From: Druceiella hillmani
Lineage: Eukaryota > Arthropoda > Insecta > Lepidoptera > Hepialidae
Reading direction: 5' to 3'
Length of the DNA stretch: 64,000 bases
Assembly (NCBI GenBank): GCA_039881145.1
Contig: JAYKKI010000016.1
Coordinates: 12,592,501-12,656,500 of the forward strand
Shown: positions 1-64,000 of the stretch, in pieces
How the letters are laid out: each line of letters begins with the position of its first letter
How positions within the stretch are numbered: the first letter of the stretch is position 1
Position numbers and translations under genes: made by a program
The notes under the pieces: model-generated
Told to the model about the DNA's origin: nothing
Databases searched by the model: none
What the model saw: the letters and a program-made list of their open reading frames with translations, nothing else

Positions 1-376
1 GATAGAAAGCCCTTTAGCAATTCATAATATAAAGTTTCAATACGTTCAGCTTGTCGTTTTTATAGCGTACGCATGAAACATGCAAACAGCATAGAAATGG
101 CGTATTTTCCATGACAAATTGAAAATTACTCATATCTTGGACAAATGAAATGTTGTTGGATGTGCAGCAAGATAATAACAATATCTCGATATAATTAAAA
201 AAAAATAAGCCAAATACGCCTGTATTTTTATATTAATTATATGAAGAATAATCTATTAATGCTAGCATTTTTAAATGAATATATAGTTTACCAGTCGTAA
301 ATTCTCCAAACAAGACGGCTCAACGCACAACATATACAAAATGCCACACAACCTTTGTCGTCTATACATGTGTGTG
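1..376. other. AT-rich DNA, no feature seen
   Basis: AT-rich non-coding sequence. I see no ORF with coding character, no tandem repeat and no recognisable transposon remnant. It lies downstream of the minus-strand ORF at 377-622, so it could be intron or 3' flank if that ORF is an exon. Confidence 0.5.
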
Positions 377-622
377 TCACCAAAACAGAAAGAACGAATG
401 AGGACGATCATCAAAGTAAATTCGTTCTAAATAGGTTTTGCCATTAAGGAAGACAAGGCCGACGATATCCGACGACGTACCGGCGACAGTGACAGCGACC
501 GGTCCGCCCACCGTCTTGTCAACACAAAACTTCCGGGCCAACGTCGAATTAGAACAACCGCGGTGGACCGTGAATTCGCAATTGTTATTTTTATTCCATT
601 GACTCACAAAAAGAATTCCCAT
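377..622 (-). CDS. possible coding exon or gene fragment, unknown product
   Basis: An 81-codon minus-strand ORF from ATG at 622 to TGA at 377. Its middle part has strongly GC-rich third positions (runs of GTC, GCC, ACG, GGC, TCG codons) in a region otherwise about two thirds A+T, which is a coding signature. The protein is Thr/Val/Gly-rich in the centre (around GGPVAVTVAGTSSDIVGLV), contains three cysteines in its first half, and has no clear signal peptide or membrane segment. I do not recognise the family. A GTGAGT sequence just after the ATG, and TTTTG/GTGACA at the end, could be splice sites, so the true exon borders are uncertain. It may be an exon of a long-intron gene, a retrocopy, or the remnant of a transferred gene. 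No partner exon is visible nearby. Confidence 0.35.
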   Translation of the reverse strand: MGILFVSQWNKNNNCEFTVHRGCSNSTLARKFCVDKTVGGPVAVTVAGTSSDIVGLVFLNGKTYLERIYFDDRPHSFFLFW

Positions 623-817
623 TTTGGATCATGAAATTTTTTCACGCTTTCGTCAATGAAATTTTTATCATAGATTGTAAATGAAATATAACGAATCTAA
701 TTTCAGCATATAATTTTGTCATTGTTTGTTGTAGAGAACTGTGATGGCCAAAAAATAGTAAATTACGATTATTGCGTCGTCAATCCTATATACACTATGT
801 ATGTATGTGGGTGTATC

Positions 818-1441
818 CGGATGTTCCTCTCTAGAGCCGGAACGGATAATCCGATTTAAACAAATTAGATATCGCTAAAATTGTCTTAATCTTCCAGCTA
901 TTTAGATATCACAATTACATCGGTTGATAGTCGTTACTTGTCCAATATAAAAAAATAAAAATTAAAAAAGAAATAAAAATTTCGGATGTTACTCTGTAGA
1001 GCCGGAACGGATAATCCGATTTAAACAAATGAGGTATCGCTAAAATTGTCTTAATTTTCCAAATATTTTAGGTAGGTGATATCACATTCACATCGGTTGA
1101 CACTCGCCACTTGTCCAACATAAAAAAAATAAAAATTAAAAAAAAATAAAAATTTCGGATGTTACTCTGTAGAGCCGGAACAGATAATCCGATTTAAATA
1201 AATGAGGTATCGCTAAAATTGTCTTAACCTTCCAGCTATTTTAGGTAGATGATATCACAATCACATCGATTGATAGTCGCCACTTGTCAAACATAAAAAA
1301 AAATTTTAAAAAAAAACAAAAATTCCGGATGTTACTCTCTAGAGCCGGAACAGATAATCCGATTTAAACAAATGAGGTATCGCTAAAATTGTCTTAACCT
1401 TCCATATATTTTACTTAGCCAACATAAAAAAATAAAAATTC
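818..1441. repeat. tandem array, ~170-bp unit, about 3.6 copies
   Basis: Units begin with 'cggatgtt(c/a)ctct(c/g)tagag' at 818, 983, 1156 and 1326 (spacing 165, 173, 170). Each runs through 'gccggaac(g/a)gataatccga', 'tatcgctaaaattgtcttaa' and an A-rich tail. The last unit is cut short near 1441. Copies differ by scattered substitutions and by the length of their poly-A tracts, so the array is not very recent. No ORF spans the units. It could derive from the 3' tail of a non-LTR element that amplified locally. Confidence 0.85.
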
Positions 1442-1549
1442 TAAAAGACCATCAAGATTGATACCACACGAAAAGTTTTGATGAGTAGATTTCAGAAATG
1501 TACAATACGTTGCACAAATAAATACAATATTGAATAAAAATACCTTTCC

Positions 1550-1660
1550 AACACGAGTAAAGCTCGCACTACGAGGCTTCCGTACACCTATAGGCATTAA
1601 ACTATTTACGAATACAAATTTTTCATAACGAAAATATATTGCATATTACAACTGGCGTAA
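1550..1660 (+). mobile_element. fragment of a common lepidopteran repeat
   Basis: The segment 'ctcgcactacgaggcttccg' followed by 'attaaactatttacgaatac' and 'aacgaaaatatattgc' matches, with substitutions, the start of the elements at 36100-36640 and 39660-40110 (reverse) in this window. In lepidopteran genomes this 'ggttccgtaca'-type sequence is a frequent element head. Only the head is recognisable here. Confidence 0.4.
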
Positions 1661-4600
1661 AAACATAATGCATATTTAAAACAGTTATAAGATCTAGGAT
1701 ACTCGCTATGATTTTCTTCTAATCCTTTATCATATTCAACAAACAGTGTTTCTTTCATGATTTCTGTCTTAATACAAAATGCACTTTTTTCCCTATTTTT
1801 GGATAATCTTTTTAAATATGCAATTTAAAATTATAAAAAAATATTTTTGTATTCTCATAACAAGCGTTTTAAGATGATATCCCCATATATCGAATAAAAT
1901 ATAAAAATTATGACCTTATTTACTCCCTTTTTAATTTTTATATAAAAAGTTTTAAAATGACAGCTAGTAAAAAATATGCGGGTTGAGATATATTACTATG
2001 CCAAATATTAAGTTCCTAAATCTCATGATTTCTGAGGAAATCGGCTGTGAACATAGGGAAACGTATATGTCCCTACTGTAACTGTCATCAAATATGGTGC
2101 GTGTTTAAAATTATGACATTTACAATAATATCTATAGTTTTCCTACAACCCTTGCGCGAGCTTCTCAAAACTGGTATATTTTCATAATTTTTTTAGAGTA
2201 GTTTCGAAAATAAGAGCGGTAGGCTTATTTTTTCGTACATTTTCAGTATTTATCTGAAGATATAACATCTAAAATTTTGAAAAAAATATTTTTAAAACCC
2301 TCATAATTAGTCCTACCAAGCTATAATATGTAAAATGAATACGCGATCCAAAGTAATAAATGCATTTAGTTACTTTACGTATACTTCATAATTAGCTCAC
2401 ACAAAATGCGAAATAACATTTTCAGATAACAGATTCAATCACACATATAATGAATTTCATCTGCACACTTCTTTAGTTTTTTAACTTCATCATTCAAAAA
2501 TTACTTCAATAATTAACACTTCGTTAAAAAGTTCATTTACCAAACAACTCAAACGTTTTATTTATCTTTGCTTTTTTCTATTTATTTTTATTCATTTCAC
2601 CTTTTTAGTTATCTCCGTAATTAAATTATGACGTATTATTTATTTTACTTAATTAAAACAATTTCAAAACTCATTTTAAATTACGTTGATGGTGACAGCA
2701 AAATAAAACACACTGTATTCCCTCTTCTTGTTACTATCACAAAAAAAAACAATATACCGTCATTTAAAAAACAACACATATAACTAAATTATAATGATTT
2801 CATAGTACGACAAATTAACTGTTTTGCCTAAGTATTCTCAGATAACGGGCAAGTGTTTTAGCTGATCGATATCCCAGGAATAATAGCATTTACAATGTTG
2901 ATTAGAGCAACTGGTTTTTCCTATAGTTTGAGAGTGGTTAATAAACCACCAGCTACCTACACTTATATATTACTCTTAATACAATTTATTAACCCTAAAA
3001 TGTTACTTACACATTATTATTGTTCTAATTGTTTTTGCCTTTACTGTTTTTTTTCACGAATTTACTGCACATGTATTTTCATTTTTTCGGTCACGTATTT
3101 AAAAATTAACATTCATATATCAAATTCAGATTTACAGATGAACGAAAACAGTATCTACTGAGGAATGACATCTTGTTAACTATTAGTTACGTGGAACAAT
3201 TAATATTTCATTCGGAAATATCGGAACACAATTATACATAAATATGATCGAGCGTATAATGGGTAAAAAATATAAAACTTGGTACTGTAATGTTTATGTC
3301 TCATATGGGCTAACGTTTTAATGCCTTTGGACATCTCCAAGTTTAACATTTTCCTCAGTATATAGAAATCTTATACTGATACACATTTGTAGCCGAGAGT
3401 TATTGGCGCATATTATTTCCTCGGAGTAACCAAGGACAAGCCCTAATATTTCATGATCACGTTATGAGAACTTTTTGAACATAGCATAACAAATTACAAA
3501 TTTGTTTTGCACAACAATGATTTTTAGCATTTCAAGTGTAATGGCAAACTATTCTGAACAAACATTTCATGTACGTTAAGAAAGAATATTCAATTTGAAG
3601 AAAATAAATTAATATTTTATACATAAATTGAAGCTATCCGCATTCTTAAATATTTAATATTGAGTATGATTGTCTATCACGCTATACTGGATGCTAAACA
3701 AAATAATGAAGTAGTCAATTGTCCAACGGAGGGCATTTTTGTCTCCAAGTCATTACTTTATAAGACATGGAAAATGCAGACATGTATCCTGAGCTTGCAT
3801 TCTTACGTACTTTTTCAGCATTTACTCATCATGTAAAAAGTAAATTTAACAAAATTTAAAAGAATTCCTGACTTTCATGAAGCACTAAAACCAGACGTAA
3901 CCGCACTTTACGTGAACTAGAAATACACGTAGTTAACAAATTCTATTAAATGCAAAATGGAGTTTTGTTACAAACTTTAGATTTATGAAATATTTTTCAA
4001 GTGCTTTTTACCCATATATGTACACAGCACCGTCACCACGTATAAGCCTATAGTTTATAATGCTGTAAATAAAATTACTGTTTGTTAACATAAAATAGCA
4101 CGAACCAACCACGCGCCAAAGCTTTGAACACAAAACAGATAAGTTTTAATGTCAGTTTAAAAATAAAGATAAACAGTTAGCACTACATTATCATTTCGAC
4201 CAATTAATTCCACACATCCATCGCTTATCTTTCAATGACTCATAAACAATGAATCACGGTACTGCGCTATTTCTTCCACAATTCAATTAATCATACGCGC
4301 CCCAAGTTCATATACCGAACAGTATTAACTCTTGAATCGTAGAAGCACAAGATAAACAAAAATATTATCGAGCAAAAATAAAAGCTTTCGCCGAAACATC
4401 TGACCCACATTCGCATCTTAAAATACGGCTTGAAGATAAAAAAGATTTTAATACAAATCGATCGAGTAACGCTCGGCTTACCGCTGAAGTATTAGTTCCT
4501 ACGCTATCAACAAACTCCGCCTACTGGAAAATCGACATTGTTAACTAAACAAACTCGCTTCTACGTAAAAGCCGAGGGCGAGAGTGTGGTTAACCATAAT

Positions 4601-5589
4601 CCGCTTTTATCGATGCTCGCTTTCTTTTAGATGAATTTCGTAGAAATACACCTGTTGCAGAGAACTCGACATTTGAATATCGAGGTCATTTCAATATAAC
4701 TACATCGATCATGGTCCCCAGATACCACATCCTATGTCACTATTATTTGTATACATACACAATCGCGGTCGACTAATTAGGGACAGACAGAAATTTGCGC
4801 AAAATTTATTACTAAGTCCCTCTGTATATGTCCACTGAAAAAACATTTCTATAGAAATTAGATACCTACCGTTGATACCGTGCCGATGTCTAATGGCTAT
4901 ATCTAAAAATGGCAACCATACTAATTTGCGCTGCAGCAAATTAATTTATTTTAAATTAGCAATAAAAACAAGAATTATTTACTGCTTGTTTTGTGTATTT
5001 CTATATGGGTCCCTGATCAGTTGTCCAGTAATAAGTTGTCCACTTTCAAATTTTCACAAAATAAATATTTTTATGCAGCTATATTTACAAAAATTTGTGG
5101 ATGCTCTAAAGTCCACATATCCTATTCGGTCAAGATCAAAGTTGACAAAACAATAGCGTGTATCAAAATCTGGATTAAGTTCGTAGATGGACAAAATAAT
5201 TATGATTGAACCGAAACATATTATGATTGCTACGATTAGATATAGTAAAATAACACCACAAAAATCGTCAAAGAATATGCATAATAAACAAAGAGAAAAT
5301 TTAAAAAAAAAATAAAACCGGGCAAGTACAATCCCGAATAGCATGTACATTCTGTTATAAAACATGGTTCTCCATTTATCCGTGCTTATGCAAGTTAATC
5401 AATATAATTGAAAATTCTAACTATGCTAACATCTAAAAAAAAAATTCAATTTATCAACACCGCGGTTGGAAAATTGAAGGAGGGAGGACAGGACACATTG
5501 CTCGTCATAATAAAACTTAATAATTCTTAAAAAAAACACCGGAGAGTGCTTATGATTACACAATATAAGTGAAAATTAAAATGAAAAAT
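1661..5589. other. AT-rich DNA without supported features
   Basis: I read this stretch on both strands and found no coding exon, tandem array or clear transposon end. ORFs here are short and AT-driven. A modestly GC-richer patch at about 4441-4640 could be regulatory, but nothing specific supports that. Confidence 0.5.
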
Positions 5590-5745
5590 ACAATACAACA
5601 TACGTGTATTATGTTAAACTACTCTCAAATCAAAATATTAAACACTAAATGTATACACTTGAAATATTATTTACTGATTTTATACAATAACATACGCGTA
5701 TTATATTAAATTAAACCCAAATAAAATATTAATCAAAAACAAAAC
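5590..5745. repeat. weak two-copy duplication
   Basis: Two diverged copies of a sequence containing 'acatacg(t/c)gtattat(g/a)tta' followed by an 'aaatattaa' stretch occur at about 5595-5650 and 5690-5740, spaced near 95 bp. Divergence is high and the assignment is tentative. Confidence 0.35.
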
Positions 5746-5779
5746 TTCATTCTTGAAACGATGCACTCCGTGTTAAGAC

Positions 5780-5930
5780 AATGAACTCGCTCAGCCCATG
5801 CCGAAGTTTGGCCGAGTTTACCCGTACAGTAAAATCGCTCGGCCGATATCGAAGGGAGCCGAGTTTACCCGATTCAGCGTCACCGACCCGAGTGTGACGG
5901 CTCAGTTTCGTTCACTGCTTTGAAAAAGTG
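5780..5930. repeat. GC-rich patch with two-copy 47-bp repeat
   Basis: Two units starting 'cgctc(a/g)g' at 5789 and 5836 both end in 'ccgagtttacccg'. The patch is much more GC-rich and CpG-rich than its surroundings and continues to about 5925 ('accgacccgagtgtgacggc'). It could be the internal part of a transposon or a regulatory patch; no ORF supports coding. Confidence 0.5.
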
Positions 5931-6559
5931 CGCCTAAAGAAGTTTTCACTTCCAAAATGAAAAAAGGAACCTCAATTTCATTTTGAATTACTTTTTTAGC
6001 GACACCTACTCAGATGTAGGGAAAGTAACTCTTTTATTATTATTTCGCTACATATTAATTGAGATCTCCATCTGAAACGTCTAATTATTATAACGTCTGA
6101 TTATTTGTCAAGCTGAAAAGAGGGACGAACGGACAAGACGAAATTATTAGGGTTTTTGATATGACTAATATCGAGACGGGCGCGTAACTTAAATATATTG
6201 AATACATTATTTGCTTATGAGGTGATGCCATTTATTTGTAATCAAACTAAATAATCTTTGAGTGGAATATAATAATAAATATAGCAACATATTTACAAAA
6301 GAAAAAATCTATGACCAGTCAAATAGAAAAAGTTTCCGTAGTGAACCTAGAAAGGCAGAAATTTATTTTTGCTATCTGTGCCATTAACTTTATTCGTGTA
6401 GGTTTTAGGAAAATATGATTAAGAATTAAGTGTACAGTTGAAGGTTAAAAACACTTAACTTATTCAATAATAATTAAAAAAGTTTACTTATTTTTCACGT
6501 AAGTACACTTTATATAAACATTTCAAATCACAATATCTTCTTTACGATTAGATCGATTG

Positions 6560-6695
6560 CGATGAAATCCAACCTATATTTTACCTCAGGTGCTACAGAA
6601 TTCACTTGTAAAAACCTTATCAAAATTCATTCAGTGATTTTTCCGTAATGAACGAACAAATAAACACACTCACAGGCAGACAAATATTCCAAAAA
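6560..6695 (+). mobile_element. degenerate RTE-type non-LTR tail
   Basis: The order 'aaaattcattcagtgatttt', 'aacgaacaaataaacacac' and 'caggcagacaaata' resembles the 3' region of lepidopteran RTE-like elements, where a 'gatccagt..gtttt..gcgtgaa' segment is followed by repeated 'acagaca'. It is heavily diverged and truncated. Confidence 0.35.
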
Positions 6696-9600
6696 TTCTT
6701 GTATTTTATTAATTTTATTATATCCCTTTAAATTATTTTTTCTCAAATATCTTCAATGTACACATAGGCCAATTCTAGTTTTATTATGTGTGTATGATAG
6801 ATTTATTTAAGTTGTTATCCATACATTAGAAATATTATATATAAATTGGTGGCCTCGTCCGCAGAAAATAATTATTGTACTATAAAATGTATTAGCGTAA
6901 CGTACAATGGATTCAAAATTCGGTTAAACCGTAAAAAACATGACATAGTGCAAAAATGTATTTTTTTTATTTAGTTTGTTTTCCTTCATAACAAGGTATT
7001 TACTTTAGACATGTTTTACTGTTCTATTTTTGATTTATTTAAGCAAATAAGAGAATAGTTATTTGAAGAAGATAGCCTTTATCATCATCATTTACCGAAC
7101 GCCATAATTACATTGTAGTTCCGTTTCTATACAGGTCTTAATAGTATAACGATTACAATGAGACCATAGGAAAAATTGTCTAAAAATGTATAAAATTTCG
7201 TCCAAATCGGGCTAATAATTCTCGCAGTAATAAAGGGACCTTCTTTAGAACATTCCAAGCATCATGCAAAAAGTTTCACAAGAACAGCCCAATGTTTCTC
7301 GAGATAATCAGGGACTATTTTTATTCGACTAAACGAATTTACGTATATTTTGAATATACTTAAAAAAAATCTTTAAAATATTTTATATTATAAGAACAAA
7401 TTGAATAAGGAATATATAATAAGTTGTATTCTTCCGTTAAACATTTTTTTTTTCTAAAATATGTTCAAAATGTTCTTACAATCTTATAATCGCTAATAGA
7501 CGACTTTCATTCACAGTGTACGGTTAAGTGTTAAACGAAAACCCATTTATTAACTGACAATGGACAAACGCCATGACTGCAACGTGTTAACCAAACTTTG
7601 AATTTATTTCTACCTTTACAAGATGTAAAGTAAAACTATTCCTTTTTTTTGAGTAAAGTTAAAGATAATTAAAGTAACGGCACGAATTTACTTTAACGCA
7701 TTTACCTTTATGTCTGAATAAAGATTCCACCCTTCTTACCGTCAGTTTTCTTTGCATTTTTTTAAACAAATACTGATGGTTAGAAAAGTAATAGAACATA
7801 ATTAAAATGCTAAATTGTAGCACGATATCTCATATTTAATTACGAATATGTAAATATTTTATTACGCGCAGTAATCATCATATCATCATCATATATATTA
7901 ATACGCTAAGGTTAGGATGTTACACTCCCTTTTTAGAAAAAACCTCACAACTAATCCACATAAATTATATATCATTTTATAGATAATTGCTTGCTCTACC
8001 GGCATCCACAACTAAAAAAATTATTATTGCTATTGTTTTTGCAAATTAATTAATTATTAAAATTATATACACAAAACAGCAATGCTGCCATCTAATGGCT
8101 CAACGTCAATATGATTGACAGTCGGTAAAATTTTTGTTTCATTTCAAATCGTATAAATAAAGTGGCGCTTTAGCTCAATGCTTTTGATACTTGCGCCTTT
8201 ATATGTAAATTTTAGTAAAATATTGGTTTGATCTGTCATCTGAGCTTCATAATGGAATAAATAATAATGCGAAGACTTCGCACGGGTCACGGTAGTATTT
8301 ATAATAAAAAGGTAAAAACACAGCTTTTTTCGTGCGATTGGAGTCCAAAAATGTTTAATTAAATTTTGGTCTAAACGTTGGCAATGGCAGACAACAATTC
8401 GTTAAAGTTGAATGGGGAAGCGCAAACTAAAGTTAAGTGACTTAACACACTAGGAGGATATTATTTTTGTGTCATAAATTTAACTTATATATTATTATAA
8501 TATATAGGTCTATGTAGGAAGTACAAGAGAAATTAAAGAAAATGAATGAAAGCGATAAGATATTTCTATTTTTAGGCGAGACCAAAGTCATAATGGATTA
8601 CATAATCTTGATTAATTTATTTGCCACCATGCCACCACCACCATGCCATACCACCATCTCTATGCTTAATTTAAAAATGTTTGATCCTCCCATGTGTGAG
8701 ACTTTTAAGGTCAACCTTGTCCATTCTCATAATTTATTAAAACTGATCGAGAATGAGTGCTATCAACGTTTAATTGACTTAAAGTCGTAATTTCGTTTAC
8801 ATAAGATCACATAAAATATCCAATTATTTATTTCAAAATCTTGTAATCTAAGTTCTCGGTGATCTATGACACTGGGCATATTTCAAAGATATTGTTTTTT
8901 CGTCATCATTGACTTACTTCGTATATCTGTAGATACCAAAGTGACGTGACGTATTGCTTGACCGCTTAACTACTACTTATACCTTAGATTAAATTTCCAT
9001 TCATCCCAAACGTTGGTTACCTAACTTATTCGATATTAACAATGTTAAACAAGTCTACTATAACACCGTCTTTGTCCAATCGTGCGTACCCACCGTGGGC
9101 TGAATAAATAATGCGAAAAATAACATGACACGATTCGCATTTAACACGCGCGCAAACGTCAAACTTACATACGATCTGTTACATTATCGCTATTATACTT
9201 AATTGCAAACATATTTTACTTTGACAATTAAAATCAGTACGCAATAATGACATACTGAATAAAATATTCTCAGCAACGATTACAACCTTGAAAATTTGTC
9301 CCGCTTTTCGCAATAAGCGTATATTGGCGTGAATATCGCGCAAATATAAACTAATCGCGAGACTTGAACAAAAGCACCAAGCAAATATGTACAACGCAAG
9401 CTTCTCCGTCATACATATTAACCAATCGCTCCACTTAACGTCATCGCAACATTCTAACAGTTTGACTAAATTGCAAACATCATCATACCTCGCTTCAAAA
9501 CCACACGGCAGCATGAGAATTATGAAAGAACACAATATCTACTCACAATGGATACAATCCTCAGCGCTGTATGAGGGACAACTTTAATGATCGAGAGCCG

Positions 9601-10506
9601 CACGAAGGCGAATAAATAAATGTTCTCACTCGAATCAAAGAATATTCTTCCATAAAAAGTAACCCTTTTTATTTTTGTATAAAGATGTTACGAAAAGTTA
9701 TATTCTACTTTCACATGCAAACTTGTATAAATACGTAAAAGTGTTTCCACATCATTCATCAGGCACGACTAACAGAGACAAACGCCGTTATGAAAAACAC
9801 AAGTTCAGAATAAGCGGTATATCTATCTCGCTTTCTAATATAGCGATATATCTCTTTGCTGGTCATGCAAGATGTATAATACGTAACCTGCACCTGGAAA
9901 AACTGGGAACCATTCGAGTGTGATGCGCGCAACCTTTTAAGTATAGTACGGTCGAATAAACTGTGTTAACATTATAATAATATAAAAAAATAATTTAACT
10001 ATGAAAAAATGATTGTAGTGATTTTATGCATTTCAATTTGAGGAATATATATCGACTATTATTTTTTTGCTTGTGATCAGTATTTTAGATGTAATTTCAA
10101 TTTTAATAATTAAATCGTCTATAATAAATACATTACGAGTTTTGAAAGGATGCCTATACTTTTCAAAGGAAATTTTTACTGAAAACAAGCTAGCGGGAAC
10201 ACGAGCGGTTGTGATACGAGAATTTTATATCACGTTTATATGTCTAATCACATGCAAAAATTATACGAAAGACAGATTTTAAAAAAAACTGCCTTGTGTG
10301 GCAGCTGTTTACAAGAAAATGTTTTCATGTATTCCGTAAACCGCAAATAAAAAAACAATATTCCGAGAGCGAGCAATAGAATAAAATAATTCAACACTTA
10401 ATGTTGTCGTATACATTACTTCAAAATAGCTATTTTGGTTCTGTTTGTGTTTTTCAACTATACAGATAAGAATACGTTTGAACACAAATCAAAATTGAAA
10501 ATGAAT
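6696..10506. other. AT-rich DNA without supported genes
   Basis: No exon or transposon ORF can be supported. A CpG-containing part around 9091-9560 carries open frames on both strands (the longest is 118 codons on the minus strand, 9179-9535), but neither has a recognisable domain or convincing codon bias. A TATAAATA near 8150 stands alone without other promoter evidence. Confidence 0.45.
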
Positions 10507-10658
10507 TATATCCAAACTTACAAATTGTTGCACACTTTTTTAACGCTCTGAACTTATGACTTTACTACTCATAAAAATTGAAATGAAGTTTTATGAGTAG
10601 TAAAGTCATAAGTTCAGAGCGTTAAAAAAGTGTGCAACAATTTGTAAGTTTGGATATA
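10507..10658. repeat. perfect 70-bp-arm inverted repeat (hairpin)
   Basis: Left arm 10507-10576 and right arm 10589-10658 are exact reverse complements over 70 bp, with a 12-bp spacer. The arms contain 'ttttttaacgctctgaactt', which also occurs once as a single copy at about 27219-27238. Perfect arm identity implies a recent origin or ongoing correction. Transcription in either direction would give a long perfect RNA hairpin, a possible small-RNA source. The right arm runs directly into an RTE-like tail. Confidence 0.95.
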
Positions 10659-10890
10659 GGAGGTAATCTCCGAAACTACTCATCCAATTTCAAAAATTAT
10701 TTCACCATTATTTACAAAGGACCTTCAGGATGGACATAGGTTGTATATTCTCATTTTAAAAAAATGTTTGTTCATTTATTATAAAAAAGTAAAATTTTGT
10801 AATTTTGGATGTAGGAGGTAATCTCCGAATTTACTCATCCGATTTGAAAAATTGTTTTACCAATATTTAGAAAGGGCCTTCTTTGAAAAA
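10645..10890 (+). mobile_element. two tandem RTE-like non-LTR tails
   Basis: 'ggaggtaatctccgaa' followed by 'tactcatcc(a/g)attt(c/g)aaaaatt' and a 'ttcaccattatttacaaagg'-like segment occurs at about 10657-10735 and again at 10812-10888, about 154 bp apart. This 'atctccgaaactact..ccgatttgaaaaatt' motif is a hallmark of RTE-type 3' regions in Lepidoptera. Both copies are diverged and lack any reverse-transcriptase ORF. Confidence 0.6.
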
Positions 10891-11019
10891 TTTTTTTGGT
10901 GATCAGTTTTGCAACCTAAGTCAACGAAAAAACAGTCGAGTGAATGCGTTTTTTATGAACGCTGCCTTAACGGTAAGAGATATATTGATAGTTGATATAA
11001 TAATATAATCTTTCACCTT

Positions 11020-11020
<1 letters not shown>

Positions 11021-11065
<45 letters not shown>

Positions 11066-11067
11066 TG
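11021..11067. repeat. TG/TA/CA microsatellite
   Basis: A run of (TG)(TA)n(CA)n alternating purine-pyrimidine sequence. It directly abuts the dispersed repeat at 11068-11144. Confidence 0.95.
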
Positions 11068-11144
11068 CAGTGTTACCTATTTTATACATTCCAAGACAAT
11101 CGTAATTAAGGAGTAAACTCCAGTGGCGCAGCGGAGCTGACACG
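11068..11144 (-). mobile_element. 77-bp dispersed repeat, copy 1
   Basis: Reverse complement of the sequence at 26736-26813. Shared blocks include 'actggagtttactcct', 'ttgtcttggaatgtataaaa' and 'taggtaacactg'. This block is familiar from lepidopteran repeats. It sits exactly where the protein similarity of the adjacent pseudogene ends, so it probably inserted into or flanks the pseudogene. Confidence 0.75.
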
Positions 11145-11974
11145 CAAAATATTTTTTACGTAGTGATCGGAACGCACCCTGTTATCCCATTCACAGAGGA
11201 AACAACACAATTTCGTGTAGCCAGTTTGCAATCCTAAAATTAAAGCCACTACCTTTAAATCTGCACATATTTGCCACTTGTTTGTTTTGTTTTAAGTGGG
11301 CGCCGTATGCTACAGGCAAAGATTGAAATGTTACCGTTGTGGAGTAAAACTGCCTTTAAACTTCGATTTGAGCCATCAATAAACAATCTCCATTCTTCTG
11401 GCATGTTTGTGACTTAATGCTGACATTAATCCATCAATATTATTATAGAACTCTAATCAATCTTCTTTTGAATAAAAAGTAGCTAAAGAAATGTAGCGCG
11501 TCTGATGAGTTGTAAATTTAATGTCATTCTGCAAAAAATTCCATTGTTTTAATCTCGAACCTAATATTTCTGATTTTTCTTTGATCAAATCTAAATCTCT
11601 GTTAGTACTCATTGAATAATCAAATGTGGTTTTGTAATTGTTTCATCTCGAAATACCTCTCCACTAGAAGGGCCTGCTTCGCTCTTTTCTATCATAGAAC
11701 TCGATGAACTCAACGAATTGGAAAATATTTCCGGTTCTGGAATGTCTGGAGAATAAGCTAATGGTATTGACACTGATGACACATTAGCATATTTCACTGA
11801 GTGTTTTGATTTGTTTTGGAAAACCCAAGTTGACAAAGAGAAGTAACAGTCGTCCACGTGATTTTTGGGTTCACGCCACTGCACTGGTACACCAAAATGC
11901 ATCTGTTTTACCATACCCTTGTGACATCCCGTCAAATATTGATAGCACTTTAAACAACACTCTCTAGGCACCAA
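11145..11974 (-). pseudogene. decayed multicopy arthropod protein gene, family function unknown
   Basis: Translation of the minus strand gives a cysteine-containing N-terminal part (VPRECCLKCYQYLTG, then MHFGVPVQWREP, then DCYF) as a 121-codon open frame (11974-11609). After a stop the similarity continues with SEILGSRLKQWNFLQ, EEWRLFIDGSNRSLKAVLL, and CCFLCEWDNR near 11180, but with stops and frame changes. I recognise these blocks as a large 'uncharacterised' protein family present in many copies in arthropod and some other animal genomes, often behaving like transposon-borne genes. Its biochemical role is not known to me. This copy is broken and truncated: the C-terminal half after the CxxCEWD block is missing and replaced by the dispersed repeat at 11068-11144. 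Confidence 0.75.
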
Positions 11975-12580
11975 TCACTTGTCTTGATTTTAATTGCGAC
12001 CTTAAAATAAGCTTCATAACACTTTTCATACAAAGGAGTAATTTGACCACAAACTTAACAAAATAAACTAGAAGACTTAACACAAACACGTGGTAGATGT
12101 ATTTTGTATATTTATGAGTAATCTATAAATGTTTACAGCAATGACATATGTTTATGACTACCATCAAATAATTGTTACGGAAAGTAAACAAAGTAAGACT
12201 TCCGTTATCTGTCTTTTAGGATGTGATATGTAAATATAAATTTGTTTTTTGTTGTTTACTACGTATACACAACACAAATTGCCATTCGGGAAATGGGTGA
12301 TTTTTTTGATGTTGCATAGTGTTATTATCTTAATTTTTACTTTTTTTCACATATTAATAAGTTCCACTCGATCTCCACTCCAGCTTTAAACACTTTAATA
12401 ATAAATTATTATAATTTCTTTACCCGAAACAGTTTTACGTCATCGAACTCTATAATTATGGAAATTTCAGCTTTATAACTTATATCGTAGATTTTCGAAC
12501 AGACGGTCACACGGAGTGTCATCGAGATGTGACTAAAAGTGGTCCGTACGGTCCGGAACACTAAAAATAAGTTTTTCAAT
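11975..12580. other. AT-rich DNA, no feature seen
   Basis: No ORF with coding character or repeat unit is visible. It lies upstream of the minus-strand pseudogene and could include its lost 5' part, but I find no similarity in translation. Confidence 0.45.
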
Positions 12581-12700
12581 GGCGTTATACTTTCACGTTA
12601 ATATCATTCAGTTTATATTATAAGCGTTATACTTTCACGTTAATATCAGTCAGTTTATATTATTGGCGTTATACTTTCACGTTAATATCACTCAGTTTCG
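12581..12700. repeat. 42-bp tandem repeat, three copies
   Basis: Units containing 'gcgttatactttcacgttaa' begin at 12582, 12624 and 12666, an exact 42-bp period. Each also contains 'tatca(t/g/c)(t/c)cagtt'. Copies are nearly identical. Confidence 0.92.
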
Positions 12701-15185
12701 ATAAAGGGCCCTTATAAGATTCGTAATTTTTCTGTTAACATCAACGTTCATTTATACGAGTATTTATTCCATCTTTTTTCCTTTCACATTAAAGACATCA
12801 CATACATCGAAATTTATTGTACTGTGCTCGGACGATCTTTTTTAATGTTTTTTTTTAAATTTTGTTAAACGCGACTAAAATATGTCTAAATATTTCCTAC
12901 ATCGACACTTTATAAAACCAAGTTTCCCGTCACGTCCATATGCCTAAATATAGACGATTTTCTCAGTGAATGCTGAAGAAATTTTATTCCCATTTTCATT
13001 ACTGGACATATTGATTCACGAGGAAGGTTTAAGTGTATAATTTAATAAGAATTTGTGAAAATTATCCGACTTATGACGATAACTGTCTAATAAATAGAAA
13101 AAAAACATGCGTCGGAGAACCGTACACTGCTTCAATCGTGGAATACATGCACGGCAAAATGATTCGTTTTAAAAAGTTCTACAATAAAGTCCGGACATCA
13201 TATGTATATATTTTACATAAAATTCATAACAAACATTCTACTTTTTAAAAAAGAAAATAATTTTTCAACTCAATTTTCAAAGCATGTAAGTCGTAGCGGG
13301 TCGCTAATTTAAATAAACATTTGATTTTCTAACTATACACAGAACGCGTCACAAGTACAAAAACTAGCAAAAGCATGTAATTGCCTCATAATATTTATAT
13401 AAACACGCTATCCTATTACCAAAGAAGCGGTAAAAGCATAAAGAACACAGCTGAATTTTGACATCGCCTAATCTCTTACCAAATATTAGTATTTCTTCTA
13501 TTCCTGTCAAATCTGAACAGCAAAAGGGGAAAACGGTCCCTCTAGCGGTCATCAATCTCGACGTAGGAAGACAAAGAACCGGAAAAGCCAGTTCAACAGC
13601 CACTCGCCGATTGTAGCGGCGCTCTCGAAACACAAATTGTTTCGAAACGAGGCAACTCGTACTCAAACGTAGACCGATGACAACTTGACCCCTACGTAAA
13701 TCATTATCTTTTTATATCCTAAATGGCTTTTGACCGCGGCTACCATCGCCGTGGATGTGACTTAAAATTATAAGTATTTAATTAACCGAAACACGGTTAA
13801 CTACCCAGTTTCCAAAGTAAGATGGAACAATACTACACCATCGGTTTATTCGCCTCTAAATCACGTACGTATTTTGATGATAGGTTTGTTTTTCGAACAC
13901 GTAATAAATTGTTTCAATAAATATTTTAATTTAAATAATATATGATTTTGTTGGATAGTAAGTAAAAATATTTAAAATAATTTTTCGTTATAAGTTTCAT
14001 ATTACATAATAAACCTACAATTTCCTTAAAATTTTCGTATTAGTTAATACACCGTTTCGTTAAACATTCGTATTGAACAATGTACAGTTTCATATTAGAT
14101 AATATAATGTTTCACTAAACATTGCGTATTAGTTATGATAGATTTCTTATCAAATAATATACCCTTTCGTCGGATGTGTAAGCTTTTCGCGTAAGTTTTC
14201 ATTCATAAAAAAAGATTTCCTCCGTAGCAATATTTGCTCAATGCGGTACTCCAAACCCTAACTAACTATATGATAAGTTTCTATTACATTTTTTTATTAT
14301 TTTTTGTGAAATACGCTAATGAGCAAATAAACAAAATACGGTTAAAATTAAATTAAAAAAAAAATTATTTAGCTTCTAAACTTTGTAAATTAAGTTAAAA
14401 GCTAATAACTATTCAAGACAACTTTGTAAGTGAAGTGAAAAACATTAATCCTATACGAATGGATTTTCATACTGAAGTCTGCTTCAATTTATTTATATAA
14501 TTTCGAACAAACAACACTAGAACAAATAACTCTGAATTGTAAGCATTGTGCGATGAGTATTGTATTTTACATTAGAATTACAAATTACCTCACACATTTG
14601 CTGTTTTGTAAGTCATCGAACACAGTTCCATTACTCACAACACCAGACTACAACGATCTAAGAATACTATTACCACGTTACATTTCCGATAAACATGTAA
14701 AGAACAAAACTAATATGGTGTGAATACCTGTCTACCTTGAAAATCAATGAGGTCATACATTTTTATATTTTGTTTTTATAAAACAAAATACAAAAAAAAA
14801 TGACGAAACTTACTCGAGAAGTAATACCAATCCATTGAGTTCATACCACAAAAACGTTTCTATGAAAAAATGTGCCACATTCTCTTCGGCTAATTTAGCC
14901 AGCAATAAAAATAATCGAAATTTATGCAACAAGCTTGTAATTAAAAATTTTGATAAGGACAAAGCCAAAAATATAATTAATACTATTATATGTTCTCGAC
15001 AAGTTCAGTATTAAAAAAATATTTTACTTCGTCTATATCAAATTTTTAATTACAAGCTGGATCCACAAAATGTACTTAGCAAAATTTTAGATTTCAATTA
15101 TCTGCATTACTTACTCAATTATCCCACAACAACTTAGCACATTTTTTCACATAAATATTTTGATGTAAATTTAACCCTTTTCCAA
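12701..15185. other. AT-rich DNA with a possible minus-strand exon and a small MITE-like pair
   Basis: Mostly featureless. A GC-richer patch at about 13480-13680 holds a 100-codon minus-strand ORF (13666-13364) containing a donor-like TTTG/GTAAGA near 13490, compatible with an exon but with no recognised domain. At 13996-14175 'gtttcatatta(c/g)ataata' type sequence recurs loosely. At 14931-15062, 'cagcttgtaattaaaaattt'-like ends are inverted around ~80 bp, which resembles a small non-autonomous element. Confidence 0.35.
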
Positions 15186-15211
15186 TGTATATATGTATAT
15201 ATATATGTATG

Positions 15212-15285
<74 letters not shown>

Positions 15286-15345
15286 CATACACACATATAC
15301 ATGCACATTTACATATACATATGTGTGTGTGTATGTTTGTATATA
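15186..15345. repeat. long (TA)n microsatellite with TG/CA edges
   Basis: More than 100 bp of nearly pure alternating TA with TATG/TACA interruptions at both ends. ORFs predicted across it (poly Tyr-Ile) are artefacts of the repeat. Confidence 0.97.
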
Positions 15346-17874
15346 TAACTTCGAAACCCTATAAAGCTAAATGCATGAAATTTCTCTGTGACTACATTAT
15401 TACAAAATCCTAACTCTAGATTTCAATTAGTACCTGGGTATAAAAAATGGTTCGTGTAAATAGAGCACGGGCGTGCGCGCTACCGTTTTTGCAAGACTTA
15501 GGCCTCCATACTGTCGTGTGCTTCTATTCAGTCTCATTCAATACCCACAATAACTTATGTACCATAGTTTCCCAATCGTTTTTCATCATCAAAATAAAAC
15601 ATACTTTTTTAATATCTACATATGTATAAATTTATCAATCAATCCCAAAAACCTATAACTAGATTTTAATATAATATATTTTAATATAAGTTCGCATTGT
15701 TATAAAGTATATCAATATAGTTAAAACTCAAAAATATGTAGGTGTGCGGCAATTTGCAAAGGGGTAAAAGAAGTTCCCGATATTTTTTTTTCATGTCAAG
15801 TCTTGTGTCGTATATTTGAAAAGGCATAATCATAAACAGATATTTCAATTGTATTTATTTTCATAAATATTACTGTACTGCAACTATTGTTTAAAGATAT
15901 TTAGCAATAGGTTATAAGTTTAGCAAATATTTAAAAAAAAAAGAAACAAACAATATAAATTTTTTTTCAAAATCGAAAAACCCTTTACAAATTGTCTATA
16001 ACATTCGATATCACGTCCTACTAAATACACTTAACATGAAAATAACCTACAAATAAAATATATAAGAAATATACTCTTAAAACTCCGATATACTAATTAT
16101 ACAATGTATCACAAAATTATACAATAGTATGTAACAAAATGTTGCATTCAACAAATGCTCCATTCGCATATTGGCAAGTTTCCAAAATGAAAGCGAATTT
16201 GTCTTCGCCGCAGATATTCGCGTACGGTGTCTCCAACTTACGACTACATCTCACTTAAGTACGGTTACAATATGAGAGAACAAACAATTCCACCGGCCAA
16301 GCCAAAGATATCGGGCCTCCGACTTCACCGATGCGCCAAACCCGAGCGCATACTTTCTCCATAACAAAACGCCGATACGAAACCGACACGCTGTATTTGC
16401 ATGCCCGTTCCAAACTTATGTGGAGATAATTGTAATTAATATTATGCACATATTTATGACAACGATCGCGCTATTATACGTATAGAAAGTTTGTGAGAAA
16501 CTCATAGAGAGCTGCGTAATTGTGTACGTATTCAAAAACTTGAAAATTTTGCTTGCCAGTATTGTGTTTTCGAAGTACGACCGCGTTTAAAGCGAAGATT
16601 GCTCTTTACACAGTAACAGCGTTTACAGGAGAAAGCATTGACGTTATGGTCAATTTAAACTTTACTTGTAGAAACTACGGGAGCAGAAAGATATTGTGAC
16701 ATATTGGATTATTTGTTATTTACAGATTATGTGTGTTTTATCTGCGCAGTCCAAATCATATCAAATGACAAACAAATTTTCCAATAATTTAAAGGCCAAA
16801 TGGGCATCTGCGCAAGCATAAAGTAGGGTCCATAGTTAATGTCTTGAAATTGTTGATCGAAATAGTTTTAATACAAAGTTCAATCATATTAATAAATTTG
16901 AAGTTAAATATTTCGCAAGCAAGGGATTCAATACAACCTTAATCTCATATTAAAATGATTTTTCAAGAATACCCCTACTAGATGGGTTTGCGAAAAAAAA
17001 ATTGCCTCCACTTTACATGTATGATTTCACTTGATGTATATTCTTTAGGGAAGATGTAGGTCGCGCTGGGATTCAAACAGGCGAGTGACCCCCAATATTG
17101 TTTCCCTATTAACGTGACCCTAACGCCATCTGTTGGCTCCGCTAACAAATAACAGAAAAAATCGGCAAAACAGGTTGCTACTTAAGCAAATTGATTTCAC
17201 CTTCTCACACACGTGCTTCATCTACTTATAACTTACAAAGTTTAATCAAACACTATTGTACATTTCAGCTTTAAGGTGTGCTTTTTAAATTCGTGATTAA
17301 TTATTTTCGAATAGAGAGACCATTATAATAACATAATGGTTCATTGTTTGTATGCGAATGTCATATATACGGGATTGTTTCAGTCTGAATATAGCCGAAG
17401 GTAGTCTAGCGAGCTTCAACTGGCCTTGCGATGATGATGAACTGACGCTCTGAAGTGAGGTAATCAATTTTAATTTCATATGGACCATTTCTGATTTGAG
17501 AAGTTTTTACACTATAAGAATGAAGTTTGTACGTTTTATCTAAAATTCCACGTACCGGTATGTTCGATTTGTGGACGCGAACTGCAAATCGTATATTGAA
17601 AAACGAAATTAGCTTGATTTATTAAATATGTTTAAATTATCGTAAATATGTGATGCATATAACTAAATGTTCAGGGCAAGCTACATGTAGTTGCTCATAA
17701 GGCATTGCGCGCCACTGATATAGATACGTGTGAGGATTATAAACAAATTGATATAGGTAGGTAAGGATTATACGCACAAATTATACAGAAGAAATTTTAC
17801 ACAATATAAAAATTCTACAACATACAAACTCGCGAGCATACATACAAGAGCGAACGCCTAAGAATTTACACACC
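15346..17874. other. AT-rich DNA with one GC-richer patch
   Basis: No gene is supported. The patch at about 16200-16430 is GC/CpG-richer and contains an octamer 'atttgcat' at about 16395, the binding motif of POU-type transcription factors, so it might be a regulatory element. A B-box-like 'gtttgaatccc' on the minus strand near 17075 lacks a convincing A box. Confidence 0.35.
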
Positions 17875-18440
17875 TAATGTGCTCATATTTATTTATGAGG
17901 ACCCATATTAATTTATAAGGCCCGATATAAATGTATAAGACCCATATTAATTTATGAGGCTTTCTTGTATCACTCTGAAACTCTATAACCGACAAATTAC
18001 GATAAATAAATCTCGAATTGACATACCAATAGTCTATGCAGTACAAAACCTTTCAAAACCGTATGAAAATAGGTTAAACCGCTATCTATCTACACATGCA
18101 ACGCCTAGGGCACTAAAGTCAAGCTTACAGAAGCGCCATATAACATTCCAAAGCGTTAGTAGGCAATGCAAATTTTAACATCTAAGGCCCCATATTAATT
18201 TATAGGACCACATATTCATTTATGAGGCTTCCTTGTATCACTTTGAAACCCTATAACCGACAAATTACGATAAATAAACCTCGAATTGACCTACCAATAG
18301 TCTGTGCAGTACAAAACCTTTCAAAATCGTATGAAAATAGGCTAAGCCATTATCTATATATAAATGCACCGCCTAGGGCATTAAAGTTAAGCTTACAGAA
18401 CCGCCATATAACATTCCAAAGCGTTTGTTCATTTACTTAA
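17875..18440. repeat. tandem duplication, 268-bp period, with short flanking repeats
   Basis: Two copies (17951-18180 and 18219-18440) share about 90% identity across 'ataaccgacaaattacgata', 'gcagtacaaaacctttcaaa' and 'gccatataacattccaaagc'. Short units of 'cccatattaatttat(a/g)agg' type are repeated in the leader of each copy (17880-17960 and 18188-18222). Both copies keep the same frame open on the plus strand (about 72-74 codons starting MRL), but I see no domain, and the openness may simply reflect the recent duplication. Confidence 0.85.
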
Positions 18441-19035
18441 CATTTTAACATAATAATACATAAGTTAACTAACTATATTTCTAAATCTATAGTTCAGTTT
18501 AACTATATTAATTTAATTTTCAAATTAAATTCAGCATAATTCTAATTAATAAAAAATAAATCATCATTGTTAATATTTAGGCGTCACATCCATGACTTAT
18601 CCCAAATGGAATAAAGGGCCCTAATTAAACTGTTGAAAAGTATGTCTTTTCTAGACCCGCTGATTCCAATATTCTAACTTAAATAAAATATCGTAGTAAA
18701 GGAACCATATATTTCAATGTACCCGTGATCTTTGTCTCAACGATCTTTCTCAACTGAATACAACTGTACTCAAACAAAAAGAGTTTACTTGAAAGAGTTA
18801 TCACCGTACGTAATCAATCGATTAAAAAAATACTTTTACTATCGATTGATGTATAAGTACATCTTCTCAATAGACAAAGACGTGTTTTGTCTTTTATTTA
18901 TCTTTTTATCTTATTTTTAGGTACCAATCTAGACAAAAACAGATTAAATTCTGTACATATAAAATATTATAAAAAGAGTGATTTAGCGTATAGAATGATA
19001 ATAGAAGCCATAAAACTTGTTTTTAGAATTATATT
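18441..19035. other. AT-rich DNA, no feature seen
   Basis: Only short AT-driven frames. No repeat family recognised. Confidence 0.5.
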
Positions 19036-19210
19036 TTGTCTGTATGTATGTTATGCCTCAATCGTGTAAAATCTACTGGACGGATTTTGATGATATTTGC
19101 TATGGTAATTATTTGTAACCAAGAACAACATATGAAAGAGAAAACAATTTCTTTCCTTATTCCAAATTTCACGCGAGTGAAACCGTAGGATAGAGCTAGT
19201 ATTAAATAAA
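19036..19210 (+). mobile_element. RTE-type non-LTR 3' tail remnant
   Basis: 'ttgtctgtatgtatgttatg', 'ctggacggattttgatgata', 'tttgctatggtaattatttg', and finally 'cacgcgagtgaaaccg' with 'agctagt' follow the order of the classical lepidopteran RTE tail (ctgtctgt, 'accgattttgatgaaatttg', 'cgcg..gaagtcgcgg..agctagt'). No coding part remains. Confidence 0.65.
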
Positions 19211-19970
19211 GTACTGGTTGACTTATAACCAACAAACTGCTCCTCACTATATTAGAAAAATTAAACGAAAACAGGTATACCAACCGCTCGCTCGTAAACT
19301 TCTATTGTATGGGGTCAATTTGAACACCAGCTCTTTAGAGTCATTTAATAGTCATTTACCGTCTCAAATAACAACACTGTTACACATCTTACTTTGAGAT
19401 TTGGATCGTTCGTAGATTCAAATCTTTGGAGAACAAACTCTATCAGGCGACGTCGAATAACACTATCGGTTACCGAATAACTCTGTCTTATTCACAAATC
19501 GATTTAAAACTACGAGATCTCTTTATACATAGACTCGGAATTAAATCTATTAATTATATAAGTAACAAGTATGTAACTATATATCTGCGGTAGAGCCGAG
19601 GATACAAAGTTACACAATTGTTCCCATCGTTCCTACATCAAACGTTCACCTTGATATTTTTCAGTACATGCCTACGTTCGTCCTCAAATGTCACCATCGC
19701 ATGACAGTTCGTTTATGTGCAAAGTATACCTCTAGTTTGGTCACTTTCGAAACTGGCATTTTAGTGTTTAATGTCAACCACTTCCCACAGAATTACAAAT
19801 TACGTATTTTGTTTATTGCACACCCCGCACTACGCGCATAGAAAATATGGTACGCTCTGTCATCGGCCAACGCGTCGGAGTCGAGATGCTATAACAAAAA
19901 TGACTCCTTATATTCTGTTAGGAATCCACGTATTATCTGTATTATTATAAAGAGAAGATCGTTTTTTACA
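19211..19970. other. AT-rich DNA, no feature seen
   Basis: No repeat or ORF worth naming. A moderately GC-richer stretch around 19400-19880 has no motif I can assign. Confidence 0.45.
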
Positions 19971-20160
19971 TCAAATCGTCAAGATTACTTTTTAGGTTTC
20001 CGTTGCTAAATTGAAGAAACGGAACCCTTACAGTTTCGTCATGTCCGTCTGCCATTCTGTCCTTATATCACAGCCATTTTACTCGAAGATTATTAGCACT
20101 ATATAGATGTAATTTGGATGATAGGTATCTTCTATGAACCGCTATGCATTGAAATAGTAG
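19971..20160 (-). mobile_element. fragment of lepidopteran 'aacggaaccctta' repeat
   Basis: 'ctttttaggtttccgttgc', 'gaagaaacggaacccttac' and 'catgtccgtctgccattctg' correspond to the end of the repeat family also present at 36100-36640 and 39660-40262, in inverse orientation. Diverged fragment. Confidence 0.5.
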
Positions 20161-22165
20161 AATTATGTAAAAAAAATAATATTAGGAGTGGTACTCCATA
20201 CATATAAAGGAAGGATGAAAAAAAATATAGTTAGGTCTTAAAAATTATATAAAGATTCCAAAATAACTCTTATTTGGTTCAATAACTGGTGAAATATGCG
20301 CTTCTAAAGTCTTAAAAAGTGTGTCTCTCCCCCTTCAACTGAAATATGTAAAATTAAAAAAAAATTAAGGTAATAGAACTTAAAATAAACTTAAATTGCT
20401 TTGAATAAGATATTTTGTGTAGTTTTTAAGATATGGGATATTTTCAGTACTGACCGCAACAATACCTTCGTTTGTCACAGTATCTGAGAAATAAAAGCTT
20501 ACTAGTTTAATATTGTTTGGTGCTCTGGACCCTTTCGTGCGCGAATCCGACTTGCACTTAGCCGTTTTTTTACCATTTTACATCAATCAAATCACTTTGA
20601 TAAAATGTTCATAATAAATTCCAATATTTATTTCGAACTAGCTTTTCGTGCGCAGCTTATTTGGAATTTACGAATTGGCTGAATTAGTTTTAAGTGAAAA
20701 ATGCATTACTTCTAAAAAGTTTTTAAACCACGCCGCTTATTGGTGATTATTAAAACAGATTTGTAATTATATTCAAAACCTCGAAAGCTACATACCCCCA
20801 ACGGAATGAAAAGTATTAATCCTGGTCATAGGTTACTTATATACAAAATTTCAGGAATGTCGGATACGCAGTTGATTAGGTGAAAAACAAACTTTTGCAT
20901 TCATAATATTATTAAGAATTTCACAGTATACGTTTTTCACAGTATAGTTCATTGTCACAGTATACGTTTTTTTATTCTTTTGCTTATTTAATCCTTACAA
21001 GCATACCAAGATCTGTGGGGTTCCAACATAACCGATTGCTTTCACCTTTACCAATTAACATTTTTTTGAAAAACATAAAAAAAATATTGCTGATATTTAC
21101 TAAAATTCTCCATTTTGTATACCCCCGAGCCGCTGTGTGCCCGACAGTTTTAAATCAATTTTTTTTTATCTCAATTTTTATAATGATTACTTTGATAAGA
21201 CTATAATAATACTCTGACCGGTCTAGTACCCTCACACATGAATACTCATAAATAATGTAATAACTTTGCTGTTAATATTTTAGTACGAATTGCTGAAATC
21301 ATTTATTAAATTATTATAGACATCGTGTACACCGTTTTTAATAAAGAACGATTGGTAATGTTTAGTTATGTTGTGATCGCTAGGAGGTCCATAGTTATTT
21401 CTACCCAACTCTCTATCTTCCTATTATTCTTTCATAATTAGTAAGTAAGGCTAGGATTAGAACGAGAGAGATACAGAAATTCCCGACAAATAGACAAACA
21501 GAAATTCCAAAAGTGGTCTAACACTTCACTAAAGTCAATTTCTAATCTTCCGAAATTATATTTTTTAATATCTTGAAATTATATACACTCTTTCACCTAT
21601 AGGTACTATTTTATTATATCTGTAGATAATAACAATATAAATAGTAAACTTTTCGAAATGAAAATAACGTAGCCGAGTCTTCAAATAAGTTTTTAATGAA
21701 AAAAATAATAGTTAATTATTGGAAAAAGCCACGTGAAATATTTGGAAGTTTGATTTTATTAAATTGTTTTATATCCTCGGCTAAAAGTACTTTTTAACAC
21801 ACACCATATCAAATTCGATAAAAAAACAAATTAAAACTTTAAATTAAATTGTACAATAAAAGACTGATTAAAGCAATAACATAATTAACACAACACGTAG
21901 CTATGGTGACCATCCTTCGCCGACAGCGCGAGACCTTCATTTTCTTGTGACGTGACAGAAAATAATCCGCTACCCACACTTATCCTATATAATTTTGCTC
22001 CAAACACTTGTATCCCATAATTTAAATAAATGCTTATTACATTAAAACCAATACGATGCGGTTCTTCCGTAAAGGAAACATCGCTACTCACCACACATGC
22101 TAACACAAAGTATCATATATAAAATAAAAATATTCTTCATATTTAAATAAAGCTTGTAGTCATTC
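20161..22165. other. AT-rich DNA; candidate intron of a minus-strand transcript
   Basis: No coding exon supported. A short 'cacagtatacgtttttcaca' direct repeat lies at about 20923-20970. A diverged RTE-like segment may lie at 21430-21625 ('ttttattatatctgtagat' end). If the promoter/first exon at 22172-22480 is real, this is the start of its first intron. Confidence 0.35.
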
Positions 22166-22171
22166 GCATAC

Positions 22172-22500
22172 CTGCACGCATCATACCAATTTCTCTACCC
22201 TCTAGAAGCGGCCGTATTGCTTATTTGCCTCTCACAACTGTAACGATCGAAACTACCCACCAATCAGACACAACTGCCGGTGCACTTGCACCGGGAGGCC
22301 ACCGCGCGATCCATACGCACGCACTCAGCAGGGCATGCTCGATCGCGCACGTCGCTTATTTATAGATCATACTGTGCCTCGTAAATGTGATTGTGTACTT
22401 TTTTCATTGTGATCGGCGCGCGACAGAAACCAGCGAGTGGCGGCACGATGTGGGCGGCAAATCGAACGCGCGGTTGCGGGTCGCGAATTCAATATAGGGT
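22172..22500 (-). promoter_or_regulatory. CpG-rich promoter and first-exon candidate (minus strand)
   Basis: About 300 bp of GC- and CpG-rich sequence stands out in AT-rich DNA. On the minus strand it holds a consensus TATA box, TATAAATAA, at 22364-22356. About 185 bp downstream is a good splice donor, TGCAG/GTATGC, with the exon ending at 22172. A transcript would start roughly 30 bp downstream of the TATA box, near 22330. The predicted exon has no long ORF, so it would be a 5' untranslated exon. What lies downstream is unclear; no second exon is identified with confidence in the left 22 kb. The patch could alternatively be a conserved enhancer. Confidence 0.4.
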
Positions 22501-24529
22501 TGCAACATGCCTTTTAATATTAGTGCACTTACTAAACTTGTTTTGATCGTAAGGTAACCAAAACATGTTAGGCAGGTTTACATATATTACAATATGTAAC
22601 AGTGAAAAAAATTAAATAATAACAATGTTAACAAAAATAATAATATTTTTGAGTAAAAATGTAGTGACGTAGAATGGAGTTTGATTAATTCACTTTTAAG
22701 TTCATATCAATTTTTAATTAATTGTAACTGTTTTTTAATAATTGATGAAACGTTAAGGGATAATTGCAAAGTTTCACCGACATATTAAGCTATCACAACG
22801 TTAACATCTATCAGTCATTTTATAAGTATTTTTGAAATAATGTAGCAAATAAAAATACTGTGGCAAAATTTTAATTTAAAGCAATTTGCGACATGCAGAA
22901 ATAACATATTTTACTATCCGCGACTTTGTGAGGTAATTGATCACTTAATAAAGGAGTTGCTTACTTAACTTGGCGATACCTTCAGTTGTTTATTGTTATT
23001 CTTTGAGAAATCGTGTGTCGTCGTGTGAAAATTGGATCTGTAGTAGAAGTATGAAAGCAAGGCAATCAAAAAACAAGCTCTCATTCACATCTATAATATT
23101 AGTTAGAAATCTTGAATAGTTAGTTATAATAGTCATATTTAAATAGCCATCCGTAATTATCAAAATTACAAACTAATGTTAATTTTCTTAAACCATCACT
23201 GTTTAATATGTGTCCAGAAACACGTGGATATCGTGACAACATTTCTAAACATCCGGCACCATGACGAGCAAAAACGGCTCATAACTTCAAATCTATTCTT
23301 AGGGCCAAAGTTTCTAGTCTCATTCAATAATCGCAGTACCACTGGCAGAATAAATCTAACGAGGAAATACTTTCACCAATCATCTAAGGTATAAATTAAA
23401 ATAAGATAGTGCTGAAGGTAGCATTTAAATATGGGTCAGGAATCAATTGTTTCTGATAATGAATGTTAAGCTATAATTGTGTACAGTAAATATTTTAAAT
23501 TTAAAATGTTTTAAGCAAAGTGTTCACGGTTCCTTACACCATTGAATAAAACAACAGTTCTTGTTTTCTATATAAATACGAGAAGCAATCCGCCTAAAGA
23601 CGTACTGGCTCTACTTGTATAAAGTAGAGAATCACAACTGTCAGCCGTCTGTTATGCGACACGTCACTTTTATTAGTTCACCCATTGACGAGCAGCTACA
23701 CAAATACAATCGCACGACTGTCACGCTCAGATGACATATTATGATTGATGATGAACGTTAAAAGTACTCAAACAAACAGAAACAACATTGAACGCCAGCT
23801 GGATTTTGAGAAGTAAACACTATTTTCAGACGTTGCGTTGGTCGACTTATCGACAAAATTAACGTTCGGGTTCAACTGTCAGCTCACATGTCACAAGAAA
23901 AAAAATGATTCCGGAAATTTTGTTAAGAACATTAGCTTACAAAATCCACAAAGGGTTCTGCACAACAAAGCTCATTAATTATAAAGCATAAAGCCGTTGT
24001 CAGAGCAAAAAATACACAAAAGAATTTGAAGATAATGTAAATGTAAATTTCTTCCTTGATTACCAAAATATACCAAAGTACACCAATTATTCCTACGTAA
24101 CGAAGATAGTCGAGAGAAGAAACTTTGGATGAGACTTGGAAAGACTGAATTGTATCACATAAAGAAGAAAGAAAATTTTTAAAATATAAGCAACTGGCAA
24201 CCCTAAACGGAATCTGCGCAAAACAATAACAAACACAGCGGTCCATTATCATGCATGCATGAGCCCGACTGGGTATTATTATCAAAAAGATACAACCTAC
24301 CACCTACCTACAGCAAAAAAAGAACATACGTTATCCCTTAACGCCATGTATACCAGGTCTTTTTACTTGAATGCCATGTATACACATATTCGGTTAGCAA
24401 GAATTTCGTCTTTCATAAATGACGTAACACTCTATCTGTATTACGTTTCTTTTTTAAAGACTTCTGTCAGAACGAAATTTTTGAGATCTATCACTTTAAC
24501 TTCTTTTAAAAGCGAATTGAGCGCATAAG
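22501..24529. other. AT-rich DNA, no supported gene
   Basis: No exon or recognisable transposon. Some balanced-composition stretches (about 23580-23830) could be regulatory; ORFs at 23932-24303 (-) and 24259-24528 (+) overlap antisense to each other and show no domain. Confidence 0.4.
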
Positions 24530-24955
24530 GTATTTGACTATATTTTTTATTATTAGAATAAAATAAGTAATAACATTAAAAACGGTTAAAATAAATATAT
24601 CAGTACGTACTTTTCACCTTTTACCTGGACTTTTCATTACAAAGTTATAATCACTTAAAAACTGACGAACTACGATTCGCACGAAAACACCCCATATAAA
24701 GCACGACTGGCTTATGACGTCACTGGCCATTTAGCATTCATTGTAAGGGAGTTTACTACTAAATTCATAACAACTTTTTCAATTTAATGAACAAAAAATT
24801 TACACTTTTTCCTATTTAAAAGTTTGGATTAATTTTTTGTTATATGCATTATGTTTTTCGTCACTAGCTTTTTTTAAACCTACTACACGGTTTTAAAGTA
24901 TTTTTGCAACAAATATCGACATCAGTCAAATACCCAATTTTATTAACTGATCAAA
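24530..24955. mobile_element. probable lepidopteran dispersed repeat
   Basis: 'cttttcaccttttacctgga', 'ttacaaagttataatcactt', 'cgactggcttatgacgtcac' and 'gaacaaaaaatttacac' are arranged as in a repeat I associate with moth and butterfly genomes. The final 'gtcaaatacccaattttatt' recurs at about 41218-41240. I cannot name the element class. Confidence 0.4.
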
Positions 24956-25004
24956 CATAGTTTAAGGTGCATGAGATGCAAAAAAAAACGTTTTCAACTT
25001 ATTT

Positions 25005-25272
25005 TAGTTTTTATTTCGTTAAAAACAAGAAAACAGACGATGCTCACAAAGAAATATGTGAAATTTATATTTTAAAAGAATGCACGTATAAAAAAATTGG
25101 TTTAAAAACATCAGTTTCGGCAATCTTCTGGTTGACTTACTGAAGTCGATGACGACCACAGCAAAGCCATACTTGCAGAGACGTCCAATGTATCACATAC
25201 AACAATTGACAATTATTTAAAATGTCTTGGAACTGTTAAGAAGATCCATAATTGAGTTCGTAATTTAAAAAA
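25005..25272 (+). pseudogene. mariner-type transposase fragment (N-terminal region)
   Basis: Conceptual translation with frameshifts gives FYFVKNKKTDDAHKEICEIY, then after a gap LTEVDDD and SNVSHTTIDNYLKCLGTVKK. These match the N-terminal helix-turn-helix part of mariner transposases, including the usual 'GRP.EVDDD' linker and the '..VSHTTI..HLK.LG..KK' recognition-helix region. The frame is broken by stops and indels, and the catalytic DDE/D domain is absent; the following sequence to about 25480 is unrelated. No terminal inverted repeats are visible. A dead fragment of an old insertion. Confidence 0.8.
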
Positions 25273-25862
25273 AAACACAGAACTTCCTTTCTATTTAATA
25301 CGCCCATTAGAGTGACCAAAACTGACTGAATTTGGAGTTTGGGAACAGAAGTTCTTTCTATGTACTCGTAAGTACCCAGAACTTATAAATTCCCCACTGT
25401 AGTTAGGTAATTTGAAAAAAAAACGAAAACAGCTGATTTCATCTGAATGCAGATCTTCAGTACTATCAATCAATACCTCATGACGTTTATAAACATACCT
25501 GAGTAAATGACGCGATACTTATAAAGAAAATAAGATGCGCGATGAATTCTTTGTTATGTTTATCCAAAATACCTTGACAATACCACCAACGACCGCTCAC
25601 ATGACATACACACACGCATATACGAACTCGCTATCCACACTCAAACTGTAGCGTGGGTCTCATCAAATCATTGCGGCCAGAACGCTTATCACGAACAATG
25701 TACTCAATAAATTAGCACTCGTCTAACAATATAGCATTCATAACAATAAAAGACGATTCGCATAATAAGTACTTGAAATATATACTGAAGCAGCAAAAAA
25801 TATATCAATGTAATCAATGTATATATAAACATGAACTTTTAGTTTTGAGTATCCATTAATTT
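25273..25862. other. AT-rich DNA, one short minus-strand ORF
   Basis: A 60-codon minus-strand frame (25473-25291) follows the mariner fragment, antisense to it. It has no recognised domain. Otherwise nothing visible. Confidence 0.4.
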
Positions 25863-26085
25863 TTTCACGAAATAATGGATGGAAAAAAATAGTTAACATT
25901 TTCTTTTTCAAACATAAAAATCTATTAATTTAGAAAACAACCTCGACATTGGTCTAAAGTAACAAGGGAATTCCACGCATTAATGGATGGACAAAATAGT
26001 TAACATTTTCGTTTTCAAACATAAAAATCTATTAATTTAGAAAACAACCTCGACATCCTCGACATTGGTTTGAAGTAACAAGAGA
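25863..26085. repeat. tandem duplication, 108-bp period
   Basis: 'taatggatgga' followed by 'atagttaacattttc(t/g)tttt', 'caaacataaaaatctattaa' and 'aaaacaacctcgacat' occurs from 25873 and again from 25981. A 9-bp 'cctcgacat' is further doubled in the second copy. Copies are near identical, so recent. Confidence 0.93.
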
Positions 26086-26735
26086 AGAATCTTGGTCTAT
26101 TTCAAAACAAGTTTTTATGCAGGTCGATGCACCACAAAATGACACCAGTTTCTGATCTCCAATTAGAACAAGTAACGAAACAAATAATATATCAACATTA
26201 AACGCACGTATCAATTCATCCTTCCGAGCTCCGTTATACAGGACCCTAAAATATATTTGTACATATTTACAAAATATATTTGTATGTATTTTCTACGACA
26301 GACAGACACGTTACTATTTTTCTTTCCATTTAATTTGATTTCCTTATAGTTGGCCGAATTTCAAAATCACCATAAAAAGTTTAAAAACAAGACAAAATTA
26401 TAAAAAAAAGATTCGCAAAAAGTTCAATCGAGTAATTACGATTTTATTCTAATTAATTAACGTTTTACTCTTCTATAAAGTTGTGAATATGAAAACAAAT
26501 AAATAAGAATATACACTCTAACACACACTACACGCTCAAATTCAATAATAGATTACAATTTATGTCCTAAAACTAGACAGAATATTATATAAGCTTAAAC
26601 TTGTATTCAAAAACACCTATGTCCCTGAAATATCGTTACTATAACTTATAAACTTTGTGGATTAGAACGCTGTGACGGACAAACAAGATGACATATTCCA
26701 CTTGTTATAACAGCATCCAAACAAAAAAAAATGAG
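26086..26735. other. AT-rich DNA, no feature seen
   Basis: Only a small direct repeat of 'aatatatttgta' near 26251-26290. Nothing else found. Confidence 0.5.
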
Positions 26736-26813
26736 CGTGTCAACTCCAACGCGCGACTGGAGTTTACTCCTGAACTACGATTGTCTTGGAATGTATAAAA
26801 TAGGTAACACTGA
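26736..26813 (+). mobile_element. dispersed repeat, copy 2
   Basis: Direct-strand copy of the block at 11068-11144, about 85-90% identical over 'actggagtttactcct', 'ttgtcttggaatgtataaaa' and 'taggtaacactg'. Probably part of a non-autonomous DNA element; its ends are not defined here. Confidence 0.75.
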
Positions 26814-27070
26814 ATATAAATTTCAATATCATTAAATGTAAATGGAGAATTCTTTAACAAAAAAATGCTGACAATATAATTATTTTCAAAGCAAATCAAG
26901 ATCAAATTTATACAACAACAAAATTAAAAACATTTAATAACGTCAAACTAAACAGTTAAAATTAAAAGAGACTTTTTAATTTTGTAGGAAAGAAGACACC
27001 AAATATTCATACATAATGACATTTAATGATTACATCTTGATATAAGCGAACGATAGTAAACTATTTGTGT

Positions 27071-27152
27071 GTTACACTCCGTCATTGCGATTACGCCATA
27101 AAAAATGGCAATATATGTGTCACACTCCGTCATTGCGTTTACGCCATAAGAA
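27071..27152. repeat. two-copy 48-bp repeat
   Basis: 'acactccgtcattgcg' plus 'ttacgccataa' occurs at 27074 and 27122, with near-identical flanks. Confidence 0.9.
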
Positions 27153-27211
27153 AATAAAAATGTCGCTCTCTAAAGATGCGCAGAAATGTTGTGCGGAGAG
27201 GTCACCTAACG

Positions 27212-27490
27212 GTTATACTTTTTTAACGCTCTGAACTTCGTATGTTCAGAACATAACATAACGATATTTGGAATAAAGCCAAAACTATTAACCATGCTCA
27301 TTTCTCAAAACATCCGTAGCCCCCAAAATCTGACACGCTCTCCGCAAGAACATTTACAAAATGTTACACCTCCTCAGTCACAACGAATCCCGCGGGAATC
27401 TAGGTCGCCTCGCCAGAGTGACAGTCAGCCTTTCACTCGCTTGATTTATTACGCACAATTTGTGAACGGAGGGAGGGGGTAGAAAATATC
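27212..27490 (+). other. repeat-like segment with a short basic ORF
   Basis: Begins with 'ttttttaacgctctgaactt', the sequence inside the perfect hairpin at 10507-10658. It is followed by a 62-codon ORF (27294-27482) rich in Arg, Ser, Pro and Gln with three RSP-type triplets. The composition is GC-richer than the surroundings. It may be a transposon gag-like remnant; the protein family is not recognised. Confidence 0.35.
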
Positions 27491-28536
27491 CAAAACCTGT
27501 CCTCTTTAACCGACGCGTGAGTCAGCGAATGATAAGTTTTGTGTAGATATTTAGGGGTGACCCTCTTACATTATTGGGAACAATTCTATAGGCCATTAGA
27601 CGAAGCTACTTCGAATAATTCTTTGACAGTGGTTACATAATAAACCTACCCATGTATCATTTGCACTCTAAGAGGTAGATGTAAATGTTATAGACGCAAA
27701 CACTATGTTTTATGGATAAATTATTATAATTGTAGAAAGACCTGTTTTCAACGGGTGTCTCCGAATATCTTTCGTTTTTGATTTGACCGTTACGCGCGAA
27801 ATACAGATAGTGGGGGAATAGTCCAGTAATAAAAGCATTGAACCGTGCATTTCATATAGGATACAATTTAATTTTTTTCTTTAATACAATACATCACCGT
27901 GAATTAAAATTTGAGTTTTTGGGATTGGGGGTTGTATTCCTCGGCCGCGATCTTGAAAATATGGTGTGATTAGTTTTTTGTATTTATCTCGTGAAGTATT
28001 AGGACTATGAAAATTTTGTTTGAAACTTTTTTTTAGATAATAATATTATCTACAACTTCTCTTATAACTTTTTTTTATAATATTTATAATTAAAAAGTTA
28101 TAAACAAAGGTAAATGGAAATTAAAGGATGTTTTGTATCAGAGCGTTATAACTTTTTTTATTAATTTTATAAAAAATTGACATCGGAGCTTTTTATAGAG
28201 AATTTTATAATGAAAATTTTGACCTATATATGTAATCTTTATTTATTGAAATGTTTTACAACCTCAAAACAGAACAACCAGTATGTAGGTGAAGTACATA
28301 AGTGTATAAAAATCTGATTTACATTGGTTTTATTTACTTATTTAATTAATATTATTATTTCTTTATTTTTTACTAAATTATTTTCATATTTTATATAATA
28401 AATAATTTTTAATAAACAATTATTTTACTTTATTAATAATTTATTTTTTACTTTATTCTATAACTTTTTTAATTTGCACGAGAATATTTATTCCACACCA
28501 CCTTTAAGGTAAACTTGTCAAAAAATATAAATGCAT
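27491..28536. other. AT-rich DNA, no feature seen
   Basis: No ORF or repeat I can support. The part from 28030 to 28480 is extremely AT-rich. Confidence 0.5.
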
Positions 28537-28610
28537 TTGTGTGCGTGTGTGTGTGCGTGTGCGCGTGTGTGTGCGTGTGTGAGTGTGTGTGTGTATAAGA
28601 GTGTGTGTGT
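28537..28610. repeat. (GT)n microsatellite with GC/GA interruptions
   Basis: Imperfect GTGTGC/GTGAGT repeat, purine-pyrimidine alternating. Confidence 0.96.
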
Positions 28611-28713
28611 TATACTACCAATAAAATTCTAAATGACAATATAGTTAAGATAATCTGAACCTATTTTCAATGATTGGAAGACCCCAAAAACTGGTTTTCG
28701 AATAAAAGGCTTT

Positions 28714-28889
28714 CTACTTTTGTTGATCAGGTAGTATGGTACTGGATAATAGTCTAGTTGGGTAGTAAAGTAAGTCGTCAATGTCTGTATCAGGATTTAG
28801 ATTAGGATCAAGTTCAATGTGAATATCAGGTTCAATTTCGATATTTGCTGGCAGTGATGAAGGTGAGTTGTCTTCAATCTCCTCACCGT
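28714..28889 (-). CDS. exon-like acidic ORF, unknown protein
   Basis: On the minus strand a good acceptor (TTTTTGAATTTTTAG) precedes an open frame of about 58 codons ending in TAG at 28716-28714. The translation is strongly acidic and repetitive in style (GEEIEDNSPSS, then IEIEPDIHIELDPNLNP, then DTDIDD). This resembles the disordered acidic tail of a regulatory or transposon-encoded protein. No upstream exon is identified, and directly upstream lies a decayed reverse-transcriptase remnant on the same strand, so it may instead be the tail of an element. Family unknown. Confidence 0.35.
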
Positions 28890-28902
28890 CTAAAAATTCA
28901 AA

Positions 28903-29267
28903 AACATTTCACAGAAAAATCTGTGTATCATTTTTTAGCGGTTATCGCTTCTATGCGCTATATGACTTGCCCATTACCACTTCAACCTGAGATTCCTACA
29001 AACTATTTTGGTGACCTTAAATTTCCTACAAGTGTCCTCGTTACGTATCATATCTCGTAGAAGAACCTGGAGCATAGCCCTTTCAGTAGCTCGCTGAGTG
29101 AGACACAAGGTTTTTACGAGGCAAATAGCATGGTGCCATGCCTCACTTTCGTATCACCATTGACAACACAGACCGGTTGAAGATATTCGTCTTCAAACAC
29201 TGGGGTATTTTGGACCAAGAAATATGGTAAAGTTTCCCGAATGCTGCCCAATCAAGTTGCGTTCTTC
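28903..29267 (-). pseudogene. non-LTR retrotransposon endonuclease/reverse transcriptase, C-terminal remnant
   Basis: Frame-shifted minus-strand translation reads QLDWAAFGKLYHISWSKIP, then QCLKTNIFNRSVL, then TERAMLQVLLRDMIRNED, then VTKI and LRLKW(stop)WASHIAHRSDNR. These are the conserved C-terminal blocks after the reverse-transcriptase domain in insect endonuclease-reverse transcriptase ORFs ('AWAAFGKL', 'PQCLKT', 'ERAMLG..LRDRIRNE', 'KW.WAGHI.R..DNRW'). The catalytic RT motifs are not in the window: the copy is 5'-truncated, as usual for non-LTR elements, and has stops and at least one frameshift. Confidence 0.85.
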
Positions 29268-29335
29268 GATTGACCTATTCCTCGACCTATCCTTCGATTG
29301 ACCTATTCCTCGATTACCTAATTGGATAGTTTGTC
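29268..29335. repeat. short direct repeat of 'ttcgattgacctattcctcg'
   Basis: 'ttcgattgacctattcctcg' occurs at about 29274 and 29303, with a partial copy between. It lies immediately upstream of the RT remnant. Confidence 0.85.
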
Positions 29336-29399
29336 CTAGGTACATACAGTATATACAGTGATCAGTAAATTCAAGAGCAGCCTACCCAAGGTGTACCGG

Positions 29400-29535
29400 G
29401 ATATGTACGACATGAATATTAGATATAATCTTTGCCTCGCTCGCGTTCATTTTAGGACCTATCCGCTAGGTACCTAAAACCCTGAGCACTATGTCAAGGT
29501 CATCCAGCGGTTCTGCCTTAACCGCTATACTACAA
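29400..29535 (-). mobile_element. possible tRNA-derived SINE head
   Basis: The minus strand reads 'tagtatagcggttaaggcag', which resembles a tRNA A box region ('TAGTATAGTGGTTA'), followed about 35 bp later by 'cagggttttaggtacctagc', a diverged B-box position ('GGTTCGAATCC'). The spacing fits a tRNA-derived RNA polymerase III promoter. No poly-A or tail repeat is clear, and it does not fold into a full tRNA, so I call it only a possible SINE. Confidence 0.35.
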
Positions 29536-29990
29536 AATATCTTAAATAAAATGAAAATAAAATTACATCTGTTTAGAAGACTTCTTTAAGAAGTCGATTT
29601 TCGATACACGTAATAATTAAACTCTTATATTTTTTCTTAATTCTTTATATATCAATATTCTATCTTTTATATTCAATATTTAATTCTTTATATTTTAAGC
29701 ACATTTAATTTCAATATTTATCAACAATCACAGACGTATATATAAAATAGTGTCTGTTTTCAGTGACAACTTTGATAATTTTTTTTATAAAATTAAATCT
29801 TTAATATTAAAATATAATTTATTAACAAATATTTAAATACAATTTTGTAAAATTCAACGTGTTCTGTCTAAATCAAGCGATCGGTTTCGAGTTCCTCACA
29901 AAACCATTCCTTGGGATTATAAAACCATTTTCGTGACAAAATCGAAACATAATTCATGTTGGCTTATTCGATACCACTATTCGCCGCAAG
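29536..29990. other. AT-rich DNA, no feature seen
   Basis: Nothing recognisable; composition rises in G+C towards the putative promoter to the right. Confidence 0.45.
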
Positions 29991-30180
29991 TCTAGGTATA
30001 AATAGATACAAACGTACCTCCAACAACGTCGACTTCTCATCAACAACCGGTCGTTAATAGGATCATTTGAATCGTATAATGCTACTGTCATTGTGCCAAC
30101 TCGCAATGCAGACTGTCAGCGTCTGCCAGTCAGTCCAAAGTAAACGCAGACTGCGAAGGGCACCAATAATTATTAAATCA
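29991..30180 (+). promoter_or_regulatory. possible plus-strand TATA promoter
   Basis: A consensus TATAAATAG starts at 29997 in a balanced-composition region with CpGs. A start site would be expected near 30025-30040, where 'tctcatcaac' and later 'gtcagtcc' are initiator-like. No ORF of note and no strong donor follow. Evidence is compositional only. Confidence 0.25.
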
Positions 30181-31179
30181 CGAACACCGAAAATACTTTA
30201 AAAATTACAAAAACCTAGAATAAAACATAGCTAAAGACAGGAGTTGCGTAACACAGCTGTTGAATAATGTCTATCAAATGGTATTTGATAACATAAATAA
30301 AATTATCGATATTTCAACTCAGCGAAATCATTTTTCTATATTGGTAGCTAAATCCGCTTTAATAGTGACAAACAAATCATCCCAAATACAAAACTTACTT
30401 TCAATTCAAGATTTAATTCAGTACAGTGTTAAATTTTTCTAATCTGTTAAATTAAATTGATATAAAAAAATGTGCCTGGCAAATGTAGAGCATCTAATTT
30501 TTTTAAATTTTTGTACATAAATATTTTGATTTCAACTAGTTCAAAACGAAAAAATATATTAACATAGTTAGTAATGAAAAATTAATTTAATTTTAATATA
30601 TTAAATTATCTTTATGAAATAATTTATCACAGAAATATTTCTTAATAATATATTAAAAATATATTTTTGATTTTATAATACTGTAGTTGCTTAGTCAGAT
30701 ATCTTCTATTTCTGTAATAGCAACTGCTGATGCTGGTTGTGATGGAATAAAAGCGACAATTGGCCTATGATAGCTGAAAATATGACACGAAAGTTTTAGA
30801 TTTTCACTATCACTGTAACTCATGTATTAAATTAATAAACACTTTTAACGATTTAAAACATTTTAATGCAATACACCGATATAAACGTTGCAAGTTGTAA
30901 GCGTTAGTAAATAAGAAAAAATAACACTACACACACGTAAAAGCGTGTGTGTAGCGTTAGGTCAGAACGAGCTGACAAGACGCGAAGCTGGCCGAATGAC
31001 ATGTAGCGACGTGCCATCAAAACGTTTTAACTCCCATCCAAACGCGCCATTAAATGTTTCACATCAAAAACATAGGTAAGAATGTAGAGAGCATATTCAT
31101 GGGTTTATTACAATACAAATGACATCATAAATAAACAACGTACCCAATACACAAGAAAAACGTTAATCAGAGAGAGCCT
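30181..31179. other. AT-rich DNA with one short hairpin
   Basis: 'ctacacacacg' (30927-30937) and 'cgtgtgtgtag' (30944-30954) form a short stem. A segment at 31000-31070 with 'aaaacgttttaactcccatc' resembles a frequent lepidopteran repeat. No gene. Confidence 0.45.
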
Positions 31180-31885
31180 GTCAAGTACAAATAGAACTCG
31201 AATTACGATGGTTCCGTACACATTTAGGCACATAAACATTTAAAGTAGTTTAACAGAAATAATGTGTACACATTATATCTGTTAAACTATTTACAAATTT
31301 TACTTTTTCACGACGTAAATTTAAAATTTCAAATATAAAGTTATGTATGTCACTTGTATTAAGTTTCTATGATTTTTAGAGCACCAACTAGATGTTATAA
31401 GTTAGTCGACTATTACTCGTAAACTAGTATAGATTATTCAGCTGTATTAGCAATTTTCCTGTTAATTTCGTTACATATACTACTATTATGAGTACTCCCA
31501 AATATATTAAAATAACAGTTTGGCTGGTAGAATGTGGTGACACGTAACTCTTGAAGCTTTATATATTATAAACAGATCCATGTACCGAAAAATTGTTCAT
31601 GACATCCCCCAATATTTTTGAAAGATCTACTCAACAATGCACTACATAATAGTGTAAGCGAAAAAAAATTTACCGCACTTTTTAATGTAGGTACCCTAAA
31701 AACATTTTTAAAGATTTTATAACTTTGTAAGCGTGATAAATATATATAATTATACCAAATTTCATATCTATAGCACTAATAGCCTACAAGTAAAACATGT
31801 GACATATAGACGGACAGATAGAAACACGCTGACTTGGCAAAACTATAAGGGTTCCTAGTTTGGCTGTAGAAACCTGAAAAGGCAT
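31180..31885 (+). mobile_element. pieces of the lepidopteran 'ggttccgtaca...aagggttcc' element
   Basis: 31180-31340 has the head ('aattacgatggttccgtaca', 'ctgttaaactatttacaaat', 'cacgacgtaaattt'). 31675-31885 has a body and tail ('ttataactttgtaag', 'caaatttcatatctatagc', 'gacggacagatagaaac', 'aaaactataagggttcc'). Between them sits unrelated AT-rich sequence. The two pieces may come from one interrupted copy or from two copies. Confidence 0.5.
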
Positions 31886-32904
31886 ATTTTTAAGGGTCCT
31901 ATCCAGTCATTCAATTAATTATGCATAGGAAATAACACAAGACGTCACAAACAAAAATCACAATAAGACGCGAATTGCTATAAACAAAATTGCGCAACTA
32001 ATATCGATTTAACTGTATGTATTAACATCGAACTTCTCAAATTTTTACTAATGAGTCCAAAATCTTAGTTAAAAAAGAATATCTTTAAAAAAGCATAGAG
32101 AACAACATTTCATGGATTCAACTATTCTTGAATAAAGCTGAATTCTGCGCTTATCGTATGTGTAAGACAGGTATTAATTCAATAACTAAAGACAGGTATT
32201 AACCCTTCAGACCTGAATTATTTCTAGTTTCTTATCAGTATCATCCATAGCAATTAAATACAACGCTTTTATCTAATCATAAACTATGAAAAGTAACCTT
32301 TTTTTTTCTTAAGAAACCGTATCTCGATCTAGATTGGCAATGGGAGTCATGCTTTTATTCAAATAACTTTAACCATCCGTGATAAATTGTATATAATATA
32401 CAACCAGTGTTAAAGTAGAGTAAAAACAATAATCAACTACTGACTGAAAAACTGAAAACTTACTCAAACATAAGAACGTTTAAATATATTATCCACTTTC
32501 CCCAACCGTAATCATTATACAACAAGTAAATATACAATTGTTTTCCATTACTCAACGTATTTCAATATTTATCCATCGGTACAATTCATATGCTCATTTC
32601 ATCACGTTCCTAAGCGTTGGCATAAATGATAAACGAGTAAAAACGAGGCGCCTAGTCGACGGATGGCGAATAGGGAAAATACCAACATTCATACTTCGAC
32701 GATAACCTCATTATTGCTAAACAAGCACAGATGTATTTATTATACAGTGTATATATTACTACAGACATTGCTGTTAACAATGCAAGACTGTTTAGTTAGC
32801 TTCAAAAACAATCTCGATTTTGTTTGTGGATTATATATGTCTTATGTACTTACAGTATTGTATGGAGAAGATAATAATGTTGGAGCTCTTGATCTATCTT
32901 ATAT
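31886..32904. other. AT-rich DNA, no feature seen
   Basis: No support for a gene. The 99-codon frame beginning at 32663 runs into the duplicated block at 32905-33085 and lacks coding character. Confidence 0.45.
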
Positions 32905-33085
32905 TGTATCTCATGCTCCCATTGCTATGATAACTAAACTGGGGGACGTGCCATATATTTAGGTTTACCATAATAAGTTTAAGAAAACTAGAAGTTGTGA
33001 ACTACAATCAAATGTATTTCATGCTCCTATTGCTATGATAACTAAAGTGGGGGACGTGCCATATAGTTAGGTTTACGTGAGGGAC
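32905..33085. repeat. duplication around 'gggggacgtgccatata'
   Basis: 'catgctcc(c/t)attgctatga' plus 'taactaaa(c/g)tgggggacgtgc' plus 'catata(t/g)ttaggttta' occurs at about 32912 and 33020. The end of the unit recurs once more at 33081. It leads directly into the ~158-bp array. Confidence 0.9.
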
Positions 33086-33095
33086 GTGCCATATT

Positions 33096-33889
33096 TATTT
33101 CTTTCATTAGTCCGTGGGTTGAATTAATGTGTTAATAGTAGAAAATGACTTTCCTTAAAATCCCGGACAAATTTAAAAATCTCCCGGATGGCTCTTTTAA
33201 AAAGATAACAGTGTCCGGGAAAAAGAGGACGAATGGCATCGCTACATATAGTTATTTCTTTCATTAGTCTGTAGATAAAATTAACGTGTTAATAGTAGAA
33301 AAGTGCTTTCCTTAAAACCCCGGACAAATTTAAAAAATCTTCTGGATGGCTTTTTTAAAAAGAGAACAGTGTCCGGGGAAAAGAGGACGAATGGCTTCCC
33401 TATATATAGTTATTTCTTGCATTAGTCGGTGGATTAAATTAACGTGTTAATAGTAGAAAAGTGCTTTCCTTAAAACCCCGGACAAATTTAAAAAATCTTC
33501 TGGATGGCTTTTTTAAAAAGAGAACAGTGTCCGGGGAAAAGAGGACGAATGGCTTCCCTACATATAGTTATTTCTTGCATTAGTCCGTGGATTAAATTAA
33601 CGTGTTAATAGTAGAAAGGTGATATCCTTAAAACCCCGGACAAATTTTAAAAAATCTCCCGGATGGCTCTTTTAAAAAGGGAACAGAGTCCGGGACAAAG
33701 AGGACGAATGGCTTCCCTACATATAGTTATTTCTTGCATTAGTCCGTGGATTAAATTAACGTGTTAATAGTAGAAAGGTGCTATCCTTAAAACCCCGGAC
33801 AAATTTTAAAAAATCTCCCGGATGGCTCTTTTAAAAAGGGAACAGAGTCCGGGGCAAAGAGGACGAATGGCATCGCTACATATCATGCA
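33096..33889. repeat. tandem array of five ~158-bp units with internal stem
   Basis: Units starting 'tatttctt' at 33096, 33253, 33411, 33569 and 33728 (spacings 157-159). Each contains 'ccccggac' about 60 bp before 'gtccgggg', able to form a GC-rich stem, and the constant block 'agaggacgaatggc'. Units 2 and 3 are almost identical, as are units 4 and 5, indicating amplification in blocks. No ORF is shared by all units. Confidence 0.95.
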
Positions 33890-35383
33890 TGTCGGGACAC
33901 GCATAAAATAGGGTTCCACAGCAACCTATATCTCTTTAAATTGTAGGTGCAAGTTAACCGAAACAATTACATTTAAAACTTCTATTTGAGTACCTAGTAC
34001 AAACATTTTTTTCAATCCGTAATTGCAAAATTAGAGGAGGTGGGCCGCATCGCACTCAACTTTGAATCACGATATTTCGCAAGAAGTTTATAAAAATAAA
34101 AAAAAATAGTAAATGAAGGGTAGATTAAGGTAGGATCTTCATAAGGATCCTCTATTACATTTTATAAGACCAGGTCATTGGGACCGATAGGGCGCGCGAT
34201 AAAGAAACTTGTCTCCATTTCAAATTAATCACATTAAATTATTTTAGAACGTTTTTCTAAACATTAACAAAGATCTTCATCTGCATCCATGCCTGTTAAA
34301 TTTTTGCGGTTATGTCTAAAACTGTGACAGAGAGACGGACACGACGAAGCTGTATGATTACGATCTGTTTGAGTAACATGTTTGACTACGAAATCTTAAA
34401 AAAAAATTTTAAATATCCTTTATTGAATATGCATGATACAATCTTAATATACAATTAATTAATTTTCACTTATGAATTGTATTTCATTTTATTTTCAAGT
34501 AAGTCGTGTACGGGTTTACTGTACCAATGTTCAGCTCCCAGATAAATTAAGTTTATTCATGAGGTTTAATACGTTTAAGCCTTCTCACTTCATGGGTCTA
34601 ACACCCATGAACTACTCAAGTAACTCTTTACAGAACCGACTCAGTGTTCCGGAACATCGCTATGTTCCAAATGACCCGAAACAGTTTCGTATGTCAAACA
34701 GTATCATTTGGAACATTGTATCTCGAGTTCCGAACCGATAAAAAGAAACGAAGCCAACACTGTTCCGCTGATTCGTTTCGATGAGCGAGATACAGATATG
34801 GATAGCGCGCTACAAACTGCGAAGAAATGATTATATAAACGATATATTATATTCGGCTTGACTGATTGTAAGTTGATTTGCATCGTCAGCGTACGAACGC
34901 GGCAAGTTTAAATATTTGCCGATTTGTTTTTAAACATATTTAAATTAAGCAATTTAATATTACATACATTGTTATGTGTATATGATAATACATTGTTTTG
35001 TGCCTTTTATTATATTAGATGGAATATTAAAATTTAAAGTGTTTAAAAATTCTATGTTAAAAATTTGAATGTTAAATATCTGTAGTGTTAACTATTAAGT
35101 ATTTATATTTAAACAGTACAGGTATTTGACATTCAAATTTTTTTGATATTATCGTACTGTTTTCTTAAAATCCTAGTGTTAACAATTCGTATCATACAAT
35201 TTATTAACATATTGGTAAATAATTTTACTTGCTGAAATTCCACTTACTGAAAAAAAACAGAAAAATCGTGTATCGAAATAAAGGAAAAAATAATAAATGG
35301 TTCCTTTTACTTATAATATATGCATACACTTTAAAATGCCTGAAACCAATATTTATACAAGCAACAAATTAATTTTTATCACT
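33890..35383. other. AT-rich DNA with 'gttccggaaca' motifs
   Basis: No gene recognised. Between about 34630 and 34760 'gtgttccggaacatcgctat' and 'atcatttggaacattg' occur; related sequence is found inverted at 35805-35885, on the far side of the 80-bp array. This could be the inverted ends of one decayed DNA element, but the matches are imperfect. Confidence 0.35.
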
Positions 35384-35725
35384 TTCTGTCGGAACAGCAA
35401 AATTTCAAATTAAATATTTCAACGTTCAAATCACAACAAAAATAAACTCGGGACAGTAAAATTTCTGTCGGGACAGCAAAATTTCAAATTAAATATTTCA
35501 ACGTTCAAATAACAAGAAAAATAAATTCGGGACAGTAAAATTTCTGTCGGGACAGTAAAATTTCAAATTAAATATTTCAACGTTCAAATCACAACAAAAT
35601 TAATTCGGGACAGTAAAATTTCAAATTAAATATTTCAACGTTCAAATCACAACAAAAATAAATTCGAGACAGTAAAATTTCTTTCGGGACAGTAAAATTT
35701 CAAATTAAATATTTCAACGTTCAAT
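35384..35725. repeat. tandem array, ~80-bp unit, four to five copies
   Basis: Units of 'gggacag(c/t)aaaatttcaaat' plus 'taaatatttcaacgttcaaa' plus 'acaaaaataa' recur about every 80 bp from 35384. One unit is shortened internally, giving a spacing near 60 bp. Ends in 'ttcgactcgccgc' doubled at 35728-35761. Confidence 0.92.
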
Positions 35726-36099
35726 AATTCGACTCGCCGCCAAAATAAATTCGACTCGCCGCAAACACCGTCTATACATTATAGCAATGTACAAACATTC
35801 ATTTCATTTCTGTTCCGTTCGGGACACTGAGAGTCAAGTTCCAAATGTTCCCAATGAAACGTATCACTGTTCCGGAACATTTCAATGATCCAGATTCAAA
35901 TGTTGCAATCACCACAAAGATACATACGGCACACTTCTAATGGGTATTATGCAAAAGTAGAATAGCTTCTACGTTGGTATGGTTTTTGTTGAATAGCATA
36001 TTCTTGGATAACTTAAACTCTACTTTTCTATTCGCATAAAATATGAATTTTAAAGCCTTTCTTTGGATCATATAAGAAAAACAAACACTTTGAGTTAAA

Positions 36100-36640
36100 T
36101 AAAACCTGTCAAGCGCGGTGTTAGGGCACAAGTGAAACTACGATGGTTCCATAGACGTTTATGCATTTATAAACATTTAATGGTACATAATATTTCTATT
36201 AAACTATTCACAAAATTTTAATTCTGCGGAACGAAAATATATTACCTACCATATCTGTCACAAGCGCATATATAAAAAAATTTTTTTTTTTATGTGATAT
36301 CACTATAAATTAACGGTTTCTTCGTTTACTTGTGCTGTGAGACCTTGTTTCTTGCCAAATTTCATGATTCTAGGTCAACGGAAAGTATATTGATTTAATT
36401 GCGAATATCAAAATATGCGCCATAAATTGCCATATTTTCAGGGTTATTCTTGATTGCGATGACTTAGAAGCTTAATTTTTTTACAGCTCCAAGGGATCGT
36501 AGAGTCAAATATTTGATATTAATTTCTACTTGATACTTCTACGCATTCCTACAAAAAGAGTCTTGACACACGGACAACGAAGTGATCCTATAAGGGTTCC
36601 TTTTTTTCCTTTTGAGTACGGTAGGTACCCTAAAAATTAC
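36100..36640 (+). mobile_element. lepidopteran dispersed element, ~0.5 kb copy
   Basis: Near full-length copy: head 'gtgaaactacgatggttcca', 'tattaaactattcacaaaat', body 'tgtgctgtgagaccttgttt', 'tgccaaatttcatgattcta', tail 'gacaacgaagtgatcctata', 'agggttcc' and 'taccctaaaaa'. This sequence order is well known from repeats throughout moth and butterfly genomes. It has no ORF and looks non-autonomous. The copy at 39660-40110 is the same element in opposite orientation. Confidence 0.75.
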
Positions 36641-38252
36641 GTATAATCTTATCGACTTATCATTATTAATTCAATCATTGTTAATTTCAGTACAGCATGA
36701 TAAGCTGCAATTTTAATGGACGTAATGAAGATGCACAGAAAGTCCATGCACTCAAAAAGACTTGGCAAATTTCTCAATCATTTTAATATTGATTTAGAAA
36801 TTTGATGACATTTTATTAAGTCCATGACAGACTATCCCCGCTCAGTGACCGACTTTTTACAGAGCAAATCACATTCGCATTTCTATAGCAACAAATCTAC
36901 TTAAAATGTAGTTTTCGATCGACGCTAACTGTAAACCGGTTTTGTCGCATAACAGAACTGCAAGTGGTGAACCGCCTTTTTTACAGATGTATTCGAAAAT
37001 AATTTATCAACATTTAAAATATATAATACCTAAATAAACTACCTAATATGTTCCTGTTGATTCCGGTTTTTGTTAACATCAGCAAACAAATATTTAACGC
37101 AATGATGCACTCGGAAGTATGTTGGATATACGTATATTTATTACATAGCCTTTAGTGATTATGGAGAAAATACAGGCTTTTTTTATTTCTTTGAAATTTA
37201 TTTCGAGTTTTGAAAATGTCTTCAATATAAGTAGACAGTCCATTGAAATGTTACATCTAGGGTAGTATTTTAGATAGGACAAGGATTTTTTGGTGCACAG
37301 GGGAACAGGGGGCACTCTAAGTTTAAAATGGATTCTTCGGAATCCGTAACTACCCCCATTTGGTCGCCATTTTTAAAATAGGGGTGCAAAAAGTTCTCGC
37401 GTTATACCTTCATAATGTAAAAAGGTATGAATATTTTTATTTTTTGTAAAAAATCGAATTCTCTATTATCAGTGGTGTGGAAATGGAATATCATATAATG
37501 TAAAACAATAAAACAAGAGGAAAACTTAAATGCGACTACGGAAAAAATAACTGAAACGCACGAAAAACATACACACAGCTTATGAAATTCATAACGTTAT
37601 ATACCCTAGGATACTCTCTGGATCATGATGAATCTAAGGACACCTCATTTGTTGAAATCACTTTAGTTGTTTAATCTATACGAAAAATAACTGTAGTGAA
37701 ATTTATAACCCTTTCTCTGCCGTAGTTGGGTAATAATATTAAAACAAACTTATGATGATGAAAAATGCAATAAACAATCAAAATAAAATTATTACTATAC
37801 AAATATTAACTGATGTATATACTCACAGATAATTTCTTACTATGATCTTTAGAGCGTTGTAAAACTCTTAAGAATATTGTTTTTTTTAAAAGAGTGAAAA
37901 CTATTAGTTGTAAAGAACACGCAATGTTTTATGTTATGCTTTTTAAATTACCATTAAAAAAGTTACAGCCCCAAATAAAGCGTAATTGTCTAACCAATGG
38001 CTATCTTCTTTAGCTTATAACTTTTTTATTATTGAGTTACGATGACAAATTTAAAATAATGTAAAGTTGTAGACAATTACATATTTTAAAAAAACACCCA
38101 TTCGCAGTTGTTTTGTAAGACGCACAGTCATGAAAAGTCATTTTTATGAAGAAAACCTTGGGTTCAGAGGTTAGTTGATTACTTGTTTTTTTTGTATTAA
38201 AAAAACACATATTGTCACTATGGTACAAATAACGTTTCTACACGAAAATATG
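36641..38252. other. AT-rich DNA, no feature seen
   Basis: No gene, array or recognisable element. A short ORF at 37315-37094 (-) and another at 38228-38037 (-) lack domain or codon evidence. Confidence 0.45.
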
Positions 38253-38301
38253 TTGCGTTATTACTTCAAACGCATTTTTTGCGTTTAAGGTAATAACGCA
38301 A
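38253..38301. repeat. short inverted repeat, 22-bp arms
   Basis: 'ttgcgttattacttcaaacg' and its near-complement ending 'ggtaataacgcaa' pair over 22 bp with two mismatches and a loop of about 5 bp. Confidence 0.85.
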
Positions 38302-38412
38302 AATTACTTGTATTGTGAAAGAAATATGATTAAAAAATTTATAAAAGACCTTTGACATAATATCTACGATGATGCAAATGCGGTCTCGGTAATATCACAT
38401 AATATCGAGAGG

Positions 38413-38790
38413 TAATAAAGTAATGAAAATACAACGAATTTACACTTCCCAAATCTCGCAATAGTTATAAGAAAACGCGAACTATGAAAACAACGCAAAT
38501 ATTGTCAAATAAAATGTGTACTTTCAAACAATATAACCGGCATCATTAATTATCGCAAAATATTTGTTTCTAATTATAAATAATGAAAATTATAAAGTAA
38601 TGAAAATACAACGAATACATTAATAAAGTAATGAAAATACAACGAATTTACACTTCCCAAATCTCGCGATAGTAATAAGAAAACGCCAACTATGAAAACA
38701 ACGCAAATATTGTCAAATACAATATGTACTTTCAAACAATTCAACCGGCATCATGAATTATCGCAAAATATTTGTTTCTAATTATAATTG
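38413..38790. repeat. tandem duplication, 208-bp period
   Basis: 'taataaagtaatgaaaatac' plus 'acttcccaaatctcgc' plus 'aaaacaacgcaaatattgtc' plus 'tcgcaaaatatttgtttcta' occurs from 38413 and again from 38621, about 95% identical. A partial third copy of the start lies at 38595. Confidence 0.93.
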
Positions 38791-39659
38791 CCCAATAGAA
38801 CGCACACGAGCTAATAGCACTCGACGGCCGACGTGAAATCGATATATAATAGCATTACGTAACCGATACGAATACCAATACGAGGACATTCAGAAATACG
38901 CTCAACGAACTGCCCGTAATGGCTCAAGTTGGCATAATTTTACGTTTCAATGCCACATGAAAAATGCTAACACGCCAAAAACCTACAAATGAGACTGTAA
39001 CATTATATTTTTTGCATATAAATTTATAGCAAAGAGAAAGAAAAAAAGTTTTAAGAACGCGTGGAATTCGCACTCACAGGGTTTGTTACGGACTTAGGCG
39101 CATGAAACTTTAAGGGTGCATGTGCATAATATTTATTTATATTATTCTATTTTCAAATATAATATGGAGAATTAAAAGCAATTTATGAGGATTCCAATAT
39201 TAAATATTTTTGGAATACATAAATATTAGTCTTCCAATTGATGTCGCACACGAAGCACGAAATAAAAATAAATCAATTGAATTAACTGTCCTCGGTACAT
39301 AAAGTAACGGTACCCACCCTTGATATAAATAATAAGAATAGTAATTTACTAAATTACTGGTTTAAGTACAGTCTACAGCACTTCAAGATTTACATATAAT
39401 ACTACAAAATTCATTCTTATACCGCTGAGACAAGGTCGTGTCTGAGACTAAAATCTAAAGTGCTGTCGGCTGTGCCTATATACTAAATTACTTTTATCTT
39501 TTTTCTTTATTTCATGCGTATATATACATTTAGCGTAATGTATGCTACTATCCTTTCAAGCTAAAAGACATATATACGTTTTAAAATGATTATTTTTCAC
39601 ACTGTATTTAATTTATTTACGATAAGTTGATCGACCATTAACCGTAAACTAATTCGTAC
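38791..39659. other. AT-rich DNA with a repeat-like patch
   Basis: At about 38838-38975 a GC-richer segment ('gaaatcgatatataatag', 'aataccaatacgaggacatt', 'taattttacgtttcaatg') resembles 41728-41870 in order and spacing, suggesting two old copies of an unknown repeat. Nothing else seen. Confidence 0.35.
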
Positions 39660-40262
39660 GTCAAAAGCAAAAAAAGGATCCCATATAGTATCACTTCGTT
39701 GTTCGTCGGTGTGTCAAGACTCCACGAGTTTTTCTGAGGAACGCGTGGAGGTATCAAGTTGTAATTAATATAAAATACTTAAGTCTACGGTCCCTTGGCG
39801 CTGTAAAAAATCAAGCTTCTGTGTCAACACAATAAAAAATACAACCATTTATACCACATATCTTGACACTCGCAAATAAATCAAAATTTATAGGAAACTT
39901 CCTGTTGACCTAGAATCATGAAATTTGGCAAAAAGCAAGGTCTCACAGCACAAGTAAAGGAAAAAATCCTTAATTTGTAATTATATCACATAATTTTTTT
40001 TAATACTGTGAAAGATATAGTAAGCAATACATTTTCGTTCTAAAAAATTAAAATTTTGTAAATAGTTTAATAAGAATATTATGTACCAAATGCTTAAATG
40101 TATACGGAGCCCTCGTAATGTGAGCTACTCCCGCTCGTGTTTGACGCCTCGTTAACCTTCACGCGTTCCTGAGAAAAACGATCTTGACAAACCGACAGAC
40201 GGACGACGAAGTGATCCTATAAGAGTTCCTTTTTTTCCTTTCGAGGAACGAAAACCCTAAAA
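39660..40262 (-). mobile_element. lepidopteran dispersed element, inverted copy plus second tail
   Basis: 39660-40110 is the reverse complement of the 36100-36640 element ('ttggcaaaaagcaaggtctc', 'cctagaatcatgaaatttgg', 'acttcgttgttcgtcggtgt'). It continues at 40140-40262 into a plus-strand tail ('gacgacgaagtgatcctata', 'aaccctaaaaaa'). So this is either a head-to-head pair or a foldback version with tails at both sides. Confidence 0.7.
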
Positions 40263-41343
40263 AATATCAATAAAATTTATAATACCTTTCCTAAAAGTAC
40301 TAGTATCGGTAACAGCACAACATAAGGATTTAAAATTTGCAATTTTCTCCATAAATATATATTTCAATAGAGTTTGAATATTGTACGTTAATTACACTCA
40401 CATTATTTCCTTTATTAAAAAAATCAATCAATGAATTTTTCATTTTACGAAGAACACGAAACATGAACCGGATGAAAGAAACTGAATTATGGCTTCCGCA
40501 AAAACGTGAGAACATCATGAATATAAAGTAAAATCTTTTGCACTCATACGCAACATCTGCATTATTTTATTCACATTTTGCGAATTTTATTGCACTTAAA
40601 ATAAAGCCATCCTTACGTCGTATTAAGACTGAAGTCTTTCTAATAAATATACCTAAAAATTCAAGTTGTATCTTCGGCACACAAGCTTCTTAGGTAAGAT
40701 ATCCCAAAACAAAAAAAAATCAAAAATAGAAGAGTCAATAAGAGCACAAGAAGTAACAGTCCACCGCTAACAGTACCAACTATAAACGTTACGAAATATT
40801 AAAGCCGGTATAAACTTTAAAACTACGTTTTTAATTACGATTTGTAGGGCACCCCATAGTTTATCAATACGGTAGTTGACTCATTCTAAATTTTGATATT
40901 TTTCATACAATATTGTGAAATATAAGTTAATTAAAAACCAGTCTGGAAAAAAATTCAAAATTTTATTGAAAAATAAGCCAGTTGTAGGCTTCTAAATTTG
41001 AAGATACGGATAGAGTTGGGTATATCCCTGTCTCTTTTCCTGTCGTAGTATATAATGTGCAATATTAAAAATGACCTCACAACACGGTATTTCCGTCCTT
41101 CTCTAAAGGTTTAATTTAAACTTTTATAACTCGGTAAATTTTTAAGATTATTAAAAAAAAAATTTCACTCTTCATCAGCTTGTACCTTGAAATTATGATT
41201 AATGAAATAAAACAAATTAGTCAAATACCCAATTCTAGTACCTACTTTACTTATGATTGAAAACCTGGGAGCATTACGTCACGTAGGCAAATATCCATCG
41301 AGCTATATACGAAATATGAAACCTTTAAGCAATAATAAACAAT
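40263..41343. other. AT-rich DNA, minor repeat similarity
   Basis: 'tagtcaaatacccaattcta' near 41218 matches the end of the repeat at 24530-24955. No ORF of interest. Confidence 0.4.
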
Positions 41344-41514
41344 TTCACAATTAAATGAAACTACGTGATGTAGTATTATTTCTACTTTATTTATGTTCTT
41401 TAGTTCTAAAGAACTTAAAGAAAGTAGAAATAATACTACATCACGTAGTTTCATTTAATTGTGAATAATGAATTTCTACAAAATTAACGCCAAATATATT
41501 CAATAAACATTTTG
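41344..41514 (-). mobile_element. ribozyme-less foldback relative of the hammerhead element
   Basis: Arms of about 57 bp ('cacaattaaatgaaactacg', 'tgatgtagtattatttctac') meet at 'agttctaaagaactt', forming a nearly perfect hairpin at 41344-41465. The right side continues into 'tctacaaaattaacgccaaa' and 'tatattcaataaacattttg', the outer flank shared with 57258, 63112 (inverted) and 42820. Compared with the 57.3 kb copy the whole centre with the hammerhead motifs is deleted. Confidence 0.85.
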
Positions 41515-42819
41515 TTACTATTGGTACTTTTAAATTATATTAATCTTCTTAAATTCATGTATGCAATTTATATACTATAAACAACATGTTTTTAAATTCC
41601 CAGTTACATTTATCTGATTATCTCCATAGTATTAAATCAAGGTCAAAGTCGTGCATAATATTAGAGTACAATAAACTGGAATTAAGCGACTGCTGTTAAA
41701 AGTTCCGGCCGGCATTAATCGCGAAATCGATGAAAAAAAAAAATAAGCTAACTGCAGCGGAGCGAGGTACGGAAATAAATACCAACGCGAGGACATACAA
41801 AAATGTGCCCGTTGACCTTCGCCGCTAATAAATTCAAATTTGCCTAGTTTTACATTCAATACTACAAATTTCATACGATTGCTTTAATCGCAATTTTTAC
41901 ACGTTACCGTAACTAAAACTTCACGAATATATTGCGTTAACATTAATCTTGATAGTGAACAAAATTTCATTTGTATCATTCGTCCTCGACAATTATTGTG
42001 AAATTACATATGCTTACTTGTTTCTCACTCAAGCGCGTCGCCAATTAGACAAAATGTTATTATAGATTTAAAATTAAGTTTCGGTAATTCGTATTTTGAA
42101 ATTGTTATACGTATTAATTGGATAATTCATATTTGGAATTTTTCCCGCTTTTCACGCAGAAAACGTTGATATTACACATTTCACGAACTTCAATTTTTTT
42201 CCCTTTAAAGTGCAATCAAAAGGTCAGCCTAGAGTCTGATATATAATGATGGCGCTGCAGTTACTAATATACAAAATATAAAGTGTTATTAACTAAAAAC
42301 ATTTATTAAAAATTGAATAAGTACCTCCATCTAGTAGAGAATTATAAAATGAATATTTATGATGGTTGCTTTCGATATAAAGAGATGTCACTGCAATTAA
42401 TAGTAATGTTATATGTAGTAGTCATCTTGATGACTTCTATTTCATTTCAGATGTCAACCAAAGCTCTAAGCTATAATATTGTAAATTTTCATTAAACTCC
42501 GTTATGATTCGGGTACAGACATGTTTCGTTACCATTTTATTATTTGGGATATAACAAAGATTATCATATATTGGTCTATTATTCATATATTATTCATACA
42601 GTCCGTGGATCAATAAGTCATTCGGTGCAGGTTTCCGTCCATTTGAGTAGAAAATGTTAAGGGACTATGAGACAAATATTTGTGAAAAAAAAGAACTGTT
42701 AAAATTGCAATGCCAACTAAAAATAATTTATATTTCACCTGTGTTTCAGATGCCGATACATATTTTTATAACTATCCGTGTGTGCGTACGTGTGTGTAGG
42801 TTTTTCTATGAATGTATGT
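41515..42819. other. AT-rich DNA, no supported gene
   Basis: A GC-richer patch at 41690-41870 resembles 38838-38975. Otherwise nothing is recognised. Confidence 0.4.
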
Positions 42820-42866
42820 AATTTCTACAAAATTAACGCCAAATATATTCAATAAACATTTTGTTT
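42820..42866 (-). mobile_element. solo outer end of the foldback family
   Basis: Only the outer flank 'atttctacaaaattaacgcc' plus 'aaatatattcaataaacatt' is present, identical to the end of the 41344-41514 copy. No arm follows, so it is an end fragment or the insertion site of a shorter element. Confidence 0.8.
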
Positions 42867-43780
42867 ACCATAGAAGATATCAATTCTTTTGTTTGTTTAA
42901 TGGTAGTCACATTTCAACAAGTAATACTTTCTGACGCTACCCAAGACTCTCGAGTTGAGTACCGGTGTTTAACGGTCTTCCCTAAAAATTACGATAGAAT
43001 CATTACGATTATCAAACTTTCTAGTTTTTGAATTATCAGTGGGGTTCTTTTCTTATTTTTACTTAAATTACTTCAATTTTCAAAAATTGACATCTTTGTT
43101 AGCTTTTCACCGAGATATCTACGACCAAGCAAAATAATATTTTAAGGTTTCAGGAAGAGGAAGGAAATGAAAGAAAGATTATAAACAACTTTTTTGCCTT
43201 CCAAACATTTGCAAGAAAAACAAGTTTACAAGAAAAACTGTACATTTCTCATTTTTAATTGTAACTAATAAAAAATAAAAACCCCGATAAGTTTTTTATA
43301 AATTTAAAACATATTTATAAATAAATTACAAAACTTAAAATCATTCCAATGTTTTTTCCTTATATCCTAATTGATCAATCAAACATTATCTAAAGAAATC
43401 AGAGTATCGACTATTATTTCCAATCGAAACAAATTAAACGATTTCACATATTTTTTTCAATTAGAATCAGCTCTAGTATTTAGTAAAAATAAATCTACGA
43501 AGAAAATACAGCTATCACAAATAATAATACCAGACACTAGACAATTCTAACATTGAATAAATACTAATTTGTCAGGAAAACTTTAGTTTTATAAAAGGAA
43601 AATAGATAGATTGCTTAATTTCATTTCCCAGCGTGGAAAGTATCAATAGCCTAAAAAAATAACGACTTCTCCTCGATAATACCGTATGCCTGCGCAATTC
43701 GTATTACAGATATCCTATTAGCAACCAGTAAGCAGATCCGATAACCAGTAATACACGCATAAGGCACAGGAAACCATACA
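42867..43780. other. AT-rich DNA, no feature seen
   Basis: Nothing recognisable; leads to a CpG-rich patch on the right. Confidence 0.5.
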
Positions 43781-44035
43781 CGTACATGCCTCTCTACCGT
43801 TCTCCCCGCGTCCGCGCAGTGAACGTCCGCGCCAGACTCCGCTTTCAGTTTTACCGGCCGTCCGCGTCCGCGTCGTCGCGAGAACGCACGCACCTTCACT
43901 TTCGTCTCGCGCCTTTCGCCCGGTGTCCGGCCGCTCTCGATACGCAATTAAGACGAGACACTGGCCGACACGCGCTCTCGTCCAATTTGCGGCGAAATGC
44001 TACATCGCGGCCAAAGCGAAGAAAGTAACACCAGG
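43781..44035. promoter_or_regulatory. CpG-rich patch, candidate promoter or first exon
   Basis: About 250 bp with many CpGs ('ccgtccgcgtccgcgtcgtc') inside AT-rich DNA. Both strands are open for about 80-98 codons, which is expected from GC-rich DNA lacking TA-rich stops and is not coding evidence. No TATA box is evident; 'ctttcagttttac' on the plus strand is initiator-like. No strong splice donor was found. Confidence 0.35.
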
Positions 44036-44242
44036 CTAACATCGCCCATTAAGTTTTCGAAACAATCATTACCTAATTTTCGCCTCTCGTTTAGCTAATT
44101 AATATACACATAAATTGAGCAGAGATAATTTCGATATAATTTAAGCCAAATTATAATTGGCTAAATTTCTAAGTAAATCTTCACGCAGTCTATAACCGCG
44201 ATGCCAAATACAATTATGTTAATACACATCGCTTCAGTGGCA

Positions 44243-44694
44243 CCTACCTTCTCTTATATTCCAGATGTTCGAAAATTTTGTTCTATTAACTCTTAAAATG
44301 GCCTTGCAAGTTTTTTTTTTAATAAATTACACAAGCTATCACCACTATGGTTCCGCAATGAATTGAAAATACAGAACACATGTCCTTTAAAATGCCTACC
44401 TTCTCTTATATTCCAGATGGTCGAAAATGTTATTCTATAAACTCTTAAAATGACCTTGCAAGTTTTTTTTAATAAATTAGACAAGCTATCACCACTATGG
44501 TTCCGCGATGAATTGAAAATACAGAACACATGTAATTTAAAATGCCTACATTCTCTTATATTCCAGATAGTCGAAAATTTTATTCTATAAACTCTTAAAA
44601 TGGCCTTGCAACTTTTTTTTTAATAAATTAGACAAGCTATCACCACTATCGTTCCGCGATGAATTGAAAATACAGAACACATGTCCTTTAAAAT
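44243..44694. repeat. tandem array, ~150-bp unit, three copies
   Basis: Units start 'cctac(c/a)ttctcttatattcc' at 44243, 44395 and 44545, and end 'tgaattgaaaatacagaaca' plus 'catgt'. They differ by a few substitutions. The minus-strand 78-codon ORF here is a repeat artefact. Confidence 0.95.
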
Positions 44695-45696
44695 CTTTAT
44701 AAAAAGATCGTATTTAAAACTATACAACAAAACGGAAACAGATCAAAGACGGAAACAATCGAAGTATTAACAAAAAGGTAACATCTAACATCCAAAAATA
44801 ATTTTAAACAATTTCTTCATCGAAACCAAAATCCATGTCGAAATTGGTTCAGTACGTTCTGAAATTGACATATTCGTATGGACAGATGTAGCTTCGCTTC
44901 CTTTTAAACTCGGTAATGATGACAAGGCACATTTTTTTCGTTTTGTGAGATTCACATTCGGACGTTGTGTTTATCACGATGAAACATGACATAAACCGCT
45001 TGGACGTACACATGCAAAGCATTTTCATTTAGAGAAAATGCAATAAAAGACAACTTTCCATACAAACCCGAACAAATGACGCATAAAAATTATAAATTTC
45101 TGTTTGGACTTCGCAACTTGACATTATGTGCACGTTATAAAACTTTAATTATTTGCGTTATATATTGCGAGTTTATTCCCGGTAATAAGAGAATACAGAT
45201 AACAAACTGTACAAAAATAAATAAGATCTACGGACCAAACATCATAAACGACCCACACAGTGCGTTAATTTTTTTTAAATATTGACAACAACAAAATTGA
45301 AGTCAAAAATTCTATTTCCAAGAGGCGATGGAAAATAACTTCATAAAATTTCATAGAACCGTTGATTCCCACTTATAACAGGCACGCATAAAGCGAATGC
45401 CAATAAAGTGATAAACAATGCATTGACAATGCGAACGTATAATTTTATTGACAAAATTATACTTTCCTGTAAAAAAATCATTTTCATTTCTTCTATATAA
45501 GACGATGACTTTATTGTAGATATCTTATAAAAATATTTATGTAAATAAAAAAATATACTTTAGTATAATTTTATCTACTAATAACAATGGGTATAAAGGA
45601 ATATGACGATCTTGTGTAATCAATGAAACTAATAGTAATTAATAAATGTTTCATATTTTCTTATAAATATTACGTACTTTCATACTAAATTACCAC
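44695..45696. other. AT-rich DNA, no feature seen
   Basis: No gene or array; ORF at 45076-45285 lacks coding character. Confidence 0.5.
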
Positions 45697-46100
45697 TTGT
45701 ATCAAAACTAAGTAATATTTAAACAAAATTATTTAAGTGTGCAAGTTTTTTTCATAATTTCGTCTTAGGAAAAATATTTTTACTCCATTCAGTTTCTAAT
45801 GAAAACAGTCTAAATTTTTTTTTAGCAAAGTTAAGTAAAACTCACTGAATTTTTATGCAAATAATTAGCTTACTATGTGTGTTTAATGAAGATGTACGAG
45901 TATTTGTATCAAACTAAGTAATATTTGAATAAAATTATTTAAGTGTGCATGTTTTTTTCATAATTTCGTCTTAGGAAAAATATTTTTACTCCATTCAGTT
46001 TCTAAAGAAAACAGTCTATATTGTTTTTAGCAAAGTTAAGTAAAACTCACTGAATTTTTATGCAAATAATTAGCTTACCATGTACGTTTAATGAAGATGA
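45697..46100. repeat. tandem duplication, 206-bp period
   Basis: 'aattatttaagtgtgca' plus 'cataatttcgtcttaggaaa' plus 'ttttactccattcagtttct' plus 'aaaactcactgaatttttat' occurs from about 45704 and again from 45910, about 95% identical. The second copy runs into the inverted repeat at 46027-46331. Confidence 0.94.
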
Positions 46101-46331
46101 CTAGGCATTTAACAGCGTCTGATTTTGTATTGCGAAAGACAAATAGGCAATGTCCGTTATTGGTCACTATTTATTCAATACAAATAACTAGCGGCCAATA
46201 ACGATGATTGCCTAGTTGTCTTTCGCAATACAAAATTAGACGCTGTTAAATGCCTAGTACATCTTCATTAAACGCACATGGTAAGCTAATTATTTGCATA
46301 ACAATTCAATAAGTTTTACTAACTTTGCTAC
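46027..46331. mobile_element. long inverted repeat, foldback/MITE-like element
   Basis: Arms 46027-46165 and 46192-46331 (about 140 bp) are near reverse complements: 'gcatttaacagcgtctgatt', 'ttgtattgcgaaagaca' and 'gcaaataattagcttacca' on the left all recur inverted on the right. The spacer is about 26 bp. Because the left arm overlaps the 206-bp duplication, the element probably extends to about 45700 on the left, one arm being duplicated. Confidence 0.88.
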
Positions 46332-47233
46332 AAAAAATTAAGTCTCGTTTTATTAAAAACAAAAGTCTGGTTTTATTAAAAACATAAATGCAAAAGCTTG
46401 ACATACGCTACATATCTGAGATACGTTCACGCACTCGCAGACTTTCTCCGGGTTTCTTAAATTTTTCTATTTTAACATTTTGGTTTACTTTTAACGGTTT
46501 ACGTTACTAGCGAAAGTGCATTCGACACAATAAAAAAACGCGAAACGATCAACAAATAAACCATTCAAATGTTTTTCAACAAAGATTACGCATAACAAAT
46601 ATTTCGTTTTGACCTTATGAGACTAATAAAATCTATATTTCACACTCAAACATCATTACCATTTAGAAAATAATTTTGGTATCATTTACAAACGCTTTTA
46701 ATGTCATTAGGTTACTTACTCAATCATTACTTTATAACGAGTCCATCGTGGTTTATCAAACCAAGTTCAATGACAAAACCTATTATGGGATTAATCGTAA
46801 CATTAAACAAATATATAAAAACAAATATATTTAAGGCAACTTTGTAAGAAAAGTATCCAAAATACAAATAACAAGAAGAAATGTACAATCACTATCCGTA
46901 ACAGAAACAACATAACAAAGGTATCTTGTTAATAAATAAAAAGTCATTAATTAATTTATCAATCTTTTGCAAATGCGGATATTATTTTAACGAAAATTAA
47001 TTAACATCAGCAGATGTTCACTTAAAATTTAAAAAAAATTGTTTCAATTGATTTCCATTTCAAGCGAGCAATGCGGATATAGAAAAAAAACCCAGCTGCA
47101 TATAAGATAATCGTAAGGATTTTCATATATTCAAAATGTCAACAAACGAAACGACCATAGACATAAGCAATACGTACCAGTGTCACACAAAAAAGTACAT
47201 TAAACAACGCTCACTTAAGTAATTAGAACATAG
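46332..47233. other. AT-rich DNA, no feature seen
   Basis: A short direct repeat of 'gt(c/t)t(c/g)gttttattaaaaaca' at 46343-46386; nothing else. Confidence 0.5.
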
Positions 47234-47447
47234 CGGCCAAAACAATAAAATGTACTTTACGGATAGACAAAAAGGTGGACATGTCCGGTTAACGCTGTCC
47301 GACGCACAGCTTTAACCGGACACGTACAACTTTTAAAGTTAAGTCGCTAAAACAATAAAATGTACTTTACGGATAGACAAAAAGGTGGACTCCCGTTAAA
47401 CCTGTCCGGCGCACAGCTTTAAACGGACATGTCCAACTTTTAAAGTT
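47234..47447. repeat. two-copy 110-bp repeat with internal palindrome
   Basis: 'taaaatgtactttacggata' plus 'gacaaaaaggtggac' occurs at 47246 and 47356. Each unit contains 'gtccggttaa' and, about 35 bp later, 'ttaaccggac' (second copy slightly changed), giving a stem. An identical 110-bp period links the copies. Confidence 0.92.
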
Positions 47448-47799
47448 TTTTATCCGTATAAAACATACTACGTCCGACTTCTCCGGGCTTTGTACCGTAT
47501 TTTGTCATACCATAATACAACCCCAATGTTCTTAAAGTATTCTTATAGACCAGAGGAACCCAAAATGAAATAAACGTACAATACAGTCACAAAAAACAAA
47601 TATTTCTTTATCAAATACGCAATATGAGAGGGAAATTTTATGTAATAATTTTGAGGAAAACTAAAAAAAAATTATTTAAAAACTATCCGTAATTATTTTT
47701 TTTGTTAGGTTGGCAGAATCTTAATTACCAAGCCAAACTTGAATATGATCTGTCAACTAGTGTGTTTCTCAGAACTCTATGAACATAAAGTTTAGTAAA
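47448..47799. other. AT-rich DNA, no feature seen
   Basis: Nothing supported. Confidence 0.5.
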
Positions 47800-48005
47800 A
47801 ACGCTAATAGATGACGTTGGCAATACCATTATCGTAATATTCACCAAGTCAGGGTTACCATACCAAATTTCATCAAGATCGTGCAGTAGATTTCACGTGA
47901 TTGATGAACAAATTAACAGATAGACAATTCTAAAAACTGGCTTGACAATAACTCAGAACAGAATTTACTCTGTTGCAATTTTATTATATCTATAGATTAT
48001 ATCAG
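47800..48005 (+). mobile_element. RTE-like non-LTR tail remnant
   Basis: 'ccaaatttcatcaagatcgt', 'gcagtagatttcacgtgatt', 'aacaaattaacagatagaca' and a final 'ttttattatatctatagat' follow the order of RTE-type 3' regions ('ccaaatttcatcaaaatcggt..agt..gcgtga..acagaca..tttattatatctatagat'). Confidence 0.6.
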
Positions 48006-49042
48006 TCATTACATGGAAGTTAATTACGGTGGATAGTTTTCAGATGTACCGCTTTCACAACCAGTGTTGTGCAAAGACAAAATTCTAGCGGTATCATAAA
48101 TTCAATAATATAATAAAGCGATTGATAACAATTTATCGCGGCCGAGTTCAATGTTTTAACACGTTGTAACAAGTATTTTTCTTTCCATATGCTAAAAGAT
48201 AGACTTCTATCTTTAGCCGAAACTAAATTGAAGGGATGTCATAATATCTACGAGACTCCAAGTAAAGGGTGCAGTAGTTTACCCGTTAGTGTGGCTCGGG
48301 ACGTTGTAATGCACTACCGTGCACCTAAATATTAATTTTGCTTTAAAATAAAAAGTTGCTTTAAATCGTCTACATGACTTCACGAGTTAGCACACGAGCA
48401 TAACAGTCAAAAAAGATCGAAATTTAACTTCACGTGACTCTAAGGCCCGTCTCTCTCCAACGGTTCCTTTACCGGCTGACAGCGAACATGTCTGCAGTTA
48501 TCAACCTTCAAGGCGACCTTTTCCCCTCCACCGGCACTCAATTTAATTCACAATTAACCGCAGCTAAACAATGGCATTCGACTTACTCAATTAAACAAAC
48601 GCTACACGAATTGGGACACTGAAATGAGAAATGCAAGGCGCGCGTGTTAAACTGTAATTAAAGTGATATTTAATTAGCTAGGCAGCCACATAGTTCTCGC
48701 TGGGGTATTTCAATTGACCTGACAACTTTACTGGGCGAGGTTGGCGCCGTAACCTATTTCTCGCGCGGCATCGTTGCGGGTACATGTGTACAAGCGATTA
48801 TAATTAGCTTACGCACAACATACTCTGTGTAACAACTATCATAATAGTTCAATTGTAATGGAATTAGTTACTTATAGAAATTATAATATTTGACTTTCCT
48901 GAACGTGATTATTCCAATTACATATTCAATTTAAGATAATTAATTATATTTACACGCAACGCTAGATTGCAAGAAGATTCGAAAAATTGACTGCCAAAAA
49001 GTCATATTCTCGTTCCATTATTTTTTTAAAAAAATATACTTT

Positions 49043-49044
<2 letters not shown>
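48006..49044. other. mixed-composition DNA, possible regulatory patches
   Basis: Balanced-composition stretches at 48240-48310, 48420-48620 and 48690-48800 stand out ('aggttggcgccgtaaccta', 'tcgcgcggcatcgttgcggg') with homeodomain-type 'taattag' sites nearby. The 62-codon plus-strand frame at 48434-48622 shows no domain. They could be conserved enhancers or decayed exons. Confidence 0.3.

Positions 49045-49111
<67 letters not shown>
49045..49111. repeat. (TA)n microsatellite
   Basis: Uninterrupted alternating TA for about 65 bp. Confidence 0.98.
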
Positions 49112-49116
<5 letters not shown>

Positions 49117-49275
49117 AGTAAGTCTTTCATTATTAACAAAGATGATAGCATAACAAAGATAGCAGATACGATATGAATGAGGATGCTGAGATGTGAAACA
49201 TACGCCACACACCTATGTCCGAAAAGTCTAAAATTAACATTTAGAAAAACAATGTTAATAAACTTTATCTAAAAT

Positions 49276-49318
49276 TTACAAGAAAATCATAAAATTTAAA
49301 TTTATGATTTTCTTGTAA
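49276..49318. repeat. short perfect inverted repeat
   Basis: 'ttacaagaaaatcataaa' and 'tttatgattttcttgtaa' are exact complements (18 bp arms, 7-bp loop). The following 'aacttaaat' suggests a further partial extension. Confidence 0.9.
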
Positions 49319-50339
49319 TGGGAAACTTAAATTTTTACAAGATTAACGATATTTTTCTCAGGCCTGGTAAAATACAATTTATATGGTAACAGTTATAACA
49401 TTTCTAATTAAAATTTAATAAAAATACTACGTACCCACCCTCGTAGCGCAATTTGTACCCATACTTAACAGTGTTTTTTATTGAAAATGTTTGGACATAC
49501 TTTTCACCCATGGTCAACAGAAAAGCGCGAACGTCATATTTTGTAAGAATAAGAGCAACCGTAACTTTATCGCAATTACCTACTACTAGCGATATCATGA
49601 GCTTATCCAAATGATTAATTTGAGGAAAATACTTTATAAATTAATTAAGACTAATCGAAATACATTCAATATAAAAACACGTTTTTTATTTTAAAAATAT
49701 CAATATTTTTGTATTATTTCAGTCACTGCATTTTCAATAGCATCGACAAACGTCGTAACTTTATGACTTACAAGTCATAGTGATAAAGTTACGTCGTTAC
49801 GTAACTTTATGACCAGGTAACAAAATATAATGAACAGCCAAAAATTGAATAAAATAATTCACTAAAATTCCTCAAATAAAGGAAACAAAAATTGCTTTAA
49901 CTTTAAAAATCATATAAAAGAAATAAAGACGAAACCTACTTCGGTTGAATGTCAGCAACCCCGCACCTCACTGTATAACAATAATTATTTTTACAAATAA
50001 TGCACACTGCATAACTGCAAACTTGCATAGATATAAATACCCATGAAACATTCACTATTAAAATCACGCATCATTTATGCAAGTGTTTAAAATATAAGCA
50101 ACAAACATATATTTTAAAATTGATTAAAATATCTATGTTTTTATTTACTTCTAATTACACCATTTAAAAAAATATTATCAAAACAAATTATATCAACAAA
50201 TGAGCATCCTCTCACAAGAATTCGTCCTTGATTAGAATAAAAATGTCACTATTGTCACATATAGCAAATATCAACAAGCCCATAACTCCCCCAAGCACAC
50301 AACACCCACACACGCACAATTAATTACATAACCAAAACT
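49319..50339. other. AT-rich DNA, one hairpin
   Basis: 'cgtaactttat' (49757) and 'ataaagttacg' (49783) form a hairpin, with a further copy at 49799. No gene. Confidence 0.45.
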
Positions 50340-50520
50340 AAACCCACGCCCAGGCACGGATCACGACCACCTACTCCCACTATGCGCGAATTCGCCAAAC
50401 GCCCACCAGCGTTCCCTTTCACTGCGGCCAGACTGACAGCGGGGATTAGTGTAACCATACGTCTCGCGTTTCGGCACGGTGAATCGTCAGCTAAGTACGA
50501 CACGACATTTTACATGCGAA
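50340..50520. promoter_or_regulatory. GC-rich patch, possible regulatory element
   Basis: A GC/CpG-richer segment ('ccaccagcgttccctttcac', 'gactgacagcggggattag') in AT-rich DNA. 'ggggattag' matches the Otx/Bicoid-type homeodomain site. The overlapping 60-codon frame has no domain. Function not shown. Confidence 0.3.
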
Positions 50521-51180
50521 CGATAATGATACATTTTTATTACTATCGATTATCTTTTCATTAAGGTGATTACACAATTTTAATGCATCATTTTTGACGT
50601 TTTATATTATTTTATATCTTGACATCATTACACGTTTATTGCTGAACAGCTATCGTACAATTTTGCTTGTACGTAAAATATATTTGTTAGTCCATATTTT
50701 TCCAAGCACAGGCATCGGATGATAATAAATTATGTCACAATTTATTTTTAAATAGACGTTTTAGCCTAAATAAATGTTTTATAGATAAATGTACTTGTAC
50801 ATATTTTGTTAAACATAATTATTTTTGTTAAAAATAAATATTTTAAGATCTTCGGAAAATCATAGATTCTGTTCTCTATGTTATGATATACATACGTTTG
50901 AGAAACCAAAGTACATAACGTATACGTTTTTGTTTTTTACAATTATGATAATTAATTTAAATACCACTAATTTAACTTGGATAAACTCGTACGTCACGAA
51001 GCATCAAACATTAGAAGGCAACAAAATCTTATTCACTTCCTAAAAAGAATACTGAAAAGGAAAGAAAAAAGAAACAAAAAATATGGGAAATTATATTAGT
51101 TAATAACTAAAAGATGTTCTTTGTATCTTTTTAGGACCTTAGTCCCCTAGTTAAAACGCAGGTTTTTCAAGTCCCAAATA
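50521..51180. other. AT-rich DNA, no feature seen
   Basis: No supported feature. Confidence 0.5.
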
Positions 51181-51290
51181 ATCTATTCTAATATATAAAG
51201 TGGAGAAGTTCGTTTGTGTGTTTGCTCGCGTTAATCTCTGGAAGACTTCCGATTTTAAAAATTCAGAAATATGTTTGCGTTAGGTTAGTA
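51181..51290 (+). mobile_element. RTE-like tail fragment
   Basis: 'ctaatatataaagtggagaa', 'gttcgtttgtgtgtttgctc' and 'gcgttaatctctggaagact' match the start of lepidopteran RTE 3' regions ('ctaatatataaa..gaagagtttgtttg..gcgctaatctc.ggaactact'). Confidence 0.6.
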
Positions 51291-51429
51291 TATATTATCA
51301 AGTTACGATTTATAGGAACAGAGCAATGTTAACAAATGTAACAGAAATGTCGTGGAACACTATTGCGCAAGGTAGAGAGACCGGGTTATTCATTAACTGA
51401 TTACGGTGCACTGTCATAATTCCTCACAT

Positions 51430-51735
51430 TATTGGTCACCATTGCGGCCGGCGCACAAACTACAGGTGCGCTCACCTTGACACCGGCCGGACGCGGACGC
51501 TAGCCCACTCGCCCGCCCATTCACCGAAACGAGAAAAAAAATCGACAATGGCCGTCTAACAGCGATGACCGACATTCGCTGCTTTTTACGTAGCACAATA
51601 TTTTGTTTGAGCTTTTTTGTGCTGTAAAATTGTGTTATATAAAGGCGGGATTCCGACAGCCGCACGCTGGTCGCTTCCGGTCGGCGGGAAAAGGTTTCAA
51701 ATTGAACACTGTAAACATGAAACACAATTTCCGAC
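51430..51735 (+). promoter_or_regulatory. CpG-rich patch with plus-strand TATA box
   Basis: Strongly CpG-rich segment ('gcggccggcgcacaaac', 'cggccggacgcggacgctag') containing 'gttatataaaggcggga', a consensus TATA box at about 51634-51642. A start site would be expected near 51665-51672. An ATG at 51717 opens 41 codons (to 51839) in an adequate context (AAAC before ATG), with no domain recognised. It could be the 5' end of a plus-strand gene whose later exons lie right of or beyond this window, or part of a transposon promoter: the TATAAAGGCG core is also found at 55000. Confidence 0.4.
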
Positions 51736-51839
51736 TACACACACTTCCAAACTGCTGTGATGAACCAGTGAATCAGTTAATAAAAAGGCCATTGGGAGAG
51801 CGTTTCCTAAAAATATACATACATATAACTGAATTATAA

Positions 51840-52194
51840 ATAGCGAAGAAGGCTACCATGATATATTTAAAAACGATTTCAAATAGAATATCTATTCATA
51901 AATTCTATCAACAATTTTTATAAACGTCTGTCGTATTATTTTAGATAGATAAAATCAAAACAGTTTATGTATTTTGAAAGAAACTTCACATTAGTATGGA
52001 AATATCAATTAGTTTGTTTCATTTCAAGCCGTTAAATCGAAGCTGAAAAATAGCATTTAAGTCGTTTTCCCATTGCTTTTTAAATAAAATTTATCGCTTT
52101 AAAATTAAAAACAGAAATACATATTCTGTTAAGGAGTAACTGAAAATTAATTTTTAACAATTTTTGAACGATTTTTGAAAAATTTATTATTTTT
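51840..52194. other. AT-rich DNA, no feature seen
   Basis: Nothing recognised. Confidence 0.5.
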
Positions 52195-52765
52195 GTCACA
52201 CAGTTTAACACAGAAACTTGAAATTTGGTTCAGTGATAAAGCAATATTGAGTCGCATATATTTAGTAATTGACACTCAAAAATGTTTATATAACAATTTT
52301 ATAAGGGGCAAAGTAATCGATTTTTTTTTAAATTTCACAATCGTTATGCTCAGAAACCATATGATACAGAAACTTGAAATTTGGTGCACTGATAAAGCAA
52401 TATTAACCCACATATATTTAGTAATTGACACTCAAAAATGTTTATATTACAATTTTATAAGGGGCAAAGTAATCGATTATTTTTTAAATTTCACGATCGT
52501 TATGCTCAGAAACCATATGATACAGAAACTTGAAATTTGGTGCACCGATAAAGCAATATTAACCCACATATATTTAGTAATTGACACTCAAAAATGTTTA
52601 TATTACAATTTTATAAGGGGCAAAGTAATCGATTTTTTTATATATGGCACAGAAATTTGAAATTTGGCACGGTGATGAAGCATATTAATCCATATATAAT
52701 TGAGATGTTCACATTCAAAAATACGTATATAAAAATTTTAATGAAGGCAAATCCCTTAAACTTTT
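52195..52765. repeat. tandem array, 156-bp unit (52 codons), about 3.6 copies
   Basis: Units start 'cagaaacttgaaatttgg' at 52211, 52367, 52523 and a degenerate one at 52649. The first three are exactly 156 bp apart, a multiple of three, so a 161-codon frame (52175-52660) stays open and appears to encode a 52-residue repeat (KLEIWCTDKAIL..IYLVIDTQKCLY). This is most simply a by-product of the period: composition is AT-driven and no homologous protein is known to me. The motif 'acttgaaatttggcac' is common in lepidopteran repeats. Confidence 0.9.
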
Positions 52766-53632
52766 TTTTTTCAAATTTCATACATCGTGTCGGTGTCAAT
52801 TAAAAGAGAAAGTTATAAGGTTTCTAAAAATTTTCCAGAATGTTTATCAATCCACAATATCGATGAATTTTCCACAATCTCAGAAACGGTTAGTAAAATT
52901 TTTTAAAAAACAGATTTATTAAATTTCATAGTTTTTTTTTCAGAAATTCACGATATTTTACCCCTGTGACAGTTTTGCTTAGCAATATAGTTATACTGTG
53001 AAAAACAGCATTAACTTTTGAAAATAGTCTACATAGATATACTGTGTACTCTTAAACGCGTATGTATATGTATCCGAGTGTACAGAACTCTAATAATGCC
53101 AGTTCTACTCATCATAGTATCAAAAGTTTAAGAGATTTTAGTTCCAAGAAAGCACCAAGCTCCTCATCTACCTTTCAAACGTACATACGGTTCTATTCAC
53201 TTTACTATTCCTCACGATATCGTAGAATATACAATAACATAATTTTATTAACTTAAAGCCTTACTTTTAACACCTCTATAAAGTATCACTCTGTGTCAAA
53301 AAGAGATTAAGAAAAAATATAACCATTTTAATATTCTGTAATTATGTGTGCACAAAGTGTGCTATAATGAGAAGCTATAAAACATTTTCATCTAGTTATA
53401 GTCATTCAAAAATTTGTTCTTTTCCAAATTGTCGACTTTTTTCAACTTTTTTATGTGTTTTACTAGTCTATTTAACTTTATACACATATTTACAAAATAT
53501 GAAAACTGATGATATTTCAGTTTTACATCTTTTTTCGAAGGAATTTCCACCGTTTATTTTCAAAAAAAAATTGGGACCTTTTTTGTAGAAAATATAGATA
53601 TAACTTAAAGCCTTATTTTTAACATCCTATAT

Positions 53633-54855
53633 AAAGTATTACTCTGTGTCAAAAAGAGATTGGAAAAGAAAATAACCAATTAGCAAACATAAATAAATAT
53701 TTCGCAAATTGTTCCACGGAGGATTGCCAACTGGCTTCTAGTTATAATACACGCACGTATAAGAAGCGGCTCGAAAGAGGGACGATAAAGTATTACTCTG
53801 TGTCAAAAACAGATTGGGAAAGAATATAACCAATTAGCAAACATAAATAAATATTTCGCAAATTGTTCAACGGAAGATTCACAACAGAAGCCAGTTGTAA
53901 TAAACGCACGTATACGAAGCGGCTCGAAAGAGGAACGATAAAGTATTACTCTGTGTCAAAAAGAGATTGGGAAAGAATATAACCAATTACCAAACATAAA
54001 TAAATATTTCGCAAATTGTTCAACGGAAGATTCCCAACAGAAGCTAGTTGTAATACACGCACGTATAAGAAGCGGCTCGAAAGAGGGACAATAAAGTATT
54101 ACTCTGTGTCAAAAAGAGATTGGGAAAGAATATAACCAATTAGCAAACATAAATAAATATTTCGCAAATTGTTCAACGGAAGATTCCCAACAGAAGCTAG
54201 TTGTAATAAACGCACGTATAAGAAGCGGCTCGAAAGAGGGACGATAAAGTATTACTCTGTGTCAAAAAGAGATTGGGAAAGAATATAACCAATTACCAAA
54301 CATAAATAAATATTTCGCAAATTGTTCAACGGAAGATTCCCAACAGAAGCTAGTTGTAATACACGCACGTATAAGAAGCGGCTCGAAAGAGGGACAATAA
54401 AGTATTACTCTGTGTCAAAAAGAGATTGGGAAAGAATATAACCAATTAGCAAACATAAATAAATATTTCGCAAATTGTTCAACGGAAGATTCCCAACAGA
54501 AGCTAGTTGTAATAAACGCACGTATAAGAAGCGGCTCGAAAGAGGGACGATAAAGTATTACTCTGTGTCAAAAAGAGATTGGGAAAGAATATAACCAATT
54601 ACCAAACATAAATAAATATTTCGCAAATTGTTCAACGGAAGATTCCCAACAGAAGCTAGTTGTAATACACGCACGTATAAGAAGCGGCTCGAAAGAGGGA
54701 CAATAAAGTATTACTCTGTGTCAAAAAGAGATTGGGAAAGAATATAACCAATTAGCAAACATAAATAAATATTTCGCAAATTGTTCAACGGAAGATTCCC
54801 AACAGAAGCTAGTTGTAATAAACGCACGTATAAGAAGCGGCTCGAAAGAGGGACG
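53633..54855. repeat. 153-bp satellite, eight units, last six in ABABAB order
   Basis: Units begin 'aaagtattactctgtgtcaa' at 53633, 53787, 53940, 54093, 54246, 54399, 54552 and 54705. From 53940 on, two unit types alternate: A ('attaccaaac', 'taatacacg', 'gggacaat') and B ('attagcaaac', 'taataaacg', 'gggacgat'), giving three near-identical 306-bp dimers. The first two units are more diverged, as expected at an array edge. Each unit has 'cgtataagaagcggctcgaa'. Confidence 0.97.
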
Positions 54856-54959
54856 CCATAAACAATAATACCGCTTCTTCGAGGCGCTTAAACGGCGAGC
54901 GATTGTGTTTAATTTAGACGTGACCGCGACTGAATTGCTCCAATCTCTTTAGATTGACT

Positions 54960-55060
54960 ATAAGTGCGTCCGCGTATTGGACTTGTTGACGACGCGCTCT
55001 ATAAAGGCGAGCGGTGCAAGTGTCCCGGTATCACGTGTGTACTCTGTACTGCAGACGTAA
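54960..55060 (+). promoter_or_regulatory. TATA-type promoter candidate inside the composite element
   Basis: TATAAAGG at 55000-55007 follows a CpG-rich stretch ('gttgacgacgcgct'). The expected start site lies about 30 bp downstream, near 'cccggtatcacg' (55025-55036). A downstream 72-codon frame (to 55232) runs into the right arm and has no domain. The satellite lies directly upstream and could act as an upstream regulatory array. Confidence 0.4.
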
Positions 55061-55629
55061 TATATATTTCAAATTGAATATAACAATTAAAGCAATTCAA
55101 GGATTTTTATCTAAATTTTCTACAAAAAAGGTCTCATTGTTTTTGGAAATAAACGGTGAAAATTCCTTCGAAAAAAGATCTAAAAGTGAAAAATCATCAG
55201 ATTTCATATTTTGTAATATATTAAAGTACTAGTTTATTTAAGACTAGTAAAAACACATAAAAAGGTTGAAAAAATTAAAAAAAAATTTTTTTATAGCCAT
55301 AACTAATTCAAAATGTTTTATAGTTTCTCATTACAGTACACTTTGTGCACACATAATTACAGAATATTAAAATGAACATATTTTCATTTTCGGATAATTT
55401 TACCAAACTTCCACCCGTTTATTCACCTCGATTGGATCCACAGCTCTTTTAGGTAACTCCCTGAACATTTTATGGCTCTAAAAGTAAGTTAAACTAATTA
55501 ATTATAAGTCTAATTAGCTCCATTTTTAAACTTTTTTTAAACCTAGCTATTTTTGTAATCTAATAAAGTAAAAATGGCTTAAATAATAAAAATAAATGTT
55601 ATTTTATTTAACTATCAAGACGTTAAAAT

Positions 55630-56477
55630 ATTATTGCCCTACGGAAAAACCATTGAATAATAAAGAAATGCTACGGAATTTCTGAATCATTTGTACAACT
55701 ACGTTTCATAAAATTTTACAAAAACAGCTCCAAAACTATATGTATATAAATTCACAGTGTGTCACAGTTCAAACTTCGAATTGATAAAATTCAATTCCGA
55801 ACATACCTTATTGTATAAAGATTAACTAGCTGTGCGTTACTTTTCCCCTATGGATAAACCATTAAATAATACAGGAACGCTACGTAATTTTTAAAATCAT
55901 TTTTACAACTATATTTCATAAAATTTCACAAAAACAGCTCCAAAACTATATGTATATATAAATTCACAGCGTGTCACTATCCAACTTCGAAATGAAAAAA
56001 TTCAATTCCGAACATAATTTATTACGTAGAGATTAACTAGCTGTGCGTTACTTTTGCCATATGGATAAACTATTGAATAATACAGGAATGCTACGGAATT
56101 TTTAAATCATTTTTACAACTACATTTCATAAAATTTCACAAAAACAGCTCCAATACTATATGTATATAAATTCACAGCGTGTCAAAATCCAAACTTCGAA
56201 ATGATAAAATTCAATTCCGAACATACCTTATTTTATATAGAGACTAACTAGCTGTGCGTTACTTTTGCCCTATGGATAAACCATTAAATAATACAAGAAC
56301 GCTACGGAATTTTTAAATCATTTTTACAACTACATTTCATAAAATTTCACAAAAACAGCTCCAATACTATATGTATATAAATTCACAGCCTGTCACAATT
56401 CAAACTTCGAATTGATAAAATTAAATTCCAAACATACCTTATTATCTATATAATATTAGATTAACTAGCTGTGCTAT
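55630..56477. repeat. tandem array, ~210-bp unit, four copies
   Basis: Units containing 'aaaaccattgaataata', 'ttcataaaatttcacaaaaa', 'cagctccaaaactatatgta' and 'gattaactagctgtgcgtta' start near 55638, 55847, 56059 and 56268. Each ends with 'aactagctgtgcgttac', which resembles the 'actagctgaccc' end of RTE-like elements, so the array may have grown from tandem non-LTR tails. Confidence 0.94.
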
Positions 56478-57257
56478 TCGATACAAGAATCAGTTTTAAT
56501 TTTAGATTCATCAACAAAGGCTACAAGCAAGGCTTCTATAATTAAAGACCGTCACGCTTAAGAGCACTCTAACCAACTATTATTACAACTCGTATTAGCA
56601 AAGCAAACCGGTCACGATACTATATCTATTAATCTCTTTCATTTTGCTTGAATGCACTTTCGATTGGTGAATGATTCGTGTTATTTCTACGTGTATATCA
56701 AATTAGGTCGATCCTACAATCAGACTTTAGCTACTGAGGTTAACTTTGCAAGCTCGACTACAACAATTTTCAAATCGTCAATAAAACTAAAAATGCCACA
56801 TCTGCAACTCGTTTTGGTACAATAACCTAAAATATTCCTAATTCTCACAAAGTTAAAAAAATATAAAAATTTGATCGAAGTAAACATTTTTTTATAATAA
56901 TATTTAACAATATAAAGCCAAAGGAAACTTCCAATATCATAATTTATGATTATTCGATAATAATCGTAACTCGTCGACTTACGATTATTATCGATTTAGC
57001 TTACAATTATAGTTCATTTCGACACAGGTCAGTATTAATGCCGCTGAAAACAAATCTTATGGAATAGAAGCTATAGGAATATAACAGTAATGTTCCGTTC
57101 AACGTAGGATTATGTTTCCCCTTAATATACGCTATTACTTCCCCTAAATATACTTTCTACTTTCCCCTAAATCTACTTATTTTTTGAAACAAATGAAAAT
57201 ATAAAAAAAAGTTTATGAAATTAGCAACAAATAGCGTTAATTTCCTATAAATATATA
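56478..57257. other. AT-rich DNA, no feature seen
   Basis: A palindrome-like 'gattattcgataataatcg' zone at 56945-57010 and short 'ttcccctaaat' repeats at 57115-57175; otherwise nothing. Confidence 0.45.
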
Positions 57258-57354
57258 TTGAATATATTTGGCGTTAATTTTGTATAAATTCATTATTCAC
57301 AATTAAATGAAACTACGTGATGTAGTATTATTTCTACTTTCTTTAAGTTCTTTG

Positions 57355-57395
57355 CCACGACCTAGGTTTCGTTGTATTATAACATCATCAGGTGG
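57355..57395 (-). ncRNA. hammerhead ribozyme, left arm
   Basis: Minus-strand reading: stem I CCAC (57395-57392) pairs with GTGG (57358-57355); core CTGATGA at 57391-57385; one extra U; stem II GTTAT/ACAAC with one mismatch and loop AAT; conserved GAA (57370-57368); stem III ACC/GGT with a 2-nt loop; predicted cleavage after C at 57359. All invariant core positions are present. The very short stem III is like that of the minimal hammerheads of retroelements, which tend to work as dimers. The unpaired U between CTGATGA and stem II is unusual but similar single insertions are known in natural hammerheads. Confidence 0.75.
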
Positions 57396-57428
57396 GCTAT
57401 TAGCAATGATACATATCTTACTAATAGC

Positions 57429-57469
57429 CCACCTGAAGATGTTGTAATACAACGAAACCTAGGTCGTGT
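57429..57469 (+). ncRNA. hammerhead ribozyme, right arm
   Basis: Plus-strand reading: stem I CCAC (57429-57432) against GTGT (57466-57469), three of four pairs; core CTGAAGA at 57433-57439 (the variable seventh core base is A); extra U; perfect stem II GTTGT/ACAAC (57441-57445/57449-57453) with loop AAT; GAA at 57454-57456; stem III ACC/GGT with loop TA; cleavage expected after C at 57465. It faces away from its partner in the left arm. Confidence 0.72.
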
Positions 57470-57531
57470 AAAGAACTTAAAGACAGTAGAAATAATACTA
57501 AATCACGTAGTTTTATTTAATTGTGAATAAT

Positions 57532-57774
57532 TTTTTTTCCCTTTTTCTGTAAAAAACATTTAATGCGAATAATATCGGATAGATGGTGTCAGCTTCTTAA
57601 GATTTCGTTTATTTCTTCTATAAGAGAACATAGCACACAAAATCGTGTGAAACTTAACTAAAACTTTCTAATGCTACTGTGTTCATGATTTAAGACGTAG
57701 AGAATAGAACTTAGTTTATTTGTACATAACAAAACTGCAAGTTTTGAGCGTCTGTACACTGAACACATTTGAAA
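57532..57774. other. AT-rich DNA
   Basis: Nothing visible between the foldback element and the next dispersed repeat. Confidence 0.5.
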
Positions 57775-58130
57775 AAAATTATTGGGTGATAAAGTATCCT
57801 TCAATAGTTAATTTAAAGCATTAAGATCATTTTTAAATTTTTTTGTGTATTGGTATATTTATTTGTGCATAAATCACACAAAAACTACTTAGAGTTTTAA
57901 AATCGATTCACTCGATCAGAAGATACATGAATTTAATTTTTTGAAAAATTCGTTTATATGACATTACCATAAAAAAGAAGTTCTTAGCTACTCAGCAGGT
58001 AGTAATTACACAAATGTGTCAAAATATACCTATGTGAATCAATAGATGGCACTAAATGTATTTTAAATCGCGCAATGAAGTTAACCGCCCGGACATACAT
58101 TATCAAAACGTGCTTGGCGAGTGGTGCATT
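57775..58130 (+). mobile_element. dispersed repeat, copy 1 of a pair
   Basis: Shares 'gtagtaattacacaaatgt', 'ttttaaatcgcgcaatgaag', 'attaagatcatttttaaatt' and 'cactcgatcagaagatac'-like segments in the same order with 61030-61370. The 'atagatggc..taaatcgcgcaatgaag' piece is familiar from lepidopteran repeats. No coding capacity. Confidence 0.65.
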
Positions 58131-61029
58131 TGAGACGTTACTTACAACGAACGGCGTCGATACTTTTTCAATAAGCAGCATGTACGAAGTCGCGTGTGCA
58201 ACTAGTTATAAATAGAACTATACAATCAATCTAATGAGATATTTTGTTGCTCTACTTTCTACTGATGTAAGCACGCAAATTGGAGCAAATTTTCGTTGTA
58301 TTGTACTGTGGGAATAACCACCGCCGAATTAATACCGGGAAAGACAACCTCCTATCTACTCTAATAACATCGCCCCGTCTAATAAAGTCAAACAATGGTC
58401 CAACAGGTTTCTTTTCTGACCACAAATAATCAAAATTTAATTAAGGAATAGAATCTCTTCTTTATAATAACAAGACATAGATATATATACACATACTTCT
58501 TGTAGAATTTGCCTAGTTTAATACCCATCATGGCTACAGTGAAACAGGCGAAATACAGACCCGTCGTTTACGTCTCACGTAAACTAGATCGGGGCACTCG
58601 CGCTGTCTTTTCCTGCCTTGCTAACATTTTCTCTCACTATTACGGCTCTATTGATGACATAATATTGTTTTGCAGCTTATAAAAATCTCCATATATATCA
58701 GATAACGTCACTACATAAATAAATTGCCATGTTCTCCATTTTATCGCGGAGCAACAGAGTAAAATCGAATAAGCACTAACTCAGCTTCAGAGTTAATTTC
58801 TTTTCTATTTATTTTTTTAATTTCGTTTCTCCATAGAAATACTATATACCTTACACACGCCTTGCCTAATCTCAAAATTCCCTTTCTACCTACAGTCATT
58901 CTTGGACCTCATCCAACCATATCTAACGCAGTCGAACACGCACATTACTTTGGCTATACTTTATTGCTAATGAGAACCATTTCGGCATGTGGTCTGTCGG
59001 CTCGGATATGGTAAAAAATCAGCGAGCCTCCATCCATTGACACCGACCTCGTTGCCGCGACCACGCGCCTTCGAGACTTTAGACGTTGTCCAGTAGAACT
59101 CGACACGATGTTCAACGAAGCGAATGACGGCAAAAACAAATATAATTGCCGTTTAAGCGCATTTATAAAACAGCATTCAATTATAAGTTATCATACGCCA
59201 AGTATAGAAAAAAAAAATTCAAGGTTTATATAAAAAGCCGCTCGAGTACCTATTCTATTTATACAGGGTTATGAAATAATAATGAATATAAAATAAGCAA
59301 TTTGTACTATAATGGGTATAAAATTTAGTCCCAATGATAATTTCACTTTTTTTTCTTTTTCTATTGAAAGTGCTTGATTAAAAAGTGCTGTTACTATGTG
59401 CTCTTAATCGATTTAAAATATGCTCTTACTATTAAGAAACGGTTGTTAATTTGGCTGTAAAACCTCTCTTTAGGTAATTCTTTTGGTTATTTAATTTTAG
59501 ATTTGGTTTCTTTTTTCTTAAATATAAATTCGTGATTGTATTTGCGTATTCATATATATAGTGACACGAAACATCGTGTCACTAAGAAAGGCCATTAAGT
59601 CGAAAAAATGATAAACAATTCATTGCAAAAACTGAGTTTGTATGAGAAACATTCTTCAAATATTTTTTTTATTATAATATTACCGCAAGTGGAAACTACT
59701 TTTGATAAATAAATCGTTTTTAGTGTATGCTATTTAATTTAACAATCAATGAACAGTGAAATTTTTGTTTCTCCTAAAGTGCACTTTTCCCTTGTAATAT
59801 ATCGTCATACATTTTGAGCATTTAGGATTCCAAAATAGATGCGACTGATGCATTCAAAGATTTTCATGCGTATAGAGTAAGGTTGACAAAGGAGTGGGCA
59901 ATTTTATTTTTCAATCGACTTTCCATTATGAGCCAATCGTCTGCCAGGCCGTTTTGAAATCATTTCTTTTAACTACTTTATTATCATGTTATTTGCCTGC
60001 GTATTTTATAGTTCATTGATATACGTCAAGCTAGGGGCCATTATACCAATATTTTATGTGAATAGCTCTCAGATATTCATTAATTCTTTTCATGTGGAAC
60101 TATATACAACAAAATATAAAGAAAGAAAATTCTAAAGGGATTGAAATAAGAAGTGAAAGATTATTAAATTTGGGACGAAAAGTACTTCTGAGAAATTAAT
60201 ATTTAAAGGTTTCTAAATTATTTTCTGACGTCAAAATTTCGGGTAGAGCAGTATTACAATCATTGTTTCACAATCATCATTTTTTTGTCAGTGCTTTTGA
60301 CAACAACAATAAAATAAAATAATAAGATTTTAGTACTACAGCACAAAAATATAAGTACACGTGCTTGTGTTTCATGATAATGTTCGAAATCGATAAATTG
60401 CAAACAAACACGCTTCCATCGTATGTATAAATATGGCTCTAAAACGAAATGTTGGATTTTCACATCTTAACAAATTGTTAAAAAGACACTAATAATATTT
60501 ATAGTACATATAACAAATATAAAAAAAATATGCACATGAAAAATAATAAAAATTCTTTGAGATACTGAATCCGGTCCAGCCATCGACAAAACGCAAATCG
60601 TAATGCCTCTCGACCTCTACCTGTTGTACACGAAGTCCGACAAGTGTTGGGCGATATTAGGGTTGCCGCGTGAAGGCAGATTCCATTCTGCTTACCTGGA
60701 ACAAAGTGTACTAGATTTAAAACAAAAACACATAACAAAGAAAATTATACTGTTTAAAATGTATAAAGGCTGATATTAGGACTAGACGCGTGATCTGCTA
60801 TTTGACAAACACTGTATTTTTTTTTTCAAAGACATGACTCATTTTTTAACGATAAATTCGACAGAAAACAGTGTAAAGCTTTCTGTGGTGTTATGTAAGT
60901 ACATTTCTCACCTAGAATCTTAAGAGGTGAACGAACTCATTAATATCACACCTGTGACAATTTCAAGAAATTGTAACAAACTGGAATAGTGCACAACAAA
61001 CAAAATTGGTTATAGATAATATTTACAAA
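58131..61029. other. AT-rich DNA with GC-richer patches
   Basis: No gene is supported. A GC-richer patch at 58940-59140 has a 61-codon minus-strand frame without recognised domain. Another at 60545-60710 contains, on the minus strand, a 15-bp segment (60710-60696) flanked by acceptor-like TTTTAAATCTAG and donor-like CAG/GTAAGC. This is compatible with a microexon but could be chance. Confidence 0.35.
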
Positions 61030-61375
61030 AAAAAATTGGGTGTATGGAGGATAAACCACAGAATGTATTAAGATCATTTTTTGAATTTTTATCTGTTTGT
61101 GCAAGCATCACGTAAAAACACCGTTCCTATTCGAATTGAGATTTCAGAAAAAATATAGAGATCATCTTGAAGTAACATTTAGGTAATAATTAATCGTAGC
61201 CGATTCGCTCAATCAAAAGATATACGACTTAATGTTTTGAAAAATTTACCAATGTTAGTACAACTGTAACAAAGGCATGCACTCGAGACGTAGTAATTAC
61301 ACAAATGTATAGTATCTACATACTTCAATAAATGGCGTTACATAAATTTTAAATCGCGCAATGAAGTTTTCCACA
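61030..61375 (+). mobile_element. dispersed repeat, copy 2 of a pair
   Basis: Diverged copy of 57775-58130, same orientation, about 3.3 kb away. Matching blocks are 'attaagatcattttttgaat', 'attcgctcaatcaaaagata', 'gtagtaattacacaaatgta' and 'ttttaaatcgcgcaatgaag'. It has an extra ~60 bp relative to copy 1. Confidence 0.65.
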
Positions 61376-63111
61376 CCGATATATATTAATGAAATGAGCG
61401 TAGCCAAAAGTGAAGTGTGGAAATATAATTAAAAAAACGGAAGCCACGAGGACAACTACTATAGTAAATCGACCTGCATGAGGATTATCGCAGATCAAAA
61501 TCCTTCTTTAGATCATTAGAGCCAATGTTTGACTGTATCATTGGAGAATACACCTTCACCCGTCGTTAGGCATGTATTGTATGTTGTTTCGCCCACGTAT
61601 CGCTACGTGAGATTTCATGAACCAAAAGCACTCTAAGTTCTCTCCGTGAAATTTATATATTTTGTTTGTCCTTTATTGGTCGAAACTCAACTGCTAAATG
61701 AACTGAAAATCGAATCCCGCGATCTTTACATACTCTACCAGAGATGTTCGGAAATTATCTAAACGTTCCAGAAATTTTGTGGGAATTATTGGAAAAAAGT
61801 GACAGGTTTCATAGTTACCAACTTAGTGCATCGATGTCCCAGAAACTAATAACAAGCATTCATATTAAAGAAAATCCATGAAAATAAAACTACTCGTATT
61901 TTAACCATATCGACTTGCAACTACACACATCACTTGAATCGTTATACGTAATGTCAAACAAGGCAATCAACAATATTTCTACAGGCTACCATTCCAATCC
62001 CGGTCATCGATGCGAACTACATACAATCTAATTAATGACAGCGAATTTAAATTGTTAAACTCGAGACTCGCTCGCTCTATTTGGAATTAGAAAACGTACT
62101 TTCTTGATTAACTTCAAGTGCGACTAAGAAACATTATCAAAATCATTTTATTAGGAATACATAACAATAAAAAAAGCAAATATAAAAAACGATTAAGCAC
62201 GAATGAATTCGCATGCCGAAATTTTTCGCAAATAAAGGCTGTTTATTAATAAAAAAAAGATAAAATATGTTTCTTGATATGCATTAAATCAACAAAGGAT
62301 TCTTAGGTTGTTAAAGAAGTTCAAAATGACCTGAAATATTCGTACTTTCTGCTATTTCAAATGATTTCCTCTAATTCTATCCTTCTCCATATTCCAGATC
62401 GTTTTTTTATCGAATTGTTATGCAAATTATGGTAGTATTAATATAGAAAATTCAACAGTATTAATACGCAAAATATATTTTGTAAACTTACTAGATTGGC
62501 ACCAGTTTTATCAAATTTTATCGGGTATTAACTCATTAAGAAAACTCATACCTATACTAAATTTCGTAAATCAATGCCCGGCGCGATGGCTTGTGAAAAA
62601 ACCGGAATCTTTTTCCTTGTATCTTATCGAGAAATAGAATCTCTGTTTTTTACCTATTAAAACATGGAATTTTACAAATTATTACCAAACTGTTAATAAA
62701 GCTTTAATAGTCAAGAGTGAAAAGACTTTTTGAATTCCTATTGAAGTACAAAACGAAAATAAAATATACTATTTGCCTTTATTATGGAGAAATAATTAAA
62801 TATTCAATAAAAACATTTTTTTACTTTCAACATTTTTTCAACAATAATTACATTCAAACGTTTCATTATTATAAACAAAGCCTCCATGTAGAATAATTTA
62901 AGAATAACAATGAATAACTAGCATAATATATTTTTCTTTTTACGAAATAATACGTACCTATATTGCTCACTATTCAAGGTGTTATGTGCGTCGCGTTGTA
63001 TAGACGATGATGCCACGCGGCGCTCGGCTTGCGTATTCCGCAAGACTTATAAACACTTGTTAATAGTGTAGTGCAAAAACAGGATAAGATACGGAAAAAA
63101 TCATCTTATTT
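61376..63111. other. AT-rich DNA, no supported gene
   Basis: 'aaaatcgaatcccgcgatct' near 61706 is B-box-like, but no tRNA or SINE can be folded. A CpG-rich short stretch at 62985-63045 has no clear role. Confidence 0.4.
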
Positions 63112-63275
63112 TGAATATATTTGGCGTTAATTTTGTAGAAATTCATTATTTACAATTAAATGAAACTATGTGATGTAGTATTATTTCTACTTTATTTAAA
63201 TTCTTTACCACGACCTAGGTTTCGTTAGTATTACAACATCTTCAGGTGGGCAATTAGCAAAGATTCTTAGCTAAT
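63112..63275. mobile_element. truncated copy of the hammerhead foldback element
   Basis: Outer flank and the whole left arm of the 57.3 kb element are present ('ttgaatatatttggcgttaa', 'gaaactatgtgatgtagtat', 'ccacgacctaggtttcgtta'), about 93% identical. The right arm is lost except for a possible 'gctaattag' trace at 63271. It is followed directly by the pseudogene. Confidence 0.82.
63208..63249 (-). ncRNA. hammerhead ribozyme in truncated element
   Basis: Minus strand: stem I CCAC (63249-63246)/GTGG (63211-63208), fully paired; CTGAAGA (63245-63239); extra U; stem II GTTG/TAAC (three Watson-Crick pairs plus one G-U); GAA; stem III ACC/GGT; C17 at 63212. The compensated stem I and conserved core agree with the two motifs at 57.3-57.5 kb, while the stem II loop is longer. 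Confidence 0.7.
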
Positions 63276-63279
63276 TAGT

Positions 63280-64000
63280 ATCATATCGAACTCCCATAAA
63301 TGAATCGCCTACTAACAAATCAGTAGTTTTGAAAACCATGAAACAAAGCCAAACAAATTGTAAAGAAGTTGAGCAGTCTTCCATCCAAGTCACTTATGAT
63401 CTTACTATTGCAAAAGTATCCCTATAAAATAAAGCAAGCCACAAATCAGATCTTGATAATTTATACATTTGGGGCCTTTTCATATAACGATGGCTTACTT
63501 CAAAACTGTAGGCAAAGTTATAATGGATTGTGGCTTAACTAATATTATGGTAGAGTAATTTATAAGCTTCGGGCTCCATAAGTGGATTTCTCAAGGGAAA
63601 TCACTTCAATGGGTGTAAGAGACTTCATCCCTTATGGCTGTGGTGTTGGAAATTTAACATTTTAATTTTTTTGGAAGTTAATAAACAGTGGTCACAGATC
63701 AAATGGTTGAACAAATTGCACGACTAAAAATTTCTTCAATATCTTCATTTACATTTGAGAATGAAGAACTTAATGAGTTATTAAACAACTATAATATTTA
63801 TAAGTTGCAAACTCTCAATGGCGAGTTTGGTAAAACATCACAGTTTTATTTAATTTATATTAATCTTGTTCATTATTATCCTACTTTATCAAGAAGCGAC
63901 CGCACTGGAGATTTTGAATTATTTAAATTTGTGCTGCCGAAAATTACAATTTAATCAATTTATCAATACATTTAACGCTGAAGTACCTAAAGATCTCTTA
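63280..64000 (+). pseudogene. decayed multicopy arthropod protein gene, partial at window end
   Basis: Plus-strand translation with stops and frameshifts reads QSSIQVTYDLTIAKVSL, then FIHLGPFHITMAYFKTVGKV, MDCGLTNIMVE, and, in an 88-codon open stretch (63688-63954), GEFGKTSQFYLIYINLVHYY, then LSRSDRTGDFELFKFVLPKI. These blocks belong to a protein family found as many 'uncharacterised' copies in arthropod genomes ('VTYDLAIAK', 'LGPFHIEMA', 'GKTAQFW..Y..MV', 'SIRTGDFELY...LPKI'); its function is not known to me. The reading frame from 63463 to 63954 is the same but carries at least five stops, and a shift follows 63954. The C-terminus is outside the window. Confidence 0.75.

Follow-up and report, generated by a model that had tools for sequence, protein, structure and literature searches.

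Why should two hammerhead-like ribozymes lie back to back in one short foldback? The question is raised by a locus in the genome of the lepidopteran Druceiella hillmani, where the stretch that we analyzed (64,000 nucleotides, hereafter the window) holds, at 57292-57531, a near-perfect inverted repeat around an 11-nt centre. Probably, this foldback is a solo head-to-head pair of pLTRs, the end repeats of a GIY-YIG Penelope-like element (PLE), in which case the back-to-back arrangement of the ribozymes would be a by-product of insertion. The parts of the locus and the other pieces of the same family in the window are:

57258..57293, minus strand: tail, on the left side only; the minus strand opens with ATG AAT and reads MNLYKINAKYIQ, the beginning of an open frame
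57292..57406, minus strand: left arm, a tailed pLTR in minus-strand reading
57355..57397, minus strand: left-arm hammerhead-like motif, cleavage expected after C 57359; here stem II contains a mismatch
57407..57417, no strand: centre of the palindrome, where the arms join; filler specific to this copy
57418..57531, plus strand: right arm, an untailed pLTR in plus-strand reading
57427..57469, plus strand: right-arm hammerhead-like motif, cleavage expected after C 57465; here stem I lacks one base
63111..63280, minus strand: second copy of the family, a single arm bearing tail and motif, with only a short remnant of the other arm
41344..41504, plus strand: third family copy, a foldback without hammerhead and with the tail on the right; both arms stop 4 nt before the cleavage site
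42820..42853, plus strand: fourth family piece, a tail alone

The inverted repeat reported in a preliminary description of this DNA is real and consists of two arm pairs, 57292-57353 with 57470-57531 (62 nt, 95% identity) and 57356-57406 with 57418-57468 (51 nt, 94% identity). The interval had been drawn from 57258 and takes in 57258-57293, the tail, found only on the left side. The flanks of this copy show no clear target duplication.

On the plus strand, the right arm carries CCAC-CUGAAGA-U-GUUGU-AAU-ACAAC-GAAA-CC-UA-GG-UC^GUG; the left arm, on the minus strand, carries CCAC-CUGAUGA-U-GUUAUAAUACAAC-GAAA-CCUAGG-UC^GUGG. The cleavage sites previously assigned to 57465 and 57359 agree with this motif. 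The claim that each arm holds a hammerhead stands for the motif, but less well for its structure, as there is an extra U after A9 and as we found a defect in each arm with a structural descriptor that combines the core with a stem I of at least 3 bp, a stem II of at least 4, a stem III of at least 3 with a loop of at least 2, and 0-1 nt after A9. The left arm fails this descriptor because its stem II has an A.C mismatch; in the right arm, stem I is short of one G, but the 3 bp that remain still pass. The descriptor matched twice in the window, at 57433-57465 on the plus strand and at 63245-63212 on the minus strand. Since 2632 windows simulated by a first-order model also gave only two matches (0.0008 per window), the motif exceeds chance. 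A simpler pattern, CTGANGAN{6,30}GAAAC, had six matches in the window, three of them in this pLTR family, where 0.33 were expected. As judged by a single regular expression, 61 of 80 family arms retain the core and the edge of stem I, and 23 of 40 copies do so in both arms.

Searches with covariance models, the check proposed in the preliminary description, yielded no Rfam match at the gathering threshold over the whole window, an outcome that the preliminary description had listed among those speaking against its claim. In a low-threshold Rfam search of 501 bases, Hammerhead_HH9 reached only 12.9 and 12.6 bits (threshold 52; E-values 4.5 and 5.5), and the rows for miRNA precursors stem from the long hairpin. 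With scores below the gathering threshold, we did not assign the motif to any Rfam hammerhead family. In the minimum-energy folds of the single strands, stem II is retained, while ACCUG pairs with UAGGU in place of the hammerhead (z −0.8 to −1.4), and a stem III of 3 bp with a 2-nt loop would hardly allow a closed monomer. The absence of Rfam matches at threshold, the folds disfavouring a monomeric hammerhead, the failure of the left arm at 57k to match the descriptor and the missing clear target duplication of this copy are among the points against our best explanation. The pLTR motif does fit the minimal core of PLE-type hammerheads, CUGANGA ... GAA ... UH with stems I and II, and self-cleavage is predicted from this fit. 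PLE hammerheads are minimal variants without helix III, according to two reviews (PMC6155905, PMC7761336), and the missing helix may explain why Rfam does not find them. A scan of viral contigs for the motif gave no matches.

In the genome (2.586 Gb, 181 contigs), a 283-nt query taken from the window copy yielded 3,715 candidates. The best 40 scored, a sample biased toward full, query-like copies, comprise the window copy and 39 foldbacks with 89-94% identity. All 40 parse into tail, pLTR, centre and inverted pLTR, with the tail on one arm, and the joint filler differs from copy to copy. Strings of at least 10 nt are common to both flanks in 33 of the 40 and are exactly 12 nt long in 17 (raw counts), suggesting target-site duplications in most sampled copies. 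The preliminary description had read the pairing of the arms as a switch or storage form; this reading is unsupported and not needed, each arm being a copy of the same pLTR, joined head to head at joints that differ between copies. An extrapolation to ~1e5 insertions, based on four more copies in the fetched flanks and four in the window, was too rough and was discarded.

The 80 arms diverge by about 4% from their consensus. At three subfamily sites, the two arms of a copy match in 36, 35 and 30 of 40 copies, where 19.6, 20.0 and 20.1 would be expected, and rare variants common to both arms of one copy number two, with a mean of 1.1 in shuffles. Variants specific to one arm (four sites with p<0.05 and two trends) were dropped, since the query carries such variants and choosing the best 40 by similarity can create them. 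At site 1 of the arm alignment (L001-L040), ATCATTGC replaces ATCTTTGC at the RNA 5' end, mostly in the tailed arm (11 vs 2), a bias that may derive from the choice of query.

The connection to PLEs, already suggested in the preliminary description, is borne out by one locus. A search of the genome for GIY-YIG proteins led to two places. In one of them, L043, a 121-aa frame matches the Pfam GIY-YIG family (PF01541, 34.5 bits, cut-off 22.6), with a tailed pLTR (91%) downstream of the frame and an inverted pLTR (87%) upstream, and the inverted repeat extends past the pLTR. We take this locus for a PLE copy, truncated at its 5' side, whose end shows the head-to-head arrangement of the foldbacks. 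The sequence immediately before its pLTR differs from the palindrome of the foldbacks, which therefore seems to have been created by the joint. An end repeat in common with a GIY-YIG-coding element, together with inverted pLTRs and one tail, identifies the foldback as a putative non-autonomous PLE pLTR copy, a link that rests on a single GIY-YIG-linked copy and the comparison of one of its frames with Pfam.

The pattern GGTGGGMTATTAGN{0,30}CTAATAKCCCACC occurs at 7,625 exact centres in the 2.59 Gb genome and its reversed control nowhere. Among the first 50 listed of these, ATCTTTG is fully kept in 65 of 100 arm ends, the fillers range from −2 to 19 nt, and the arms agree at the first subfamily site in 45 of 50. 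The inner end that the arms share most plausibly corresponds to where uncut RNA has its 5' end. In the copies L006, L026, L028 and L029, the filler repeats pieces of the arm ends (AGCAAAGAT, ATCTTTGC), a pattern suggestive of repeated switching by the polymerase in both directions.

The hammerhead-less copy at 41k prompted a second pattern, CTTTAAKTTCTTTN{0,24}AAAGAAMTTAAAG, which matched 257 places (reversed control 4). A similarity search with 41418-41502 of this copy as query returned no candidates, probably owing to the commonness of its words. In the first 50 of the 257 by contig order, with one mismatch allowed, the predicted bond, GGUC^GUGGUAAAG, is the exact end point of 35 of 100 arms, against 12 for the next position, and the longer arm ends at the bond in 22 of the 50. 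Were 17 positions equally likely, one chosen beforehand would collect at least 35 of the 100 with a probability of 2e-18, in a set whose arm ends are partly dependent, two pairs of the listed joints having identical filler. In 20 fetched loci, chosen mainly for exact ends and with L052 left out of parsing, there is one tail in all 20, and flanks of at least 11 nt are shared in 11. L048 (C3:62947837) and L049 (C1:615768) have identical filler with different targets and different flanking duplications, either by chance or by movement of the foldback as a unit.

An internal comparison is offered by asymmetric joints, in which one arm extends to the 5' end of the RNA while its partner goes at least as far as the bond. 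There are 996 of these (513 + 483; reversed control 0), and in 100 listed ones the short-arm ends span position 5 to 26. Only six of these 100 short arms are exact at the bond (10 without mismatch), in contrast to 35 among the 58 ends that reach the bond or pass it where both arms are short (Fisher p = 8e-14). As the peak is absent from asymmetric joints, it is not a preference that the enzyme or the local DNA has for this position, but appears when both templates end there. Mixed joints at the exact site would number about 60 (up to 100), against about 1,430 expected under independent cutting, an estimate scaled from the listed samples with patterns that are similar, not equal, in strictness. 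It thus looks as though in vivo cleavage by the hammerhead had been recorded in DNA through these joints, the two arms being alike in whether they come from cut or uncut RNA. We found no earlier report of joints at the cut site of a PLE hammerhead in the titles and abstract openings of the open-licence literature.

The explanation that we consider likely for all of this is the insertion of a solo head-to-head pLTR pair of a GIY-YIG PLE, with the site of the joint set by whether the RNA was cut. The PLE protein would cut both target strands, and two target-primed cDNAs would meet at the RNA 5' ends. An uncut RNA would place the joint at its own 5' end (ATCTTTGC..., as in the 57k copy) and leave a hammerhead in each arm; an RNA cut by the hammerhead would place it at the cleavage site, giving an insertion without ribozyme. 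The shared cut state could come from one RNA copied twice or from a double hammerhead on two RNAs. We put forward tentatively, and with somewhat less than even confidence, that the joints record cleavage in vivo, that the PLE hammerhead works as a double hammerhead across two RNAs in one RNP through its self-complementary CCUAGG stem III, and that the back-to-back arms are the imprint of the paired ribozymes. If the joints are a genomic record, the alternative to two RNAs is a single RNA that is copied twice. According to papers that cite it, Lunse et al. 2017 treated dimer action of PLE hammerheads; Cervera 2014 is likewise cited on minimal hammerheads of this kind.

The main competitor of insertion by two target-primed cDNAs is self-priming, which has been proposed for the head-to-head pLTRs and junction palindromes of the Penelope elements of Adineta vaga (PMC3846280). 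A single cDNA would reach the 5' end of the cut or uncut RNA, fold back and be copied, making the second arm a copy of the first. The shared cut state would follow directly, and so would the agreement of the arms at subfamily sites (36 and 35 of 40, and 45 of 50 in the uncut class). A copied cDNA should, however, bear a tail, and the second arm is untailed in the 40 parsed and 20 fetched copies, which disfavours simple self-priming. Furthermore, the inner arm lengths are unequal in the ~996 asymmetric joints, and the two arms disagree at subfamily sites in 4 of the 40 parsed copies and in 5 of the 50 listed ones, above what we would guess for single mutations. We therefore regard self-priming as unlikely.

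The peak at the bond can also be approached from the end of the template, since joints reveal where it ended and not how the end arose. The bond could by chance be the place of a further transcription start, or of an end that a different nuclease made in the RNA; this we hold for rather improbable, as the bond is the one predicted for the hammerhead and had been named in the preliminary description before any joint was examined. Long palindromes are prone to deletion of their tips, and the ribozyme-less class might have lost the hairpin tip after insertion, with which the target duplications are compatible. Deletion predicts scattered ends, yet 35 of 100 lie at one ribozyme-predicted bond; the asymmetric joints do scatter, and they have no peak (6 of 100 at the bond), so that a deletion origin seems very improbable. 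Least credible of all, to the point of being negligible, is a common DNA foldback (MITE) in which a hammerhead-like word arose by chance: the inverted repeat, the high copy number and the lack of an Rfam match would suit it, but the terminal inverted repeats are not symmetric, the tail being one-sided, and it leaves the link to a GIY-YIG PLE, the descriptor rate of 0.0008 per window and the arm ends at the predicted bond out of account.

Among known systems, the Penelope elements of Adineta vaga come closest in architecture. Their pLTRs are inverted, mostly head-to-head, with palindromes at the inverted junction, an optional tail of ~31 bp on one inverted pLTR and, in the cases quoted, target-site duplications of 8-10 bp (PMC3846280). 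Head-to-head pLTRs have thus been described before. The Adineta pairs mostly flank coding or captured DNA and have a low copy number; the Druceiella pair, unlike these, is coding-free and has thousands of exact centres, a hammerhead in the arm and a class of joints at the cleavage site.

In mechanism, the best comparison is PAc, a Poseidon PLE from Anolis (PMC11167929). Its protein cuts and extends both target strands, and reverse transcription starts inside the RNA at two sites that bound the tail. These features, with a hammerhead at the pLTR-ORF region, resemble the elements studied here. The PAc hammerhead cleaves only with the protein present; its mutants insert normally in vitro, the main template is the uncut RNA and there are no in vivo reads ending at the cut site, whereas a minority of the Druceiella joints lie exactly there. 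The small cut class seen here therefore agrees only partly with the anole PLE.

The minimal type I hammerheads of PLEs and Terminons share with our motif the minimal core and a very weak helix III, and action as a dimer has been proposed for them, as stated in three papers (PMC6155905, PMC7761336, PMC7229834); the back-to-back orientation in DNA and the extra U after A9 set the present motif apart. Metazoan retrozymes (PMC7229834) are likewise small non-coding elements with type I hammerheads, but occur as direct tandem repeats, many of them with a full hammerhead, and have circular RNA. Since all 40 copies that we parsed are inverted pairs and not direct tandem repeats, we rejected an assignment to retrozymes.

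In an assembled genome, head-to-head joints would show how many templates were cut and how many were not, with no need for RNA, and this tally could be repeated in any animal rich in PLE copies. From joints at the cleavage site, one could test in genomes whether PLE hammerheads are active in vivo. As to whether cutting is needed for insertion, the answer here seems to be mostly not, with 257 joints in the cut region against 7,625 exact joints of the uncut class.

The window also contains tandem arrays with periods of 150-211 bp (33091-33883, 44243-44694, 52210-52639, 53631-54855 and 55634-56445), which gave no Rfam hammerhead match at threshold. At 11612-11974 on its minus strand lies a 121-aa frame that presumably resembles uncharacterised repeated genes of arthropods.
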